A stretch of 64,000 nt of DNA, taken from Sphingosinicella soli (GTDB lineage: Bacteria; Pseudomonadota; Alphaproteobacteria; Sphingomonadales; Sphingomonadaceae). This document shows, one piece after another, positions 1-64,000 of the stretch. The position numbers and the translations under genes were made by a program. Within the stretch, counting starts at the first letter, position 1; each line of letters starts with the position of its first letter. The stretch covers positions 1 through 64,000 of the forward strand of contig NZ_JACHNZ010000016.1 in assembly GCF_014199685.1 (NCBI RefSeq), written 5' to 3'. The notes under the pieces are model-generated. The model did not search any database. It was not told where the DNA came from and was given only the letters and a program-made list of their open reading frames with translations.

Positions 1-34
1 GGCTCCGCTTCGCAGGCCATTGCTCAACCCGCGC

Positions 35-321
35 TCATGCGCAACAAAGCTGCCGGACTCTAATCCGTGCTGGTGGAAACCAGGGGGTCACGTCAAGCCG
101 AGTGAAGAATTTATGTCGGCATGATAATTCAGATACATGACGAAACCGGAGAGTACGAAAAACATATCCACGGCGAGATCGCCGTTCTTCAGGAAACCAA
201 AGACTCCGCCGGATACATAAGGCTCGAGAACGGACCGGGTGTGATAAAGGACGACCCACCAGGCAGCGAGACCCCGCAAACTCGTCAGCGCGTCCAGTTG
301 GAATCCGCGTTGCTCCGTCAT
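35..321 (-). pseudogene. Decayed N-terminal fragment of an acyltransferase-3 (OafA/YrhL-type) membrane protein
   Basis: The first 77 codons (321 down to 88) read like the start of an acyltransferase-3 family protein: LTSLRGLAAWWVVLYH, then DMFFVLSGFVMYLNYH, the usual first two membrane helices. Family members are about 350-400 residues, but this frame stops at 88. A second frame continues to 35 with ARIRVRQLC, which resembles the family's ARxARVxPLH motif, so a frameshift near 90 followed by decay is likely. The start codon overlaps the stop of the upstream exported-protein gene (ATGA), so it was probably once translated as part of that operon. An intact gene would have O-acylated sugars at the inner membrane. 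Confidence 0.6.
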
Positions 322-2087
322 CGCGCGCGCGCATCAGAAATTGTGGAGAAGTCTATAGCCGAATGCTTCCATGACAGTATGCCCACATAGCGCCAGACAC
401 GCGTGGCATCACGCGCACGCTCAGTGCGGGAAATGGCATCTTCGAGGCCGCCCACGCGTGCTATCCAACCCCGTGAAAGCGCATCACGTGCCAGCTTCAT
501 GGCCCAGTATCCGCGCAACACCGTGTGCGGGCTTGCGTCATTGAAATTTTCAACCGGATGGGCGCTGTTGCCGTTTACCCACGCAATGAAGGACGCCCTG
601 TCACGATACGGCATGGCCCCTTTGACGAGGATGGGGAACCCGCTTCCCGAACCGGTGCCATAGACGCCCCGCGCGCCTCCGATCGCGCCGAACCGAAGCA
701 CGAAGTTTTCAGCAATCCGATGGAGAAGATCAGGGTATCCTGCGGACGCCCAGAGATAGGCCGCTTCCGGGCCGTATATCTGAATCATGAAATTGGAGTA
801 GGCATTGTCATCATTGCTGTCGATGCCGCGGAAAATTGAGACAGAGCGGTTCTGAACAGAGCGAGACGCATCCATTCGAGCGAGTTGCGTTTTCCAGCCG
901 GCCCACATGTCCGCATTCATTTTCTCGGCGCGCGCCTTCGGCCAGAACAGATTTCCTTTTTCGGTCGAGACATTCGCAGCGATATCGCGCAGCTTCCACA
1001 TTGCCGAGAATTGATTGAGCGTCGTGCGCTGATAGCTGAAGCGCGGCAGATAGCGCCCTGCGCTGCGCTGGTAATTGCTGGCAAGCGCATAGGCCATGAT
1101 GGCTTGCTGCAAGATCGCCGCGCGAGGATCCCCCGTCGCCAGCCAGTACGCGTATCCGTGATTGAAAAGATGCGCCTCGTCGCGGCGATGGCTGTAAACC
1201 TTGCCGGCCTCCGCTGTAATTTCGGCGAGATAGGGATAATCGGCCGGGGCCGTCCACTTGCCTTCGTCGCCGTAATCATCCCCGCCCTTCACGGTCCCCT
1301 CGTTGGCGTAAGGCGCATCGCCGGGCAGCGGGATCTGAGGATCCCGCATCTGATGATGCCGATCCGACCAGATCACCAGGTTGGGAAGACTCAATCCGTA
1401 AAGCACCTCGACGCGCGCGCGCGCTGCAGCCGAAGCGAACATCTTTCCGTCGCGTCGCAGCGCAGCCGCGATCATCCGCGCATCGGTTTCCGAGAGGAAC
1501 CCGCGTGACGACCCCGCCTCGCCCGCCTGCCCCGACACGATTCCGATGGCGTTCTTCGATGCCGAGCGCCCGTAAATACGGTCAGGGCGATAGCGATCGA
1601 CCGCAGGCTCCTTGCGGTTGCGCGGGGACGGAAATCCATCGAACGCGCGCGGTGCATACGGCAGCACGCGCATGGCCTTCACCGCATCGGCAAGACGCGC
1701 CATGCTCGGCGCAACGGGCTCGCCCGTATCGGCGCATTTCATGGAGCCGGGGAGCACCGAGATCGGCTGCACCGATCCGTCGACCACGACCGCATAGCGA
1801 CGCTCCTCGATCGCACCGCCGCCATCGGGAGCACGAACGATGCACACCGAATACCATCCGGGTTTCGAACGGTACGTGAAGAGATAGGCGCGGCCTTCCG
1901 CCACGCGGCCAAGGTCGGCGACCGGCCATTCCCCACTCGGCGTGCGCAGCACATCCAGCGGAGCGGCCCGGGCGGCCTTGCCATCGATGGCAAACCGCGT
2001 CGCGGCATCAGCCGATGGTGTTTCCCAACCGATCATGGCTGCAAGACCAATCAGCGCATGGACGCAGCGTTGCCGGTAAAACGTCAT
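318..2087 (-). CDS. Exported protein of unknown function, paralogue of the upstream lipoprotein
   Basis: This is a 589-residue protein with an N-terminal signal peptide (about residues 1-28, ending near ADAA) and no lipobox or Thr-Pro linker. It aligns over almost its whole length with the product of the preceding gene. Shared blocks include DEAHLFNHGYAYWLATGDPR, SIFRGID, YSNFMIQ, YGPEAAYL, RGVYG-G-GSGF and LRxYWAxKLA. The helix-rich pattern recalls (alpha/alpha) toroid enzymes such as polysaccharide lyases, but I see no catalytic signature I can name, so the function is unknown. It lies 54 bp after its paralogue and overlaps the acyltransferase remnant by 4 bp, pointing to one operon and perhaps a cell-surface glycan role (inference only). 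Confidence 0.8.
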   Translation of the reverse strand: MTFYRQRCVHALIGLAAMIGWETPSADAATRFAIDGKAARAAPLDVLRTPSGEWPVADLGRVAEGRAYLFTYRSKPGWYSVCIVRAPDGGGAIEERRYAVVVDGSVQPISVLPGSMKCADTGEPVAPSMARLADAVKAMRVLPYAPRAFDGFPSPRNRKEPAVDRYRPDRIYGRSASKNAIGIVSGQAGEAGSSRGFLSETDARMIAAALRRDGKMFASAAARARVEVLYGLSLPNLVIWSDRHHQMRDPQIPLPGDAPYANEGTVKGGDDYGDEGKWTAPADYPYLAEITAEAGKVYSHRRDEAHLFNHGYAYWLATGDPRAAILQQAIMAYALASNYQRSAGRYLPRFSYQRTTLNQFSAMWKLRDIAANVSTEKGNLFWPKARAEKMNADMWAGWKTQLARMDASRSVQNRSVSIFRGIDSNDDNAYSNFMIQIYGPEAAYLWASAGYPDLLHRIAENFVLRFGAIGGARGVYGTGSGSGFPILVKGAMPYRDRASFIAWVNGNSAHPVENFNDASPHTVLRGYWAMKLARDALSRGWIARVGGLEDAISRTERARDATRVWRYVGILSWKHSAIDFSTISDARAR

Positions 2088-2141
2088 GAAGAAGTTCTGG
2101 CACCTTGCCCCGGATGGAGCAAGGTACCGGAGAGCCCAAAC

Positions 2142-4193
2142 CTAGAAGTTCACCGCCGCGTGCTTCCAGCCGACGACGCCCAGATCCTTGTTGGGAGCCG
2201 TCTTTGCCCGCGCGGTTTCGATTTTGGAGATGGCATCGTCGAGACCGGGGACCGCGGCCAGCCATCCACGCTTGACGGCATCCTGGGCGAGTTTCAGCGA
2301 CCAATAAGCGCGCTGCACGGTGTGCTGGGCGGAACCATCGAAATTATCGGTCGGCAAGGTGTTGCCCGCGTTCGTCCACGTGATGAAGCTGTTCGTATCC
2401 GTATAGGGCAGCACGGCGCCTTCGAGGATCTGGAAACCCGATCCCGTACCCTTGCCGTAGACACCGCGCGTTCCGCCGATCTTGCCGAAACGCAGCACCA
2501 TGTTTTCGGCAATGCGCTTCAGCATCGCCGGCTCGCCCTTGGACGCGAACAGATAGGCCGCTTCCGGGCCATAGGCCTGGATCATGAAGTTGGAGTACGC
2601 CGAATCCTGATTGAGATCGATACCGCGAAAGATCGAAGACGAACGCTGGTGGGCCGAAGTGCCCGCGTCCATCGACGCGAGCTGCGATTTCCAGTCGGCG
2701 AAGACATCATCGACCATCTTCTGCGCGCGCGCCTTGGGCCACAGGATGTTGCCATTCGAACTGCTCGCGTTCTCCGCAACGTCCTGAAGTTTCCACATCG
2801 CCGACCAGACGTTCATCGTCGTGCGCTGATAGCCGAACCGCGTGCGGTAGCTGCCATCGGCATAGGAACCCTGAAAGATGCTGGCGAGCGCGTAGGCGGC
2901 AATCGCCTGTTGCAGGATCGCCGCGCGCGGATCGCCCGTGGCCAGCCAGTAGGCATAGCCGTGGTTGAACAGGTGCGCCTCGTCGCGTCCGTGCGAATAG
3001 CAGGCGCCGCCGGTGGCGCCGATCTGGCTGAGCCAGGGATAATCCGTGGGGGCGCACCATTCGCCTTCGTCTCCGAGCTGGTCCGCTTTGCTGCTGGTGC
3101 CCTCGTTGACGTAGGGCTTGTCGCCGCTGAGCGGAATCTGCGGATCGCGCAGGAGATTGTGGTTTTCCGACCAGATCGCGAGGTTCGGCAGGCCGAGGCC
3201 GTAGAGCGTCTGGATGCGGTTTTGCTGGGCGGCATCGTTGAAGACCGCGCTGTTGCCCGCGATCGCCGCAGCGATCATCACGGCATCGTCGCCGGAAATG
3301 AACCCGCGTGACGATCCGTATTCGCCGCCCGCGCCCGTGACGGCATAGGCGATCGCATTGTTCATGCCCGAACGGCCGTAGATGCGCCCGGGGACGTAGC
3401 CGATCTTGTTCTCGGTCGTGCGCTCCGTCGCGAGAGTTGGCGATTTCGACCAGCCGTCGAAGGCTGCGCTCGAATAGGGAAGCACGCGCTTGGCGGTTAC
3501 CGCGGCGCGGAGCCGCTCCATCGACGGCGCGACCGGCTCTCCGTTGTCGATGCACTTCATGCTGCCGTTCAGCACCGAGAGCCCGACCTCGACGCCGTTC
3601 ACCGACAGCGCATAGTTGCGCTCGCCGACCGACGTGTCGCTCGGCACCGCATAGCGCACGATGCAGACGCTCCACCATGTCGGGCGGCTGGATAGGCCGA
3701 ACTTGTAGGCGCGGCCGCCGCTGACCGGGCCGAGATCGCTGACCGGCCATGTGCCCGTGGGCGTGGTGATCGTATCCATCGCCTTCGCCACGAGGCTCTG
3801 GCCCGCGAGCGAAACCGTGACCGGGCCGGCAGGCATCGCCGGATCGGCCGGCGGCGGTGTGGGCGTTGGAGTCGGCGTTGGCGTTGGCGTTGGCGTGGGA
3901 GTCGGTGTCGGTGTCGGTGTCGGTGTGGGAGTAGGCGTCGGAGTGGGAGTGGGAGTCGGCGTTGGTGTGGGAGTCGGCGTCGGGGTTGGCGTCGGCGTGG
4001 GAGTCGGCGTTGGCGTCGGGGACGGATCCGACGGCGCGGGTGTCACCGAAGCGGGCGGCGTTACGGTGGCCCCCGCGTCGGTTTGCGTGCCGCTCGATCC
4101 GCCGCCGCCGCAAGCCGAGAGAAGAATGAAAGCCGATACGAAAGCGACAGAGTGACCCCGGCCGCGCAGATGCCCAGCAGAAAATGTGTTCAT
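2142..4193 (-). CDS. Lipoprotein of unknown function with a long Thr-Pro linker, first copy of a tandem pair
   Basis: The protein has about 683 residues. I chose the ATG at 4193 over a TTG at 4202 because a G-rich ribosome site precedes it. A signal peptide ends in the lipobox LLSAC followed by GGGGSS, a typical lipoprotein tether. Next come about 27 Thr-Pro dipeptides and then a domain of about 560 residues matching the downstream gene. The layout suggests a membrane-anchored domain held away from the membrane by a stiff linker. The globular part has NEGT, DEGEW and RDEAHLFNHGYAYWL motifs and four or more cysteines, but no family I recognise. Substrate and activity are unknown. Confidence 0.8.
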   Translation of the reverse strand: MNTFSAGHLRGRGHSVAFVSAFILLSACGGGGSSGTQTDAGATVTPPASVTPAPSDPSPTPTPTPTPTPTPTPTPTPTPTPTPTPTPTPTPTPTPTPTPTPTPTPTPTPTPTPPPADPAMPAGPVTVSLAGQSLVAKAMDTITTPTGTWPVSDLGPVSGGRAYKFGLSSRPTWWSVCIVRYAVPSDTSVGERNYALSVNGVEVGLSVLNGSMKCIDNGEPVAPSMERLRAAVTAKRVLPYSSAAFDGWSKSPTLATERTTENKIGYVPGRIYGRSGMNNAIAYAVTGAGGEYGSSRGFISGDDAVMIAAAIAGNSAVFNDAAQQNRIQTLYGLGLPNLAIWSENHNLLRDPQIPLSGDKPYVNEGTSSKADQLGDEGEWCAPTDYPWLSQIGATGGACYSHGRDEAHLFNHGYAYWLATGDPRAAILQQAIAAYALASIFQGSYADGSYRTRFGYQRTTMNVWSAMWKLQDVAENASSSNGNILWPKARAQKMVDDVFADWKSQLASMDAGTSAHQRSSSIFRGIDLNQDSAYSNFMIQAYGPEAAYLFASKGEPAMLKRIAENMVLRFGKIGGTRGVYGKGTGSGFQILEGAVLPYTDTNSFITWTNAGNTLPTDNFDGSAQHTVQRAYWSLKLAQDAVKRGWLAAVPGLDDAISKIETARAKTAPNKDLGVVGWKHAAVNF
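3857..4020. repeat. Hexanucleotide tandem repeat encoding the Thr-Pro linker
   Basis: About 27 units of a degenerate hexamer (GTxGGx on the plus strand, reading Thr-Pro on the minus strand) lie inside the lipoprotein gene. Third-position variation shows that selection kept the amino acids rather than an exact DNA repeat. Slippage here would change linker length in steps of two residues without a frameshift. Confidence 0.9.
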
Positions 4194-4384
4194 TGACCCC
4201 AACGACCCCTCGTTGTGACCGCAAAATTGCGGATTTGAGGGGATTCTTGGGTGCCAACTCTAAACAAATGCCTAATACATCAAGTGTCGTGCGGCACTTT
4301 GATGGTTAAGACAGCCGAAGTGATTGTAATTACGGCAACGAAATGTTGGTTAACACTTCATTAGGTTTTGGCTTCAACATTTCG

Positions 4385-4975
4385 TCAACGAAGATTGGTC
4401 GCAGCAAAAGCCCAATTGATCGTATTGGTTAAGAATATGTCTACAAAATCGGGCCGGGCGTTCTGGTAATCGAGATAATATGCGTGCTCCCACACGTCGA
4501 GCGTGAGCAGCGGATTCAGCCCTTCGTGAACCAGCGCCGAATCGGCGTCGTGCGTGGACATGATCTTCAGACCGTCGCCATCCTGGCACAGCCACGCCCA
4601 GCCGCTGCCGAAATGCCCGGTCGACTCGGCCTTGAAGGCGTCGTGAAACCCCTCGAGCCCGCCGAAGGCGGAATCGACCAGTGCCTTCATCCGGCCTTCC
4701 GGGCCTGTCTTCTCCGGGGAAAGCGAATTCCAGAAGAACGTGTGGTTCCACGCCTGGGCGGCGTTGTTGAACAGGCCCTGATCGCCCTTCGCCTTCGCGG
4801 CGCGGACGATCTCCTCCAGCGGCTTGCCGTCGAGCGGGGTTCCGGCGATCGCCGCATTCGTCTTGTCGACATAGGCCTTGTGGTGCTTGCCGTGATGATA
4901 ATCGAGCGTCCGGGCGGACATGTGCGGCTCCAGCGCATCGCTGGCGAACGGCAGGGCGGGAAGTTCAATAGGCAT
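4385..4975 (-). CDS. sodB: Superoxide dismutase, Fe type
   Basis: This 196-residue cytoplasmic enzyme converts superoxide to oxygen and hydrogen peroxide. It begins like E. coli SodB (ELPALPFASDALEPHMSA) and keeps the four metal ligands: His27, the His of AQAWNHTFFW, and the Asp and His of DVWEHAYYLDY. The Gln in NNAAQAWNH and the GSGWAWL motif favour iron over manganese. There is no signal peptide. A good ribosome site (GAGGA) precedes the ATG. It is monocistronic, between the lipoprotein gene and pspF. A second, exported SOD-family gene lies at 47.9 kb. Confidence 0.95.
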   Translation of the reverse strand: MPIELPALPFASDALEPHMSARTLDYHHGKHHKAYVDKTNAAIAGTPLDGKPLEEIVRAAKAKGDQGLFNNAAQAWNHTFFWNSLSPEKTGPEGRMKALVDSAFGGLEGFHDAFKAESTGHFGSGWAWLCQDGDGLKIMSTHDADSALVHEGLNPLLTLDVWEHAYYLDYQNARPDFVDIFLTNTINWAFAATNLR

Positions 4976-5059
4976 CGATGATCCTCGTTATGAATGCGCG
5001 GGGGTTTGTGGACCAACGCAGAGCGCCGCGCGAGGTTGCGGGCGAACATGCGGGGTGTG

Positions 5060-6109
5060 TCAGGATGCCGCGCGGTTCAGAAGCCCGTGGCGGCGCATGC
5101 AGTGGCGCAATTGATCGTATGTCACCGAAAGCGCGACAGCCGCAGCACGCTGGTTGTAGCGGCAGGTTTCCAGCGTGCCGACCAGAATATCGCGTTCATA
5201 TTCCGCGACCGCCGCGCGCAGGTCGCTCACCGCGGCGCGCCTTTCGGCAGCCGCCACCGCAACGGTCGCTGCCGCTTCCACCGCTTTGGGCGCCGCATCT
5301 GGGGCCACGATCGAACCGCGCGGCCGCCAGGGCGAATCGAACGGATCGAACTGCAACGCATCCACCGGCGTCGACGGGTCTCCCCAGCGGTACAGCGCGC
5401 GCTCCACGACGTTCTTGAGCTCGCGGACGTTGCCCGGCCAGTCGTGGGCGCGCAGATTCTGGCGCGCTTCGCGGCTGAAACCGGGAAAATCCGGCCATGA
5501 CAGCTCCACGGACATGCGCCGCGCGAAATGGTTGGCAAGCTCCATGATGTCATCGGAACGCGCGCGCAGCGGCGGCAGCGTGATAACCTCGAACGAGAGC
5601 CGGTCGAGCAGATCGGCGCGGAAACGCCCCTTTTCCACAAGTCCCGGCAAATCCTCGTTGGTCGCGCCGACGATGCGCACATCGACGGAAAGCGGCCGGT
5701 TCGCGCCGAGCCGCGTCAGTTCGCCGTATTCGACGACGCGCAGCAGCCGCTCCTGCGCGGCGGAAGACAGCGTGCCCACCTCGTCGAGGAAAAGCGTGCC
5801 GCCGTCGGCTTCCTCGAACCGCCCGCGCCGGGTCGAAACCGCGCCGGTAAACGCGCCGGCCTCGTAACCGAAAAGCTCGGCATCGATCAGGGCCTCGGAC
5901 ATGGCCGCGCAGTTCATGGGAATGAACGGCTCCTCCCAGCGCGGGCTCAGCCGGTGCAGCCGCTCCGCGACCATCTCCTTGCCCGTTCCGCGCTCGCCGA
6001 TGACGAGCACGGGCCGGTTGAGCGCCGCAGCCAGACTCGCCCGCTCGATCGCATCGAGCAGCTGGGTCGATTGGCCGACAAGAGTCGCTGAGTCTTTCAT
6101 CGCCAACAC
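5060..6109 (-). CDS. pspF: Sigma-54-dependent activator of the phage-shock operon
   Basis: A bacterial enhancer-binding protein of 349 residues with no receiver domain, as in PspF. The AAA+ domain shows Walker A GERGTGKE (38-45), the sigma-54 contact loop GAFTGA (85-90) and Walker B GGTLFLDE (103-110). A Fis-type helix-turn-helix lies near the C-terminus (NQRAAAVALSVTYDQLRHCM). It is divergent from the psp genes and faces a sigma-54 promoter, the classical arrangement in which PspA inhibits PspF until membrane stress. The start is uncertain: GTG at 6109 or ATG at 6100, neither with a strong ribosome site. An Ala/Val-rich linker of about 30 residues precedes the DNA-binding domain. Confidence 0.93.
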   Translation of the reverse strand: MLAMKDSATLVGQSTQLLDAIERASLAAALNRPVLVIGERGTGKEMVAERLHRLSPRWEEPFIPMNCAAMSEALIDAELFGYEAGAFTGAVSTRRGRFEEADGGTLFLDEVGTLSSAAQERLLRVVEYGELTRLGANRPLSVDVRIVGATNEDLPGLVEKGRFRADLLDRLSFEVITLPPLRARSDDIMELANHFARRMSVELSWPDFPGFSREARQNLRAHDWPGNVRELKNVVERALYRWGDPSTPVDALQFDPFDSPWRPRGSIVAPDAAPKAVEAAATVAVAAAERRAAVSDLRAAVAEYERDILVGTLETCRYNQRAAAVALSVTYDQLRHCMRRHGLLNRAAS

Positions 6110-6110
6110 T

Positions 6111-6134
6111 TAGCGAAAAATCCCATATTTTCGC
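6111..6134. promoter_or_regulatory. Candidate upstream activating sequence for PspF
   Basis: An inverted repeat GCGAAAA (6113-6119), 8-bp spacer, TTTTCGC (6128-6134) lies about 90 bp upstream of the sigma-54 promoter, the usual distance for enhancer sites. A further related half site, TTTTGCGAA, follows near 6152. It also sits right at the pspF start, where binding could repress pspF itself. Confidence 0.45.
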
Positions 6135-6221
6135 AATATGCACTTGTGAGATTTTGCGAACTTTTGAAGCGAATTTCCTATAAATCACTGAAAATATGAT
6201 ATTTACTTTGCCGCAGAAAAA

Positions 6222-6238
6222 TTGGCACGCCCCTTGCT
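6222..6238 (+). promoter_or_regulatory. Sigma-54 promoter of the psp operon
   Basis: TTGGCACGCCCCTTGCT matches the -24/-12 consensus TGGCACG-N4-TTGCW exactly, with 10 bp between the invariant GG (6224-6225) and GC (6236-6237). It lies 50 bp upstream of the first gene and opposite pspF. Confidence 0.93.
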
Positions 6239-6288
6239 GAACAGGAAGCAACAGATTTGAAAGCAACAGTTAAACACAGGAGGCATCA

Positions 6289-6465
6289 ATGATCGCACAG
6301 GGCAACACCAACCTTTTCCGGACCTTCTTCTGCACCGTCGGTGCCGTTGCGGTCAGCTCGGTACTGCTTTTCGCCGCAGCGGGCCCCGCTCGCGCCGAAG
6401 CGCCGGCCAAGCTCGCCCAGGTTCAGATGAACACGGTTTCGACGAGCACCCCGATCATCTACTGA
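6289..6465 (+). CDS. Small exported peptide, first gene of the psp operon
   Basis: This 58-codon open frame starts at an ATG with a strong ribosome site (CAGGAGG, 6277-6283) and is the first frame after the sigma-54 promoter. The product has a basic start, a hydrophobic core (AVAVSSVLLFAAAG) and a likely signal-peptidase site after PARA, leaving a mature peptide of about 22 residues beginning EAPAKLAQVQMN and ending TPIIY. It ends 58 bp before pspA. I recognise no family. It could be a secreted or periplasmic stress peptide or a leader. The strong ribosome site and the third-position GC bias support real translation. Confidence 0.65.
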   Translation: MIAQGNTNLFRTFFCTVGAVAVSSVLLFAAAGPARAEAPAKLAQVQMNTVSTSTPIIY

Positions 6466-6523
6466 TCGGTTCGTCGACCGTTGCGCTCCGGCCGCAACCT
6501 TCAATTTCAGGAGTTCTGACCCG

Positions 6524-7195
6524 ATGGGCATTTTTTCGAGGACGCGCGACATCATCGCCGCAAACGTCACCGACCTTCTCGACCGCGCCGAAGATCCGGC
6601 GAAGATGATCCGCATGATCATCATGGAGATGGAAGAGACGCTCGTGGAAGTCCGCGCCTCCGCCGCCCGCACCATCGCGGACCAGAAGGAAATGCGCCGC
6701 ACGATCATGAAGCTGGAGCAGGCGCGGTCGACATGGGCGGAGAAAGCCGAACTCGCGCTGTCGAAGAATCGCGAGGATCTTGCCAAGGCGGCGCTGCTCG
6801 AAAAGCAGAAGATGAGCGGCAATGCCGCGCAGCTGCAGGCCGAGGTTGATCTTCTCGACGAACAGCTTTCGCACTACGAAGGCGACATCCAGAAGCTGGA
6901 AAGCAAACTTCGCGAGGCCCGCACCCGCCAGTCGGGGCTGCTTTCGCGGCTCGAGACGGCGAACAACCGGGTTCGCATGCGCAGCCTGCTGCGCGGCCCC
7001 AAGGTCGATGAAGCCTTTTCGCGCTTCGATGTGCTGGAACGCCGCGTCGATTACGCCGAAGGCCAGGTGGATGCGTTCGGGCTCGGTGAAACGCGGACCC
7101 TGGAGATGCAGATCGCCGATCTGCGCACCGACGACGCCGTCGAGGCCGAACTCGCCGCGATGAAGAGCAAGATGGCTCACAAGCAGGAGGGTTGA
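6524..7195 (+). CDS. pspA: Phage shock protein A
   Basis: This 223-residue PspA/IM30 (bacterial ESCRT-III-like) protein begins MGIFSRTRDIIAANVTDLLD, with the N-terminal amphipathic helix that binds membranes. Next come the EDPAKMIRMIIMEMEETL signature and a long coiled coil to about residue 185. It normally inhibits PspF in resting cells and oligomerises on damaged inner membrane to hold the proton-motive force. Length matches the family. It is followed 3 bp later by pspB, so the two are co-translated. Confidence 0.97.
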   Translation: MGIFSRTRDIIAANVTDLLDRAEDPAKMIRMIIMEMEETLVEVRASAARTIADQKEMRRTIMKLEQARSTWAEKAELALSKNREDLAKAALLEKQKMSGNAAQLQAEVDLLDEQLSHYEGDIQKLESKLREARTRQSGLLSRLETANNRVRMRSLLRGPKVDEAFSRFDVLERRVDYAEGQVDAFGLGETRTLEMQIADLRTDDAVEAELAAMKSKMAHKQEG

Positions 7196-7198
7196 TCG

Positions 7199-7489
7199 AT
7201 GGATGCCGCACTCGTTCCGCTCGTCGCGCTTATTGTCATCTTCATCGGGATGCCGTGGCTGTTCCTGCACTACCGGATGAAATCCAAGCAGAACCGCAGC
7301 CTTTCGATCGAGGATGAACGCATGCTCGACGATCTTCACCAGGCCGCCATGCGGCTTGAGGACCGCTTGCAGACCATCGAGCGCATCATGTCGGCCGACG
7401 ACCCCAACTGGCGTCAGATCTCGGCGGGAAGCCCCGTCGGCGAACGCCCGGACGAAACGCGCACGGCAGAGATCAGGAGGATGAAATGA
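7199..7489 (+). CDS. pspB: Phage shock protein B
   Basis: A 96-residue inner-membrane protein: one N-terminal helix (residues 4-24, VPLVALIVIFIGMPWLFL), a basic stretch, then a coiled coil with the PspB signature RLQTIERIMSADDPNWRQIS from residue 56. PspB passes the stress signal with PspC to PspA-PspF. A C-terminal tail of about 20 residues extends beyond the usual PspB end. The stop overlaps the next start (ATGA at 7486), showing translational coupling. Confidence 0.93.
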   Translation: MDAALVPLVALIVIFIGMPWLFLHYRMKSKQNRSLSIEDERMLDDLHQAAMRLEDRLQTIERIMSADDPNWRQISAGSPVGERPDETRTAEIRRMK

Positions 7490-7677
7490 GTTTCGCGCTC
7501 GACAAGACCAACGCGATGTTTCTGGGCGTCTGCGCCGGCTTCGCCCGGATGACGAATACGGATGCGCTCTGGTGGCGGATCGGCGCGGTGATCGGCACCA
7601 TCGCGGGCTTCGGCCTTCTGCCGATCGTCTACCTGCTGATCGCCTGGCTCGCCCAGCCGCGCACCCACGACGCCTGA
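7486..7677 (+). CDS. Minimal PspC-domain membrane protein
   Basis: The 63-residue product is little more than a PspC domain: a short N-terminus (FALDKTNAMFLGVCAGFARM), the conserved LWWRIGAV, and a C-terminal transmembrane helix (GLLPIVYLLIAWL). It lacks the basic N-terminal tail and the cytoplasmic C-terminal region of the next PspC. The start overlaps the pspB stop by 4 bp. It probably acts as a second PspC-like membrane sensor or partner. Confidence 0.85.
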   Translation: MSFALDKTNAMFLGVCAGFARMTNTDALWWRIGAVIGTIAGFGLLPIVYLLIAWLAQPRTHDA

Positions 7678-7699
7678 TACGACACGACGGGAGAGCCCC

Positions 7700-8077
7700 A
7701 TGTCCAGCCGCACCAAATTCTATCTCAACAAGCGCGAGAAAAAGTGGATGGGCGTGTGCTCCGGCCTCGCGGACTTCACGGGGATCGATGTTCTCTGGTG
7801 GCGCGTCGGCGCCGTTCTGGGCACGATACTGGGCGCGGGCATCCTGCCGATCGCCTATCTGGTGATCGGCCTGATGGCTTCGGACAAGCCTTCGGAATTC
7901 TACAGCGAGAGCGTCGTGGACCAGAAGTTCTGGCAGAAGGTGCGCGTGGCGCCGAGCCGTTCGATCCGCGACGTCCACGCGAGCTTCCGCGATGTAGACC
8001 GCCGGCTCGCGCATATCGAGCGGCATTATACGTCGCAGAACACGCGGCTCGCGAACGAGATCGACAGTCTTCGCTAG
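7700..8077 (+). CDS. pspC: Phage shock protein C
   Basis: A 125-residue PspC: KFYLNKREKKWMGVCSGLAD with LWWRVGAVLG is the PspC domain (about 5-60), including the hydrophobic segment LPIAYLVIGLM. A cytoplasmic or periplasmic tail follows, ending in a coiled coil RLAHIERHYTSQNTRLANEI (from residue 102). That tail closely resembles the C-termini of the next three genes and of PspB. PspC works with PspB to detect membrane stress and release PspF from PspA. Confidence 0.93.
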   Translation: MSSRTKFYLNKREKKWMGVCSGLADFTGIDVLWWRVGAVLGTILGAGILPIAYLVIGLMASDKPSEFYSESVVDQKFWQKVRVAPSRSIRDVHASFRDVDRRLAHIERHYTSQNTRLANEIDSLR

Positions 8078-8107
8078 CGCGGGGACGAGACTGGGGGACC
8101 GTGAACC

Positions 8108-8395
8108 ATGCCTGCCGAAGTCGGATTTCTGATCGGTCTCCTTGCCGGAGCCGTGGGCATGTGGCTGCTGCATGTGTCCGCCCGCCGCGGCGCGGCAGGC
8201 GAACCTGCCGAAGCCCCCGCCGAGACGCCCGTGTTCAGCTTCGAACGTGAGCTGGAGACGCGCCGCCTCGCAGCGGAGAACGCCGCCCTGATGACCCAGA
8301 TGGAAGACGTGCGCGAACGCCTGGCGACGCTCGAACGTCTGGCGATCGACCGCTCGTCACGGCTCGCCGACGAAATAGAGGCCCTGAGGGCCTAG
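8108..8395 (+). CDS. Small one-helix membrane protein with PspB-like C-terminal coiled coil
   Basis: The protein has 95 residues. An N-terminal helix (EVGFLIGLLAGAVGMWLLHV) is followed by a Pro/Glu/Ala linker and a coiled coil ending RLATLERLAIDRSSRLADEI (from residue 71). The terminal module aligns with the PspC tail, with the next two gene products and, more loosely, with PspB. I do not recognise a named family for the whole protein. It lies 30 bp after pspC and is presumably driven by the same sigma-54 promoter, so a role in membrane-stress sensing is the natural inference. Confidence 0.85.
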   Translation: MPAEVGFLIGLLAGAVGMWLLHVSARRGAAGEPAEAPAETPVFSFERELETRRLAAENAALMTQMEDVRERLATLERLAIDRSSRLADEIEALRA

Positions 8396-8414
8396 CAGAA
8401 CAAGGGACAGGATC

Positions 8415-8741
8415 ATGGACATCTTCATCTACCCCTATCTTCCCTGGATCGTCGGCGGCGGCCTTGCGCTCGGCGCGCTCGCCATCGCGGGCTGGGTGTT
8501 CACGACGTGGATACGCATCAAGCACGGCTACCCGCTGGAAAACGCCTGGGGCATGGCCGTGCATCCGAAGGTTTCGACCGAGGCGCAGGAACGCATCACG
8601 CTGCTCACCAGCGAAAACGTCCAGCTCCGCGCCGAACTCGGCAGCGTCAAGGACCGGCTCGCCACGATCGAGCGCATCGTCACCGACGGATCCTTCAGGC
8701 TGGAAAACGAGATCGAACAGCTTCGCGGCCCGAAAAACTGA
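8415..8741 (+). CDS. Small one-helix membrane protein with PspB-like C-terminal coiled coil
   Basis: The protein has 108 residues. A helix at about 8-32 (LPWIVGGGLALGALAIAGWVF) is followed by a basic stretch, YPLENAWGMAVHPK, then a coiled coil ending RLATIERIVTDGSFRLENEI (from residue 81). The architecture is that of PspB (one helix plus a cytoplasmic coiled coil), with a different middle region. It starts 19 bp after the previous gene. Probably another adaptor in the psp response; its partner is unknown. Confidence 0.85.
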   Translation: MDIFIYPYLPWIVGGGLALGALAIAGWVFTTWIRIKHGYPLENAWGMAVHPKVSTEAQERITLLTSENVQLRAELGSVKDRLATIERIVTDGSFRLENEIEQLRGPKN

Positions 8742-8771
8742 GCCTGCGGAGCAACAGGGAAAGAGCGACCG

Positions 8772-9005
8772 ATGCACGTATTCGAAATGGTGGTTCTGAT
8801 CGTCGCGATCGCGGTGTTCGGCAACATCGTGCTCCAGCACATGAAGCAGAAAGGCCGGGCGCGGCCCGATGCCGAGGTCGAAAACGACCGCCTGCGCGGC
8901 GAGATCGGCAACCTGAAGGATCGGATTGCGACGCTGGAACGCCTGGCGACCGACAAGAGCCGGCGCCTGGCCGACGAAATCGATGCGCTTGGGCGCGATC
9001 GGTAG
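8772..9005 (+). CDS. Small PspB-like membrane protein
   Basis: The protein has 77 residues: an N-terminal helix (FEMVVLIVAIAVFGNIVLQHM), a basic turn, and a coiled coil ending RIATLERLATDKSRRLADEI (from residue 51). In size and layout it is the nearest of the extra genes to PspB itself, but it lacks the terminal PxW of PspB. It lies 30 bp after its neighbour. Function is inferred only from architecture and position. Confidence 0.85.
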   Translation: MHVFEMVVLIVAIAVFGNIVLQHMKQKGRARPDAEVENDRLRGEIGNLKDRIATLERLATDKSRRLADEIDALGRDR

Positions 9006-9021
9006 AAAGGGAGTGACGGAC

Positions 9022-9252
9022 ATGCCCGGATTTGAAAGTCTGATCGTCATCACCGCCGGGGCGATGCTGAGCCTCGGCATGCTCGCCGGTATCGCCGCCT
9101 GGTGCTGGAAAGGCTGGCTCGAACTCAAGCGCGCGGAACTCGGGAACGGCAGACCGGCCGTAAACCCGGCCGTATCCGGCAGGATCGACGTCGCCGACCT
9201 GAAAGAGCGCGTGAAGAAGCTGGAAGCGATCGCCGCCGGCGTCGATTACTGA
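9022..9252 (+). CDS. Small membrane protein, last gene of the extended psp operon
   Basis: The protein has 76 residues. I place the start at the ATG at 9022, 16 bp after the previous stop, because the hydrophobic helix (SLIVITAGAMLSLGMLAGIAAW) begins just inside it. A shorter relative of the coiled-coil module closes the protein (DLKERVKKLEAIAAGVDY), without the second half seen in its neighbours. A GC-rich hairpin without a T-run follows at 9336-9354, so the operon end is not certain. Confidence 0.8.
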   Translation: MPGFESLIVITAGAMLSLGMLAGIAAWCWKGWLELKRAELGNGRPAVNPAVSGRIDVADLKERVKKLEAIAAGVDY

Positions 9253-9395
9253 GCGTCAGCCCAGCACGTGCAGGCCCGATTCCGTTCGTTTCTCCCGACC
9301 ATGGCGGCAAGACGTGTGATCGCGTTCATACCGCTCGGGGCCGGCCTCGCCCCGGCTTGACGCGGCGGCATCGCGCGCCCAAGTCTGCGGCCACG

Positions 9396-9812
9396 ATGAC
9401 GCTGCCAGACTTCAACACCCTTCGCGACGATTTCGAAATCCTCGACGAGCCCGACGACCGCTACCGGCTGCTCATCGATCTGGGCAAAGCGCTGGAGCCG
9501 ATGCCCGACGCGCTGAAGACCGACGCCACCAAGGTGCGCGGCTGCTCGGCAAGCGTATGGGTGTATCCGACCGCAGCGGAAAAGGGCCGGCTGCACTTCC
9601 TCGCCGACAGCAACGCCGCAATCACCAAGGGCATCGTCGCGCTGATCCTGACGCTGGTGCAGGACCGCACGGCGGAGGAGGTGCTGGCGCTCGACATCGC
9701 CGAAGAACTCGCGCCGTTCGCGCTTGCCAAGCACCTGTCGTCGAACCGCACGCAGGGGATCCCGAACATGATCGCGCTCATCCGCGAAACCGCCGCCCGG
9801 CTTGCGGCATGA
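9396..9812 (+). CDS. sufE: Cysteine desulfuration protein SufE
   Basis: A 138-residue SufE: it accepts sulfane sulfur from the desulfurase SufS on a conserved cysteine and passes it to the SufBCD scaffold for Fe-S cluster assembly. The active Cys is Cys50 in VRGCSASVW, and the family motif LSSNRTQGIPNM lies near the C-terminus. The suf operon itself is not in the window. The stop overlaps the next start (ATGA), linking it with two thioesterase genes. Confidence 0.95.
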   Translation: MTLPDFNTLRDDFEILDEPDDRYRLLIDLGKALEPMPDALKTDATKVRGCSASVWVYPTAAEKGRLHFLADSNAAITKGIVALILTLVQDRTAEEVLALDIAEELAPFALAKHLSSNRTQGIPNMIALIRETAARLAA

Positions 9813-10252
9813 ACCCCATCCTGAAGCCCATCATCGACGGCTTCCTGAACTTCGTTCCGCACGTGAAGGCGCTCGGCATGGGCTTCCGCGCCGTCGGCGA
9901 CGACTGGGCGGAACTGACGCTGCCCTACGCCGAGCATCTGGTCGCCTATCCCGGCGACGACGGCGCGCCCGGCGTGATCGCCTCGGGCGCGATCTTCTCG
10001 CTGATGGATTCGGTGGGCGGCATGGCGGTGATCGCGAAATCGAAGCGCCTCATGCAGCAGGCGACGCTCGACCTCCGGATCGATTACCTGCGCCCCGCCA
10101 GGCCCGGCAACACCGTGATCGGCCGCGCCGAAGTCATCCGGCAGACGCGCGCCGTCGCGTTCGTGAAGGGGATCGCGCACGACGGCGACGCGGACGATCC
10201 CGTCGCGCTGATGACCGCGTGCTACATGTTCACGGCGGGCGCGAAATCATGA
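9809..10252 (+). CDS. PaaI-type hotdog-fold thioesterase
   Basis: A 147-residue hotdog protein of the PaaI/4HBT class, likely hydrolysing an acyl-CoA or acyl-ACP. The segment GVIASGAIFSLMDSVGG carries the central helix with the catalytic acidic residue, followed by LDLRIDYLRPARPGNTVIG, the typical strand after it. The HGG motif is replaced by ASG here. Start and stop both overlap neighbours by 4 bp, so sufE and both thioesterases are co-translated. The substrate is unknown. Confidence 0.85.
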   Translation: MNPILKPIIDGFLNFVPHVKALGMGFRAVGDDWAELTLPYAEHLVAYPGDDGAPGVIASGAIFSLMDSVGGMAVIAKSKRLMQQATLDLRIDYLRPARPGNTVIGRAEVIRQTRAVAFVKGIAHDGDADDPVALMTACYMFTAGAKS

Positions 10253-10686
10253 ATTTCGACACGCTCGTCCGCGAATTGATGGGCGCGGCAGACGAAGGCC
10301 CGCTCTCGTCCCTGCCCTATGCGCGGACCCTGGGGCTGAGCTATCGCCGTGAAGCGGAGGGCATCATGATCATCATGCCCTTTGCAAAACAGTTGATCGG
10401 GTCGCCCCGCCGCCTCCACGGCGGCACGGTCGCGGGGCTGCTCGAGGTCGCCTCGATCGCGCAGCTCGTCCATGTGCTGGGCCACGAGGAAACCGCGCCG
10501 GGCGTGAAGCCGATCAATGTCACGGTCGATTATCTGCGCTCCGCCGCGTGCGAGACGACTTACGCAGCCGCCCTCGTCACCCGCATGGGGCGCCGGATCG
10601 CGAACGTGCGGGCGGAAGCCTGGCAGGGCGACCGCGACGCGCCGGTGGCCGCAGCGCACATGAACGTGCTGCTGGTTCGGGAGTAG
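10249..10686 (+). CDS. PaaI-type hotdog-fold thioesterase, second copy
   Basis: A 145-residue hotdog protein related to its upstream neighbour. It keeps the canonical RLHGGTVAGLLEVASI helix start, then INVTVDYLRSA. The two tandem genes may form a hetero-oligomer or handle different acyl chains (inference). The start overlaps the previous stop (ATGA), and the gene ends 4 bp before the convergent J-domain gene. Confidence 0.85.
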   Translation: MNFDTLVRELMGAADEGPLSSLPYARTLGLSYRREAEGIMIIMPFAKQLIGSPRRLHGGTVAGLLEVASIAQLVHVLGHEETAPGVKPINVTVDYLRSAACETTYAAALVTRMGRRIANVRAEAWQGDRDAPVAAAHMNVLLVRE

Positions 10687-10689
10687 CGC

Positions 10690-11223
10690 TCAGGCGCCGT
10701 TCCAGTTTTTCCCCTCTTCGCCCCTTCGCAGCACTTCATAGGCCGCCTGCACGGCGTGGAACTGCCGCGCGGCCTCCTTGTCGTCCTGGTTGTGGTCGGG
10801 GTGATACTGCTTGGCGAGCCTGCGGTAGGCGCGTTTGACCGCTTCGAAGTCGGCGTCGTCCTCCAGCTCGAGCGCGCGCAGGGCATCGAGTTCGCCGCGC
10901 GTGCGGCTGCCGTCGCCCGGGCCGGTCCACTGCCAGTGCCGGGCCTGTTCGAACGCGGTGTCGCCGCGCTCCGCGTGTTCGCGCGCCGCAGCTTCCTCCT
11001 TGGTCAGGCCCTCGAAGTAGTTCCAGCCCTTGTTGTATTCGGCGGCATGCGTCTCGCAGAAATACCAGCGTTCGGGGCTGTTGGGAGACTTGGGCGCGGG
11101 CCGGTCGCCGGCGGCCGTGCAACCGTGGCGGTCGCACAGGCGCACGTTCACCGCCTCGCGCCCGCCGCCGTAGCTGCGCCAGCGGGGAAAGCCCCAATCG
11201 TTGTTGCGAGTCTGACGTACCAT
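10690..11223 (-). CDS. J-domain protein with N-terminal cysteine/histidine-rich region
   Basis: A 177-residue protein with a J domain at the C-terminus (about 120-172), including the essential HPD in KQYHPDHN, so it should stimulate a DnaK-type ATPase. The N-terminal part has LCDRHGC and YFCETHAAEYNKGWNYF, a Cys/His pattern that may bind zinc. I use ATG 11223 (MVRQTRNN); a TTG lies 9 bp upstream. The J-domain-last layout is the reverse of DnaJ and is common in alphaproteobacterial DnaJ-like proteins. Client unknown. Confidence 0.85.
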   Translation of the reverse strand: MVRQTRNNDWGFPRWRSYGGGREAVNVRLCDRHGCTAAGDRPAPKSPNSPERWYFCETHAAEYNKGWNYFEGLTKEEAAAREHAERGDTAFEQARHWQWTGPGDGSRTRGELDALRALELEDDADFEAVKRAYRRLAKQYHPDHNQDDKEAARQFHAVQAAYEVLRRGEEGKNWNGA

Positions 11224-11280
11224 GACGAGCAAGGTAGGCGAGCGTCTGCGGCAGCGCCAGACCCGGCGGCGCCGCGGACC

Positions 11281-12882
11281 TCAGGCTGCCTTCGGCGCCG
11301 CCTGACGCACGCCTTCATCGACGTGATCGGAGAATTGCGCGAAGTTGTCGATGAAAAGGCCGACGAGCTTTTGCGCCTGCGCGTCGTACGCCGCCTTGTC
11401 GGCCCAGGTTTCGCGCGGGTTCAGGATCGCGCTGTCGACGCCCGGCACTTCGGTGGGCACCTGGAAGCCGAAGAACGGATCGGTGCGGAAGTTCGCGCCT
11501 TTCAGGCTGCCGTCGAGCGCGGCGTTCAGCAGCGCGCGCGTCGCCTTGATCGGCATGCGGTGGCCGGTGCCGTAGGCGCCGCCCGTCCAGCCCGTGTTGA
11601 CCAGCCAGCAATCGACGCCGCCCTTGGCGATGCGTTCCTTCAGCAGGTTGCCGTAAACGCTCGGGTGGCGCGGCATGAACGGCGCGCCGAAGCAGGTGGA
11701 GAAGGTCGCGCTCGGCTCGGTGACGCCGATCTCGGTGCCCGCGACGCGCGCCGTGTAGCCCGAAAGGAAATGGTACATCGCCTGCTCGGGCGTCAGCCGC
11801 GAAATCGGCGGCAGCACGCCGTAGGCGTCGGCGGTGAGGAAGATGATGTTCTTCGGCACCGGCCCGAGGTTCTTTTCCGAAGCGTTCGGGATGAAGTCGA
11901 TCGGGTAGGAGCCGCGGCTGTTTTCGGCGAGGCTGTTGTCGTCGAGATCGATGACGCGGGTGACGGGATCGATGACGACGTTTTCCAGCACCGTGCCGAA
12001 ACGGCGCGTCGTCGCGAAGATTTCAGGCTCGGCCTCGGCCGAAAGGTTGATGACCTTGGCGTAGCAGCCGCCTTCGAAATTGAAGACCGCCGTATCGGAC
12101 CAGCCGTGCTCGTCGTCGCCGATCAGCGTGCGCGAGGCGTCGGCGGAAAGCGTCGTCTTGCCCGTGCCCGAAAGCCCGAAGAACACCGCGCTCGATCCGT
12201 CGCTGCCGATGTTGGCGCTGCAGTGCATGGGCATCACGCCCTGCTCGGGGAGCATGTAGTTGAGAAGGCCGAACACCGACTTCTTCATCTCGCCGGCATA
12301 AGCGGTGCCGCCGATCAGGATCAGCTTCTCGGTATAGTTGACCGCGATCACCGTCTCGGTGCGGCTGCCGTGGCGGGCGGGATCGGCGCGGAAGCTCGGC
12401 AGGTCGATGATCGTGAATTCGGGCGTGAAACCAGGAAGCTCCGCCGGATTCGGGCGCACGAGCAGCGTGCGGATGAACAGATTGTGCCACGCAAGCTCGT
12501 TGATGACGCGCACGCGCACGCGGTATTCGGGCTGCGACCCGCCGAACAGATCCTGCACGAACAGCGTTTTCTTCTCAGCCAGCGCGGCGAAGAAGTCGGC
12601 TTTCAGCGCCGCAAAATGTTCGGGGTTCATCTTCTGGTTGCCGCCGTTGAACCAGATCGTGTCCTGCGTCACGGCGTCTTCGACCGTGAACTTGTCCTTT
12701 GCCGAGCGCCCCGTGTGCTTGCCCGTCTTCACCACGAAGGCGCCGTGCTGCGACAGCAGGCCTTCCTCGCGCGCGACGGCCTTCTCGATCAGCGGGGCGG
12801 TGCCCAGATTCCAGTGCAGTTCCGCCCCGGTGGTAATGCCCTGTTTATCAAGGCCAAAGGCGGGAATCGGGGACGCGGTCAT
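11281..12882 (-). CDS. pckA: Phosphoenolpyruvate carboxykinase (ATP)
   Basis: This 533-residue enzyme converts oxaloacetate plus ATP to phosphoenolpyruvate and CO2, the first step of gluconeogenesis. The kinase-1a loop is [13 protein letters not shown] and the metal motif GDDEHGW follows it. Also present are [20 protein letters not shown] and the closing [15 protein letters not shown]. Full length, no defects. It is divergent from chvI; in rhizobia the ChvG-ChvI system is known to affect pckA, and the shared 140-bp gap would allow that here. Confidence 0.97.
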
Positions 12883-13022
12883 GTCAACTCCTCAAGGATT
12901 CGGGCGGGCGCTTTTGAGGGTGCCCCTACACGATTCCCGCGCGATACGTCAAAAAATGCAAAGTTGCCGTTAAACGCGATCCGGTTTGCGCCGCGATTCC
13001 GGTTGGTTTACTGGAGCAGTCC

Positions 13023-13739
13023 ATGTCATCCGTGCCCGCAACGATCGCCCTTGTCGACGACGACCGCAACATCCTGACTTCGGTCTCGATCGCGCTTCAG
13101 GCCGAGGGGTACACCGTCCGCGTCTATTCCGACGGCGCGAGCGCGCTGAAGGCGCTGACCGACACCCCCCCCGACCTTGCCGTACTCGACATCAAGATGC
13201 CGCGCATGGACGGCATGGAGCTGCTGCTGAAGCTGCGCGAGAAGTCCAACCTGCCGGTGATCTTCCTGACATCCAAGGACACCGAGATCGACGAGGCGCT
13301 GGGCCTCGCCATGGGCGCCGACGACTATATCGGCAAGCCGTTCAGCCAGCGGCTCCTCATCGAGCGTATCCGCGCCGTGCTGCGGCGCGCGCAGAATCGC
13401 GCGCAGCCTGTCGGAGAAGCCGAGGAGGAAGAGGCGCGCACGCTGACGCGCGGGCGGCTTTCCATGGATACCGCCCGTCACCGCGTGACGTGGGACGGCA
13501 AGGAGGTGCAGCTTACCGTCACCGAATTTCTGATCCTGGAGACGCTCGCCATGCGCCCCGGCTTTGTCCGGTCGCGCGATCAGTTGATGGATGCGGCCTA
13601 TCAGGACGACGTCTACGTCGATGACCGCACCATCGACAGCCATATCAAGCGGCTGCGCAAGAAATTCCGCGCCGTCGATTCGCAGTTCGAGGCGATCGAG
13701 ACCCTGTATGGCGTCGGCTACCGCTTTGACGAGGAATAG
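13023..13739 (+). CDS. chvI: Two-component response regulator ChvI
   Basis: A 238-residue OmpR-family regulator: receiver domain with phospho-acceptor Asp56 in [17 protein letters not shown], the Lys of DDYIGKPFS, then a winged-helix DNA-binding domain ending in the usual GVGYRFDEE. ChvI orthologues respond to acid and envelope stress, and in many alphaproteobacteria they precede chvG and the hprK-rapZ-PTS genes, as here. The downstream kinase start lies inside or just after this gene. Confidence 0.93.
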
Positions 13740-15315
13740 CGAGGCCCGGAGCGGCGAAGGGGGACGCGACGACACGCAGCTCCGGTGGTCGCGCGGGTGG
13801 TCGCTGACGGCGCGCATCCTTGCCGTCAACATGTTCGCCGTGCTGATGCTTGCGGGCGGCATCGTCTATCTCGACAGCTTCCGCGAACGCATGCTCGAAC
13901 GGCGCGCCGAGGAAACCGGCATCGCGGCGAACCTGATGGCCGCCGCAATCTCCGAACGGATGCCGCAGGCGCCGGGCCGGCTTGCGCCGATGATCGCGCA
14001 TTTCGGCAAGATCACCGACGCGCGGCTTCGGATTTATGACGCCGACGGCAACCGCGCGATCGACAGCTGGACGCTTACCGGACCCACGTTCGTGCTTCGA
14101 GACCCCGAGGCCGAGCCCTTCCGCAAGGATATCGCGCGCTTTCTGGATCGCATGATCGAGGGCGCCGTCGGCGCGCGGCAGTTCGAAAGATTCGCCGAAC
14201 CGGCGCCCGACACGCGCCGCGCCTGGCCGGAGGCGGAGGCCGCGCTTGCCGGGACCGGGGTTGCCACGACGATCCGCTTCGCCCCGGACCGCACGATCAT
14301 CATCACCGCCGCCGCGCCGCTCGACGACGGCAGCGTGCTGCACATGACGACCGACGCCCGCGACGTGACGCGCGGGGTTCGCGGCGAACGCCTGACGCTG
14401 TTCGTGATCTTCCTGGGCGTGCTGCTGCTTTCGCTGCTGCTGTCGAGCTTTCTGGCGCGCACCATCGTGCGCCCGCTGCGCCGCCTCGCCATCGCCGCGC
14501 AGCGCGTGCGGCTGGGCCGTGCCCGCGAGGTGACGATCCCGCGCTTCCAGAAGCGCCGCGACGAGATCGGCGCGCTTTCCCGCACGCTGTCCGACATGAC
14601 CGCCGCGTTGCGTGCCCGCATCGACGCGACCGAGGCCTTCGCGGCGGATGTCGCGCACGAAATCAAGAACCCGCTCGCCTCGCTGCGCTCCGCCGTGGAT
14701 GCGATGGGCAGCGTGAAGGATCCCGAACTCAGCGCGCGCCTGCTGACCGTGGTGCGCGACGACGTGCAGCGCATCGACCGCCTGATCTCCGACATCTCCG
14801 ACGCCTCCCGCCTCGATGCCGAGCTGAGCCGCGTGCGCTTCGAGCGCATCGACCTGGGCGTCATGCTCGCCACGCTGATGAGCATCTACGAGACCCAGCC
14901 CGCCACTGCGGGCGTGACGCTGGCGTTCGCGCGGCCGCAGTTCGGCTCCGCCGTGGTGAACGGCGACGGCAGCCGCCTCGCGCAGGTCGCCCGCAACCTT
15001 ATCGACAACGCCATCAGCTTCTCGCCTTCGGGCGGCCTCGTGCAGGTGACGGTCGCGCGCGTCGGCGAGCGGGTGCTGATGCGCGTCGACGATGACGGCC
15101 CCGGCCTGCCGCTCGAGGGCATCGACCGCATTTTCGAGCGTTTCTATTCCGAACGCCCCGAAGGCGAGGCGTTCGGGAGGCATTCCGGGCTCGGCCTCGC
15201 CATCGCCAAGGCGATCGTCGAGGCGCACGACGGCACCATCGCTGCGGAGAACCGCATCGAGCACGACGCGGTGAAGGGCGCGCGCTTCACCGTCAGCCTG
15301 CCCGCCACGCAGTGA
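13708..15315 (+). CDS. chvG: Two-component sensor histidine kinase ChvG
   Basis: A membrane kinase of about 535 residues: first helix near [19 protein letters not shown], a periplasmic sensor region of about 170 residues, a second helix ([18 protein letters not shown]), HAMP, an H-box with phospho-His317 ([15 protein letters not shown]), and an ATPase domain with [17 protein letters not shown] and [10 protein letters not shown]. The start is uncertain: ATG 13708 overlaps chvI by 32 bp, and TTG 13726 is an alternative. The final TGA overlaps the hprK ATG. Confidence 0.92.
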
Positions 15316-15731
15316 TGCGCATCCACGCCACGGCCGTTTCCATCGGCGGCAGGGCCGTGCTGCTGACCGGCGCATCGGGCGCGGGGAAATCCGACCTCGC
15401 GCTGCGGCTGATCGATCGCGGCGCGGTGCTGATCGCCGACGATCAGGTGGAACTGCGCGCGCGCGAGGGGCGCCTGTTCGCCGCACCGCCCGAGGCGATC
15501 GCGGGCAAAATCGAGGTTCGCGGGGTCGGCATCGTGCCGATGGCGTTTGCAGAAGACGTGCCCGTCGCCTGCATCATCGACCTCGACACGCGCCCCGAGC
15601 GCCTGCCCGAGCCGCGCACGCAGACGCTGGGCGGCGTTGCGGTGCCCGTCGCCGCGGTCGATCCGCGCGAAATCAGCGCACCGTTAAAGGTCGAACTGCT
15701 CTTGAGCGGCGGCGCGATACCACTAGACTAG
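15315..15731 (+). CDS. hprK: HPr kinase/phosphorylase, short alphaproteobacterial form
   Basis: A 138-residue protein containing only the C-terminal kinase domain of HprK, as usual in Alphaproteobacteria. The P-loop is GASGAGKS (19-26), followed by LIADDQVEL and the HPr-binding stretch [11 protein letters not shown]. It phosphorylates HPr on a serine, linking carbon or nitrogen state to ChvG/ChvI signalling. ATG 15315 overlaps the chvG stop; a GTG lies one codon upstream. Confidence 0.93.
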
Positions 15732-15738
15732 GAGATCA

Positions 15739-16695
15739 ATGGCCAACGCCGATCCTCCCGTTCCCCGCACGCCGCTGCTGCTTGTCACCGGCATGTCCGG
15801 CGCTGGGCGTTCGACAGCACTCAAAGCGCTGGAGGACAACGGCTTCGAGGTCATCGACAATCTGCCGCTTTCGCTGCTGAAGCGTCTTCTGGCGGTTCAC
15901 GACAAGGCCTTGGCGGGCAGCGATTCGGATCGGCCGCTTGCTGTGGGCATCGACGCGCGCACGCACGCATTCGATGCCGAATCGGTCGTTTCCCATATCA
16001 AATCGATGCGCGAGCACGGCATCGACGCGCGCGTGCTGTTCATCGACTGCGCGGGCGGCGAGCTTGTCCGCCGCTTTTCCGAAACGCGAAGGCGCCACCC
16101 GCTCGCGCTCGACCGACCGGCGGGCGACGGCATCGCCCGCGAGCGCGAGGTGATGGCGCCGCTTCGGCGCTGGGCCGACATCGTTATCGACACCACCGAT
16201 TTCAGTGTCCACGACCTGAGACGCACGATCCGCGAGAAGTTCGCCCGCCACCTGCGCGGCGAACTGACGCTGACGGTGATGTCGTTCGGATTCGCGCGCG
16301 GACTTCCGCGCGACGCGGACATGGTGTTCGACGTGCGTTTCCTCGCCAATCCGCACTGGCAGCCCGAATTGCGCCCGCTGACCGGAAAGGACGCGGCGGT
16401 GGGTCGCCACGTCGCTGCCGATCCGGCCTACAGCGATGCTTTTGAACGGATTTCCAGCCTCGTCCTGTCGCTCGTTCCAAGCTACCGCCGCGAGGGCAAG
16501 GCCTATCTCACCATCGCGATCGGCTGCACCGGCGGCCGCCACCGATCGGTTTTTGTTGCCGAACGCCTTGCCGAAGCGATAAGGGCCGCCGGCTATACGT
16601 TGAACATTGTCCACCGCGACATGAGCGGACACAGTGAAGGTGTGGATGCCCAGGGCTTCGCGGCCCCGGACCAGGAAGAGAGACTGCCCGGATGA
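15739..16695 (+). CDS. rapZ: RNase adapter / nucleotide-binding protein RapZ
   Basis: A 318-residue RapZ (YvcJ) family P-loop protein. The P-loop is GMSGAGRS (18-25), with Arg at the place of the usual Lys. Also visible are the family motif VIDNLPLSLL (around 38-47), the LRPLTGKDAAV region and the C-terminal IGCTGGRHRSVFVAERL. In enterobacteria RapZ steers small-RNA decay in amino-sugar control; its alphaproteobacterial role is less clear. It overlaps the PTS IIA gene by 4 bp. Confidence 0.95.
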   Translation: MANADPPVPRTPLLLVTGMSGAGRSTALKALEDNGFEVIDNLPLSLLKRLLAVHDKALAGSDSDRPLAVGIDARTHAFDAESVVSHIKSMREHGIDARVLFIDCAGGELVRRFSETRRRHPLALDRPAGDGIAREREVMAPLRRWADIVIDTTDFSVHDLRRTIREKFARHLRGELTLTVMSFGFARGLPRDADMVFDVRFLANPHWQPELRPLTGKDAAVGRHVAADPAYSDAFERISSLVLSLVPSYRREGKAYLTIAIGCTGGRHRSVFVAERLAEAIRAAGYTLNIVHRDMSGHSEGVDAQGFAAPDQEERLPG

Positions 16696-17096
16696 TCGGT
16701 ATTGTGCTGGTGACGCACGGGCGGCTTGCGGCTGAATTCGTCGCGGCCATGGAGCACGTCGTCGGCCCCCAGAAAGATGTCGCCGCAATCTGCATCGATG
16801 CCGACGACGACATGGAAGTGCGCCGCGCCGACATCGCAGCGGCGGTGAAGGCGGTGGATACGGGGCGCGGCGTCGTGATCCTGACCGACATGTTCGGGGG
16901 TACGCCGTCGAACCTGGCGATCTCGCTGCTTTCGGGCGGCCATGTGGAAGTGATCGCGGGCGTCAACCTGCCGATGCTGATCCGCCTTGCCAGCGTGCGC
17001 GGCGAAATGAAGCTCGAAGACGCCGTGCTCGCCGCTCAGGAAGCCGGCCGCAAATACATCTCCGTTGCATCGAAAATTCTGGGAGAGGTCGCCTGA
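16692..17096 (+). CDS. PTS system mannose-type EIIA component
   Basis: A 134-residue EIIA-Man domain with active-site His9 in MIGIVLVTHGRLA and the TDMFGGTPSNLA motif. No sugar permease (IIC/IID) is present nearby, so this is an incomplete regulatory PTS in which HPr passes phosphate to IIA for signalling rather than sugar import. Its start overlaps the rapZ stop (ATGA). Confidence 0.93.
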   Translation: MIGIVLVTHGRLAAEFVAAMEHVVGPQKDVAAICIDADDDMEVRRADIAAAVKAVDTGRGVVILTDMFGGTPSNLAISLLSGGHVEVIAGVNLPMLIRLASVRGEMKLEDAVLAAQEAGRKYISVASKILGEVA

Positions 17097-17113
17097 GCGA
17101 CGATCTGGACGGT

Positions 17114-17401
17114 GTGCCCGACGGCCACGACGGCGCCGTCCGGCAGCGCGTGCTCATCCGCAACAAACGCGGCCTCCATGCGCGCGCCAGCGCCAAGTTC
17201 GTGACGCTGACCTCTGAGTTTTCCGCCGCGGTCGCGGTGGAAAAGGACGGTTCGCGCGTGACGGGCACCTCGATCATGGGCCTGATGATGCTGGCCGCGA
17301 GCCCCGGCGACGAGATCGATATCATCGCGAGCGGACCCGACGCGGACGCCGCGCTCGCCGCTCTGGTGAAGCTCGTCGAGGACCGCTTCGGCGAGGAATA
17401 A
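17114..17401 (+). CDS. Phosphocarrier protein HPr
   Basis: A 95-residue HPr with phospho-acceptor His22 in NKRGLHARASAKFV and the regulatory serine in GTSIMGLMMLAA, the site expected for HprK. I place the start at GTG 17114; the frame remains open upstream to a CTG overlapping the IIA stop, so a coupled non-canonical start is possible. Enzyme I is not in the window. The stop overlaps the next ATG by one base. Confidence 0.93.
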   Translation: MPDGHDGAVRQRVLIRNKRGLHARASAKFVTLTSEFSAAVAVEKDGSRVTGTSIMGLMMLAASPGDEIDIIASGPDADAALAALVKLVEDRFGEE

Positions 17402-18201
17402 TGCCGCGCCGCATCACCAGCTTTTCCAACGAGACGATCAAACGCATCCGATCGCTCGAACAGAAGAAATTCCGCCGCATCGAGAACCGCTTCATGGCGG
17501 AAGGCATGCGGATCGTCGCGGAGGCGGCCGAAGCCGGGCATATCGCCGAAACGCTCGTTTTCGCTGAAGACCTGGCGGAGCACGCGCTGCTCCGGCGCCT
17601 CGTCGCGGCGTGCGAGGCGGCAGGCGGCGACGCCATCGAGGTGCCGCGCGAGATCCTTCACAAGATCACCGGCAAGGACAATCCGCAGGCGCTCGTCGGC
17701 GTGTACCCGATCCCCGAAACGCCGCTCGGCGCGCTCGACCGGAACGCATCGGGCGTCTGGACCGTGTGCCAGTCGCTGAAGGATCCCGGCAACCTCGGCA
17801 CCATCCTGCGGACGAACGATGCCGTCGGCGCGGGCGGGCTGATCCTGCTCGACCAGAGCTGCGACCCCTGGTCGGTCGAGGCAGTGCGCGCCTCGATGGG
17901 GGCGCTCTTCACGCAGCCGATCGTGCAGACGACGGGCACGGACTTTTTCGAATGGCTGCGCGCCGGGCCGGGCATGCTCGTCGGCACCAGCCTGCGCACC
18001 GAACACGATTATCAAGACGTCCGCTACGAAGCGCCGACCTTCATCCTGATGGGCAACGAGCAGCACGGCCTGCCGGAAGACTACGAAGCCGCGTGCGATG
18101 TGCTGGTGAAGATCCCGATGCGCGGCAAGGCCGATTCGCTGAACGTGGCGGTGAGCTGCGCGGTGATGCTGTACGAAGTGCTGAACCAGCGGCGGCGGTA
18201 G
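17401..18201 (+). CDS. TrmH/SpoU-family RNA 2'-O-methyltransferase
   Basis: A 266-residue SPOUT methyltransferase with an N-terminal substrate-binding domain (KKFRRIENRFMAEGMRIVAE). The three SpoU motifs are present: SLKDPGNLGTILRTNDA, LMGNEQHGLP and IPMRGKADSLNVAVSCAVML. It most likely methylates a ribose in rRNA or tRNA using S-adenosylmethionine. It is translated directly after HPr (TAATG). Confidence 0.93.
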   Translation: MPRRITSFSNETIKRIRSLEQKKFRRIENRFMAEGMRIVAEAAEAGHIAETLVFAEDLAEHALLRRLVAACEAAGGDAIEVPREILHKITGKDNPQALVGVYPIPETPLGALDRNASGVWTVCQSLKDPGNLGTILRTNDAVGAGGLILLDQSCDPWSVEAVRASMGALFTQPIVQTTGTDFFEWLRAGPGMLVGTSLRTEHDYQDVRYEAPTFILMGNEQHGLPEDYEAACDVLVKIPMRGKADSLNVAVSCAVMLYEVLNQRRR

Positions 18202-19560
18202 CTATTCGGCGGCTTCGGCGGGCGGCATCAGCTTGGTGAGCGCACGCGGCGTGGTCTCGATGACGGGCAGGCGCTCGATCTCTTTCTTCGGCGGTTCGAT
18301 CGACAGGTCGCGGAAGCGCTGCGCCGAGGTCAGCACCTGGCTTTCGAGGCTGCCGACGAAGGCGTTGTAGGCGCTCGTCGCGGTTTCGAGATTCTTGCCG
18401 AGCCGGCCGACATGGCCGCCCATCGTCGCGAGGCGCTCGTAAAGCTCCTTGCCGAGCGTCGCGATGTCGCGCGCCTGTTCCTCGATCTTCTCCTGCCGCC
18501 ACACCATCGCCACGGTGCGCGCGATGGCGATGAGATTGGTGGGGGAGGCGAGCAGGATCTTCTGGGCGAACGCGGCCTCGAACAGGTCGTGGTCGGTCTC
18601 CAGCGCGGCGGCGAGGAAGTTCTCGCCGGGGATGAACATGATGACGAAGTCGGGCGTCGATTCGAACTGCTCCCAGTACGCCTTGCGCGACAGCGCGCCG
18701 ACATGGCCGCGAATCGTCGCGGCATGAATCTTCAGATGTCGCGTCCGTTCGCCTTCATCGGCCGAATCGACCGCATCCTGATAGGCGACGAGCGAACATT
18801 TCGCATCGATGACCAGCGACTTGCCGCCCGGCAGCTTGATGACCGCGTCGGGCCGCAGGCGCCCGTCCCCGGTATCGACCGAAACCTCCTCGGCGAAATC
18901 GACCTGCGACGAGAGACCGGCCATTTCGAGCACGCGGCGGAGCTGGTGCTCGCCCCAGCGGCCGCGCGCCTTGGGCGCGTTGCGGAGCGCGTGGACAAGG
19001 CGGGCCGCCTCGCCGGACACCCTCTCCTGCCCCTCGCGCATCAGGCCGATCTGTTCCCGCAGCCCTTCATAGGCGCCGTGCCGCGCGGTTTCGATCTCCT
19101 TGAGGCTGGTTTCGTAGCGGCTGAGCGTTTCCTTCACCGGCTGCAGAAGCTCGGTGAGCGCCAGCTTGTTCTTTTCGAGCCCGTCGCTTGCCGCCTCGCG
19201 ATGGCGCTTGAGCGTTTCCTCGGCGCGCTTGACGAAACTCTCCTGGCTCTTGTCGAGAACGTCCTGCGCCAGCGCGCCGAACTGCTTTTCGAGCCGGAGA
19301 AGATGGTCGGCGTGCTGCCGGTCGCGCTCGGCTGCGGCGGCGATGAACCCCGCATGCTCGATTTCAACATCGCGCAGACGCGCATTTTCCGCGCGCAGCG
19401 GCGCCAGCGCCTCGACCTCGCGCTTCGCGGCATCGAGATCGCGAATCGCCGCGAGAAACTTTTCCAGATGACGCGCCGCCGCGCGGCCCCACAGCCACCA
19501 GCCGGCGGCGATGCCGACGAGCAGCGCCAGGAGGCCGACAAGGAGATGGGCGGTCGTCAT
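18202..19560 (-). CDS. rmuC: DNA recombination protein RmuC
   Basis: A 452-residue RmuC-family protein. An N-terminal membrane anchor (LLVGLLALLVGIAAGWWLWG) is followed by a coiled coil (about 30-170), then the nuclease-like RmuC domain with GRWGEHQLRRVLEMAG, DAVIKLPGGKSLVIDAKCSL and FVIMFIPGENFLAAAL. RmuC limits inversions at short repeats. I place the start at ATG 19560; the open frame upstream is antisense to the lactonase gene. It is convergent with the RNA methyltransferase. Confidence 0.93.
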   Translation of the reverse strand: MTTAHLLVGLLALLVGIAAGWWLWGRAAARHLEKFLAAIRDLDAAKREVEALAPLRAENARLRDVEIEHAGFIAAAAERDRQHADHLLRLEKQFGALAQDVLDKSQESFVKRAEETLKRHREAASDGLEKNKLALTELLQPVKETLSRYETSLKEIETARHGAYEGLREQIGLMREGQERVSGEAARLVHALRNAPKARGRWGEHQLRRVLEMAGLSSQVDFAEEVSVDTGDGRLRPDAVIKLPGGKSLVIDAKCSLVAYQDAVDSADEGERTRHLKIHAATIRGHVGALSRKAYWEQFESTPDFVIMFIPGENFLAAALETDHDLFEAAFAQKILLASPTNLIAIARTVAMVWRQEKIEEQARDIATLGKELYERLATMGGHVGRLGKNLETATSAYNAFVGSLESQVLTSAQRFRDLSIEPPKKEIERLPVIETTPRALTKLMPPAEAAE

Positions 19561-19680
19561 GGGTGCTCCAAACGTGAACAGATCGGGAACTGCATTGCTA
19601 GCGCAATTGGCCGCCCGACGCAAAGACCTTGCATCAAAACGACTTTGACGGACAGGATGCAGCGAGAGGGCGATCCGGTC

Positions 19681-20598
19681 ATGAGCACAGTCGAAATTGT
19701 CGCCGAAGGCCTGGCGTTTCCCGAGGCCCCCGTGTGGATGCGCGACGGCAGCGTGATCGTCGTGGAGGTCGCGGCAGGCCGCATCACGCGCATCCTGCCG
19801 GACGGCCGCAAAACCACCGTCGCCACGCCCGGCGGCGGCCCCAACGGCCTGGCGATCGGGCCCGACGGCGCGCTCTATCTGTGCAACAACGGCGGCTTCG
19901 AATGGATCCGGCAGGACGGGCTGCTGATCCCCGGCCACCTCGCTGCCGACTACACGACAGGACGCATCGAGCGCATCGATCTTTCCACCGGCAAGGTCGA
20001 ACGGCTCTATGCCGAATGCGACGGCCATGCCCTTTCCGGCCCCAACGACATCGTGTTCGACGCAAGCGGCGGCTTCTGGTTCACCGATCTGGGCAAGATT
20101 CGCGAAAACGCCACCGACCACGGCGGGCTCTATTACGCGAAGCCGGACGGTTCGGACATCCGCTGCGCCGTCTACGGCCCGGGCATGAACGGTATCGGGC
20201 TCTCGCCCGACGGCCGCACCGTGTATACCGCGCTCACCATGGAACGCACCGTCCTCGCCTTCGACATCACCGGCCCCGGAGAGGTCGCGCCCTCGATGTT
20301 CGCGGCGCTGCCCGGCCGCGTCGTCACCGCGTTCGCGGGACATACCCTGCTTGATTCGCTCGCGCTCGACGCTGACGGCAACGTGTGCGTGGCGACGCTG
20401 GTGGCGAGCCCCGGCATCACGTCGGTCGATCCGGCGACGGGCGCGCAATCCCTGCGCGCGTTTCCCGACCTGCTGACCACCAATATCTGCTTCGGCGGCG
20501 GGGACATGCAGGACGCCTGGGTGACGCTGTCTTCCACGGGCCGGCTGGCGAAAACGCGCTGGGACCGGCCCGGCCTGAAGCTCGCGCATTATGCCTGA
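19681..20598 (+). CDS. SMP-30/gluconolactonase/LRE-family lactonase
   Basis: A 305-residue six-bladed beta-propeller of the SMP-30 family: metal ligand Glu in GLAFPEAPVW, then NGLAIGPDGALYLCNNGG, LSGPNDIVFDASGGFWFTD and NGIGLSPDGRTVYTA. These proteins hydrolyse sugar or other lactones with a bound divalent metal; the substrate here is unknown. The gene overlaps mlaE by 8 bp, an unexpected partner for a lipid transporter. There is no signal peptide. Confidence 0.88.
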   Translation: MSTVEIVAEGLAFPEAPVWMRDGSVIVVEVAAGRITRILPDGRKTTVATPGGGPNGLAIGPDGALYLCNNGGFEWIRQDGLLIPGHLAADYTTGRIERIDLSTGKVERLYAECDGHALSGPNDIVFDASGGFWFTDLGKIRENATDHGGLYYAKPDGSDIRCAVYGPGMNGIGLSPDGRTVYTALTMERTVLAFDITGPGEVAPSMFAALPGRVVTAFAGHTLLDSLALDADGNVCVATLVASPGITSVDPATGAQSLRAFPDLLTTNICFGGGDMQDAWVTLSSTGRLAKTRWDRPGLKLAHYA

Positions 20599-21739
20599 CG
20601 ATCAGATCCCCACAGCGGGCCACATCAGCGAAAGCCAGACGAACGACGGCGGGCGCACCGTGCACCTTTCCGGCCGCATGACGATCCGCTTCATCGATCC
20701 GATTTCCCGGCGTCTGCGCGAACTCGAAACCGACCCCGCACCGCTCACCATCGACCTTGCCGACATCGAGCGCATCGATACCGCAGGCGCCTGGGTGCTC
20801 TACCGCACACGCGTGGCGCGCGAGAGCGCGGGGCTGCCCTTCGCGCTGACGGGGGCAAGCGGCAAGGCCGAAGAGCTGATCGACCAGATCTGCTCGCACA
20901 CCAAACCCGTGAAGATCCGGCCCGACCTGACGCCGGGCTTCATCCGCACGCTGGAGAAGCTCGGCGGGTGGATCATCTTCTCGGCGACGACGTTCGGCGG
21001 TTTTCTGTCGTTCCTGGGCCTTACGCTCGTGTCGCTCGGCAAGGTGATCGCGGCGCGGCGCGCGTTCCGCTGGCGCGCCTTCGTCAATCAGTTCGAGGCT
21101 GTCGGCGTCTCCTCGCTCGGCATCATCGGGCTGATGAGCTTCCTTGTCGGCATCGTCGTCGCGCAGCAGGGCGCGGTGCAGCTGCGCCAGTTCGGCGCGG
21201 ATGTGTTCGTGATCAATCTCGTCGGCCGGATCACGTTTCGCGAACTCGGCGTGCTGATGACGGCGATCATGGTCGCGGGCCGTTCGGGCAGCGCGTTTGC
21301 AGCGCAGATCGGGTCGATGAAGCTCGCCGAAGAGGTGGACGCCATGCGCACCATCGGCATGCCGCCGATCGAGGTGCTGGTGATCCCGCGCCTGGTCGCG
21401 GCCGTGATCGCCATGCCGCTTCTTGCGTTCTACGGGTCGATGCTCGGCATCCTGGGCGGCATGATGCTGACGTGGGTTTCGCTCGGCATCCCGCCCGCGA
21501 CGTTCATCCAGCGGCTGCAGGAGGTGGTGCCGCTCACCGACGTGTGGGTCGGGCTCATCAAGGCGCCCGTGTTCGGGCTCGTGATCGCCGTCACCGGCTG
21601 CTTCCAGGGCATGCAGGTGCGCGGCAACGCGGAGGATGTCGGCCTGCGCACGACCGCCGCCGTCGTGCAGGCGATTTTCCTCGTCATCGTGATCGACGCG
21701 TTCTTCGCGGTCTTCTTCTCGGCGATCGGATGGAACTGA
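20591..21739 (+). CDS. mlaE: MlaE-type ABC permease with N-terminal STAS domain
   Basis: A 382-residue protein: an N-terminal STAS-like (MlaB-like) domain (about 20-110; LTIDLADIERIDTAGAWVL) fused to a MlaE permease (about 120-380; GIIGLMSFLVGIVVAQQGA, GSMKLAEEVDAMRTIGMPP). The fusion replaces the separate MlaB of gamma-proteobacteria. It forms the inner-membrane core of a phospholipid transport system with the next two genes. Its stop overlaps the mlaF ATG (TGATG). Confidence 0.95.
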   Translation: MPDDQIPTAGHISESQTNDGGRTVHLSGRMTIRFIDPISRRLRELETDPAPLTIDLADIERIDTAGAWVLYRTRVARESAGLPFALTGASGKAEELIDQICSHTKPVKIRPDLTPGFIRTLEKLGGWIIFSATTFGGFLSFLGLTLVSLGKVIAARRAFRWRAFVNQFEAVGVSSLGIIGLMSFLVGIVVAQQGAVQLRQFGADVFVINLVGRITFRELGVLMTAIMVAGRSGSAFAAQIGSMKLAEEVDAMRTIGMPPIEVLVIPRLVAAVIAMPLLAFYGSMLGILGGMMLTWVSLGIPPATFIQRLQEVVPLTDVWVGLIKAPVFGLVIAVTGCFQGMQVRGNAEDVGLRTTAAVVQAIFLVIVIDAFFAVFFSAIGWN

Positions 21740-22536
21740 TGGCCGAGGCACCTGATCGCCGCGGCGCCGTGATCCGCGTGACCGGGCTGCGCAACAGCTT
21801 CGGCGAACAGGTGATCCACGACAATCTCGACCTCGAGGTCAGGCGCGGCGAGATCATCGGCGTCGTCGGCGGATCGGGTACGGGCAAGACCGTGCTCATG
21901 CGCGCGATCATCGGCCTGCAGCGCTACGATGCGGGCGAGGTGGAGATCTTCGGGCGGCGCGTCAGCGGCCTCGGCGAGCTTGAGGAACTGGAGCTTCGCC
22001 GCCAGTTCGGCGTTCTCTTCCAGAACGGCGCGCTCTTTTCCACGCTCACCGTCGCCGAGAACATCGAGGTGCCGATGCGCGAGTTCTACCGGATCGAAGA
22101 CCGGCTGATGGACGAGATCGCCGCATACAAGATCGCGATGGTCGGCCTGCCGCCCGACGCGGGGCCCAAGCATCCGAGCGAGCTTTCGGGGGGCATGAAG
22201 AAACGCGCCGGCCTTGCCCGCGCGCTCTCGCTCGATCCGCGCCTGCTGTTCCTCGACGAGCCGACCGCGGGGCTCGACCCGATCGGAGCGGCCGCCTTCG
22301 ACCAGCTGATCCTCCAGCTGCGCGACGCGCTCGACCTCACCGTTTTCCTCATCACGCACGATCTCGACACGCTGCACACGATTTGCGACCGTGTCGCCGT
22401 GCTGGCGGACAAGCGGGTGCTGACGGTGGGGACCATCGAAGAACTGCTGGCCTTCGACCATCCTTGGGTTCAGGAGTATTTCCACGGTCCGCGCGGCCGC
22501 GCCGCGCTCGCGGGCGCCGCAGCAGCAGGGGTTTGA
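21739..22536 (+). CDS. mlaF: MlaF-type ABC transporter ATP-binding protein
   Basis: A 265-residue ATPase with Walker A GGSGTGKT, Q-loop LFQNGALFSTLTV, signature LSGGMKKRAGLARAL, Walker B LLFLDEPTAGLDP and H-loop LITHD. ATG 21739 overlaps the mlaE stop; the frame continues open upstream but only as a shadow. It powers phospholipid movement between the membranes. The C-terminal HPWVQEYFHGPRG is typical for MlaF. Confidence 0.95.
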   Translation: MAEAPDRRGAVIRVTGLRNSFGEQVIHDNLDLEVRRGEIIGVVGGSGTGKTVLMRAIIGLQRYDAGEVEIFGRRVSGLGELEELELRRQFGVLFQNGALFSTLTVAENIEVPMREFYRIEDRLMDEIAAYKIAMVGLPPDAGPKHPSELSGGMKKRAGLARALSLDPRLLFLDEPTAGLDPIGAAAFDQLILQLRDALDLTVFLITHDLDTLHTICDRVAVLADKRVLTVGTIEELLAFDHPWVQEYFHGPRGRAALAGAAAAGV

Positions 22537-22538
22537 TT

Positions 22539-23495
22539 TTGGAAACGAGAAGCAACCACGTTCTCGTCGGCGCCGTCGCGATCGCGCTGTTCATCGCCGC
22601 GTTCCTCTTCATCCTGTGGATCGCGCGCGTCGATACGTCGGACCGGCAGAAATACGACATTTTCTTCCGCTCGGTTTCCGGGCTCGCGCGCGGCAGCGCC
22701 GTGAACTACTCGGGCGTTCCCGTCGGCACGGTTCAGCAGATCCGCCTGATGCCCGAAACGCCGAACTTCGTGCGCGTCCGCATCGAGATCGAGGAGGGCG
22801 TCCCGATCCTGCAGGGGACGGTCGCGACGATTTCCAGCGTCGGCTTCACCGGCGTTTCCATCATCGAGCTGGAGGGCGCCATCAAGGGCGCGCCGCCGAT
22901 CGACGAGACCGGCCCTTACGGCGCGCCCGTGATCCCGACCAAGCCCGGCGCGCTCGGCCAGCTCCTCGATTCCGCCCCGCAGCTTCTCGAACGGATCAGC
23001 ACGCTCACCGCGCGGCTGAACGAGGTGCTCAGCCCGCGGAACCAGGAATCGATCGCCGGGATCCTGAAAAGCACGAACACCATCACCGCAGCGGTCGCCA
23101 GCCGTGACGGCGACATCGCGGAGGCCGTGACGGAAATCCGCACCACGATCGCGGAAACCCGCAAGATGGCGGCATCGCTCGCCGTGCTTGCAGACAGCAC
23201 CAGCAGGCTGGTCGATACCGAAGGCAAGCCGCTCGTCGCCGATCTTCGCAAGACGCTGCAGCGCGCAGACAGCGCGCTCGTGGAGCTGGAGGCGACCTCG
23301 CGCGCGGCCCGCTCCGGCGCCGAGGCGTTCAGCGGGCAGACGCTGCCCGAGGTCAATCTTCTCGTCGGCGACCTTCGCGAGATGTCGCGTTCGCTCGGCG
23401 CCATCGCCGCCAAGCTCGACGAGGATCCCGCAGGCGCCCTCGTCGGAGGCCGCACGCTGCCGGAATACAAGCCCGACGGAGACAAAGACCGATGA
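22539..23495 (+). CDS. mlaD: MlaD-type MCE-domain lipid-binding protein
   Basis: A protein of about 318 residues, starting at TTG 22539, 2 bp after mlaF. An N-terminal membrane helix (HVLVGAVAIALFIAAFLFIL) is followed by one MCE domain (about 38-120; IFFRSVSGLARGSAVNYSGV, TISSVGFTGVSIIEL), then a long helical region (about 150-300) that could form a periplasmic tunnel. This is longer than E. coli MlaD (183 residues) and nearer to the YebT/PqiB-like needle type in its helical extension. Confidence 0.92.
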   Translation: METRSNHVLVGAVAIALFIAAFLFILWIARVDTSDRQKYDIFFRSVSGLARGSAVNYSGVPVGTVQQIRLMPETPNFVRVRIEIEEGVPILQGTVATISSVGFTGVSIIELEGAIKGAPPIDETGPYGAPVIPTKPGALGQLLDSAPQLLERISTLTARLNEVLSPRNQESIAGILKSTNTITAAVASRDGDIAEAVTEIRTTIAETRKMAASLAVLADSTSRLVDTEGKPLVADLRKTLQRADSALVELEATSRAARSGAEAFSGQTLPEVNLLVGDLREMSRSLGAIAAKLDEDPAGALVGGRTLPEYKPDGDKDR

Positions 23496-24088
23496 AACCG
23501 ACCGCCAAGGCCACCATTATCGCGGTCCTGCTGCTCGCCGGCTGCGGGCCTCTGGTGCAGATCGGCGGCGCCGGAGATCCCCCGGAGTCGCTGCTCACGA
23601 TCCGCGCCGAAACCGGCGAACGGGCGGCGCTCACCGGCAAGCCCCTGCTCGTGACGGTGCCGAGCGCGCCCGGCGCGCTGCGCACGCTGCGCATTCCCGT
23701 CTCCACGAACGCAACGGAAATCGCGTATCTTCCGCAGGCGAGCTGGGTCGAGCAGCCGGTGGTGCTGTTCCAGCGCCTGCTCGGCGAGGTCGTGCAGGCG
23801 CGGACGGGTCGCCCGGTCATCGACGAGCGCAATGTCGATATCGCGGGCGCGCACCGGCTTTCCGGGCGGCTGCTCGAATTCGGTCTGGATGTGCGCGGCG
23901 CGCCGCAGGTCCGCGTGCGCTACGACGCGATATTGTCGGCGACCGGGACCGGCTATGTCGCAAGCCGCAGTTTCGAAGCGACCCGGCCCGTTTCCGCCCA
24001 GACCGGCCCGTCCGTCGCCCGCGCGCTCGGCGAGGCGGCGAACGAGGTTGCCGCAAGTGTCGGCGACTGGGCGGCATCGCATCCGTAA
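23492..24088 (+). CDS. PqiC-type ABC transport auxiliary lipoprotein
   Basis: A 198-residue lipoprotein: signal peptide with lipobox LLAGC (Cys about 18), then an ABC-auxiliary (DUF330/PqiC-like) domain with ATEIAYLPQASWVEQPVVLF and LSGRLLEFGLDV. Such proteins anchor the periplasmic MCE tunnel to the outer membrane. The gene overlaps mlaD by 4 bp. No mlaC or mlaA is nearby, supporting a Pqi/Let-like bridge rather than a shuttle. Confidence 0.88.
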   Translation: MKPTAKATIIAVLLLAGCGPLVQIGGAGDPPESLLTIRAETGERAALTGKPLLVTVPSAPGALRTLRIPVSTNATEIAYLPQASWVEQPVVLFQRLLGEVVQARTGRPVIDERNVDIAGAHRLSGRLLEFGLDVRGAPQVRVRYDAILSATGTGYVASRSFEATRPVSAQTGPSVARALGEAANEVAASVGDWAASHP

Positions 24089-24157
24089 CGATCCCGGGAA
24101 CCGAGGCGACACGTCGCCGGTTTAGACGCGCAGGCAGGCTATTTGAGGGACAGACGC

Positions 24158-25636
24158 ATGAGAAAAGAAGCACGGCTGGCTTTGGGGATCACGGTAAGCA
24201 CGATCGTGCTCGGCGCCTGTGTGGCAGGGCCGGGAACCAGCGCGAACGCGCAGAAACCGCGCCAGATCAGCGCCAGCGAACGCGCGCAGGCGGCGCAGGC
24301 GCATCCCGAGATCATGGCCGAGTTCGGCGGCGCCTATGAAGGCCCCGGCAGCGCGATGGTGAAGCGCATCGGCAAGGAGGTGGCGGTCCGTTCCAACATC
24401 GCGTCCGCCCAAAGCGAATGCACGGTGACGCTGCTCAACACCACGGTCGTCAACGCCTTCGCCATCCCCGGCTGCTACGTCTACATGACGCGCGGGCTGC
24501 TTTCGATCATGAACAGCGAGGCGGAACTCGCCTCGGTGCTCGGCCACGAAATCGGCCATGTCGATGCGCAGCATTCCAAGAAGCGCCAGAATGCCGCGCT
24601 CGGCAGCGGGCTCGTCTCGATCCTCGCGACCGTGCTCACCGGCAGCAGCCAGGTCGGGCAGCTTGCGGGGCAGCTCGGGCAGGCCTGGACGATGAAATAT
24701 TCGCGCGATCAGGAGTATCAGTCCGACGATCTGGGCATCCGGTACATGACGGCGGCTGGCTACGATCCCTTTGCAGCCGCCGAGATACTCCAGTCGCTCG
24801 GCGATCAGGAAGCGCTGGAAACGAAAATCCGGGGCCAGACCGAAGCCGCGCAGGTGCCTTCGTGGGCACGCAGCCATCCGCTCACCACCGCCCGCGTCAA
24901 GCGCGCGTCGCAAAAGGCCGCGGCCACGGGCGTGAAGCCGGGCCAGTTGAAGCGCGATGCGCCCGATTATTACGCTGCGGTCGACGGCATGCTCTACGGC
25001 GACGATCCCGAGCAGGGCTTCGTCGAGGGCCACACGTTCGCGCACCCGGTTCTCAAGATCGCCTTCGAGGTGCCGCAGGGCTATTACCTGAACAACGGCG
25101 CGGCGGCCGTCACCGCGTCGGGCGCGCAGGCGCAGATCCAGTTCAGCGGCGGCAAGCTCGGCGACGGCGACAGCCTCGATTCCTACATTTCCACCGTGTT
25201 CCAAGGCGTGCTCGGCAACAGCAAGGCGCAGTACACGGGCGTGCAGCGCACGACGATCAACGGGCTCGATGCAGCGACCGCCACGGCGCGCGTCACAACG
25301 CAGAGCGGCAACCGCGACGTCACCGTCTACGCCTACCGCACCGGCGGCGGCAGCGGTTATCACTTCGTCTTCATCTCGCCTTCGAACGTGAATGCGTCCA
25401 GCGTGGTGAGCACCACCGCCCGTTCGTTCCGCAGGCTGACCGACGCGCAGGCCGCCGCGCTGCGCAAGCGCGTCGTTCAGGTCGTGACGGTAAGGGCGGG
25501 AGACACGGCGCAGTCGATTTCGCAGCGCATGGCGTTCAGCAACTACAGGCTCGAACGCTTTCTCGTGATGAACAACCGCGAAGAAAACCCGACTCTGCGC
25601 GCCGGCGAGAAGGTGAAGATCGTCGTTTACGGATGA
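24158..25636 (+). CDS. M48-family metalloprotease lipoprotein with C-terminal LysM-like domain
   Basis: A 492-residue protein starting at ATG 24158 after the ribosome site GAGGGA. Lipobox VLGAC (Cys21), then an M48 zinc protease domain: His130-Glu131-x-x-His134 in LGHEIGHVDAQHS, third ligand Glu in SRDQEYQSDDLG. The last 50 residues (VRAGDTAQSISQRM to GEKVKIVVYG) look like a peptidoglycan-binding LysM domain. It resembles BepA/LoiP-type quality-control proteases acting on outer-membrane proteins. Confidence 0.9.
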   Translation: MRKEARLALGITVSTIVLGACVAGPGTSANAQKPRQISASERAQAAQAHPEIMAEFGGAYEGPGSAMVKRIGKEVAVRSNIASAQSECTVTLLNTTVVNAFAIPGCYVYMTRGLLSIMNSEAELASVLGHEIGHVDAQHSKKRQNAALGSGLVSILATVLTGSSQVGQLAGQLGQAWTMKYSRDQEYQSDDLGIRYMTAAGYDPFAAAEILQSLGDQEALETKIRGQTEAAQVPSWARSHPLTTARVKRASQKAAATGVKPGQLKRDAPDYYAAVDGMLYGDDPEQGFVEGHTFAHPVLKIAFEVPQGYYLNNGAAAVTASGAQAQIQFSGGKLGDGDSLDSYISTVFQGVLGNSKAQYTGVQRTTINGLDAATATARVTTQSGNRDVTVYAYRTGGGSGYHFVFISPSNVNASSVVSTTARSFRRLTDAQAAALRKRVVQVVTVRAGDTAQSISQRMAFSNYRLERFLVMNNREENPTLRAGEKVKIVVYG

Positions 25637-25646
25637 CGAATGAAAA

Positions 25647-25670
25647 GGGCGCCGGGTTTCCCCGACGCCC
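25647..25670 (+). terminator. Probable terminator after the M48 protease gene
   Basis: A 10-bp GC-rich stem with one mismatch (25647-25656 with 25661-25670) and a TTTC loop, 10 bp after the stop. The tail is only weakly T-rich (TGTTCGTT). Confidence 0.55.
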
Positions 25671-25698
25671 TGTTCGTTCGCTTGGCGAAGACTGACGC

Positions 25699-25866
25699 TT
25701 AGGCGTCGGTCATCGCGCCTGCGGCGTTGTTCATCGTGGCGCTGATGGCATTGCCCAGCGCGCCCATGGCGCCGATGGCAGCAACCGCGATGAGAGCAGC
25801 GATCAGACCGTATTCGATGGCCGTCGCGCCCTTCTCTTCTTTACGAAGCTTACGGAAAAACGACAT
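25699..25866 (-). CDS. Flp-family type IVb pilin
   Basis: A 55-residue prepilin read from ATG 25866: basic leader (SFFRKLRKEEKG), predicted prepilin-peptidase cut after the Gly, then ATAIEYGLIAALIAVAAIGA with the essential Glu at +5. The tail is short (NNAAGAMTDA). Flp pilins form tight-adherence pili, but no cpaA, cpaB, rcpA or tad assembly genes are in the window, so this copy is an orphan or serves a distant locus. Confidence 0.93.
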   Translation of the reverse strand: MSFFRKLRKEEKGATAIEYGLIAALIAVAAIGAMGALGNAISATMNNAAGAMTDA

Positions 25867-26013
25867 TTCTAGTCTCCTATACCAGTTCCGTACGTACCCG
25901 GTGTTCCTCTGTCCCCGTCCAAGAGGTCAGCAATGCATCACTATCGCATTGCTCTTGCCAATTGCTTAAAGGCGCTGGTGAAAATGCGTTAACTTTCGAA
26001 GCGGTTGTGAAGG

Positions 26014-26039
26014 CAAAAAAACAGGCCCGCAGGCCTGTT
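26014..26039 (-). terminator. Rho-independent terminator of the upstream Flp pilin gene
   Basis: A perfect 8-bp stem AACAGGCC / GGCCTGTT (26020-26027 and 26032-26039) with a 4-base loop, followed on the minus strand by a run of T (26014-26019). It lies 28 bp after the stop of the pilin gene at 26067-26240, so the two pilin genes are probably separate transcripts. Confidence 0.8.
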
Positions 26040-26066
26040 CGTTTTGAAGCCGTTCGTCGCGTGAGC

Positions 26067-26240
26067 CTACGAACTCTCCTTCACATTGTTCTCGATCTTG
26101 CCCCACATGTTGGTGAGGCCATTGCCGAAAGAATTGAATCCCGAGATCGCGCCGACCGCGATCAGCGCCGCGATCAGACCATACTCGATCGCCGTCGCGC
26201 CTTCGCAGTCGCAAACCAGCTTGCGGATGAATTGGGGCAT
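26067..26240 (-). CDS. Flp-family type IVb pilin, cysteine-containing leader
   Basis: A 57-residue prepilin read from ATG 26240: leader MPQFIRKLVCDCEG, predicted cut after Gly14, then ATAIEYGLIAALIAVGAISG with Glu at +5, and a tail ending NNVKESS. The two cysteines (Cys10, Cys12) just before the cleavage site replace the usual charged residues and would be lost on maturation. It is distinct in the tail from the neighbouring pilin, so the pair may be major and minor subunits. Confidence 0.9.
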   Translation of the reverse strand: MPQFIRKLVCDCEGATAIEYGLIAALIAVGAISGFNSFGNGLTNMWGKIENNVKESS

Positions 26241-26359
26241 CGGCCGCTACCTTACAGTTCAAACACGGATCAAAGGGCTTGCAATGTCCCTTCTCCTCCG
26301 TTTTAGCCCTCAGGCGTTAACAAACTCACACAAGCCGGACTAAGCGCGGGGTTAACCAA

Positions 26360-26767
26360 ATGAATCCATTGCCGGTCCGCATGGTGGTCGCCGCCGCGCT
26401 CATCGATCCCGACGGCCGCATATTGCTCGCGGAGCGCCCGGCGGGAAAGCATCTTGCGGGAACCTGGGAATTCCCCGGCGGCAAGGTGGAACCGGGCGAA
26501 ACGCCCGAAGCCGCATTGATCCGGGAACTGCGCGAGGAACTCGGCATCGAGACGGAAGCATCGTGCCTGGCCCCGGCGACCTTCGCCAGCCACGGCTACG
26601 ACCACTTCCACCTGGTGCTGATGCTCTATGTCTGCCGCAAGTGGCAGGGCACGCCGCACGGCCACGACGGCCAGCGCCTGCGCTGGGAGCGCGTGAACGA
26701 CCTGTTCGCGATCGACATGCCGCCCGCCGACCGGCCGCTGATCGGCACGCTCGCCGCGCTTATTTAA
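26360..26767 (+). CDS. mutT: MutT-type Nudix hydrolase
   Basis: A 135-residue Nudix enzyme. The Nudix box starts GGKVEPGETPEAALIRELRE and continues ELGI, with all consensus residues. The start GRILLAERPAGKHLAGTWEFPGGK is typical of MutT, which removes 8-oxo-dGTP from the nucleotide pool. The length fits. Its last 8 bp overlap the end of the convergent methyltransferase gene. Confidence 0.9.
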   Translation: MNPLPVRMVVAAALIDPDGRILLAERPAGKHLAGTWEFPGGKVEPGETPEAALIRELREELGIETEASCLAPATFASHGYDHFHLVLMLYVCRKWQGTPHGHDGQRLRWERVNDLFAIDMPPADRPLIGTLAALI

Positions 26768-27551
26768 GCGGCGGCGCGCGCCCCGTCATGGTGACGATTT
26801 CGAGCTGGACGGGATGCCTTCCGTCCGCCTCAGCAGCAGCTTCCGCCGCAGCATGAAACGCCGCAGCGTCGGCGCGCGAAAGCGGCGCGCGGCTGCGCGC
26901 GTGAAGCACGTTGCTCTCGCCCATGCCGCGAAGGTCCGCCAGCATCGCCGCCGCGCCCGGATAGCGCACGGTCCGCGCATGCACGTCGACCACGGGCTCG
27001 ACGAAACCCGCGCGCTGCAACAGTCCCGGCGCCTCGCGCGGATCGACCATCGGCAGAAAACGGGGCGAAGCACCGTCGCGGCGCGCCGTTTCGGCCGCGA
27101 GCAGGCGCGCGCGCAGGTCCGCAAGCGATGCCCCGCCGACGAACGCGGCGAGGAACACGCCGCCCGGCTTCAGCACCTGCCGGATCTGCACGAGCGCGCC
27201 GGGCAGATCGTTGACGCTGTGCAGACTGGCCGCCGACAGCACGGCATCGAAGCAGCCGCGCCCGAACGGCAGGCGGTCCTCGTCGCACATCACCCCCGCC
27301 GCCGCCTTCGCGAATCGAAAGCCCGGATCGGTCGCGACCGTCTCGCTTTCGGGCAGCAGCGCGGCGAGGCGCCCGTCGTGGGCCCCGAGATCGAGAACGC
27401 GCGCGGGCGGCGGGCCGAGCCCCGCGAGCCGCTCAACGAGATCGGCCGTCAGCGCATCCTTCAGAAACGCATAGTGCCCGAAGTCGCCGGCGGCGCGGTC
27501 GCGGGCGCGGCGGCGGGCGGCGCGGTCGAACGGTTCGATCAGGTCTGACAT
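26760..27551 (-). CDS. Class I SAM-dependent methyltransferase, BioC/NDUFAF5-like
   Basis: A 263-residue enzyme with SAM motif I VLDLGAHDGRLAALL, an acidic motif II, and AVLSAASLHSVNDLPG, where SLHxxND matches the BioC/NDUFAF5 group. The N-terminus IEPFDRAARRRARDRAAG also fits the NDUFAF5 type, which hydroxylates an arginine of respiratory complex I rather than methylating; position beside comF and grxC is common in alphaproteobacteria. Either role is possible. It is divergent from comF, with starts almost touching. Confidence 0.75.
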   Translation of the reverse strand: MSDLIEPFDRAARRRARDRAAGDFGHYAFLKDALTADLVERLAGLGPPPARVLDLGAHDGRLAALLPESETVATDPGFRFAKAAAGVMCDEDRLPFGRGCFDAVLSAASLHSVNDLPGALVQIRQVLKPGGVFLAAFVGGASLADLRARLLAAETARRDGASPRFLPMVDPREAPGLLQRAGFVEPVVDVHARTVRYPGAAAMLADLRGMGESNVLHARSRAPLSRADAAAFHAAAEAAAEADGRHPVQLEIVTMTGRAPPLK

Positions 27552-27588
27552 GCGCGTCCTCTCTTGTCGGAGGGAGGCTGCAAGCGCA

Positions 27589-28374
27589 ATGCTGGGGTGC
27601 TACGACACGCAAATGGAGATGCCGGTCTTCCAGCTTCTGAAACGCTCGGGCGCGGGGTTCCTCGACCTTCTGCTGCCGCCGCGCTGCCCGTCGTGCAAAG
27701 CGATCGTGGCGCGCGACGGCAGTTTCTGCGCGCCGTGCTGGTCGCGCCTTCACTTCGTCACGGCGCCGATGTGCGCCTGCTGCGGCCTGCCGTTTCCCTA
27801 CAGCGCCGGGGATGGCGCGCTCTGCGGCGCATGCGCGCAGACGCCGCCGCCTTTCGACCGCGCCCGCGCGGCGCTCGTCTACAACGGCGCCAGCGCCGGG
27901 CTCGTTCTCGCGCTCAAGCACGGCGATCGTACGGGGCTTGCGCGTATTATGGCGGGCATGATGGCGCGCGCCGCCGCGCCGATGCTCGCCGAGCGGCCGC
28001 TTCTCGTTCCCGTGCCTCTGCACGCGGCCCGCCTGCGCACGCGGCGCTTCAATCAGGCGGCGCTTCTGGCGGCAAGGATCGCCCGGCGCGCGGACCTGCC
28101 CGTCCTCGCCGCCGCGCTCGCCCGCGTTCGCGATACGCCGATCAGCCGCAGCATGTCGCGGCGGCAGCGCGCGGAAAATGTGCGCGGCGCCATTCGCGTT
28201 CGGCCCGGCGCGGCCGCGCGCATCAGGGGCGCGCATGTCCTGCTGGTGGACGACGTGATGACGACGGGAGCGACCGCAGAGGCCTGTGCCCGCGCGCTTC
28301 GCCGCGCCGGAGCGAAACGCATAGATATTGTAACTTTCGCCCGCGTCACCCATGATACGGTCGAACAGGGCTGA
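27589..28374 (+). CDS. comF: ComF-family phosphoribosyltransferase-like protein
   Basis: About 261 residues from ATG 27589, chosen because GGAGGGAGG lies upstream; the frame is open 13 codons further to an ATG overlapping the divergent gene. The N-terminal zinc-ribbon has four CxxC pairs (CPSC, CAPC, CACC, CGAC). The phosphoribosyltransferase motif is VLLVDDVMTTGATAEACARA near the C-terminus. ComF takes part in uptake of single-stranded DNA with PriA in competent species. Confidence 0.9.
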   Translation: MLGCYDTQMEMPVFQLLKRSGAGFLDLLLPPRCPSCKAIVARDGSFCAPCWSRLHFVTAPMCACCGLPFPYSAGDGALCGACAQTPPPFDRARAALVYNGASAGLVLALKHGDRTGLARIMAGMMARAAAPMLAERPLLVPVPLHAARLRTRRFNQAALLAARIARRADLPVLAAALARVRDTPISRSMSRRQRAENVRGAIRVRPGAAARIRGAHVLLVDDVMTTGATAEACARALRRAGAKRIDIVTFARVTHDTVEQG

Positions 28375-28395
28375 AAAGAGCCAAAGGGACTGCTG

Positions 28396-28659
28396 TTGCC
28401 TAAGATTGAAATCTACACGAAATTCCTCTGCCCGTACTGCACGCGCGCGAAATCGCTGCTGAAATCGAAGGGCGCGAACTTCGAGGAGATCGACATCACC
28501 CTGTGCGGAAGCCGCCGTTCGGAAATGATCCAGCGCGCGCACGGCCGCACCACGGTGCCGCAGATCTTCATCGGCGGGCAGCACATCGGCGGTTCGGACG
28601 ATCTCGTCTCGCTCGATATGGATGGCAAGCTCGATCCGCTACTGGCGCAATCTCTCTGA
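28396..28659 (+). CDS. grxC: Glutaredoxin 3
   Basis: An 87-residue glutaredoxin with active site CPYC (Cys12, Cys15) and the glutathione-binding TTVPQIFIGGQHIGGSDDL. The start is TTG at 28396. It reduces disulfides using glutathione. It follows comF by 21 bp and is followed closely by a nitrilase-family amidase gene, a conserved alphaproteobacterial order. Confidence 0.95.
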   Translation: MPKIEIYTKFLCPYCTRAKSLLKSKGANFEEIDITLCGSRRSEMIQRAHGRTTVPQIFIGGQHIGGSDDLVSLDMDGKLDPLLAQSL

Positions 28660-28678
28660 ACGCCCCATATCCGGTGCC

Positions 28679-29503
28679 ATGACAATACGCATCGCCATCG
28701 CCCAGATGACATCCGGCACGGCCCCGGCGGCCAATGCCGCCGTGCTCGCGGACCATGTCGCCGCCGCTGCGGCGGACGGCGCGGCCATGCTGTTCACGCC
28801 CGAGATGTCGGGGATGCTCGACCGCAACACCGCGCGCCTGTTCGCAAACGCCCGCAGCGAGGACGAGGATGTCGCGCTCGCCGCCGTGCGTAAAGCCGCA
28901 CGGGAAGCGGGCATCTGGGTGGCGCTCGGGTCGCTCGCACTTCGCGACGCGCGCTATCCCGATCGCCTCGTCAACCGCAGCCTGGTGATCGACGACACGG
29001 GCGAAATCCGCGCGCGCTACGACAAGATGCACCTTTTCGACGTCGAGGCGGCGCCGGGCGAATATTACCGCGAATCCGCGAGCTTCGTTGCGGGCGTAGG
29101 CGTCTCGCTTGCCGAAACGCCCGTAGGCACGCTCGGCCTCGCGATCTGCTACGACGTGCGCTTCCCGCGCCTGTTCGATGCGCTGAGCGGCGCGGGCGCC
29201 GTGGTCATCGCCCTGCCCGCCGCGTTCACCCGTCCCACCGGCCGCGCGCACTGGCACACGCTGCTGCGCGCCCGCGCCATCGAAACGGCCTCCTTCGTGA
29301 TCGCCGCCGCGCAGACCGGGGAGCACGAGGACGGCAGGTCTACTTACGGCCACTCGCTGGTGATCGATCCGTGGGGCGACATCCTGCTGGATGCGGACGA
29401 AGCCCCGGGGCTTCATTTCGCGGAGATCGACCTTTCGCGCGCCGAGGACGTGCGCAGGCGCATCCCCGTGCTTCAGCACCGCCGGGACATCGCCGCGCCG
29501 TGA
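28679..29503 (+). CDS. Nitrilase-family carbon-nitrogen hydrolase (deaminated-glutathione amidase type)
   Basis: A 274-residue enzyme from ATG 28679. The catalytic triad is Glu42 (FTPEMSG), Lys116 (YDKMHLFD) and Cys157 (GLAICYDVRFP). The DKMHLFDV motif is typical of the Nit1/NitA group, which repairs deaminated glutathione; the neighbouring glutaredoxin gene is in keeping with that. Cytoplasmic, full length. Its stop overlaps the GTG start of the next gene. Confidence 0.88.
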   Translation: MTIRIAIAQMTSGTAPAANAAVLADHVAAAAADGAAMLFTPEMSGMLDRNTARLFANARSEDEDVALAAVRKAAREAGIWVALGSLALRDARYPDRLVNRSLVIDDTGEIRARYDKMHLFDVEAAPGEYYRESASFVAGVGVSLAETPVGTLGLAICYDVRFPRLFDALSGAGAVVIALPAAFTRPTGRAHWHTLLRARAIETASFVIAAAQTGEHEDGRSTYGHSLVIDPWGDILLDADEAPGLHFAEIDLSRAEDVRRRIPVLQHRRDIAAP

Positions 29504-29952
29504 TCGTCTTCGACCTGAAATGCGCCAACGCCCACGTGTTCGAAACATGGTTCGGCTCTTCGAGCGACTATGAAACGCAGCGGGAGCGCGGCCTGCTTTC
29601 ATGCCCGCTGTGCGGCAATGCCGAGATCGCCAAGGCAGTGATGGCGCCCGCCGTTCCCGCCAAGGGCAACACGCGCGCGGATACGCGCCCTGTCCCCGTG
29701 GCAGGCGGCGAGGACGCGCGGATCAAGCAGATGCTGGGCGCGCTCGCCGAGATGCAGAAGAGCATGATCGAAAGCAGCGAGTACGTCGGCACCCGCTTCG
29801 CCGAAGAGGCCCGCGCGATCCATTACGGCGAAACCGATGCCCGCGGCATTTACGGCGAGACCACCGCCGACGAGGCCGTGCAGCTCCGCGACGAGGGCAT
29901 AGAAGCCATGCCGCTGCTGTTTCCGGTACGCACCGGCCGCACCGACGCTTGA
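29500..29952 (+). CDS. DUF1178-family protein
   Basis: A 150-residue protein of unknown function. The start is GTG at 29500, overlapping the previous stop. It opens with a zinc-ribbon-like block (VFDLKCANAHVFETWFGSS, then CPLCG), followed by a variable linker and a conserved helical part (FAEEARAIHYGETDARGIYG, EGIEAMPLLFP). Many alphaproteobacteria have it after the nitrilase-family gene. I can give no function. Confidence 0.85.
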   Translation: MIVFDLKCANAHVFETWFGSSSDYETQRERGLLSCPLCGNAEIAKAVMAPAVPAKGNTRADTRPVPVAGGEDARIKQMLGALAEMQKSMIESSEYVGTRFAEEARAIHYGETDARGIYGETTADEAVQLRDEGIEAMPLLFPVRTGRTDA

Positions 29953-29988
29953 TATTTTCGCACGCTGCCGCCACTGATGCAGCCGCGT

Positions 29989-30065
29989 GCCCCCGTAGCT
30001 CAGCAGGATAGAGCGACGGTTTCCTAAACCGCAGGCCGGAGGTTCGAATCCTCTCGGGGGCACCA
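29989..30065 (+). tRNA. tRNA-Arg (anticodon CCU)
   Basis: A 77-nt cloverleaf with the 3' CCA encoded. Acceptor arms GCCCCCG and CGGGGGC, D arm GCTCAGCAGGATAGAGC, anticodon loop TTCCTAA and T arm GGAGGTTCGAATCCTCT. The outermost pair of the anticodon stem is A-C rather than A-T. A T-run follows directly after CCA. It reads AGG codons. Confidence 0.95.
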
Positions 30066-30191
30066 TTTTTCTGCTTCCCTCGACATAAGCGGGCGTTGCG
30101 GATTCCGTCGATGGGGATTGACAATTTTCTGTTTGGGATGACTTTATCCCGATCAGGAGATCAATGTCGGATATCCATCGGGGGCTAAGCT

Positions 30192-32159
30192 ATGGTTCGG
30201 AAATGTCTGAAACTCGTCATTGCCTTCATGGCAGTCGCAACGCATGCCGTTGCCGCCCCGCCTCCGGAAACGCGGCCTGCCGTCGCCGCGACAGCCGCAC
30301 CCACGGCGCCGGAAAACAGCACCCTTACCAAAACCGACGTCGATGCCTGGCTCGACGGCCTCATGCCCTACGCGCTTTCGCGCGGCGCGATTGCGGGCGC
30401 GGTCGTTGTCGTCGTGAAGGACGGCGCGGTGCTGACGCAGCGCGGCTTCGGCTATTCGGATGTCGAGAAGCGCACGCCGGTCGATCCTGAAAAGACGCTG
30501 TTCCGCCCCGGTTCGGTGTCGAAGCTGTTCACATGGACGGCGGTGATGCAACTCGTGCAGGAGGGCAAGCTCGACCTCGATACGGACGTGAACACCTACC
30601 TCGATTTCAAGATCCCGCCGCGCGAGGGCAAGCCGATCACGCTGCGCAACATCATGACGCACACCACCGGCTTTGAGGAAGCCGTCCGCCGCCTGATTGC
30701 GGACGACGTGGAAAAACCCGAACCGCTCGGCACCGTGCTGAAGCGCTGGACGCCCGAGCGCATCTTCGCGCCGGGGACGACGCCGGCCTATTCGAACTAT
30801 GCGACCGGGCTTGCCGGCTACATCGTCGAGCGCGTTTCCGGCGTGCCGTTCGACGACTATATCGAGCAGCGCATCTTCGCGCCGCTCGGCATGAAATATT
30901 CCACGTTCCGCCAGCCGCTTCCGGCCGAACTCAAGCCGCTGATGTCGCAAAGCTACCGGACGGCTTCGGGCGAAGCGATGCCCTTCGAGGTGGTGGACGC
31001 GCCGCCCGCAGGCAGCCTTTCGACAAGCGGTGCGGACATCGCGAAATTCATGACCGCGCACCTTGCAAACGGCGGGCCGCTGCTCTCGCCGGAAACCGCG
31101 AAGACGATGCACACCACGTTCCTCGACATGATCCCGCCGCTCAACCGCATGGCGCTCGGGTTCTACGAGCAGAACCAGAACGGCTATCGCATCATCGGCC
31201 ATAGCGGCGGCACGCAGCGCTTCTTCACCTATCTCTGGCTGCTGATCGACGAAAACGTCGGCGTGTATATCTCGCTCAACAGCGTCGGGAAGGACGGCGC
31301 ACCGAGCGCAATTCACAATGCGCTCATCACCGGCTTCATGGACCGCTATTTCCCCGGCACGCCGCAAGACGGAACGGTGGATGCGAAGACCGCCGCCGCC
31401 CATGCCCGCATGATGGCGGGGAACTATATCGCCAGCCGCCGCTCCGACTCCACCTTCCTGCGGACGGGCGCATTCGCCGGCCAGATGAAAGTGACGGTGG
31501 ATGCGGACGGCGGAATGCTGGTCCCGAACCTCAGGACGCCGGGCGGCGAACCGCGCGCATGGAAGCAGATCGCGCCCTTCGTGTGGCGCGAGGTCGGCGG
31601 CAAGCAGCGGCTGGCGGCAAAGGTCGTGGACGGCAAGGTCCAGCGCTTCAGCATCGATGCCGGGTCGGCGGCGGTGGTCTTCGAGCCCGTCCCCTGGCAC
31701 GCGAACACAGCCTGGCTCAACCCGGCCATGCTGCTTGCCGCGGTCGTGCTGCTGCTGACGGCGCTGTCATGGCCCGCCGGTGCCATCGCCCGGCGCGTTT
31801 ACGGCGCTCCCCTTGCGCTCACCGGCCGGGCGCGGCTGCGCTACCACGTGGTGCGCGGCGCTGCGGCGCTCGCGCTCCTCGTCTGCGCCGGCTGGCTCTT
31901 CGTCTTCAGCGCAATGATGCAGCAGGGCTTGAGCGCAATAAACGGCAAATACGACGGACTGGTCGTGGCCCTGCAGACAGGGGCCATGATCGGCTTCTTC
32001 GGCCTGCTCGGCGTCGCGCTCTGGAACGCCTGGAGCGTCTGGACGGGCGGGCGTGGATGGGGTTCGCGGGTCTGGAGCGTGCTGCTCGTTCTGGCCGCCG
32101 TCATTGTGCTCTGGGCGGCCGCCACGTTCGGCATGCTCGGCTACGGCCTCAACTACTGA
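30192..32159 (+). CDS. Exported class-C-type serine hydrolase with C-terminal membrane domain
   Basis: A 655-residue protein: signal peptide, then a beta-lactamase/D-aminopeptidase-like domain (about 50-400) with nucleophile motif Ser108-Val-Ser-Lys111 (PGSVSKLFTW), Tyr200-Ser-Asn202 and IIGHSGGTQRFF. The last 150 residues hold four predicted membrane helices (for example AMLLAAVVLLLTALSW and VWSVLLVLAAVIVLWAAATF). It is related to the 492-residue hydrolase at 34.9 kb (shared TLFRPGSVSKLFTW and NTYLDFKIP). It likely cleaves a D-peptide, amide or ester in the periplasm; the substrate is unknown. Confidence 0.88.
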   Translation: MVRKCLKLVIAFMAVATHAVAAPPPETRPAVAATAAPTAPENSTLTKTDVDAWLDGLMPYALSRGAIAGAVVVVVKDGAVLTQRGFGYSDVEKRTPVDPEKTLFRPGSVSKLFTWTAVMQLVQEGKLDLDTDVNTYLDFKIPPREGKPITLRNIMTHTTGFEEAVRRLIADDVEKPEPLGTVLKRWTPERIFAPGTTPAYSNYATGLAGYIVERVSGVPFDDYIEQRIFAPLGMKYSTFRQPLPAELKPLMSQSYRTASGEAMPFEVVDAPPAGSLSTSGADIAKFMTAHLANGGPLLSPETAKTMHTTFLDMIPPLNRMALGFYEQNQNGYRIIGHSGGTQRFFTYLWLLIDENVGVYISLNSVGKDGAPSAIHNALITGFMDRYFPGTPQDGTVDAKTAAAHARMMAGNYIASRRSDSTFLRTGAFAGQMKVTVDADGGMLVPNLRTPGGEPRAWKQIAPFVWREVGGKQRLAAKVVDGKVQRFSIDAGSAAVVFEPVPWHANTAWLNPAMLLAAVVLLLTALSWPAGAIARRVYGAPLALTGRARLRYHVVRGAAALALLVCAGWLFVFSAMMQQGLSAINGKYDGLVVALQTGAMIGFFGLLGVALWNAWSVWTGGRGWGSRVWSVLLVLAAVIVLWAAATFGMLGYGLNY

Positions 32160-32172
32160 CCGGCGGGCGAAC

Positions 32173-32196
32173 GGGGCCGCTGCAAACAGCGGCCCC
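32173..32196 (+). terminator. Intergenic hairpin terminator between convergent genes
   Basis: A perfect 10-bp stem GGGGCCGCTG / CAGCGGCCCC with a CAAA loop, followed by TTAT, 13 bp after the serine hydrolase stop and before the convergent deacylase end. Confidence 0.65.
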
Positions 32197-32202
32197 TTAT
32201 GA

Positions 32203-33680
32203 TCAGCGACCCTTTCCGGTGCCGAGGATCGCCTCTCCGGGGAAAAGCTTCGTCCCCAGCTTGCCGCCGTCGACGACCGGCTTGCCGTTCACCAGAACGT
32301 AGCGGATGCCCACCGAGGCCTGCATCGGCTTTTCGAACGTCGCGGCGTCGATGACGACGGCGGGATCGAACAGCGTCAGGTCCGCGTCGGCGCCCACGGA
32401 CACGCGGCCTTTTTTCGCCATCTGCGGTGAAATGCCTTCCAGCCGCTGGGCAGGCATGATCGTCATCTTGCGCAGCGCGGTCATCAGATCGAGCGCGCCG
32501 CGCTCGCGGACATAACGGCCGAGCACGCGTGCGAACGCGCCCGCGCCGCGCGGATGCTCGCCCGACGTGCGCCACGGCATGCCGTCCGATGCGATCGAGA
32601 TCGCCGGTTCGGCGATCACCTGATCGACAACGTCTTCGGGGATCATGTGGACGACGACCGCCGCGCCCGGCTGCTCGCGCCGGTAACGCTCGAACGTCTC
32701 CTGCGTCAGCCGCTCGCCCGTGGCGGGCCATTGCAGATCGCCGTAGCTGATGCCCGAGCGTTCCTGCCAGCCGTCGCGGAAGAATTCCGATCCGATCGCC
32801 GTGCTGCCCGCCGTGTAGGGATAGGCTTCCGAGGTGATGTCGAGGCCCCGCGCCTGCGCGCGCTTCACCATGTCGATGAGGACCGGCGTATCCTTGAGCC
32901 CGGTGGAATGGAGATGCACGAGCTGCAGCGGCGCGCCGGTGACGGCGGCGTTCGCGATCACCTCCTGCGCCACCGCGATCGGTACGCCGGGCGCAGGATC
33001 AAGTGGCCGGCTGCGGACGTGCACGAAAACCGGCGCGCGCGTCTCCGCCGCGGCCTTGAAGATGTCGTAGATTTCGCTGCGTCCCGCCCCCGGCGTGTAT
33101 TCGATGCCGAGCCCGTAGCCGAGCGCGCCTGCCGCGACCTCTGATCGAGCGCGGCGACGATCGCCTTCTGCTGCTCGGGTGTCGCGGAGGCCGTGTAGGC
33201 CTTGCGGTCCGCCACGGTCTCGCCGTTCGCGGCGCCGTGGCCCTTGCACGGCGCGCCGGCGATCACTTCCATGCGCGCGCACTGGTGCGAGGCGGTCGCA
33301 CCGAAATTGATGAGCGCGCGGCCCTTCAGCGCGCCGACGAACGCCTGCACCGGCATTGCGCCGCCTTCCGCGTCGATCGCGGTCGTGACGCCGTCGAGCA
33401 CCTGGAACTGCTGGCCCTTGTCGTGCTGTCCGTGCGCATGGAGATCGACGAAGCCCGGCGCCACGACGAGACCCCGCGCATCGATGTTGCGCTTGCCTTT
33501 CAGCGCTGCGGTGGAGATTTCGGCAATGCGGTTGCCGCTGATCCCGACGTTCGCGACCTCGTCGCGCCCGCTTGCCGGGTCCATCACGCGCCCGCCGGAA
33601 ATCACGATATCATAGGTTTGCGCGAGCGTCGGCGATGCCAGCGCGGCAAGCGCGGTCGCCAGATAAAGCACGGTTTTCAT
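32203..33680 (-). pseudogene. N-acyl-D-amino-acid deacylase-type amidohydrolase, frameshifted
   Basis: Two frames together cover one exported amidohydrolase: 33680 to about 33140 (signal peptide, DIVISGGRVMDPASGRDEVA, VAPGFVDLHAHG) and about 33150 to 32203 (ALGYGLGIEYTPGAGRSEIY, SEAYPYTAGST, VVVHMIPEDVV, SVGADADLTLFDP). The break is at AIVAALDQ | EVAAGALGYG: one missing G near 33141 explains it, since inserting a base gives DQEVAAGALG across the junction. Such enzymes release D-amino acids from N-acylated forms. With this sequence the product would be truncated; a sequencing error is possible. Confidence 0.85.
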
Positions 33681-33691
33681 TTATACCCTCC

Positions 33692-34696
33692 TCAGTTCGC
33701 GAACAGGAAATAGTCGCGCACGGTCCGCGCGATTTCGGCGATGGCGCGTTCGCGGTCCGCAGTCGGCGCGGCGCTCTCTTTCACATAGGCGGCGATCACG
33801 ACACCCGTGCCGTCGGGCAGACTGACCATGCCCACGTCGTTCACCGTGCCGCCGATCGTGCCTGTCTTGCGCGCGATGGTCGTACCCGGCGGCATCCGGC
33901 CCGGCAGACGCGCCATGCCCGTGCGGCAGCGCTCCATGATCGCGGTGAACGCCTTGGTGCTTTCGGCCGAGAGCGCCTTGCCGGCGAACATGCGCGTGAG
34001 CAGCGCCGCCATCGCCGCCGGACTGGACGTATCCCTGGGGTCTGCGTCGAACGCCGCGTCGGGCCGGCTTCCCTTCGTGAGGAGCGCCGGATCCGCCTTC
34101 GCCGCCGTTTCGAACGCTTCGGTCAGCGGGCCTTCGCCGAGACGGTAGAAATCCCGCAGCAGCCGGTTCGTATCCCGGTCCAGCCGCATGGCGCTGACGC
34201 CCTGCGCGCGCACCCAGGCGGTCACCGCTGCCGGTCCACCCGCCGCTTTCATCAGCACGTCGGTCGCCGTGTTGTCGCTTTGCGTGAGCATCACCTCGAG
34301 CAGATTATGGACGGAAAGGCTGACGCCGGGGTGGATGAAACGGTCGGCGATCACTTCGGAAGGCGACATCATGTCCTGCGGCACGTCGAGCATCTGGTCG
34401 AGGCGGAGCTGCCCCTTGTCGACCATGTCGAAGATCTTGCCCGCGAGCGGCACCTTGAAGGTGCTTGCCATCGGAAACGCCGCGTCCGCGTTCAGAAGGA
34501 TGCGGGGGCCCTTGCCGTCCAGCCGCCAGGCCGCGATGCCGACAACGCCGCCCGCACCGGCCGCGAGCCGCGCCACTTCCGTGTCCACAACCTTCGTCGC
34601 CGCAGGGACGGCGGCGGCGGCAGCGACGGCGGGCTGCCCTGCCAGAGCCGCAATAGCCAATGGCAAACAGAGCCAGCGCATGGCGTTCCGTTTCAT
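33692..34696 (-). CDS. Class-A-like beta-lactamase-fold serine hydrolase with enlarged omega loop
   Basis: A 334-residue exported protein from ATG 34696 (signal peptide to about residue 28). Class A landmarks: Ser78-Thr-Phe-Lys81, Ser140-Asp-Asn142, Lys277-Thr-Gly-Thr280, and RDTSSPAAMAALL as in TEM-type enzymes. After RLDR (171-174) there is no ExxLN, and about 40 extra residues precede RDTSSP, so the deacylating glutamate is missing or displaced. It may be a peptidase or slow hydrolase rather than an efficient beta-lactamase. It lies 11 bp upstream of the deacylase gene, in one operon. Confidence 0.85.
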   Translation of the reverse strand: MKRNAMRWLCLPLAIAALAGQPAVAAAAAVPAATKVVDTEVARLAAGAGGVVGIAAWRLDGKGPRILLNADAAFPMASTFKVPLAGKIFDMVDKGQLRLDQMLDVPQDMMSPSEVIADRFIHPGVSLSVHNLLEVMLTQSDNTATDVLMKAAGGPAAVTAWVRAQGVSAMRLDRDTNRLLRDFYRLGEGPLTEAFETAAKADPALLTKGSRPDAAFDADPRDTSSPAAMAALLTRMFAGKALSAESTKAFTAIMERCRTGMARLPGRMPPGTTIARKTGTIGGTVNDVGMVSLPDGTGVVIAAYVKESAAPTADRERAIAEIARTVRDYFLFAN

Positions 34697-34932
34697 GATC
34701 TCTCTCCCGTTTTTGAAATCCCGACGCCGGGCGTGTCGCGCGGCGAATTTCCATATGGGACAATGCTGGTAAATTTCATCAAAAGCAATATCGGATATGG
34801 AGCAACACAACATATTGAAATAATTATGTTATTTTTGTTTCACGAAAAAGCATGTGTAGATTTTCACAATCCCAATTTGAAAATAGCGTCCTGATATGTC
34901 AAAAGCGCCGGATATAAAAAGGGAGAGCCGAG
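34697..34932. promoter_or_regulatory. AT-rich divergent promoter region between two serine hydrolase genes
   Basis: This 236-bp gap is far richer in A and T than its surroundings (about 34780-34870) and lies between divergent starts. ATTTTCACA (34860-34868) followed by GAAAATAGCG (34879) recurs loosely before the TonB-dependent receptor gene (36477 and 36490). I cannot assign a specific regulator. Confidence 0.4.
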
Positions 34933-36411
34933 ATGACACGCCGACGCAATCGATCGACATCCATCGTTCTGAGCGGGGCCGCGCTCGCGCTGGCGTTGAT
35001 CGCCGCGACGCCGTCGGCAGCGGCCCCTGCAGCAGAGGTGGTCAGCGTCGATCCGGCCCGCCTTTCCGGGCTTCCGGCATTCATCGACGGCGTGATGGCG
35101 CAGCAGATCGCCACGCGCGAGGTTGCGGGCGCCGTCGTCACGGTGGTGTCGGGCGGAAAGGTGCTCTTCACCAAAGGCTACGGCTATGCCGATATCGACC
35201 GCAAGATTCCGGTCGACGGCGAAAAGACGCTGTTCCGTCCCGGCTCCGTATCCAAGCTGTTCACCTGGACCGCGCTGATGCAGCAGGTCGAGAAGGGCCG
35301 CGTGAAGCTGGACGAGGACATCAACACCTACCTCGATTTCAAGATTCCGGCCACGCAGTCGAAGCCGATCCTCGTGCGCGATCTCTTCACGCACACGCCC
35401 GGCTTCGAAGACCGGGGCGGCATTACCGTGCAGAGCACGGCGGATTTCGTGCCGCTCGATACGTTCATGAAGACCAACATCCCCGCGCGCGTGCGCGAAC
35501 CGGGCGTGGAAAGTTCCTATTCGAACTACGGCTCGGCGATCGCGGGCTATATCGTGCAGCGCGTTTCGGGGGAGGCGTTCCCGGATTATGTGGACCGCCA
35601 CATCTTCGCGCCGCTCGGCATGACGAGCGCGACGTTCCGCGAGCCGCTGACCGGCGCGCGGGCGCAGAACATGGCGCTCGGCTATGAACTGAAAGACGGG
35701 CGCTACGTCGCCAAGCCCTTCGAGCTTTACGCCAACATCATGCCCGCGGGTTCAGCCTCCGCCACCGGGCCGGACATGGCGCGCTTCATGCTCGCGCACC
35801 TCGCCGACGGCAAGCTCGGCGACGCGCGCATCCTGAAGCCCGAAACCATGAAGCAGATGCGCGAGACGCTGCACAAAAACACGCCCGGGCTGCCGGGCAT
35901 CGCCTACGGCTATCTGGTGACGCGCGAATCGGGGCCGCGCCTCATCGGCCACGGCGGCAACACGGCGGATTTCCACTCCTCGCTGATCCTCGCGCCGGAG
36001 GCCGACTTCGGCTTCTTCATCTCCACGACCGGCGGACAGGGCAGCTACGGCGCGCGCACCGAACTGCAGAACGCCATTATCGGCCGCGTTTTCCCGGAAA
36101 GCCCCGCAGCGCGCTGGACCGGCACTTCGACGCCGCCGGTCGGCGCATACCGCACCAACCGCCGCACCTACAGCGATCCGCCGCGCCCCGAGTTCGACAT
36201 CCAGGTCACCGCCGCCGGCCCGCACGCGCTCACGCTCGAATCGCGCGGCAACAAGACCTATTGGGAACAGATCGGCCCGCAGCTCTACGAACAGGTGACA
36301 ACCGCGCGCGAAGGCGGCCCCTTCGAAAAGCTCGCGTTCTACGGGCCGGAGAGCGACCGGAAAATGTCGTTCTCCTCACAACCGCACGTTCTTTATCGTG
36401 TTGTTAAATAG
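34933..36411 (+). CDS. Exported class-C-type serine hydrolase
   Basis: A 492-residue protein with a signal peptide (to about residue 31) and a beta-lactamase/D-aminopeptidase-like domain: nucleophile Ser105-Val-Ser-Lys108, Tyr196-Ser-Asn198, HGG in LIGHGGNTADFH. A small C-terminal domain (about 400-492) follows. It is closely related in the catalytic half to the 655-residue hydrolase but lacks its membrane helices, so it should be free in the periplasm. It precedes a TonB-dependent receptor gene on the same strand. Confidence 0.9.
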   Translation: MTRRRNRSTSIVLSGAALALALIAATPSAAAPAAEVVSVDPARLSGLPAFIDGVMAQQIATREVAGAVVTVVSGGKVLFTKGYGYADIDRKIPVDGEKTLFRPGSVSKLFTWTALMQQVEKGRVKLDEDINTYLDFKIPATQSKPILVRDLFTHTPGFEDRGGITVQSTADFVPLDTFMKTNIPARVREPGVESSYSNYGSAIAGYIVQRVSGEAFPDYVDRHIFAPLGMTSATFREPLTGARAQNMALGYELKDGRYVAKPFELYANIMPAGSASATGPDMARFMLAHLADGKLGDARILKPETMKQMRETLHKNTPGLPGIAYGYLVTRESGPRLIGHGGNTADFHSSLILAPEADFGFFISTTGGQGSYGARTELQNAIIGRVFPESPAARWTGTSTPPVGAYRTNRRTYSDPPRPEFDIQVTAAGPHALTLESRGNKTYWEQIGPQLYEQVTTAREGGPFEKLAFYGPESDRKMSFSSQPHVLYRVVK

Positions 36412-36556
36412 CCACCCACAAGGAAAAAGCTGTCCCATTCAGGATATTGATGTGGACAATTGAAAACTTTCTCGTAATTTTCACATTCAGAAATAGACGC
36501 TCGCACGGCGACGGCGGAGCGCAACGCTTTCCATCAAGTCAGAAAAGGGGACTGTT

Positions 36557-39298
36557 ATGACTTCTACGCTTGGTATCCGTTCACCCATTCGCATGGTGTC
36601 GGCGAGCGCGCTTGCGCTCGGCGCCGCGCTCGCCTTTCCGGTTTCAGCGCTCGCACAAACCGCCGAATCGACTGCCGCCGATTCGGATGTCATCATCATC
36701 ACCGGATCGCGCATCAGCACCGTAGGCTTCGACGCTCCGACGCCGACCACGGTCGTCAGCGCAGCCGACCTTAAGCTCGGCGGCCGCACGGATATCCAGG
36801 CGGCGCTCGCCGACCTTCCGCAGTTCCGCATGACGCAGAGCGCGACCTCGACGAACACGGTGACCTCGTCCGGCCAGTCGCCGGCCGACCTGCGCGGCCT
36901 CGGCGCAGCCCGCACGCTGGTACTGGTCAACGGCCGCCGTCATGTCAGCTCGAACGATCTGCAGACGATTCCCTACTCGCTCGTGAAGAGCATCGACGTC
37001 GTCACCGGCGGCGCCTCGGCAGCTTACGGCTCCGATGCTGTTGCGGGCGTCGTCAACGTCCTGCTCGACAACAAGCGCGAGGGATTCGAACTTGGCGCAC
37101 AGACCGGCATTTCCTCGCGGGGCGACGGCGCGAAATACATGCTTGAAGGTTCGGGCGGATTCAGCTTCGCCGACGGCCGCGGCCACTTCATCGTCGGCGG
37201 CGACTATCTGAACGACAAGGGTGTCATCCCCGGCACCTCGCGGCCGCGCATCGGCGCGAGCGGCTTTTTCCCCGGCGCCGACGGCAGGCTGTATCCGACG
37301 GCCGGGCTGCGCGAGTCCAACCGGCACGAGGACGGCGTCATCACGTCTGGTGTTCTGGCCGGTCAGGTATTCAATGGGGACGGTACGCTGCGCCCCTTCC
37401 AGTATGGCACTCAGCGCCCCGGTGCGCCGACGCTCATGATCGGCGGCGAAGGGTATCACATCGACAATTACCGCTCGCTCTCTGCGCCGATCCAGCGCGC
37501 TAACGTGCTCGCCCGTGCGAGCTACGACCTCACGGACACTCTCAACGTGTGGGTCGAGGGCAATTACAACCGTGTCTGGGACGAACGCCCGTTCTTCCCC
37601 GATCTGTGGATCAACCAGCTCACGATTTCCGCTCAAAATCCATTTCTCAGCGACACGATCCGCAACCAGCTGGCAACCGCCGGTGAGACGTCCTTCACGA
37701 TGGGCCGCGCGGTCACGGACGTAGCTTTGGCGCATTATGATTACACGCGCGAAACCTATCAGGTTTCGATCGGTGTCGACGGCAGCTTCGGCGACGGAAA
37801 ATGGCGCTACAATGCCTATTACAGCCACGGCGAGCAGACACAGGACCAGACGCTGCGGGACATCACCCTGCGTCAGAACTTCCTGGACGCGGTGAATGCG
37901 GTTGAGGGTCCGGGCGGCACGCCGGTTTGCAGTATCGCCCTGACCGATCCCACGACGGCTTGCCGTCCGCTCAACCTGTTCGGTTCGGGCAACGCCGATC
38001 AGGCCGCAGTCGATTACGTGACCGCAGACTGGAACGCCTACACGACGACGTGGCTGGACAGCATGGGTGCCAGCATCAGCGGCGAACCCTTTGACCTCTG
38101 GAACGAGCCTGTCTCGATCGCCGCCGGCATCGAGTATCGCGAACAGGCGTTCAGCACCTCCTACGACGACAACTCGCTAGCGAGCCGCTTCGGCACCATC
38201 AACGGCCAGAACATCGCGAAAACCGGCAACAACGTGAAGGAGGCCTTCGTCGAGGTCGCCGTCCCGCTGCTCGCCAACCTTCCCTTCGTCGAGAAGCTGA
38301 TGTTCAACGGCGCAGCGCGCGTCTCCGACTACAGCACCAGGGGTTCGATCTGGTCGTGGAAGGTCGGCGCAGTCTGGGATATCAACGACAGCATCAAGCT
38401 GCGCGCCACGCGTTCACGCGACATCCGCGCCGCGAACCTCACCGAGATGTTCAGCCTGCGTTCCACGCTGTTCACCACCGTCGTTGACGAGGGCATCCCC
38501 GCCACACGCCCGACGACGAGCATCATCCTCTACACCGGCGGCAATCCCGAAGTGTCGCCGGAGATCGCGGATACGTTCACCGTGGGCGTGGCGCTGTCGC
38601 CGAGCTTCATGCCGGGCTTCCGCTTCTCTGCGGATTACTATGACATCAAGATCAACGACGTCATCACCACCCTCACGGCGCAGCAGATCGTCAACAGCTG
38701 CTATCTGCAAGGCAACACCGGCGCGTGCTCGCAGATCGTCCGCAATGGTGCCGGCGCGATCACCGAGATCAACGCCGCCTTCATCAACGTCGCCAAGTTC
38801 ACGAACAAGGGCATCGATTTCGAAGCGTCCTATCAGAGCAACCTCGACAGCATCGGCCTTCCCGGTCAGCTGAACATTCGGGGCCTTGCAAACTATGTCG
38901 ACAGCCTCGCGGTCGATAACGGCATCCTCACGATCGAGGGGGCGGGCTATCTCGGCTCGCAGGCGACGTACCTCATCCCGAAGTGGCGCGGTACACTCAG
39001 CGCAACATATGAGAGCGAAACCTTCGGCGCCGATATCCGTACGCGCTATGTGGACGGCGGCGGCTATGCGCCTGCCAACGTACTTGCCGGCCAAGGCGAT
39101 GGCGTCGGCATCTCCAGCCGCTGGTATTTCGACCTCGGTGCCCGCGTCTACATCCCCTATGGCGATGACAAGAAGTTCACGGTTTACGGGAGCGTCCAGA
39201 ACCTCTTCGACCGCGCTCCGGCGGTGGCTGCGGTGAGTTCGCCGTATCACGACCTGATCGGGCGCTACTTCACGGTCGGAGCCCGCCTCAACTTCTAG
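36557..39298 (+). CDS. TonB-dependent receptor
   Basis: A 913-residue outer-membrane receptor: signal peptide (to about ALAQT), plug domain (about 50-170; DLRGLGAARTLVLVNGRRHV, IDVVTGGASAAYGSDAVAGV), then a 22-strand barrel ending in Phe (GARLNF). The large size and LVNGRRHV/GGASAAYGSDAVAG plug are typical of sphingomonad receptors for peptides or sugars rather than siderophores. Its place among peptidases suggests import of oligopeptides. No Fur-like box is evident upstream. A strong terminator follows. Confidence 0.93.
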   Translation: MTSTLGIRSPIRMVSASALALGAALAFPVSALAQTAESTAADSDVIIITGSRISTVGFDAPTPTTVVSAADLKLGGRTDIQAALADLPQFRMTQSATSTNTVTSSGQSPADLRGLGAARTLVLVNGRRHVSSNDLQTIPYSLVKSIDVVTGGASAAYGSDAVAGVVNVLLDNKREGFELGAQTGISSRGDGAKYMLEGSGGFSFADGRGHFIVGGDYLNDKGVIPGTSRPRIGASGFFPGADGRLYPTAGLRESNRHEDGVITSGVLAGQVFNGDGTLRPFQYGTQRPGAPTLMIGGEGYHIDNYRSLSAPIQRANVLARASYDLTDTLNVWVEGNYNRVWDERPFFPDLWINQLTISAQNPFLSDTIRNQLATAGETSFTMGRAVTDVALAHYDYTRETYQVSIGVDGSFGDGKWRYNAYYSHGEQTQDQTLRDITLRQNFLDAVNAVEGPGGTPVCSIALTDPTTACRPLNLFGSGNADQAAVDYVTADWNAYTTTWLDSMGASISGEPFDLWNEPVSIAAGIEYREQAFSTSYDDNSLASRFGTINGQNIAKTGNNVKEAFVEVAVPLLANLPFVEKLMFNGAARVSDYSTRGSIWSWKVGAVWDINDSIKLRATRSRDIRAANLTEMFSLRSTLFTTVVDEGIPATRPTTSIILYTGGNPEVSPEIADTFTVGVALSPSFMPGFRFSADYYDIKINDVITTLTAQQIVNSCYLQGNTGACSQIVRNGAGAITEINAAFINVAKFTNKGIDFEASYQSNLDSIGLPGQLNIRGLANYVDSLAVDNGILTIEGAGYLGSQATYLIPKWRGTLSATYESETFGADIRTRYVDGGGYAPANVLAGQGDGVGISSRWYFDLGARVYIPYGDDKKFTVYGSVQNLFDRAPAVAAVSSPYHDLIGRYFTVGARLNF

Positions 39299-39322
39299 GT
39301 TTCCCCCAGGTCAGTATCCCAT

Positions 39323-39360
39323 GCCCGCGGATCGTTCCCCCGATCCGCGGGCCTTTTTTT
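39323..39360 (+). terminator. Rho-independent terminator after the TonB-dependent receptor
   Basis: A perfect 12-bp stem GCCCGCGGATCG / CGATCCGCGGGC (39323-39334, 39341-39352) with a 6-base loop and seven T directly after. One of the clearest terminators in the window. Confidence 0.93.
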
Positions 39361-39475
39361 ATCGCACGCCCGAAGCCTTCACGGCGTCGGCGAGAATGGG
39401 GCGCATCAGCGCATAGGCGGCGGCGTTGGGGTGCAGGCCGTCGTCATCGAGACCGCCGAATTGGCGGGCTCTGCG
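39359..39475 (-). pseudogene. C-terminal remnant of an SGNH/GDSL hydrolase
   Basis: The minus strand reads FGGLDDDGLHPNAAAYALMR followed by PILADAVKASGVR and a TAA stop at 39359. DGLHPN carries the Asp and His of the SGNH catalytic triad at the usual distance from the C-terminus. Upstream the frame becomes meaningless (Arg/Gly-rich), and a different gene ends at 39533, so only about 35 codons of the original gene survive. Confidence 0.65.
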
Positions 39476-39532
39476 TGCGCCGATGCGGCCAGAAACGCCG
39501 CGACAATTACGGCGCAGACGCCAGGCCCGCGT

Positions 39533-40642
39533 TCAGGCCGCATTTCGGGCAAGGCGGTTTCCGGCCTTTCCGCGCCCTGCCCGCTGTCGCCGCGCGGAGA
39601 GCCAGAGCCAGACGCCGCTGCCCGCGAAGAACACCAGCGAGAGACCGCCCGCGAGCACGAGCAGACGCCCGGCGAGCCCGCCCGCCTTGCCGGTGTGGAT
39701 CGTGAAGAGCCAATCGTAGGCGGTGTTCATCGGCGGCAGCGCGGCGGGTTCATAACGGCCGAGTTCGACGCCTTCATAGGCGTTGTAGAAATACTGGCGC
39801 GTCGCGTTCGGGCGGCGCGACGATTCATCCTGGAAATACAGCGCAACCACCTGCCCCGCCGCGCCCGAGAAGCGAACCTCGCGCAGCGGTAGCGGCCCAT
39901 GCCGGCTGCGCGCATCGGCGAGCAGCGTATCGACCGGACGCATCGGCATTTCGGAAAGCGCAACGTCGAACTTGGGGCGCGGCACCACGGGCAGATACGG
40001 CTGCAATGCGGCGCGGTGGATGAGAAGCGCGCCGGTAACGCCCGACATCACCAGCACGATGCCAATCGCTGCACCGATCGCGCGGTGCGCCGTGCGGACG
40101 GTGCGGTCCGCACCCTGCCCCGTGAGGATACGGAACCCCGATTTCAGCCTGCGGCGCCCCGGCCACCAGATGATGACGCCGAACACCACGAGGAACACGA
40201 GCGCGACGCCTTCGATGGTGACGATGATTTCGCCCGTCTTCCCCGCAAGCAGCGTATCGTGGAGGTGAAACAGCCACTCGGCGGGCCACGCCTCATAGCC
40301 GCCCTGCCGCACGATCATGCCGCCGTAAGGATCCACCGCGACCATCCACGGCGCACCGTTTTCAAGCCGCATGAAGGCCGTCGCGGCGCGCGCGGGATCT
40401 TCAGCGAACTTGATCCGCTGGAGCACCGCCTGCGGCGCGGCCTCGCGCACCGTATCGACCAGCGTTTGCACGGGCATCGCTTCGCCCGGCGTGACCACGA
40501 GCGCGGGATGGATGACGTTTTCGATCTCCTCGCGGAACACCAGGAGCACCCCCGAAAGACCCTGCACCAGCAGCAGCGCCGCGAAGGCAAGGCCTACCCA
40601 GCGGTGGAGCGTGAGCAGGGTCGTTCGGGTCGAAGGTTTCAC
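39533..40642 (-). CDS. PepSY-associated membrane protein (iron-regulated PiuB type)
   Basis: A 369-residue inner-membrane protein with four main helices: LHRWVGLAFAALLLVQGLSG, IEGVALVFLVVFGVIIWW, HRAIGAAIGIVLVMSGVTG and LLVLAGGLSLVFFAGSGVWL. The HRWVG, HD and IHTGK histidines are typical of the PepSY-TM family, which often accompanies TonB-dependent receptors and may reduce or move iron chelates. GTG start, 1 bp after the M20 peptidase stop, so both are translated together. Confidence 0.88.
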   Translation of the reverse strand: MKPSTRTTLLTLHRWVGLAFAALLLVQGLSGVLLVFREEIENVIHPALVVTPGEAMPVQTLVDTVREAAPQAVLQRIKFAEDPARAATAFMRLENGAPWMVAVDPYGGMIVRQGGYEAWPAEWLFHLHDTLLAGKTGEIIVTIEGVALVFLVVFGVIIWWPGRRRLKSGFRILTGQGADRTVRTAHRAIGAAIGIVLVMSGVTGALLIHRAALQPYLPVVPRPKFDVALSEMPMRPVDTLLADARSRHGPLPLREVRFSGAAGQVVALYFQDESSRRPNATRQYFYNAYEGVELGRYEPAALPPMNTAYDWLFTIHTGKAGGLAGRLLVLAGGLSLVFFAGSGVWLWLSARRQRAGRGKAGNRLARNAA

Positions 40643-40643
40643 G

Positions 40644-42065
40644 TCACTGCGCCGAATAGGCTTTCACGAGGCGGTAAAGAAACGCGCGCGCATCGAGCAG
40701 TGACGTGACGCGAATACGTTCGTCGAGGCCGTGCGCGCCGTTTCCGTCCGGGTCGCGGAACACGCCCGAGATGCCGTAGGTCGGAATACCGGCGGCGTTC
40801 AGGAAACGCCCGTCGGTCGCGCCGCTGCTGAGACTGGGGATCACCGGCACGCCGGGCCACATCTCCGCCGCGATACGCTCCACGGGCTTCATGATGCGCG
40901 CGTCGAGCGGCGGCGCGGGCGGCTGCGGTCCGGGCTTTGCGGCCAGCGTGATCTCGACACGCGCATTTGCGGCAACCTCGGCAAGGCGCGCGCGCGTCCC
41001 GTCAATGCTTTCGCCGGGCATGACCCGGCAATTGATGTTCGCTTGCGCGTGCTGCGGCTGCGCATTGGGCGCATGCCCGCCTGCAAGCTGCGTAGGCACG
41101 CACGTGGTGCGCAGGAATGCGTTCCACAGCGGATTGGCGGCCGCGATGCGGGCGAACGCCGCCTCGTCGGCAGTGCCGTTTCCGGCGGCGGCGAGATCCT
41201 GCGCGATTTGCCCGCTGTAGAGCCCGGATGTACGCCTGAAGAAGCCTTTCGAAGCCTCGGTCATGTTGACCGGAAACCGGTAACGGTCGATCCGCGCGAC
41301 GGCAGCGGCAAGATGCCCGATCGCATTGTCGTCGACCGGGCGCGCACTATGACCGCCGGGCGCGGTGACGGTGAATTTGAAATCCTGATAATATTTCTCG
41401 CCGATCTGCACGCCGAAGGAAATCGGCTTGCCGTTCTCGTCAAGAACGCCGGACCCGCCTTCATTGACCGCGAATTCCGCCGCGAGCGTATCGGGCGCCG
41501 TCGCCAGCAGATACTGCACGCCGTTGAACACCGAATCGGTTTCCTCGCCGCAGGTCAGCGCCAGCTTGATCGTGCGTTTCGGTCGGTAGCCTTCCTGCTT
41601 GTAGCGAATGAAGGCGTCGACGAATGACGCCGCCATCGCCTTGTCGTCGACCGTACCGCGCGCATAGAAATAGCCGTTTTCCTCGAAGAGCGTGAACGGG
41701 TCGCGCTTCCAGTCCGACTTTTTCGCCTCCACGACGTCGATGTGCGCGAGCAGCAGCATCGGCGCGAGCTTCGCGTCGGTGCCCGCGATGCGCGCCACGA
41801 GGTTGCCCTGCCGGGGAAAGTCCGGCGACACGATGATCTGCATGTCGCCTTCGGCATAGCCCGCCGCCGAAAGCCGCGCCGCCATGCGCTCCGCCGCGAG
41901 CGTGCAGCTGCCGCTCGACAGCGACGTGTCCGTCTCGACGAGTTCGCGGTAGGTCGCGCGGAAATCGCTTTCGCCTGCGCGGGCCGGGTCGGCCTTCGGC
42001 GCGGCGATCGCCGCCTGGCCGAACAGGGCGCAGGCAACCACGGCAATACTGGGCAAACGAAACAT
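40644..42065 (-). CDS. Exported M20-family metallopeptidase
   Basis: A 473-residue protein from ATG 42065 (GGAGGGGGAG upstream). Signal peptide, then the dizinc M20 domain: HID in LLLAHIDVVEA, TVDDK, catalytic Glu-Glu in LTCGEETDS, metal residues near NEGGSG, plus the dimerisation domain. It likely removes amino acids from peptides, or acyl groups from acyl-amino acids, in the periplasm. It is in line with the two-component genes upstream (gap 73 bp) and coupled to the PepSY gene. Confidence 0.9.
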   Translation of the reverse strand: MFRLPSIAVVACALFGQAAIAAPKADPARAGESDFRATYRELVETDTSLSSGSCTLAAERMAARLSAAGYAEGDMQIIVSPDFPRQGNLVARIAGTDAKLAPMLLLAHIDVVEAKKSDWKRDPFTLFEENGYFYARGTVDDKAMAASFVDAFIRYKQEGYRPKRTIKLALTCGEETDSVFNGVQYLLATAPDTLAAEFAVNEGGSGVLDENGKPISFGVQIGEKYYQDFKFTVTAPGGHSARPVDDNAIGHLAAAVARIDRYRFPVNMTEASKGFFRRTSGLYSGQIAQDLAAAGNGTADEAAFARIAAANPLWNAFLRTTCVPTQLAGGHAPNAQPQHAQANINCRVMPGESIDGTRARLAEVAANARVEITLAAKPGPQPPAPPLDARIMKPVERIAAEMWPGVPVIPSLSSGATDGRFLNAAGIPTYGISGVFRDPDGNGAHGLDERIRVTSLLDARAFLYRLVKAYSAQ

Positions 42066-42138
42066 CCGCACTCTCCCCCTCCACAATGAACCGGCGCAGC
42101 CTACGCTAGGCGTGAGCAGCTTTCATAGTGCTGTCGCA

Positions 42139-43479
42139 TCAGGCGTTCTGCGCCAGATCCCTCGGGAGGCCGATCGCGACGCGCAGGCCGCCGCCCGGAC
42201 GATCGGTAACCGATATGGTGCCGCCAAGCGCGTTCGCAAGCGCGCTGACGATCGCAAGCCCAAGCCCGCTGCCTTCGCTGTGGGCGCGGTCCAGCCGCCG
42301 GAACCGCTGGAACATGTGCGCGCGCATTCCCGGCGGAATCCCCGGCCCGTCATCCTCGACGACGACGTGAACGGCGTCTTCCGCCGCGACCCGGAGCCAC
42401 ACCGTGCCGCCGCGCCGGTTGTAGCGTATGGCATTGTCGACCAGGTTCGTGATGAGTTCGCGCGCGAACTCCTCGACCGTGCGAACGCTCGCGCTGCCCT
42501 CTGCATCGAACACGATTTCGATGCCCGCTTCGAGCGCTGCGGGAACGTGATCTTCGGCGACCGAACGCGAGAGCGCCACCAGATCGACATTGCGCGCAAG
42601 CCTGAGCACATTCTCGCGATTGCCTTCCGCGCGGGCGAGCGCGAGCAATTGGGTGAGCAGCCGCTGCAGGCGCGCGGTCGCGCTGTCGATATCGGCAAGC
42701 GATGCGCGCCCGCCCTCCGTGCCCGTGCCCTCGCGCTTCAGCACCTGCAGATGCGCGCGCAGGATCGACAGCGGCGTCCGCATCTGGTGCGACGCATCCG
42801 CCGTGAAACGGCGCAGGCCCTCCACCGCATTTTCCAGCCGCAGCAGGAGCCCGTTGAAGGCGTCGACGAGACTGCGCAGTTCGGCGGGAACCTGCTGCAG
42901 CGTCAGCGGCGTGAAATCGGTCGGCGAGCGTCGTGCGATGCCCCGGCGCACCTCCGCCAGCGGCACGAGCCCCCAGCGTACGGCAATCGGCACGAGCAGC
43001 ACGAGCAGGCCGACGATCAGCGTTTCGAGCACGAGGAGCCCGGCAAGCATCCGCGCGCTGAGACTGCTTCGCGCGTCGAGCGTTTCCGCGACCTGCACGA
43101 CCACCGGCGCCTCGACGCGTGGCACCCGCCGCACGATCGCCGCCACGCGGATCGGTGCGTGGCGGTACGCCGAATAGGCGAAGACGACGTCGTCGGTGCT
43201 TGCCGCGTCAATGTCGATACGGGGGAGATCGGGGTAGCCGGTGAGCAGTTCCCCGCCGACGCGCACGCTGTAATACACATTGTCGCGCTCGTCGTTTTCC
43301 AGCATGCCGAACGCGGACGGCGGCAGGTCAAGCGTGACCTCGCCGTCCTCCAGCGCAAGCGTGTCCGCGATCGAACGCGCCGAGGCATCGAGCAGGCGGT
43401 CGTTCACGCTTTCGACGATCCGCCCGATGATGAGCGCGCCGCCGACACCCAGGACCAGCGCGAGCGCCGCCGTCGGCAC
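42139..43479 (-). CDS. Two-component sensor histidine kinase (TctE/QseC-like)
   Basis: A kinase with a short periplasmic loop domain (DERDNVYYSVRVGGELLTGY), second helix (VLETLIVGLLVLLVPIAV), HAMP, H-box DASHQMRTPLSILRAHL, and ATPase motifs NLVDNAIRY, VEDDGPGIP and GSGLGLAIVSAL. I give the GTG at 43479 (446 residues), but coding-like sequence (LKRNLRVSLTARLLVALIV) extends upstream with no ATG, GTG or TTG. A CTG at 43533, overlapping the regulator gene, may be the true start. It forms a pair with the response regulator gene. Confidence 0.9.
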   Translation of the reverse strand: MPTAALALVLGVGGALIIGRIVESVNDRLLDASARSIADTLALEDGEVTLDLPPSAFGMLENDERDNVYYSVRVGGELLTGYPDLPRIDIDAASTDDVVFAYSAYRHAPIRVAAIVRRVPRVEAPVVVQVAETLDARSSLSARMLAGLLVLETLIVGLLVLLVPIAVRWGLVPLAEVRRGIARRSPTDFTPLTLQQVPAELRSLVDAFNGLLLRLENAVEGLRRFTADASHQMRTPLSILRAHLQVLKREGTGTEGGRASLADIDSATARLQRLLTQLLALARAEGNRENVLRLARNVDLVALSRSVAEDHVPAALEAGIEIVFDAEGSASVRTVEEFARELITNLVDNAIRYNRRGGTVWLRVAAEDAVHVVVEDDGPGIPPGMRAHMFQRFRRLDRAHSEGSGLGLAIVSALANALGGTISVTDRPGGGLRVAIGLPRDLAQNA

Positions 43480-43522
43480 GATCAGCGCGACGAGCAGCCG
43501 CGCCGTCAGCGAAACGCGAAGA

Positions 43523-44206
43523 TTACGCTTCAGCGGCAGGCGTATTCTCCATCACGTAGCCGAGGCCGCGCATCGTGCGGATCGCCGGGCCGGTCGGCCC
43601 GAGTTTGCGGCGCAGGCGGGCGATGTAGACCTCGATGGCGTTCGGCGCGACGGCCTCGTCGAAGCCGAACACTTCGGCGGCGAGCCGGTCCTTCGAGACC
43701 ACCTTGCCGACGCGGACGACGAGCCGTTCGAGCAGCACCCATTCGCGGCGGCGAAGGTCGATCTGCTCGCCCGACACCCAGATCACGCAGCGCGACCGGT
43801 CGATCTGCAGATTGCCGACGCTGATCACCGGCGAGGGGTCGGAGACCGGGCGGCGCAGCAACGCCCGCAGCCGCGCGGCAAGCTCGGCGGGCTCGAAGGG
43901 TTTCAGCAGATAGTCGTCCGCGCCGAGATCGAGGCCCCGCACCCGGTCTTCCACCGAATCGCGCGCCGTCAGCATCAGGATCGGTGCGCGGCAACCGTTC
44001 GCACGCAGCGATTTCAGAACATCGAAGCCGCTCATGTCGGGCAGGTTCACGTCGAGCGTGATGACGGCGTAGGGCTCGTCACGCGCCATTTCGAGCGCCG
44101 ATTCCCCATCGAGCGCGGAATCGACCGAATAGCCCTCTCCGCGCAGGGCCGCCGTCAGCCCGCGCGCAAGCGCCTCGTCGTCCTCCACCAGCAAGATTCT
44201 CGCCAT
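43523..44206 (-). CDS. Two-component response regulator (TctD/QseB-like)
   Basis: A 227-residue OmpR-family regulator: receiver with Asp52 in ITLDVNLPDMSG, conserved Lys in DDYLLKPFEP, then a winged-helix domain (RREWVLLERLVVR, VEVYIARLRRKLG-type segment, TMRGLGYVME). It is divergent from the binding-protein gene with only 39 bp between starts, so it likely controls both directions. Confidence 0.93.
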   Translation of the reverse strand: MARILLVEDDEALARGLTAALRGEGYSVDSALDGESALEMARDEPYAVITLDVNLPDMSGFDVLKSLRANGCRAPILMLTARDSVEDRVRGLDLGADDYLLKPFEPAELAARLRALLRRPVSDPSPVISVGNLQIDRSRCVIWVSGEQIDLRRREWVLLERLVVRVGKVVSKDRLAAEVFGFDEAVAPNAIEVYIARLRRKLGPTGPAIRTMRGLGYVMENTPAAEA

Positions 44207-44245
44207 GCTTCCCTCTTTGACAGAATGGCGATCGGCCCGCACACT

Positions 44246-45376
44246 ATGCGCGTGATCGGGCTGCTTCGCAAAATTCCGTGCTTCGTCCCCCGCCGGCAGT
44301 CCCTGCGGCCATGGCGGCGCGCGCTCCTGCTGCTGCCCGCCGCATTCGCGCTGATAGCAGCGGGGCAACCGCGAGGCTATCCCCGCTCCTATGCGGATAC
44401 GATCGCGGCGGCGCGGCGGGAAGGCGCGGTCGTGGTGTATTCAACCACCGACCGCCATGAGGTCGTGGGTGCGCTGAATGCATTCCGCAAGCGCTATCCG
44501 TTCCTGCGCGTCGATTACCGCGAGCTTGAATCGCCGACGCTCTACAACCGCGTCATCGCGGAATCGCGGGCACGAAAACCCACCGGCGACCTGATCTGGA
44601 GTTCCGCGATGGACCTTCAGATCAAGCTGGTGAACGACGGCTATGCGCAGGCCTATGCCTCCCCCGAAAAACCCTATCTGCCGGACTGGGCGATCTGGAA
44701 AAACGAAGCGTGGGGCGTCACCGCCGAACCCGTCGTGATCGCCTACAACAAACGCCTCGTGCCGCCCAGGGATGTGCCGCGCTCCCGCGCCGCGTTCGAA
44801 CGTCTGCTGCGTTCCAACGCGGCGTTCTACAGGGGCCGGGTTTCCACATACGACCCGCGCCTGTCCGGCTTCGGCTATCTGCAATTGACGCAGGATTATC
44901 ATGCGAGCCGCGACGTGATGGGGCTCGTCGGTGCGCTCGGCGCGGCGCGCGTGCGGCTGCATACGTCGAGCGGCCCGCTGCTTGCGGACATCGAAAGCGG
45001 CCGCAGCCTCTTCGCGTACAATGCGCTCGGCTCCTATGCGCTCGAGCTTGCCACGCGCAACCCGGACATCGGCGTCATCATGCCGAGCGACTACACGCTC
45101 GTCGTGTCGCGGATCGCGCTCATCGCGCGCGAAGCGCGGCAGCCCAACGCGGCAAAGCTGCTGCTCGATTTCCTGCTCTCCGTCGAAGGCCAGCGCCAAT
45201 TGGCGCGTGCCTACATGGCGCCTTCGCGTGAGGATGTGGCGCCGCTGGCAGGCAGCAAGCCGCCGCCCTCGTCAGCGCGCCCCGTGAAGCTCGGCCCGGC
45301 GTTGCTCGCGAACCTCGACCGCATCCGGCGCGAGCGCTTCCTCGCCAACTGGCAGACCGCGCTCAACGAGAAATAG
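44246..45376 (+). CDS. Extracellular solute-binding protein, ABC type, without transporter genes
   Basis: About 376 residues from ATG 44246 (an ATG at 44225 is also possible). An N-terminal basic region and helix (RRALLLLPAAFALIAAG) is followed by a type 2 periplasmic-binding fold: AARREGAVVVYSTTDRHEV, GDLIWSSAMDLQIKLV, VVIAYNKRLVPP, GVIMPSDYTLVVSRIALIA. It resembles Fe(III)- or phosphoglycerate-type binding proteins (AfuA/PgtC). No permease or ATPase is nearby, and it faces a two-component system, so a ligand-presenting role for the kinase is plausible. Confidence 0.85.
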   Translation: MRVIGLLRKIPCFVPRRQSLRPWRRALLLLPAAFALIAAGQPRGYPRSYADTIAAARREGAVVVYSTTDRHEVVGALNAFRKRYPFLRVDYRELESPTLYNRVIAESRARKPTGDLIWSSAMDLQIKLVNDGYAQAYASPEKPYLPDWAIWKNEAWGVTAEPVVIAYNKRLVPPRDVPRSRAAFERLLRSNAAFYRGRVSTYDPRLSGFGYLQLTQDYHASRDVMGLVGALGAARVRLHTSSGPLLADIESGRSLFAYNALGSYALELATRNPDIGVIMPSDYTLVVSRIALIAREARQPNAAKLLLDFLLSVEGQRQLARAYMAPSREDVAPLAGSKPPPSSARPVKLGPALLANLDRIRRERFLANWQTALNEK

Positions 45377-45497
45377 AGACCGATCGCCATTCCGCCCAGA
45401 CCGGGGGCATTGTCGAAGTCTATCGCAACATAGGCCTGGACCGGCTCCAGCGCGTTCACTTCGTTCGTCGTCAGCGCAGCAGAAAAATGAGATATGC

Positions 45498-45511
45498 ATG
45501 TTTCATAACAT
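45498..45511. promoter_or_regulatory. Candidate operator upstream of the chromate operon
   Basis: An inverted repeat ATGTT-TCAT-AACAT lies 25 bp before the chrB start. ChrB proteins can act as chromate-responsive regulators of their own operon, so this is a possible binding site; no footprint-type evidence can be read from sequence. Confidence 0.3.
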
Positions 45512-45535
45512 CCCTTGTGGTGATACATATGCTCT

Positions 45536-46495
45536 ATGAATTCCTCGATAGCCCCCGAACACTGGCTGGCGCTACTCCATCAGCTCCCGGCAAAGCCGCC
45601 CTACCTGCGCGTGAAGATTTGGCGCCGCCTTCAGGCGATCGGCGCCGTGCCGCTCAAGAACGCCGTGCATGTGCTGCCCCGGCAGGACGAGACTGAAGCC
45701 GCGTTCCGCGAGCTGCTCGCCGAGATCATATCGGGCGGCGGCGAGGCGGTCCTGATCGATGCGCGAATGATCGAGGGCCAGAGCGACGCCGATCTGCGCG
45801 GCCTTTTCGATGCGGGACGCGACGCTGACTATAACGAGTTGACGCAGGCCGCACGCCGCCTGCTCGAGACAGGGCCGCCCTCCGGCCCGGATATCGCCAA
45901 GCTCCAGCGGCGGCTCGCAGACATCGTCCGGCTCGACTTCTTCGGCGCGCACGGTCGCCAGGACGCCGAGGCGGCCCTGCGTGAGCTGGACCAGAAGCGT
46001 TACGTCCATCCGGATGTCGGCCGCACAGGCGAACCGGCACCCTTGTCTACCGCCGGTCTCAAGAACCGCGTCTGGGTGACGCGGCGCGGCGTCCATGTCG
46101 ATCGTATTGCCAGCGCGTGGCTGATCCGCCGGTTCATCGACCCCGAGGCCCGTTTCAAGTTCGTCGACGGCAGGAGCTACGCGCCGCAGTCGGGTGAGCT
46201 GCGCTTCGATATGGTCGATGCCGAGTTCACGCACGAGGGCGATCGGTGCAGCTTCGAGACCCTGTTGCTGCGCGCCGAACTGGAAGGCGACCCGGCGCTC
46301 GCAGCGATTGGCGAGATCATCCATGATCTCGACATTGGCGACGGCAAGTTCGGGCGCCCGGAGACGCCGGGTCTCGGCGCGATGCTGTCGGGTGTTTGCG
46401 CATCGACCGACGATGACCTCGAGCGCATCGCCAGTGGCGGCGATGCGCTTAACCAGTTCCATGCCTTTTTCAGCAATCGAAAAGCCGAGCGATGA
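45536..46495 (+). CDS. chrB: Chromate resistance protein ChrB
   Basis: A 319-residue ChrB with N-terminal domain (about 1-130; LLHQLPAKPPYLRVKIWRRL, VHVLP) and C-terminal ChrB domain (about 165-310; VWVTRRGVHVDRIASAWLIR, FTHEGDRCSFETLL, IHDLDIGDGKFGRPE). ChrB senses chromate and is needed for full resistance with ChrA. It overlaps chrA by 4 bp. Flanks show no transposon ends, but the operon differs in theme from its neighbours. Confidence 0.93.
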   Translation: MNSSIAPEHWLALLHQLPAKPPYLRVKIWRRLQAIGAVPLKNAVHVLPRQDETEAAFRELLAEIISGGGEAVLIDARMIEGQSDADLRGLFDAGRDADYNELTQAARRLLETGPPSGPDIAKLQRRLADIVRLDFFGAHGRQDAEAALRELDQKRYVHPDVGRTGEPAPLSTAGLKNRVWVTRRGVHVDRIASAWLIRRFIDPEARFKFVDGRSYAPQSGELRFDMVDAEFTHEGDRCSFETLLLRAELEGDPALAAIGEIIHDLDIGDGKFGRPETPGLGAMLSGVCASTDDDLERIASGGDALNQFHAFFSNRKAER

Positions 46496-47895
46496 CCGTC
46501 ACCACGACCGAGCAGCACGAAAGCGCCGCCACGCCGGCGAAAGATCACGGCATCCCGTTCGGCGATGCCGTTCGGGTGTGGGCGCGGATCGCGTCGCTGA
46601 GTTTCGGCGGTCCCGCAGGGCAGATCGCGGTCATGCACCGCATCCTCGTCGAGGAGAAACGGTGGATCGGCGAGGAGCGGTTCCTCCATGCGCTCAACTA
46701 TTGCATGCTGCTGCCCGGCCCGGAGGCGCAGCAGCTCGCCGCCTACATCGGCTGGCTGCTGCACAAGACCAAAGGCGGGCTGGTCGCGGGGGCGCTGTTC
46801 GTGCTGCCCGGCTTTCTGGCGATCCTGGGGCTCAGCTTCGTCTACGTCTTGCTCGGCCAATCGCCGCTGATCGAGGGGCTGTTCTTCGGTTTGAAGGCAG
46901 CGGTGCTCGCGGTCGTGCTTCAGGCGGTTGTCCGGGTCGGTTCGCGGGCACTCAAGAACAATGTCATGCGCGGGATCGCGGTGGCCGCCTTCGTCGCCAT
47001 CTTCTTCTTTGGCGCACCGTTTCCGCTGATCGTTCTGGGGGCTGCGCTTGGCGGCTATATCGGGGGACGCCTTGGCGCTCCGGCCTTCAAGGTCGGCGGC
47101 GGGCATGGCGCGGCGAGCGGCGATGTGGTCCACGATCGCGACACTGCGCTCGGCGAGGGCCTGCCCGATCATGCCCGCCCCGATCTTGCATGGTCGCTCA
47201 AGATTTCGGGCGCGCTGCTGTTTCTTTGGCTGGCCCCGGTCGCGGCGATTCTCGTGCTGGTCGGTCCCGACGACGTGTTTGCCCGCATCGCGACATTCTT
47301 CAGCCAGATGGCGGTCGTAACCTTTGGCGGCGCTTATGCGGTGCTTGCCTATGTGGCGCAGGAAGCTGTCGGCACCTATGGCTGGTTGCAGCCCGGCGAA
47401 ATGCTGGACGGCCTCGGGCTGGCGGAGACGACGCCGGGGCCGCTGATCATGGTCACCCAGTTCGTCGGCTTTCTCGCAGCGTTCCGGGATGCGGGCGATT
47501 TGCATCCGCTGGTCGCCGCGACGCTCGGAGCGATCCTGACGACCTGGGTGACGTTCGTGCCCTGCTTCCTGTGGATATTCGGCGGCGCGCCCTTCGTCGA
47601 GCGGCTGCGCGGCAACCCGGCGCTTTCAGCCGCGCTCAGTGCCATCACTGCCGCGGTCGTTGGTGTGATCCTGAACCTCGCGCTGTGGTTCGCCATCCAC
47701 ACGCTGTTCAGTGACGTGCGGACGGTGAACATCATGGGCGGCGCGTTCGATGCGCCGATGCTCGTCTCGCTCAACCTGCCCGCCTTCATTCTCGCAGCGG
47801 GGGCGGTCATCGCGGTGTTCCGCTTCAAGGCCGGAATGATCCCGGTGCTGCTGGCCTGCGCCGTCCTCGGCGCGGCCTATGTTTTCATCGTCTGA
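46492..47895 (+). CDS. chrA: Chromate efflux transporter ChrA
   Basis: A 467-residue member of the CHR family, long form with two homologous halves. The first half carries LSFGGPAGQIAVMHRILVEE, LLPGPEAQQLAAYIG; the second carries VVTFGGAYAVLAYVAQ, TTPGPLIMVTQFVGFLAAF. About ten membrane helices. It exports chromate from the cytoplasm using the proton-motive force. Full length. Confidence 0.95.
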   Translation: MTVTTTEQHESAATPAKDHGIPFGDAVRVWARIASLSFGGPAGQIAVMHRILVEEKRWIGEERFLHALNYCMLLPGPEAQQLAAYIGWLLHKTKGGLVAGALFVLPGFLAILGLSFVYVLLGQSPLIEGLFFGLKAAVLAVVLQAVVRVGSRALKNNVMRGIAVAAFVAIFFFGAPFPLIVLGAALGGYIGGRLGAPAFKVGGGHGAASGDVVHDRDTALGEGLPDHARPDLAWSLKISGALLFLWLAPVAAILVLVGPDDVFARIATFFSQMAVVTFGGAYAVLAYVAQEAVGTYGWLQPGEMLDGLGLAETTPGPLIMVTQFVGFLAAFRDAGDLHPLVAATLGAILTTWVTFVPCFLWIFGGAPFVERLRGNPALSAALSAITAAVVGVILNLALWFAIHTLFSDVRTVNIMGGAFDAPMLVSLNLPAFILAAGAVIAVFRFKAGMIPVLLACAVLGAAYVFIV

Positions 47896-47909
47896 AGGGA
47901 GATGTTTCA

Positions 47910-48635
47910 ATGACCGTCTCACGACGCGTGGCCGTCCAGGCCCTTGGAATAGGCGCAGTTGCGATGACCGCAATGAAGAGCGCGGCAGCACAGCAGCAGT
48001 CTGTATCGGCGGGCGCTCCCGCCTTCGTCGGCGGCTATCAGCCGAGGCCTCTCAAATTCGATCCGGCAAAGCTCGACGGACTTTCCGAACGGCTGATCCG
48101 GTCGCATTGGGAGAACAATTACCAGGGGTCGGTCAAGACGCTGAACGCACTGCGCCCCCGTCTGGCGGCGGCGCTCGCCGACAGTGAAGCCCCGGCCGCG
48201 ATCTATGGCGGCCTCAAGCGCGAGGAGTTGCATCGCGCTGGCTCGGTCGTATTGCACGAAATCTATTTCGACACGCTGGGCGGCAACGGCGCAGCCGCAG
48301 GCTCGATCCGTGACGCGATCACGACGGCGTTCGGGTCTTTCGCGACCTGGGAGACCGAGTTCCGCCGCATCGGCATGAGCCTTGCCGGTGGGTCGGGCTG
48401 GACGATCCTTGCCTACAACCTCCATACCCGTTCACTGAACAATCATTGGGCGTGGGATCATATGCACGGCGCCGCCGCCGGCGTACCGCTCCTGGTGCTC
48501 GATATGTATGAGCATAGTTTCCACATGGACTACGGCACCCAGGCAGCCAGATACATCGATGCCTGGTTCCGTAATCTCGACTGGGAGGCGATCGACCGCC
48601 GCTATGCGCAGGCGATCGGTGCTGCCCGCAGTTGA
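47910..48635 (+). CDS. Exported Fe/Mn superoxide dismutase of the chromate operon (ChrC/ChrF type)
   Basis: A 241-residue protein with a Tat-like leader (VSRRVAVQALGIGAVAMTAM, cut near AAAQ). Metal ligands are recognisable: His of RSHWENNYQG, His of VVLHEIYFD, and Asp and His of DMYEHSFHMDYG. Chromate operons often carry such a SOD gene, dealing with superoxide formed during chromate reduction. It lies 14 bp after chrA. The sequence is quite unlike the cytoplasmic SodB at 4.4 kb. Confidence 0.88.
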   Translation: MTVSRRVAVQALGIGAVAMTAMKSAAAQQQSVSAGAPAFVGGYQPRPLKFDPAKLDGLSERLIRSHWENNYQGSVKTLNALRPRLAAALADSEAPAAIYGGLKREELHRAGSVVLHEIYFDTLGGNGAAAGSIRDAITTAFGSFATWETEFRRIGMSLAGGSGWTILAYNLHTRSLNNHWAWDHMHGAAAGVPLLVLDMYEHSFHMDYGTQAARYIDAWFRNLDWEAIDRRYAQAIGAARS

Positions 48636-48759
48636 CGGGCCCGAATTCGATATCGCGGCGTTTCACGACCCGGTCCCGCGTATCAGCCCGCGCCTGCAGC
48701 CGCCTCATCCCCGGCAGACGCGTTCGAGGCGCCCGGCGTGGGCGGAATGGTGATCGGTC

Positions 48760-50073
48760 TCAGGCGTGCCAGGGGAACAGTCCGAGCACGAGGCATGTGA
48801 TCATGAACACCGCGCACGCGCCGAGCGCCCATTTCATCGTGAAGCGCTGGTGGTCGCCAAGCTCCACGCCTGCCGTCGCAACCAGAAGATAGGTCGATGC
48901 GACCAGCGGGCTCAGCAGATGGATCTGCTGGCCGACAAGCGAAGCGCGCGCGACCTCCATCGCGGTGATGCCGTAATTTTCCGCCGAATGCGCGAGCACC
49001 GGCAGCATCCCGAAATAGAAGGCGTCGTTCGAGATGAGAACCGTGAAGGGAATGCTGACGAGCGCGGTGATCGGCGCCATGTAGGGGCCGAGCGCATCGG
49101 GGATCACGCCCGTCACCGTATTCGCCATCGCATCGACCATCATGGTGCCCGAAAGCACGCCGGTGAAGATGCCCGCCGCGAAAACGAGGCCTGCGGTTGC
49201 AAGCGCGTTCGAGGCATGGGCGGCGATGCGTTCGCGCTGCATATCCACCTGCGGATAGTTGACCATCACGGCGATTGCGAAGGCGACCATGAACAGCACC
49301 TGCAGCGGCACGTCACCGAACAGCAACACCCCCATCAGGGCGGCGGTCAGCGCGGCATTGAACCAGTAAAGGCGGGGGCGGCGCGTGGAGGGCGTACCGT
49401 CGCTGTCGGGGGTCGACAGGTCGAGCAGGCCGGGGGGCGGCATTGCGACCCGCTCGGTGATGCCGAGGCGCTTGCGCTCGGCGCGGCCGAGCATCCATGC
49501 GGCGAACAGCACCCAGCAGACCGTGGTGAGCACCGGCGGGATCAGCGACAGAAACAGCGCGCGCGGATCGACGCCGAGCGCGATCGCGGCGCGCGCGGTC
49601 GGGCCGCCCCACGGCACGAGATTCATCGCGGCGACCGCCATGATGAGGATGCAGGTGAGCACGCGCACATCCATCTTCATGTGCCGGTAGAGCGGCAGCA
49701 GCGCCGACAGCGTGATCATGTAGGTGGTGGTGCCGTCGCCATCGAGCGCGACGATAAGACCGAGAATCGCGGAGCCCATCGTGATCCGCAGCGGATCGCC
49801 GTGGGCGAGTTCGACGACCTTGCGCGTCAGCGGATCAAAAAGGCCCGCATCGATCATGATGCCGAAATAGAGGATCGCGAACAGCAGCATCACGCCGGTG
49901 GGCGCGATGTCCCTGATGCCCGTGAGCATCATCTCGCCGAGACCCACCGAGAATCCGGCGATCAGCGCGAACACCGTGGGCACGATGATAAGCGCGATCA
50001 TCGCGGACATCCGCTTCGTCATGATCAGAGTCATGAACGTCGCGACCATGCCGAAGGCGAAAATGGAAAGCAT
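48760..50073 (-). CDS. CitMHS-family citrate/metal-citrate transporter
   Basis: A 437-residue inner-membrane protein with about 12 helices, including LLFAILYFGIMIDAGLFDPL, LDGDGTTTYMITLSALLPLY and NLVPWGGPTARAAIALGVDP, characteristic of CitMHS proton:(metal-)citrate symporters. It is the last gene of a minus-strand set containing aconitase-type and isocitrate-dehydrogenase-type genes, which supports a tricarboxylate substrate. Gap to the aconitase gene is 77 bp. Confidence 0.93.
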   Translation of the reverse strand: MLSIFAFGMVATFMTLIMTKRMSAMIALIIVPTVFALIAGFSVGLGEMMLTGIRDIAPTGVMLLFAILYFGIMIDAGLFDPLTRKVVELAHGDPLRITMGSAILGLIVALDGDGTTTYMITLSALLPLYRHMKMDVRVLTCILIMAVAAMNLVPWGGPTARAAIALGVDPRALFLSLIPPVLTTVCWVLFAAWMLGRAERKRLGITERVAMPPPGLLDLSTPDSDGTPSTRRPRLYWFNAALTAALMGVLLFGDVPLQVLFMVAFAIAVMVNYPQVDMQRERIAAHASNALATAGLVFAAGIFTGVLSGTMMVDAMANTVTGVIPDALGPYMAPITALVSIPFTVLISNDAFYFGMLPVLAHSAENYGITAMEVARASLVGQQIHLLSPLVASTYLLVATAGVELGDHQRFTMKWALGACAVFMITCLVLGLFPWHA

Positions 50074-50150
50074 CAGCCGGCGGTTCCCCTCAGTGCCCGC
50101 CGACGTGGGGGCAGTCCCAATGTTTGCGTCATCCTAGGCGCCTTTGTCTT

Positions 50151-52642
<2,492 letters not shown>

Positions 52643-52646
<4 letters not shown>

Positions 52647-53443
52647 GCTGCCCCTCGCGCCTTGCGCGCGATGAACAGCGGAATGCGGAAGCGGCGCGCG
52701 ATGATCCCGCCGAAGCCCTGTTCCCCCACGGCCTCGATCCCGTCCAGAACACGCGCGCGCAGCTTCGGCTCCATGCGGCGCACCATCGAGAAGGTGCCGT
52801 AAAGCGCGCGCATCTCCGCCGCAGTCATCCGCACGGTCATGTCGTGCATCTGATGCTGCGCGTGCGCGAACCCCGCCGCGCGCAGTTCGGCGAGGCGATC
52901 GCCCGTCCACAGCGAATAGTGCCGCTGCTCCGGCCCCCGAAGCGAGGGCGGCAGCGCGGCGTCTTTCAGCAGCGGCAGCACCGCGCGGCTGAACAGATCC
53001 TCTTCGGGATCGTGGAGCACGGTCCACCACATCGCCCACACGCCGCCGGGGCGCAGAAGATTGTGCACCATCGGAAGCCCGCGCGACGCATCGACCCAGT
53101 GAAACGACGTGGCGGCAACGCCGAGATCGAAGGCCCCTGCGGCAAGCCCGGCATCCTCAAGCGGCGCATTCACGACGCGCACGTTCCCGGCCAAACCGGC
53201 AAGTTCGCCCGCAAGCACAGGATCGGGTTCGACGAGCGTGAGCGACCCGACATCCGCCGCAAGCAATCGCCTGCTCGCCTGCCCGGTTCCGGGTCCGATC
53301 TCGAAAACATCTGCGCCCGGAATGAGCGCGCCAGCCAGCGCCGCATAAAGCGCTTCAGGATAATGTGGCCGCGCGCTGGCGTAGCCCGCTGCATCCGCCC
53401 CGAAAATGTGCCGCCCGACGAGATGGCTTTCGCGGGTCATCAT
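52643..53443 (-). CDS. Class I SAM-dependent methyltransferase in the tricarboxylate operon
   Basis: A 266-residue enzyme (ATG 53443, or 53440). SAM motif I is VFEIGPGTGQASRRLL, the acidic end of strand 2 is LVEPDP, and FHWVD follows motif III. The N-terminus GADAAGYASARPHYPEALY is typical of small-molecule methyltransferases. It overlaps both neighbours by 4 bp, so it is tightly bound to the dehydrogenase and aconitase. A trans-aconitate methyltransferase-like repair role would fit, but this rests on context alone. Confidence 0.85.
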
Positions 53444-54480
53444 AGCCGGCGGATCGCGCTGCACACCGCCTCGCCGAATTCGGCGGTGCCGAGCGTGCCG
53501 CCGATGTCGCGCGTGCGCGTGGCGGGCGTGTCCAGCACATCCTCGACAGCCGCCTCCAGCACCGCGGCGGCCGGGCTCGACAGCCAGTCGAGCAGCATCG
53601 CCGCCGACAGGATCAGCGACGTGGGGTTGGCGATTCCCTGCCCCGCGATATCGGGCGCGGAACCGTGCTGCGCCTGCGCGACGCAGATGTCGTCGCCCGC
53701 GTTGATCGATCCGCCGAGGCCGAGGCTGCCGCAGAGTTCGGAGGCTTCGTCCGAAAGAATATCCCCGAACATGTTCGTGGTGACGATCACGTCGAACCTG
53801 TCCGGGCTGCGGATGAGCAGCGCGGCGGCGGCATCGACGATGACCTCCTCCAGTTCCACGTCGGGGAATTCGGCGGCGACCTTGCGCACCTCGCGCAGGA
53901 AGAGCCCGTCCGACAGCGTCAGCACGTTCGCCTTGTGCACGGCCGTCACCTTGTTCCGGCGCGTGCGCGCCAGAGCGAATGCGGCGCGTGCGACCCGGGA
54001 AGCGCCTTTCGCGGTGATCTTGCGGATGGAGAGCGCCATGTCCTCGTCGGGCATGAACTCGCCGCTTCCCGCGTGCATGTTGCGGTCGGAATAGAAGCCT
54101 TCGGTGTTCTCGCGCACGATCACGAGATCCATCGGTTTGCGCAGGATGCCGAGACCCGCCCGCGAACGGCACGGCCGGATGTTGGCGTAGAGCGCGAAGT
54201 GCGTGCGCAGCGCCGCCGAAGGGTTGATGCCGCCCGCCTCGCGCGGGGGATAATCGAAATGCGAAACCGGCCCGAGGATGGTGCCGTCCACCTGCGGTAT
54301 CCGTTCCAGCACCGCATCGGGCAATGTGGTTCCCTCTTCGGCGAGACTGGCGAAACCGATGGCGCGTTCCTCGATCGCGATCGGCACGCCGCACGTCTCC
54401 GCAAGCACCTCCAGCACCCGGCGCGTGGCGGCCGCGATTTCGGGGCCGACGCCGTCGCCCGGAAGCAGGAGCAGATTCAT
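53440..54480 (-). CDS. Isocitrate/isopropylmalate dehydrogenase-family enzyme
   Basis: A 346-residue beta-decarboxylating dehydrogenase from ATG 54480. Motifs: LLLPGDGVGPEI, substrate loop NPSAALRTHFALYANIRPCR, IVRENTEGFY, VTTNMFGDILSDEAS, and C-terminal RTRDIGGTLGTAEFGEAV. The substrate loop departs from LeuB and is nearer isocitrate- or homoisocitrate-type members. NAD is likely (no clear NADP residues seen). Together with the aconitase and CitMHS genes it suggests oxidation of an imported tricarboxylate. Confidence 0.9.
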   Translation of the reverse strand: MNLLLLPGDGVGPEIAAATRRVLEVLAETCGVPIAIEERAIGFASLAEEGTTLPDAVLERIPQVDGTILGPVSHFDYPPREAGGINPSAALRTHFALYANIRPCRSRAGLGILRKPMDLVIVRENTEGFYSDRNMHAGSGEFMPDEDMALSIRKITAKGASRVARAAFALARTRRNKVTAVHKANVLTLSDGLFLREVRKVAAEFPDVELEEVIVDAAAALLIRSPDRFDVIVTTNMFGDILSDEASELCGSLGLGGSINAGDDICVAQAQHGSAPDIAGQGIANPTSLILSAAMLLDWLSSPAAAVLEAAVEDVLDTPATRTRDIGGTLGTAEFGEAVCSAIRRL

Positions 54481-54556
54481 CTTACCGTCCGTTGCAATCG
54501 GCACCGGCCGACCGGCGCCCTCAGTGGACGCCGATCGGCAGGCCTTCAATCACCGT

Positions 54557-56746
54557 TTAGAAGATGTTCGCGGTGAGCGAGAACTTGATCACCGACGGCG
54601 CACCGAAGGCGAGATAGTTGCTGCTGGTCGATGCGAAATACTTCTTGCCCGTGATGTTCTGCGCGTTGACGCGCGCGGTCATGCCCATGCCGCCAATTTC
54701 GAAGCTGTACGATCCGCCGATATCGAAGAGCGTGTAACCCGGAACGAACAGCGTGTTCTGCGGATTGATCGCCCGCGCGCCCGTGTAATAGGCGCCCGCG
54801 TTGATCGCGAGACCTTCGACGAGTTGCGTCAGGCGATATTCGCCCGAAAGCGACCACTGCCGCTTCGCCGTGTTTTCGATGCGGTTGCCGACGAGCGCAG
54901 TATCCGCCGTCTCACCCTGCTTCGCGCGCAGGAACAGCGCCGAGCCGTAGATCGAAAGTTCCGGCGTCAGTTCGCCGGTCAGGCTGAATTCGAAACCACG
55001 GTAGGTGGCGCTGCCGTCCTTCACGAAGAAATTGGCTGCGTTCGTGTAGGTCAGCTGGCGTGAGATGTCGAAATAGGCAGCCGTGAACAACAGGCCTTTC
55101 TGCGGTTCGACCTTGATCCCGCCTTCATATTGCTTCGAACTGCTGGCCGGCAGGATTTCGCCCTGGTTTTCCGTGCCGATCGGCGCGCCGGGGGTCGATT
55201 CGAGGCCTTCGATATAGGTCGCGTAAGCGCTGATCCATTCCTTGGGCTTGAACACAAGGCCACCGGACAGCGAGATCGGCTTGTCGGAGAAGGTTTCTTC
55301 GCTCGGCCCGGCCACCGTTTCTCGAGTCTCTTTGTAGATTGACTTGCGGATGCCGACGAGCACGCTGAACATGTCGTCGTTGGGCCCGCCGAAGCGCATC
55401 CGATCAAAGGCGTAGAAGCCGGTGTCCTTGATCGATGTGTCGCGCGTCGGATCGTAAGGCGTCGCACCGCTGTAGCGGATATCGTTGAGATCGACGGGGT
55501 TGAAGAGATTCTGCACGCAGCCCGGGGCGAGCCCGATGGCAATGCAGTTCGCGTTCGAACCGGCGCCGCCCGCAAGGAATGAAACCGTCAGCGGCGAATA
55601 CTGGCGGCGGATATTCTTCGATGCGCCGATCATCAGTTCGTGGATCACCGGCCCGGTCGCGAACGTGCCCGCCAGTTCGATGCGGCCGTTCTTGTTGCGG
55701 TAAAGCTGGCCGTCGGCCGCGCCCATCGTCAGCACCCCGTCACCTGTAACGGGATCGAAGTTCGCGAGGCGGCTGAAGCGGCGGTCGCGCTCCACATACG
55801 AGATGCCGCCCTCGGCGACGAGGTTCCACGCCGGGGTGATGGTCCACGATACGCGGCCGAGGACGTTCGTCGCATCGGCGCGGTTCAGGAAGCCCCTGCT
55901 GCCGGGATTGCTCGATGCGCTCGGCAGTTGCGGAAGCACGGTCATCAGCGTCGCAGTCGTCGTTCGTCCCTGCACGACGGTCGGCTCCGTCACCGTCTTC
56001 GAAATATGTTCGACGTCGAGGTTGATGCGGATGTTGTCCGAAGGATCGAGCTGGAAGGCCCCGGACTGGAAATTGCGGGTGCCCCACGTGTTGTCGATGC
56101 CCGAATCGACGCTGCCGTAAACAAGGTTGCCGCGCACGCCGAGGATGCCCCACGTGCCGCCCGCGTCGATATGGCCCTGCACCTGCCCGTGGTCGTTGCC
56201 GTTCACGGCGACCGAGAAGACCGGATCGAGCGTCGGGCGCTTGGTGGTCAGGTTGATGATGCCCGACGGCGTCGTGAAGCCGTAGTAGAGCGCCGACGCG
56301 CCCTTCAGCGCCTCGACACGCACCTTGTTTTCAAGCGGCAGGTCGATCAGGTTCACGATCGGCAGCGAGCCGTTCAGGCGGTAGTTGCCGCGATTTTCGA
56401 CCGGAATGCCCCGGATCGCGAGGTTGTTGTAAACCGTCGGGCTCGTCTGCGAGCTGGTGACGCCCGGCGAGTTGCGCAGCGCATCGAGGATGCTCTGCGC
56501 CTGCTGCGACTTGAGAACCTGCTCGGAAATCACGCTGACGGTGAGCGGCGTGTCGATCTGGTGCGCGCCGCGAAAGCTGCCCGCCTGCACGAAGTCCGCG
56601 CCGTAGCTGTCCTGGCGATCGGCGGTGACGACGATCTCTTCGAGCACCAGGCCGCTATTGTCCTGCTGCGCCATCGCCTGCCCGGCGGACGCCATCGCGA
56701 TTGCGCTGACGCCAAGTCCGGCGATCCGTTTCCAGTTCGTGGTCAT
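54557..56746 (-). CDS. TonB-dependent siderophore-type receptor, head of the tricarboxylate operon
   Basis: A 729-residue outer-membrane receptor: signal peptide to about QAMAQ, TonB box LEEIVVTA, plug (about 50-175; TPLTVSVISEQVLKSQQAQS, VRVEALKGASALYYG, GIINLTTKRP), then the barrel ending in Phe (SLTANIF). The plug style is that of siderophore receptors (FhuE/FecA group). It lies 76 bp upstream of the dehydrogenase gene on the same strand, so iron-tricarboxylate (for example ferric citrate) is an attractive substrate by inference. Confidence 0.93.
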   Translation of the reverse strand: MTTNWKRIAGLGVSAIAMASAGQAMAQQDNSGLVLEEIVVTADRQDSYGADFVQAGSFRGAHQIDTPLTVSVISEQVLKSQQAQSILDALRNSPGVTSSQTSPTVYNNLAIRGIPVENRGNYRLNGSLPIVNLIDLPLENKVRVEALKGASALYYGFTTPSGIINLTTKRPTLDPVFSVAVNGNDHGQVQGHIDAGGTWGILGVRGNLVYGSVDSGIDNTWGTRNFQSGAFQLDPSDNIRINLDVEHISKTVTEPTVVQGRTTTATLMTVLPQLPSASSNPGSRGFLNRADATNVLGRVSWTITPAWNLVAEGGISYVERDRRFSRLANFDPVTGDGVLTMGAADGQLYRNKNGRIELAGTFATGPVIHELMIGASKNIRRQYSPLTVSFLAGGAGSNANCIAIGLAPGCVQNLFNPVDLNDIRYSGATPYDPTRDTSIKDTGFYAFDRMRFGGPNDDMFSVLVGIRKSIYKETRETVAGPSEETFSDKPISLSGGLVFKPKEWISAYATYIEGLESTPGAPIGTENQGEILPASSSKQYEGGIKVEPQKGLLFTAAYFDISRQLTYTNAANFFVKDGSATYRGFEFSLTGELTPELSIYGSALFLRAKQGETADTALVGNRIENTAKRQWSLSGEYRLTQLVEGLAINAGAYYTGARAINPQNTLFVPGYTLFDIGGSYSFEIGGMGMTARVNAQNITGKKYFASTSSNYLAFGAPSVIKFSLTANIF

Positions 56747-56886
56747 ATCTCTGCACCCCCTTTTTTGCCCGCCCTGCGGACGGCTGTTTCCCCGTGTCCG
56801 GGCGCGCTCGACACGGCGCGCCGCAGCTCGTTTGCCGGCAGACCGCGAACGCGGAAGGCCGGTGTCGAGCGGACATTATCCGCGCT

Positions 56887-56930
56887 AGCTGTCACAAACC
56901 TGTCTCGCCTGTCTCTCCGGGGTGACAGCT
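56887..56930. promoter_or_regulatory. Large inverted repeat in a divergent promoter region
   Basis: AGCTGTCAC (56887-56895) and GTGACAGCT (56922-56930) form perfect 9-bp arms 26 bp apart, between the divergent TonB-dependent receptor (start 56746) and serine hydrolase (start 56994). A direct repeat TGTCTC-GCC-TGTCTC lies between the arms. It could be an operator for a dimeric regulator; none is encoded next to it. The rest of the gap (56747-56993) shows nothing I can name. Confidence 0.45.
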
Positions 56931-56993
56931 TGGCGACAGACTGGCCTTTTAGGCTACACGGAAGGACGGCATCGCTGCCGAGGGGAGACGAAG

Positions 56994-58580
56994 TTGAAAA
57001 CGGCGGGATCACACGCGGCGCTGTCGCGGCGCAGCTTTGCGGGGCTCTCGCTCGGCGCGGCGGGGCTGTTTGCATTTCCGGGCCTTGCGGCCTGCGCGCG
57101 CGTCTCGGGGGCCGATGTCTCGGGCCCCGGCGTGTCGGCGCCCGCAGTCTCGCCCATCGACGGCCTGCCCCGCGCGCGCCCGGAAGCGCACGGCGTCGAT
57201 CCGCAGGCGATCATCGCCTTCCTTGACGAGGTGCGCGGCGCGAGGCTGGAGCTGCACAGCTTCATGCTGTCGCGCGGCGGCGACGTCATCGGCGAAGGCT
57301 GGTGGGCGCCCTACCGCGCCGACCGGCCGCACATGATGCATTCGCTCACGAAAAGCGTCGCCGTCTCGGGCGTCGCGATTGCGATGCAGGAAGGGCTTTT
57401 CGGCATCGATGACAAGGTGATCTCCTTCTTCCCCGATGAACTGCCGCCTACGGTGAGCGAAAACCTCGCCGCGATGACCGTGCGCGACCTGCTCACGATG
57501 CGCACCGGCCATGCCGAGGAAATTTCCGGCTCGGTATGGCGGCAGATCAAAACGAGCTGGGTCGCGGAGTTCTTCAAGGTGCCGGTCGTCCACACGCCGG
57601 GCACGCGCTTCGTCTATTCGAGCGCGGCGAGTTTCATGCTGTCGGCCATCGTCACCAAGCTGACCGGGCAGACGCTGCGCGACTACATGGAGCCGCGCTT
57701 CTTCCAGCCGCTCGGCATCACCGGGCTCAGTTGGGACGTCGGCCCCGGCGGCATCAATCCGGGCGGCAACGGCCTCAGCTTCAAGACCGCCGACGCGCTC
57801 AAGCTCGGCATGCTCCACGCGCAAAAGGGCCGCTGGAACGGGCGGCAGATCCTCTCGCCGGACTGGGTGGAGGCCGTCAGCAAGCCGCAGGTGGCGGAGG
57901 GCGAATACAGCTATCAGTGGTGGATCGGCGCGAACAACACTTACTCTGCGGTCGGCCTGTTCACGCAGATGGCGATCGTGTTCCCCGATCACGACGCCGT
58001 GCTCGCCGTCACCGGCGCGATCCGCAAGAGCGAGATGCTCACGCCCATCGTCGACAGGCATTTCCCCGCCGCCTTCGGCGCCGCAAGCCTGCCGCGCAGC
58101 GAGAGCCGTTACGCCGCGCTTGCGGAGCGGACCGGCGCATTGACCCTGCTTCCCGCGCTCTCCGGGCCAGCATCGCCGGTCGCCGCGCGCATCTCGGGCA
58201 AGCGTTTCCGGGCGAGCGAAAACGCCGAGGGCATCGAGAGTTTCGGCTTCGCCTTCGAAGGCGACCGCTGCCGCTTCACGATGCGCGACGCGCGCGGCGC
58301 GCACAGCATCAACGTGGGCATCGGCCGCTGGATCGAGGGCGCGACGAGCATGACCGGCAACAAGCTCCATCATCAGTATCAGCCCGACTCGATGCTGGTC
58401 GTCGCCGGAGGCCGCTGGACCGCGCCCGGCACGTTCGAGATGATCTGGCAGTTCGCCGAAACCGCCTTCCGCGACACGGTGGTGTGCCGCTTCGAGGGCG
58501 ATGCGATGACCTTCGACCGCAGCGTCAACGTCAATTCGGCGGCGATGTCGCTTCCCACCGTTCGTTCGACGCTGGGCTGA
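56994..58580 (+). CDS. Tat-exported lipoprotein serine hydrolase, class-C beta-lactamase fold
   Basis: A 528-residue protein from TTG 56994 (ribosome site AGGGGAG). A twin-arginine leader SRRSFAGLSLGAAG runs into a lipobox GLAAC (Cys34). The serine hydrolase domain has nucleophile Ser117-Leu-Thr-Lys120 (MMHSLTKS), a Tyr-Ser-Ser motif (RFVYSSAAS) near residue 205, and ends with a separate beta domain (about 390-528). Likely an esterase or amidase anchored in the membrane facing the periplasm. It is a different branch from the two at 30-36 kb. Confidence 0.87.
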   Translation: MKTAGSHAALSRRSFAGLSLGAAGLFAFPGLAACARVSGADVSGPGVSAPAVSPIDGLPRARPEAHGVDPQAIIAFLDEVRGARLELHSFMLSRGGDVIGEGWWAPYRADRPHMMHSLTKSVAVSGVAIAMQEGLFGIDDKVISFFPDELPPTVSENLAAMTVRDLLTMRTGHAEEISGSVWRQIKTSWVAEFFKVPVVHTPGTRFVYSSAASFMLSAIVTKLTGQTLRDYMEPRFFQPLGITGLSWDVGPGGINPGGNGLSFKTADALKLGMLHAQKGRWNGRQILSPDWVEAVSKPQVAEGEYSYQWWIGANNTYSAVGLFTQMAIVFPDHDAVLAVTGAIRKSEMLTPIVDRHFPAAFGAASLPRSESRYAALAERTGALTLLPALSGPASPVAARISGKRFRASENAEGIESFGFAFEGDRCRFTMRDARGAHSINVGIGRWIEGATSMTGNKLHHQYQPDSMLVVAGGRWTAPGTFEMIWQFAETAFRDTVVCRFEGDAMTFDRSVNVNSAAMSLPTVRSTLG

Positions 58581-58664
58581 GGGCGGGGCGCCGCCGAGGC
58601 CATGATTTCGCGGTAGGCACGGGCGCGAAAAAAGCAGTACATTGAAGCCGATGGAGATCGGTCT

Positions 58665-59120
58665 ATGCAATTGATTATCAACGGCAAAAAGCACACGTAT
58701 GACGGCGACCCCGAAATGCCGCTGCTTTGGTACGTGCGGGATCTTCAGGGTCTGACGGGAACCAAGTTCGGCTGCGGCGCGGGGCTGTGCGGGGCGTGCA
58801 CCGTGCATGTGGACGGCGCGGCGATGCGTGCGTGCCAGTTGCCGATGGCGGCGCTGGCGGATCAGTCCGTAACGACGATCGAGGGGCTTTCGGCGGAGGG
58901 CGACCACCCCGTGCAGCGCGCCTGGCGGCAGCTTGATGTCGCGCAGTGCGGCTATTGCCAGTCCGGCCAGATCATGCAGGCGGCGGCGCTGCTGGCCGAG
59001 ACCCCGAACCCCACCGATGCCGACATCGACGCCGCCATGGCGGGCAACATCTGCCGCTGCGGCACCTACGCGCGCATCCGCGCCGCGATCAAGGCGGCAA
59101 CTTCGGCGGTGAACGCATGA
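58665..59120 (+). CDS. (2Fe-2S)-binding subunit of a xanthine-dehydrogenase-family oxidoreductase (IorA type)
   Basis: A 151-residue electron-transfer subunit with two [2Fe-2S] centres. N-terminal ferredoxin cysteines lie in [17 protein letters not shown] and RACQLP; the second cluster is in CGYCQSGQ and GNICRCGTY. Both motifs match IorA of isoquinoline 1-oxidoreductase. It passes electrons from the molybdenum subunit to a membrane acceptor. It overlaps the large-subunit gene by 4 bp. Confidence 0.95.
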
Positions 59121-61390
59121 GCGCCGCCGACGACATCATCAACATCAGCCGCCGCAGCCTCCTCGGCGCAGGCGGCGCGCTGGTCCTCGCGATGGCCCTC
59201 CCCCGCGCCGCCTCCGCCGAAGCCCGGAAGTACGGCGCCGACGCGCAGCCCGGCGGCTGGCGCGACGACCCCGCGCTGTTCGTGGCGATCGGCGACGACG
59301 GCGCCGTCACCATCACCTGCCACCGCGCCGAGATGGGCCAGGGAATCCGCACCAGCCTCGCCATGGTGATCGCCGACGAACTGGAGGCGGACTGGAACCG
59401 GGTACGCATCGAACAGGCCGTCGGCGACGAGACGCGCTACGGCAACCAGAACACCGACGGCTCGCGCAGCATGCGCCACCTGTTCATGCCGCTGCGCCGC
59501 TGCGGCGCCGCCGCACGCACGATGCTGGAGCAGGCCGCCGCCAAGCGCTGGAACGTACCCGTCGCCGAGGTCGCCGCGAGTCTCCACGAGGTCATCCACC
59601 GCCCCACGGGCCGCAAGCTCGGCTACGGCACGCTTGCGAAAGACGCTGCCGCATCGGCCGTGCCCGACCGGGCCACGGTCGCGCTGAAGGTGCCCGCCGC
59701 GTTCCGCTACATCGGCCGCGACATGCACTCCGCCGACGGCCTCGCCATGACGACGGGCCGCGCGGACTACGGCATCGACGCCCGGCTGCCGGGCATGCTC
59801 TACGCGGTCATCGCGCGTCCGCCCGTCTACGGCGGCAAGGTGAAGAGCGTGGACAAGAGCGCCGCGCTGAAGGTGGCGGGCGTTACCGACATCGTCGATC
59901 TGCCGGCGCCCGCACTTCCGTCCGCCTTCCAGCCGCTCGGCGGTGTCGCCGTGCTGGCGACAAACACGTGGGCGGCGATGAAGGGGCGCGAAGCCCTCGC
60001 GATCACGTGGGACGACGGCCCGAACGCGGCGTACGATTCGGCCGCCTACCGCGCGGAGCTGGAACGCTCGGCGCGCGCGCCGGGGCAGGTCTCGCGCAGC
60101 GACGGCGATGTCGAAACAGCCCTCGGCAAGGCCGAGAAGCGCATCGACGCCGAGTATTACACCCCGCACCTGGCGCAGGCGCCGATGGAGCCGCCGATGG
60201 CGCTCGCGCGTACCGACGCGGCCCGCTGCGAGGCATGGGCCTGCACGCAGGACCCGCAGGCCGCGCGCGACCTCATTGCCGAGGCGCTGAAGATCCCGGT
60301 CGCCGATGTGACCATCCACCAGACGCTGCTCGGCGGCGGTTTCGGACGCAAATCGAAGCCCGACTTCGTGCTCGAGGCCGCGCTGCTCAGCCGCACCGCC
60401 AAGGGCAGGCCCGTGAAGCTGGTGTGGACACGCGCAGACGACCTTCACCACAGCTATTTCCACACCGTCTCGGCCGCGCGGCTGGAGGGCGGGCTCGATG
60501 CGGCGGGCCGCACTGTGGCGTGGCGCCACCGCAGCGCCGCCCCCTCGATCGCGTCGACCTTCGGACCGGATCCCAGGCACCAGATGCCGTTCGAGCAGGG
60601 CATGGGGCTGCGCAACGTGCCGTTCGCGATTCCGAACGTCCGCATCGAGACGTGCGCCGCCACCGCCCACACCCGCATCGGCTGGTTCCGGTCCGTCTCC
60701 AACATTCCGCACTGCTTCGCGGTGCAATCGTTCGTCGCCGAACTTGCCGCCGCCGCCGGGCGCGATCCCAAGGATTATCTCCTCGAACTCATCGGCCCCG
60801 ACCGCGCGATCGACCCGCGCGCAATGGGCGACACGGTGAACGCGGGCGAGGATCCGGCGCTCTACCCGCTCGATACCGCGCGGCTGAAGGCGGTGATCGC
60901 GGCCGCCGCGAAGGGCATCGGCTGGGGCCGCGCGCTCCCGCCGGGCCGAGGGCTCGGCATCGCCGCGCATTACAGCTTCGTCAGTTACACGGCCTGCGCG
61001 ATCGAGGTCTGGGTTGCCGACGGTCAGCTCACGATCGAGCGCGCCGACATCGCGGTCGATTGCGGCCCGCAGGTGAACCCCGACCGTATCCGTTCACAGA
61101 TGGAAGGGTCGGTGGTGATGGGGATCAGCCTCGCCACGCTCGGCGAGATCAGCTTCAAGGACGGCCGCGTGCAGCAGGACAATTTTGACAGTTACGCGAT
61201 CACCCGCATCGACGCCGCCCCGAAGATCACCGAGGTTCACCTTGTCGGCGGTGGCGTCTGGAATACACCCCCAGGCGGTGTCGGCGAGCCCGGCGTTCCC
61301 CCGGTCGCCCCCGCACTCTGCAACGCCATCCATGCCGCAACCGGCAAACGCATCAGATCACTGCCGATCGGGGAACAGCTGAAAGCGTAG
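59117..61390 (+). CDS. Molybdenum-binding subunit of a xanthine-dehydrogenase-family oxidoreductase (IorB type)
   Basis: A 757-residue subunit from ATG 59117. Twin-arginine leader [18 protein letters not shown], so the pair is exported folded. Molybdopterin motifs include [36 protein letters not shown] and [12 protein letters not shown] with the probable catalytic Glu. The family hydroxylates aldehydes or N-heterocycles using water. The gene for the usual XdhC-type maturation factor is not in the window. Substrate unknown. Confidence 0.93.
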
Positions 61391-61500
61391 TGCGAACAGG
61401 GCGAACGTTTGGATACGAGCCGCCGCGATCGAATTTTCTTCGGTATCCGCCACGCAATTGAGAATAATTATTCGCGTTTTTCTGAATAGAAATCGAAATC

Positions 61501-61519
61501 GCAAATCATTCTCATAATC
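61501..61519. promoter_or_regulatory. Fur-box-like site upstream of the porin gene
   Basis: The minus strand reads GATTATGAGAATGATTTGC, matching 14 of 19 positions of the Fur consensus GATAATGATAATCATTATC. A perfect palindrome GAATAATTATTC (61462-61473) lies 28 bp before it. The gap 61391-61649 is strongly AT-rich and contains no gene that I can see. Iron control of the porin is therefore likely. Confidence 0.55.
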
Positions 61520-61649
61520 AAACAGAATTTTTCTGGTAAACGGAAAATCAAGGCGATATCGACTGTGCCGCGTTATGCGCGCATCTCGAAAATAAATACT
61601 GTCGCACCATAATTAATATTGAAATTGATTTGCAAAGTCGGGAGGTTTT

Positions 61650-62840
61650 ATGCGCTTTTGGGTGGTCGCAAGTGTTGCGGCATGTGTTTCGTTCCCCGCC
61701 TTCGCGGAAGGTAATCTTCCACACGGCCACACGCACAGCCGCGAAGAAATCGACGAGAGCCACGGACCGCTGCTGCTCCAGGCGACGTATACCGGCGAGG
61801 TGATGTCAAACGTCTCCGGCGGTATCAGGCGCGGCAGCCGCTATCTCGACAATCTCGATATCGTCGCCGAAGCGGATCTGGAGGCGATCGCCGGTTGGAA
61901 AGGCGCGAGCGTCCACCTCTACGGGCTTTACAACAACGGCAAGTCGTTCAGCGAACTTGCCGGCGACGCGCAGACCGCGAGCAATATCGAAACCGGCGTT
62001 CAGGCGTTCCGCCTCTACGAAGCGTGGATCGAGCAGGCGTTCACCGGCGGCTCGCTGAAGCTCGGGCTCTACGATCTCAATTCGGAATTCGATTCGCTCG
62101 AAGCCTCGGGCCTCTTCGTCAGCAGCCCCCACGGCATCGGCACGGACTTCGCGCAGACCGGCGAAAACGGCCCGTCGATCTTCCCCTCGACCTCACTTGC
62201 CGCGCGCATTGCGATCGAACCCGCCGAAGGCTGGGTGGTGCGTGCCGCCGTGCTCGACGGCGTGCCCGGCAACCCCGATCGCCCCAAGCGCACGGCGATG
62301 AAACTGGGCGGCGGCGACGGCGCGCTGCTCGTCGCCGAGATCGAGGCGCCTCTGCCGCGGGGGCGGCTGCTGTTCGGCGGCTGGCGTTACACCGCGCGCT
62401 TCGACGATCATGCGGGAACCAGCGGACGCGGCAACGACGGCCTCTACGTGCGCGGCGAAACCACACTGTTCGAGGAAACGGATGACGCCGCCCAGGGCCT
62501 CGCCGCCTTCGCCCGCCTCGGCATCGCCGATGGACGCTTCAACACGTTCGGCAAGTTCGCCAGCGCCGGGCTCAATTACACGGGGCCGTTTCGTGGTCGC
62601 GACGAAGATCAACTCGGCCTTGCCGTGGCCGCGGCCTTTACCTCAGACGCCTACAAGCGCGCCGTTCCGGCAAGCAACAATGAGGTCGCGTTCGAACTGA
62701 CCTATCGCGCACCTGTCGCGTCGTGGCTGTCGCTGCAGCCGAGTGCGCATTACATCATCAATCCGGGTGCCGACCCGACCGTGCGGAACGCACTCGCGTT
62801 CGGCCTCAGAGCGGAAATCTCGTTCAACATTCTGGGTTGA
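61650..62840 (+). CDS. OprB-type carbohydrate-selective porin
   Basis: A 396-residue outer-membrane protein: signal peptide to about PAFAEG, a His-rich stretch (LPHGHTHSREE), then a 16-strand-type barrel with GLYNNGKSFSELAGD, YEAWIEQAF, KLGLYDLNSEFD and ending INPGADPTVRNALAFGLRAE. The pattern is that of OprB/carbohydrate porins. The His-rich N-terminus could bind metal, which would agree with the Fur-like site upstream. It ends facing a TonB-dependent receptor gene. Confidence 0.85.
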   Translation: MRFWVVASVAACVSFPAFAEGNLPHGHTHSREEIDESHGPLLLQATYTGEVMSNVSGGIRRGSRYLDNLDIVAEADLEAIAGWKGASVHLYGLYNNGKSFSELAGDAQTASNIETGVQAFRLYEAWIEQAFTGGSLKLGLYDLNSEFDSLEASGLFVSSPHGIGTDFAQTGENGPSIFPSTSLAARIAIEPAEGWVVRAAVLDGVPGNPDRPKRTAMKLGGGDGALLVAEIEAPLPRGRLLFGGWRYTARFDDHAGTSGRGNDGLYVRGETTLFEETDDAAQGLAAFARLGIADGRFNTFGKFASAGLNYTGPFRGRDEDQLGLAVAAAFTSDAYKRAVPASNNEVAFELTYRAPVASWLSLQPSAHYIINPGADPTVRNALAFGLRAEISFNILG

Positions 62841-62847
62841 AAGTGGC

Positions 62848-62878
62848 GCCCGGCCCCCGCAGAACGCGCGGGCCGGGC
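62848..62878. terminator. Hairpin between convergent porin and receptor genes
   Basis: A 13-bp GC-rich stem with one mismatch (62848-62860 with 62866-62878) and an AGAAC loop lies 8 bp after the porin stop and 10 bp before the receptor stop. There is no T-run on either side, so the termination strength is unsure. Confidence 0.45.
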
Positions 62879-62887
62879 CAGCCTTGA

Positions 62888-64000
62888 CTAAAAGCGCGCG
62901 CGGACGCCGACGTAATATTTGCGTCCGATCACGTCGTAGATCGATGCGTTGGTTGCCGAGTTCGAGATGAAGTCGACGGGGAGGACCGGAGGCGTGCGAT
63001 CGAACAGATTATCGACGCCGGCGTAGATTTCGGTGCCCTTACCATTGGCACTTTCGAATTTGAATTTGACCGACATGTCGACGTAGATCACCGACCCGAC
63101 GTTATTGTCTTCGTTCGACAAATCCTCGGGGCCGAACGTCACGTCGTAGACGCCGCCGTCAATATAACGGGCCTGCACGAAAGCACCCCAGCGCTCGGCT
63201 TCATAATTCGCCGAGAGCGTCGCTTTGAAATCGGGCATGCCGCCCGCATTGCGACCGCCCAATTCGCCCGCGACATCAAGCGGCGTGCCGCCCGACGGCG
63301 CGATCTTCTTGTGGATCAGGTAGCTCGCCACGGCGCCGAGACCCAGCGTACCGTTGCCGAGTTCTGTTGAATAGCGCGCTTCGAAATCGAGACCGCGCAG
63401 CTTGTAGGTGCCGAGGTTCAGGTTCTGCTGCCTGACTTCGAAAAGCGAGTCATCAGGACCGAAAGTGATGAGCGAGCAGATATCCGTTTCGCCCGCAAAG
63501 CAGCGGTTCACGACATCCTGCGGGCTCAGCGAGCCGATCGCATCCTTGAGATTGATATCCCAATAATCGATCGACGCCCGGAAACTGCCGAGCGAGAGCA
63601 CTGCGCCCAGCGTCTTGGTAAGCGCACTTTCCTCACTGAGATTGACGTTGCCCGAAAGCGGAACGCGAACGAGCGACGTTCCGCTGCCCGGATCGAAGGG
63701 ATTGCTGAGGTTGCCGAACAGAAGCACGGTTTCGACGAAGGTTTCGCCGATGCTGGGTGCGCGGATATCGCGCGAGATCGTGCCGCGGAAGCGCAGGATA
63801 TCGATCGGATCGAAGGTCAGACCGGCCTTCCACGTGACCACGTTGCCGACGGTGGAATAGTGCGTGTAACGCGCGGCACCGTTGAAATCGAGACGCTGGT
63901 CGCCTGCAAGCAGCGGGATCACGACTTCGGCGAAACCCTCGGTCACGTCGTACTTGCCGTCGAGCGGCTGCGCGTTGACGATGAGGAATTCCTCATTGTC
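62888..64000 (-). CDS. TonB-dependent receptor, C-terminal part (continues beyond the window)
   Basis: About 370 codons of the barrel domain, open to the right edge; the plug and signal peptide lie outside. Typical segments are FRGTISRDIRAPSIGETF, LRGLDFEARYSTELGNG, YIDGGVYDVTFGPEDLSN and the terminal YYVGVRARF with a C-terminal Phe. The style matches the large receptor at 36.6 kb. The substrate cannot be told. It is convergent with the OprB-like porin. Confidence 0.9.
   Translation of the reverse strand, partial: DNEEFLIVNAQPLDGKYDVTEGFAEVVIPLLAGDQRLDFNGAARYTHYSTVGNVVTWKAGLTFDPIDILRFRGTISRDIRAPSIGETFVETVLLFGNLSNPFDPGSGTSLVRVPLSGNVNLSEESALTKTLGAVLSLGSFRASIDYWDINLKDAIGSLSPQDVVNRCFAGETDICSLITFGPDDSLFEVRQQNLNLGTYKLRGLDFEARYSTELGNGTLGLGAVASYLIHKKIAPSGGTPLDVAGELGGRNAGGMPDFKATLSANYEAERWGAFVQARYIDGGVYDVTFGPEDLSNEDNNVGSVIYVDMSVKFKFESANGKGTEIYAGVDNLFDRTPPVLPVDFISNSATNASIYDVIGRKYYVGVRARF

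Follow-up and report, generated by a model that had tools for sequence, protein, structure and literature searches.

Known Psp proteins and their small relatives

The phage-shock protein (psp) operon serves the response to inner-membrane damage, and PspB and PspC are its known sensors. Their signalling to PspA has been argued mainly from the two proteins in enterobacteria. The psp regulon of enterobacteria also contains extra small proteins, PspD and PspG, which are not known to resemble the extra proteins of the operon described here. Duplicates of PspB within the psp operon have been mentioned in one clause, with the single accession AOL22920.1 (Ravi et al. 2024, PMC11237479). Judging by this description, the extra genes reported below very likely represent the same phenomenon. 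The section that mentions them defines no classes, gives no range of copy numbers, describes neither a terminal nor a leader gene and says nothing of co-occurrence, all of which are given here. Among open-licence main texts, the phrasing about PspB duplicates was found in this article alone, and none combined 'PspB' with 'Sphingomonad'.

The psp operon of Sphingosinicella soli

The analysed window comprises 64,000 nucleotides of Sphingosinicella soli (contig NZ_JACHNZ010000016.1). It harbours a classical PspF-PspABC system with a divergent pspF gene, a sigma54-type promoter and pspA, pspB and pspC in order, and PspF, PspA, PspB and the 125-aa PspC all score above the curated cut-offs (Table 1). 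Of 79 loci examined, 77 have a sigma54-type site with at most one mismatch ahead of pspA, whereas shuffling gave a mean of 0.6 and a maximum of 2. As stated in the preliminary description, pspA and pspB are followed by two PspC-domain genes and four genes for small one-helix proteins of the given lengths, and the five 20-residue blocks named there are all legible in the operon translations. The shared block, hereafter the module, is present in just one of the two PspC-domain genes. Across the loci, module genes sit within the operon at short gaps (median 13 nt). In the window, an Rfam search of positions 6000-9500 for structural RNAs gave no match at the gathering score.

Table 1 Features of the psp locus. 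The 95-, 108- and 77-aa proteins are themselves rows of profile A1, so that their A1 E-values are self-inclusive
Feature	Position	Strand	Evidence
pspF, divergent sigma54 activator	5060..6109	-	TIGR02974 474.1 bits, cut-off 443.55
sigma54-type promoter TGGCAC-N5-TTGCT	6223..6238	+	exact match to TGGCAC-N5-TTGCW
58-aa leader ORF, signal-peptide-like N-terminus	6289..6465	+	counterparts in relatives
pspA	6524..7195	+	TIGR02977 277.7 bits, cut-off 242.95
pspB, with first half of module	7199..7489	+	TIGR02976 79.9 bits, cut-off 51.7
63-aa PspC-domain gene without module	7486..7677	+	PF04024 47.7 bits, cut-off 25
pspC, 125 aa, C-terminal module	7700..8077	+	TIGR02978 109.2 bits, cut-off 104
extra gene, 95 aa, one helix and module	8108..8395	+	A1 E 7.4e-16; Ka/Ks 0.108-0.214
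extra gene, 108 aa, one helix and module	8415..8741	+	A1 E 4.4e-19; Ka/Ks 0.080-0.119
extra gene, 77 aa, one helix and module	8772..9005	+	A1 E 2.2e-18; Ka/Ks 0.103-0.147
terminal gene, 76 aa, one helix and half module	9022..9252	+	hhalign 26.6; Ka/Ks 0.138-0.210

The extra proteins share with PspB and PspC (TIGR02976 and TIGR02978; PF06667 and PF04024) the small size, the predicted inner-membrane location, the operon and a homologous cytoplasmic tail. However, none of them reaches a curated cut-off or contains a PspC domain, their anchors are different, and they occur in one to nine copies per genome. With the PspB models (TIGR02976 / PF06667), the 77-aa protein reached 16.5 bits and the best of the relatives tested 23.5 bits (cut-off 51.7), and the 95-, 108- and 76-aa proteins gave no match. 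With the PspC model TIGR02978, the 108-aa protein obtained 19.1 bits (cut-off 104), over tail positions only, and PF04024 matched none of the extra proteins. The 95-aa protein had no match among the searched family models, and the family groups many small proteins that are nameless under these models. A single hydrophobic stretch is present in 279 of 303 module proteins, and 264 of the 303 have a charge bias that predicts a cytoplasmic tail. For the 108-aa protein, helices are predicted at residues 9-37 and 55-103. The structure models obtained consist of helices only (pLDDT 76 and 66). Across the genus, the Ka/Ks ratios of the extra genes range from 0.08 to 0.21, and the genes are under purifying selection.

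Homology of the shared module

The profile A1 (69 rows) was built solely from extra genes, using the last 60 residues of their products. When all six frames of the whole genome were searched, six matches reached E<=10. The three extra genes came first, with E-values from 4.4e-19 to 7.4e-16 (self-inclusive), and were followed by PspC (0.0099), PspB (0.158) and one other place (0.306). In profile-profile comparisons, A1 scored 38.2 against the cytoplasmic tail of PspC, a value that none of 150 heptad-block shuffles reached (mean 22.2, max 34.4). PspB and the 76-aa protein scored 26.6 each (hhalign for the latter), which was equalled by 11/150 and 5/150 shuffles, respectively, and their links to the module are therefore weaker; for PspA (18.6), 16/150 shuffles did so. 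Reversed A1 scored 19.1 against the PspC tail, 14.7 against PspB, 16.3 against the 76-aa protein and 11.1 against PspA. The short form of the module that had been proposed for the last gene was found as a half module, with the weaker link just mentioned. Taken as a family profile, the module most resembles the PspC tail, and this resemblance extends into the second half (EI..LR), a part that is missing from PspB and the 76-aa protein. Scans with single proteins were mixed and all below the curated cut-offs: some extra proteins (L037, 4.9e-5; L040, 2.3e-4) fitted the PspB model better, over the whole length, and others, such as the 108-aa protein of the window (9e-4), fitted the PspC tail better.

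It is very improbable that the block reflects mere generic coiled-coil similarity. This explanation would fit the modest performance of PspB and the 76-aa protein against shuffles, and also the solved structures matched by the A1 sequence, which are generic coiled coils only (best ZapA, E 0.003). Moreover, 21 genomes of the genus and family yielded 42 further A1 matches by hand count (E 1e-5 to 0.3; one genome, G005, had none). At the psp locus, PspC, PspB and the 76-aa gene account for 23 of these; another 17 lie elsewhere, three of them with better E-values than most PspC matches, and two are ambiguous. However, generic similarity is at odds with the genome-wide ranking and the shuffles of the PspC tail, the two results by which the module claim survives this check, and with the near confinement of the module to psp arrays. 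When the 9681 ORFs in 83 loci were searched with the module HMM (E<=0.1), its only matches outside these arrays were the two orphans of L091, a fragment of L052 and one long coiled-coil ORF in L092, which had been chosen because it matched weakly; this count omits ORFs better fitted by another psp model. Thus, judged from sequence comparison, the shared block is real homology, extending beyond coiled-coil periodicity and secure for the PspC tail, less so for PspB. We refer to this grouping as the PspB/PspC tail superfamily, a term coined here.

Distribution in sphingomonads and beyond

In 199 family genomes, module genes occur in 181 of the 186 that possess PspA and in 1 of the 13 that do not. 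Among 79 fetched family psp loci, mostly picked for having matches, 77 contain one to eight module copies and 75 the 76-aa gene. The extra genes are thus kept beside psp in relatives. Five PspA-positive family genomes gave no module match; the psp operons of the two that were inspected (G364, G390) contain no module genes, and the extra genes are therefore dispensable there. In other families, orphan copies, mostly single, lie away from psp, and the tail may therefore have other partners; the class of the 77-aa gene is the one with orphan relatives. A class-wide draw gave matches in 10 of 289 genomes (E<=1e-3), an underestimate of the spread since at most 22 candidates per genome were scored; no match from another family of the order was among those listed. 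The mostly single copies in these other families come from separate searches. Three of five weak class-wide matches (E 2e-5 to 9e-4) were inspected: L092 is the long coiled-coil ORF, L093 had no hit and L094 is a plain pspABC locus. A set of 80 named loci served as a source of names and nothing else.

Duplication of whole genes

The preliminary description had proposed that the module was duplicated and shuffled onto different membrane anchors. The anchors form distinct conserved classes with class-specific membrane-adjacent motifs, for instance GYPL in the 108-aa class. For 137 genes in four anchor classes, the nearest module belongs to the same class in 95.6% of cases (shuffled mean 32%, max 46%). 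Since modules track anchors, whole genes were duplicated and diverged into stable classes: duplication stands, and shuffling is not supported. A rare, old exchange of modules between anchors may still have occurred. The nearest neighbour lies in the same genome for 0/167 anchors and 5.4% of modules. The tails are slightly homogenised per genome: 9.6% have their nearest tail in their own genome, against a mean of 2.2% and a maximum of 7.2% after shuffling. Identical stretches shared by paralogs at one locus reach at most 50 nt (L095). Since the orphan copies seen in other families are mostly single, a module gene may have been recruited into psp and then amplified. The family would thus have been taken into the PspF/sigma54-type operon of sphingomonads and multiplied there as whole genes; layout and classes come from comparison, and we infer the direction from orphan to operon.

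Possible roles of the extra proteins

With about even chances, the extra proteins are additional membrane adaptors that join the contacts between PspB, PspC and PspA. This reading draws on the module homology, the co-occurrence with PspA, the position in the operon, the predicted cytoplasmic tail and the purifying selection. The tails of these one-helix proteins would take part in the coiled-coil contacts that the PspB and PspC tails make, and would keep PspA membrane-bound after induction of the operon. Each class could provide a further docking site with a different anchor, thereby raising capacity and positive feedback. Against this reading stand the PspA-positive genomes that lack the extra genes, the orphan copies away from psp and the generic coiled coils as sole matches among solved structures.

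The preliminary description proposed a multi-input sensor or a hetero-coiled-coil scaffold. In the sensor, every anchor would detect a different membrane disturbance and the common tail would signal to PspA-PspF. The distinct anchor classes and their membrane-adjacent motifs speak for such a sensor, but we consider it unlikely, given that related genomes have anywhere from 1 to 9 copies and that a single sigma54-type promoter precedes the whole row, extra genes included, so that most product is expected after the alarm. Equally doubtful is a PspA-independent patch, in which damaged membrane or misplaced pores would be the direct target of the extra proteins together with PspB and PspC. Misplaced secretins in Yersinia are described as calling for PspB and PspC, and not for PspA (PMC5596341); however, PspA is present in nearly all genomes with extra genes. 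The adaptor reading might also be extended to a lineage-tuned, multi-subunit platform, about as unlikely as these two: up to eight distinct anchors with a common tail and the near-constant half-module protein would form a hetero-coiled-coil lattice for PspA assembly, to which the leader protein would add a periplasmic input.

With their extra small proteins carrying tails related to those of PspB and PspC, the sphingomonads offer a natural experiment in the elaboration of a membrane-stress system. Operons that place between one and eight related tails on various anchors, together with the natural loci that have none (G364, G390), provide a test bed for the tail residues needed. In the same series of loci, the effect of dose versus anchor diversity and the role of the near-constant terminal protein become askable.

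Leader ORF

The leader ORF falls within the interval of the preliminary description, yet was absent from its discussion. It shares 74-79% identity with its counterparts in the genus. In 68 of 74 loci, an ORF with a hydrophobic N-terminal stretch lies downstream of the promoter and ahead of pspA, a count without random control. In some genera, the leader protein carries a TonB-type periplasmic domain.

Organisation of the psp operon

The genome of Sphingosinicella soli has a size of 3.76 Mb, and the window lies on contig 16. Downstream of a leader ORF follow pspA, pspB, a gene for a 63-aa PspC-domain protein, pspC and four extra genes encoding one-helix membrane proteins of 95, 108, 77 and 76 aa, the last ending at position 9252. 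PspA, PspB and the 125-aa PspC, like PspF, passed the NCBIfam cut-offs, which none of the four extra proteins did (0/4).

Features in and around the psp operon of the window
Feature	Position	Remark
686-aa ORF	2142-4202	minus strand; long threonine-proline repeat after the N-terminus
pspF	5060-6109	divergent from the psp operon; above NCBIfam cut-off
sigma54-type promoter	6223-6238	5' of the leader ORF
leader ORF, 58 aa	6289-6465	between the sigma54-type site and pspA
ORF, presumably sufE	9396-9812	3' of the 76-aa gene

In 68 of 74 loci, by a count uncontrolled for chance, the interval from the sigma54-type site to pspA holds a short ORF whose N-terminus is hydrophobic. The leader ORF is long in L035, L056, L057 and L104. 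The leader protein of L035, the only one scanned for domains, matches the TonB C-terminal domain model TIGR01352 at 33.7 bits, above its cut-off of 27.1.

Conservation in the Sphingomonadaceae

The expanded operon described from the window recurs in relatives. Among 199 family genomes, PspA (E<=1e-20) was present in 186 and the module, the C-terminal coiled-coil block of the extra proteins (E<=1e-6), in 182, with 1 to 9 matches each. Both occurred together in 181 genomes and neither in 12; PspA was found without a module match in five (G364, G390, G410, G430 and G502), and the module without PspA in one that is 66% complete (G397). Neighbourhoods were taken from fetched loci, which were mostly picked for having matches and thus describe layout rather than frequency. 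Of 83 loci scanned, 79 were family psp loci; 77 of these contain one to eight extra module genes (303 in total), and L100 and L101 contain none. The 76-aa gene is present in 75 of the 79, the exceptions being L040 (contig end), L059, L100 and L103. Where the genes were found, the order is pspA-pspB-pspC, the extra genes, the 76-aa gene and sufE. Neighbouring genes from pspC to the 76-aa gene are separated by a median of 13 nt, with overlap or direct contact in 160 of 379 pairs (start codons assigned by rule). In 77 of the 79 loci having at least 300 bases before pspA, this gene is preceded by a sigma54-type site that has no more than one mismatch (shuffled mean 0.6); the site is missing from L101 and from L094, which belongs to another family. 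Against three or four congeners, Ka/Ks ranges from 0.080 to 0.214 for the four extra genes and from 0.089 to 0.143 for pspB; the pspC1 row for L033 was dropped because different genes had been compared. The window has one extra gene fewer than the four congener loci, all of which carry a gene for a protein of 99-101 aa after pspC and before the 95-aa gene.

Ravi et al. 2024 (PMC11237479) already mention 'PspB duplicates' in the psp operon, and the main text of a 2022 survey (PMC9239133) does not contain 'sphingomon'. Searches of open-licence main texts turned up no account of the amplified family, of its classes or of the terminal gene. In Zymomonas mobilis, according to another study, ethanol raises pspA, pspB and pspC, and the hypothetical gene ZMO1062 was grouped by the authors with the psp genes ZMO1061 and ZMO1063-1065 (PMC3495753). 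Our guess is that ZMO1062 is the leader gene.

Homology of the module and origin of the extra genes

The module that the preliminary description had recognised as shared with PspB and PspC is real. A profile of 69 C-terminal stretches of 60 residues from extra genes (A1), run against the whole genome, ranked three extra genes on top, followed by PspC (E 0.0099) and PspB (0.158) of the same operon and one place outside these genes (0.306). Across 21 genomes of the genus and family, a hand count gave 42 matches with E of 1e-5 to 0.3. Of these, 23 lie within the psp locus, a few kilobases in about 3 Mb, where they hit PspC, PspB or the 76-aa gene; 17 fall elsewhere and two are ambiguous. In hhalign comparisons with cytoplasmic parts, controlled by 150 shuffles of A1 in seven-column blocks, PspC scored 38.2, which no shuffle reached (mean 22.2, maximum 34.4). 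The scores for PspB (26.6), the 76-aa protein (26.6) and PspA (18.6) were equalled or exceeded by 11, 5 and 16 shuffles, respectively. Taken together, ranking, match counts and shuffles argue firmly for homology of the module to the PspC tail and make homology to PspB and the 76-aa gene probable.

Duplication, as proposed initially, is upheld for whole genes, and the shuffling of modules onto different anchors, the membrane helix parts, is not. For 95.6% of 137 genes, the closest module belongs to a gene of the same anchor class, against 32% after shuffling. In dereplicated loci, the nearest anchor is never in the same genome (0/167 extra genes), and the nearest module is so for 5.4% of the 167 (shuffled mean 2.1%, maximum 7.2%). 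This pattern indicates that the extra genes were duplicated whole and then diverged. There is a sign of local copying in L095, where two neighbouring extra genes are identical over 50 nt of the module.

Module genes beyond the family

At E<=1e-6, matches were obtained in 120 of 147 genomes drawn from the order, comprising 64 of the own family with one to six matches and 56 of other families with one or two. The orphan copies inspected in these other families look PspB-like or 77-aa-like and have varied neighbours, with no psp genes in the fetched stretch. Three other-family psp loci (L094, L156 and L157) lack extra genes (0/3). Genome G047 has an orphan copy (L147) and a second copy immediately 3' of the psp genes (L148), as recruitment into psp would give. 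Of 299 genomes drawn from the phylum, 27 match at E<=1e-5. Thirteen belong to the own family, two (G241 and G787) to another family of the class, and the remaining 12, with one or two matches each, lie outside the class. The nine outside-class loci fetched from seven of these twelve genomes (part of L242-L252) again hold orphans, in L246 as a tandem pair. The orphans in L242-L252 are one-helix proteins with the same tail. G241 and G787 each carry two small module genes in tandem (L091 6227-6709; L253 3871-4365), and psp genes were not found in either locus. By eye, the L091 pair is located after genes resembling coaBC and dut.

Possible role of the extra proteins

A single hydrophobic stretch is present in 279 of the 303 extra proteins, and 264 of 303 have a charge bias placing the tail in the cytoplasm. 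The leading reading, with about an even chance, is that the extra proteins are membrane adaptors in PspB-PspC-PspA contacts, an estimate that reflects the mixed single-protein scans and the genomes in which the extra genes are dispensable. In these scans, all below cut-off, the PspB model fits some extra proteins better over their whole length and the PspC tail others. If the extra tails join these contacts, induction would provide PspA with additional docking sites that are anchored in different ways. Less probable alternatives to such adaptors are a sensor array and an effector patch independent of PspA. The predicted structure of the 108-aa protein has helices at residues 9-37 and 55-103 (pLDDT 76, pTM 0.32), and that of PspC has C-terminal helices at 85-113 and 115-124 (pLDDT 66, pTM 0.35).
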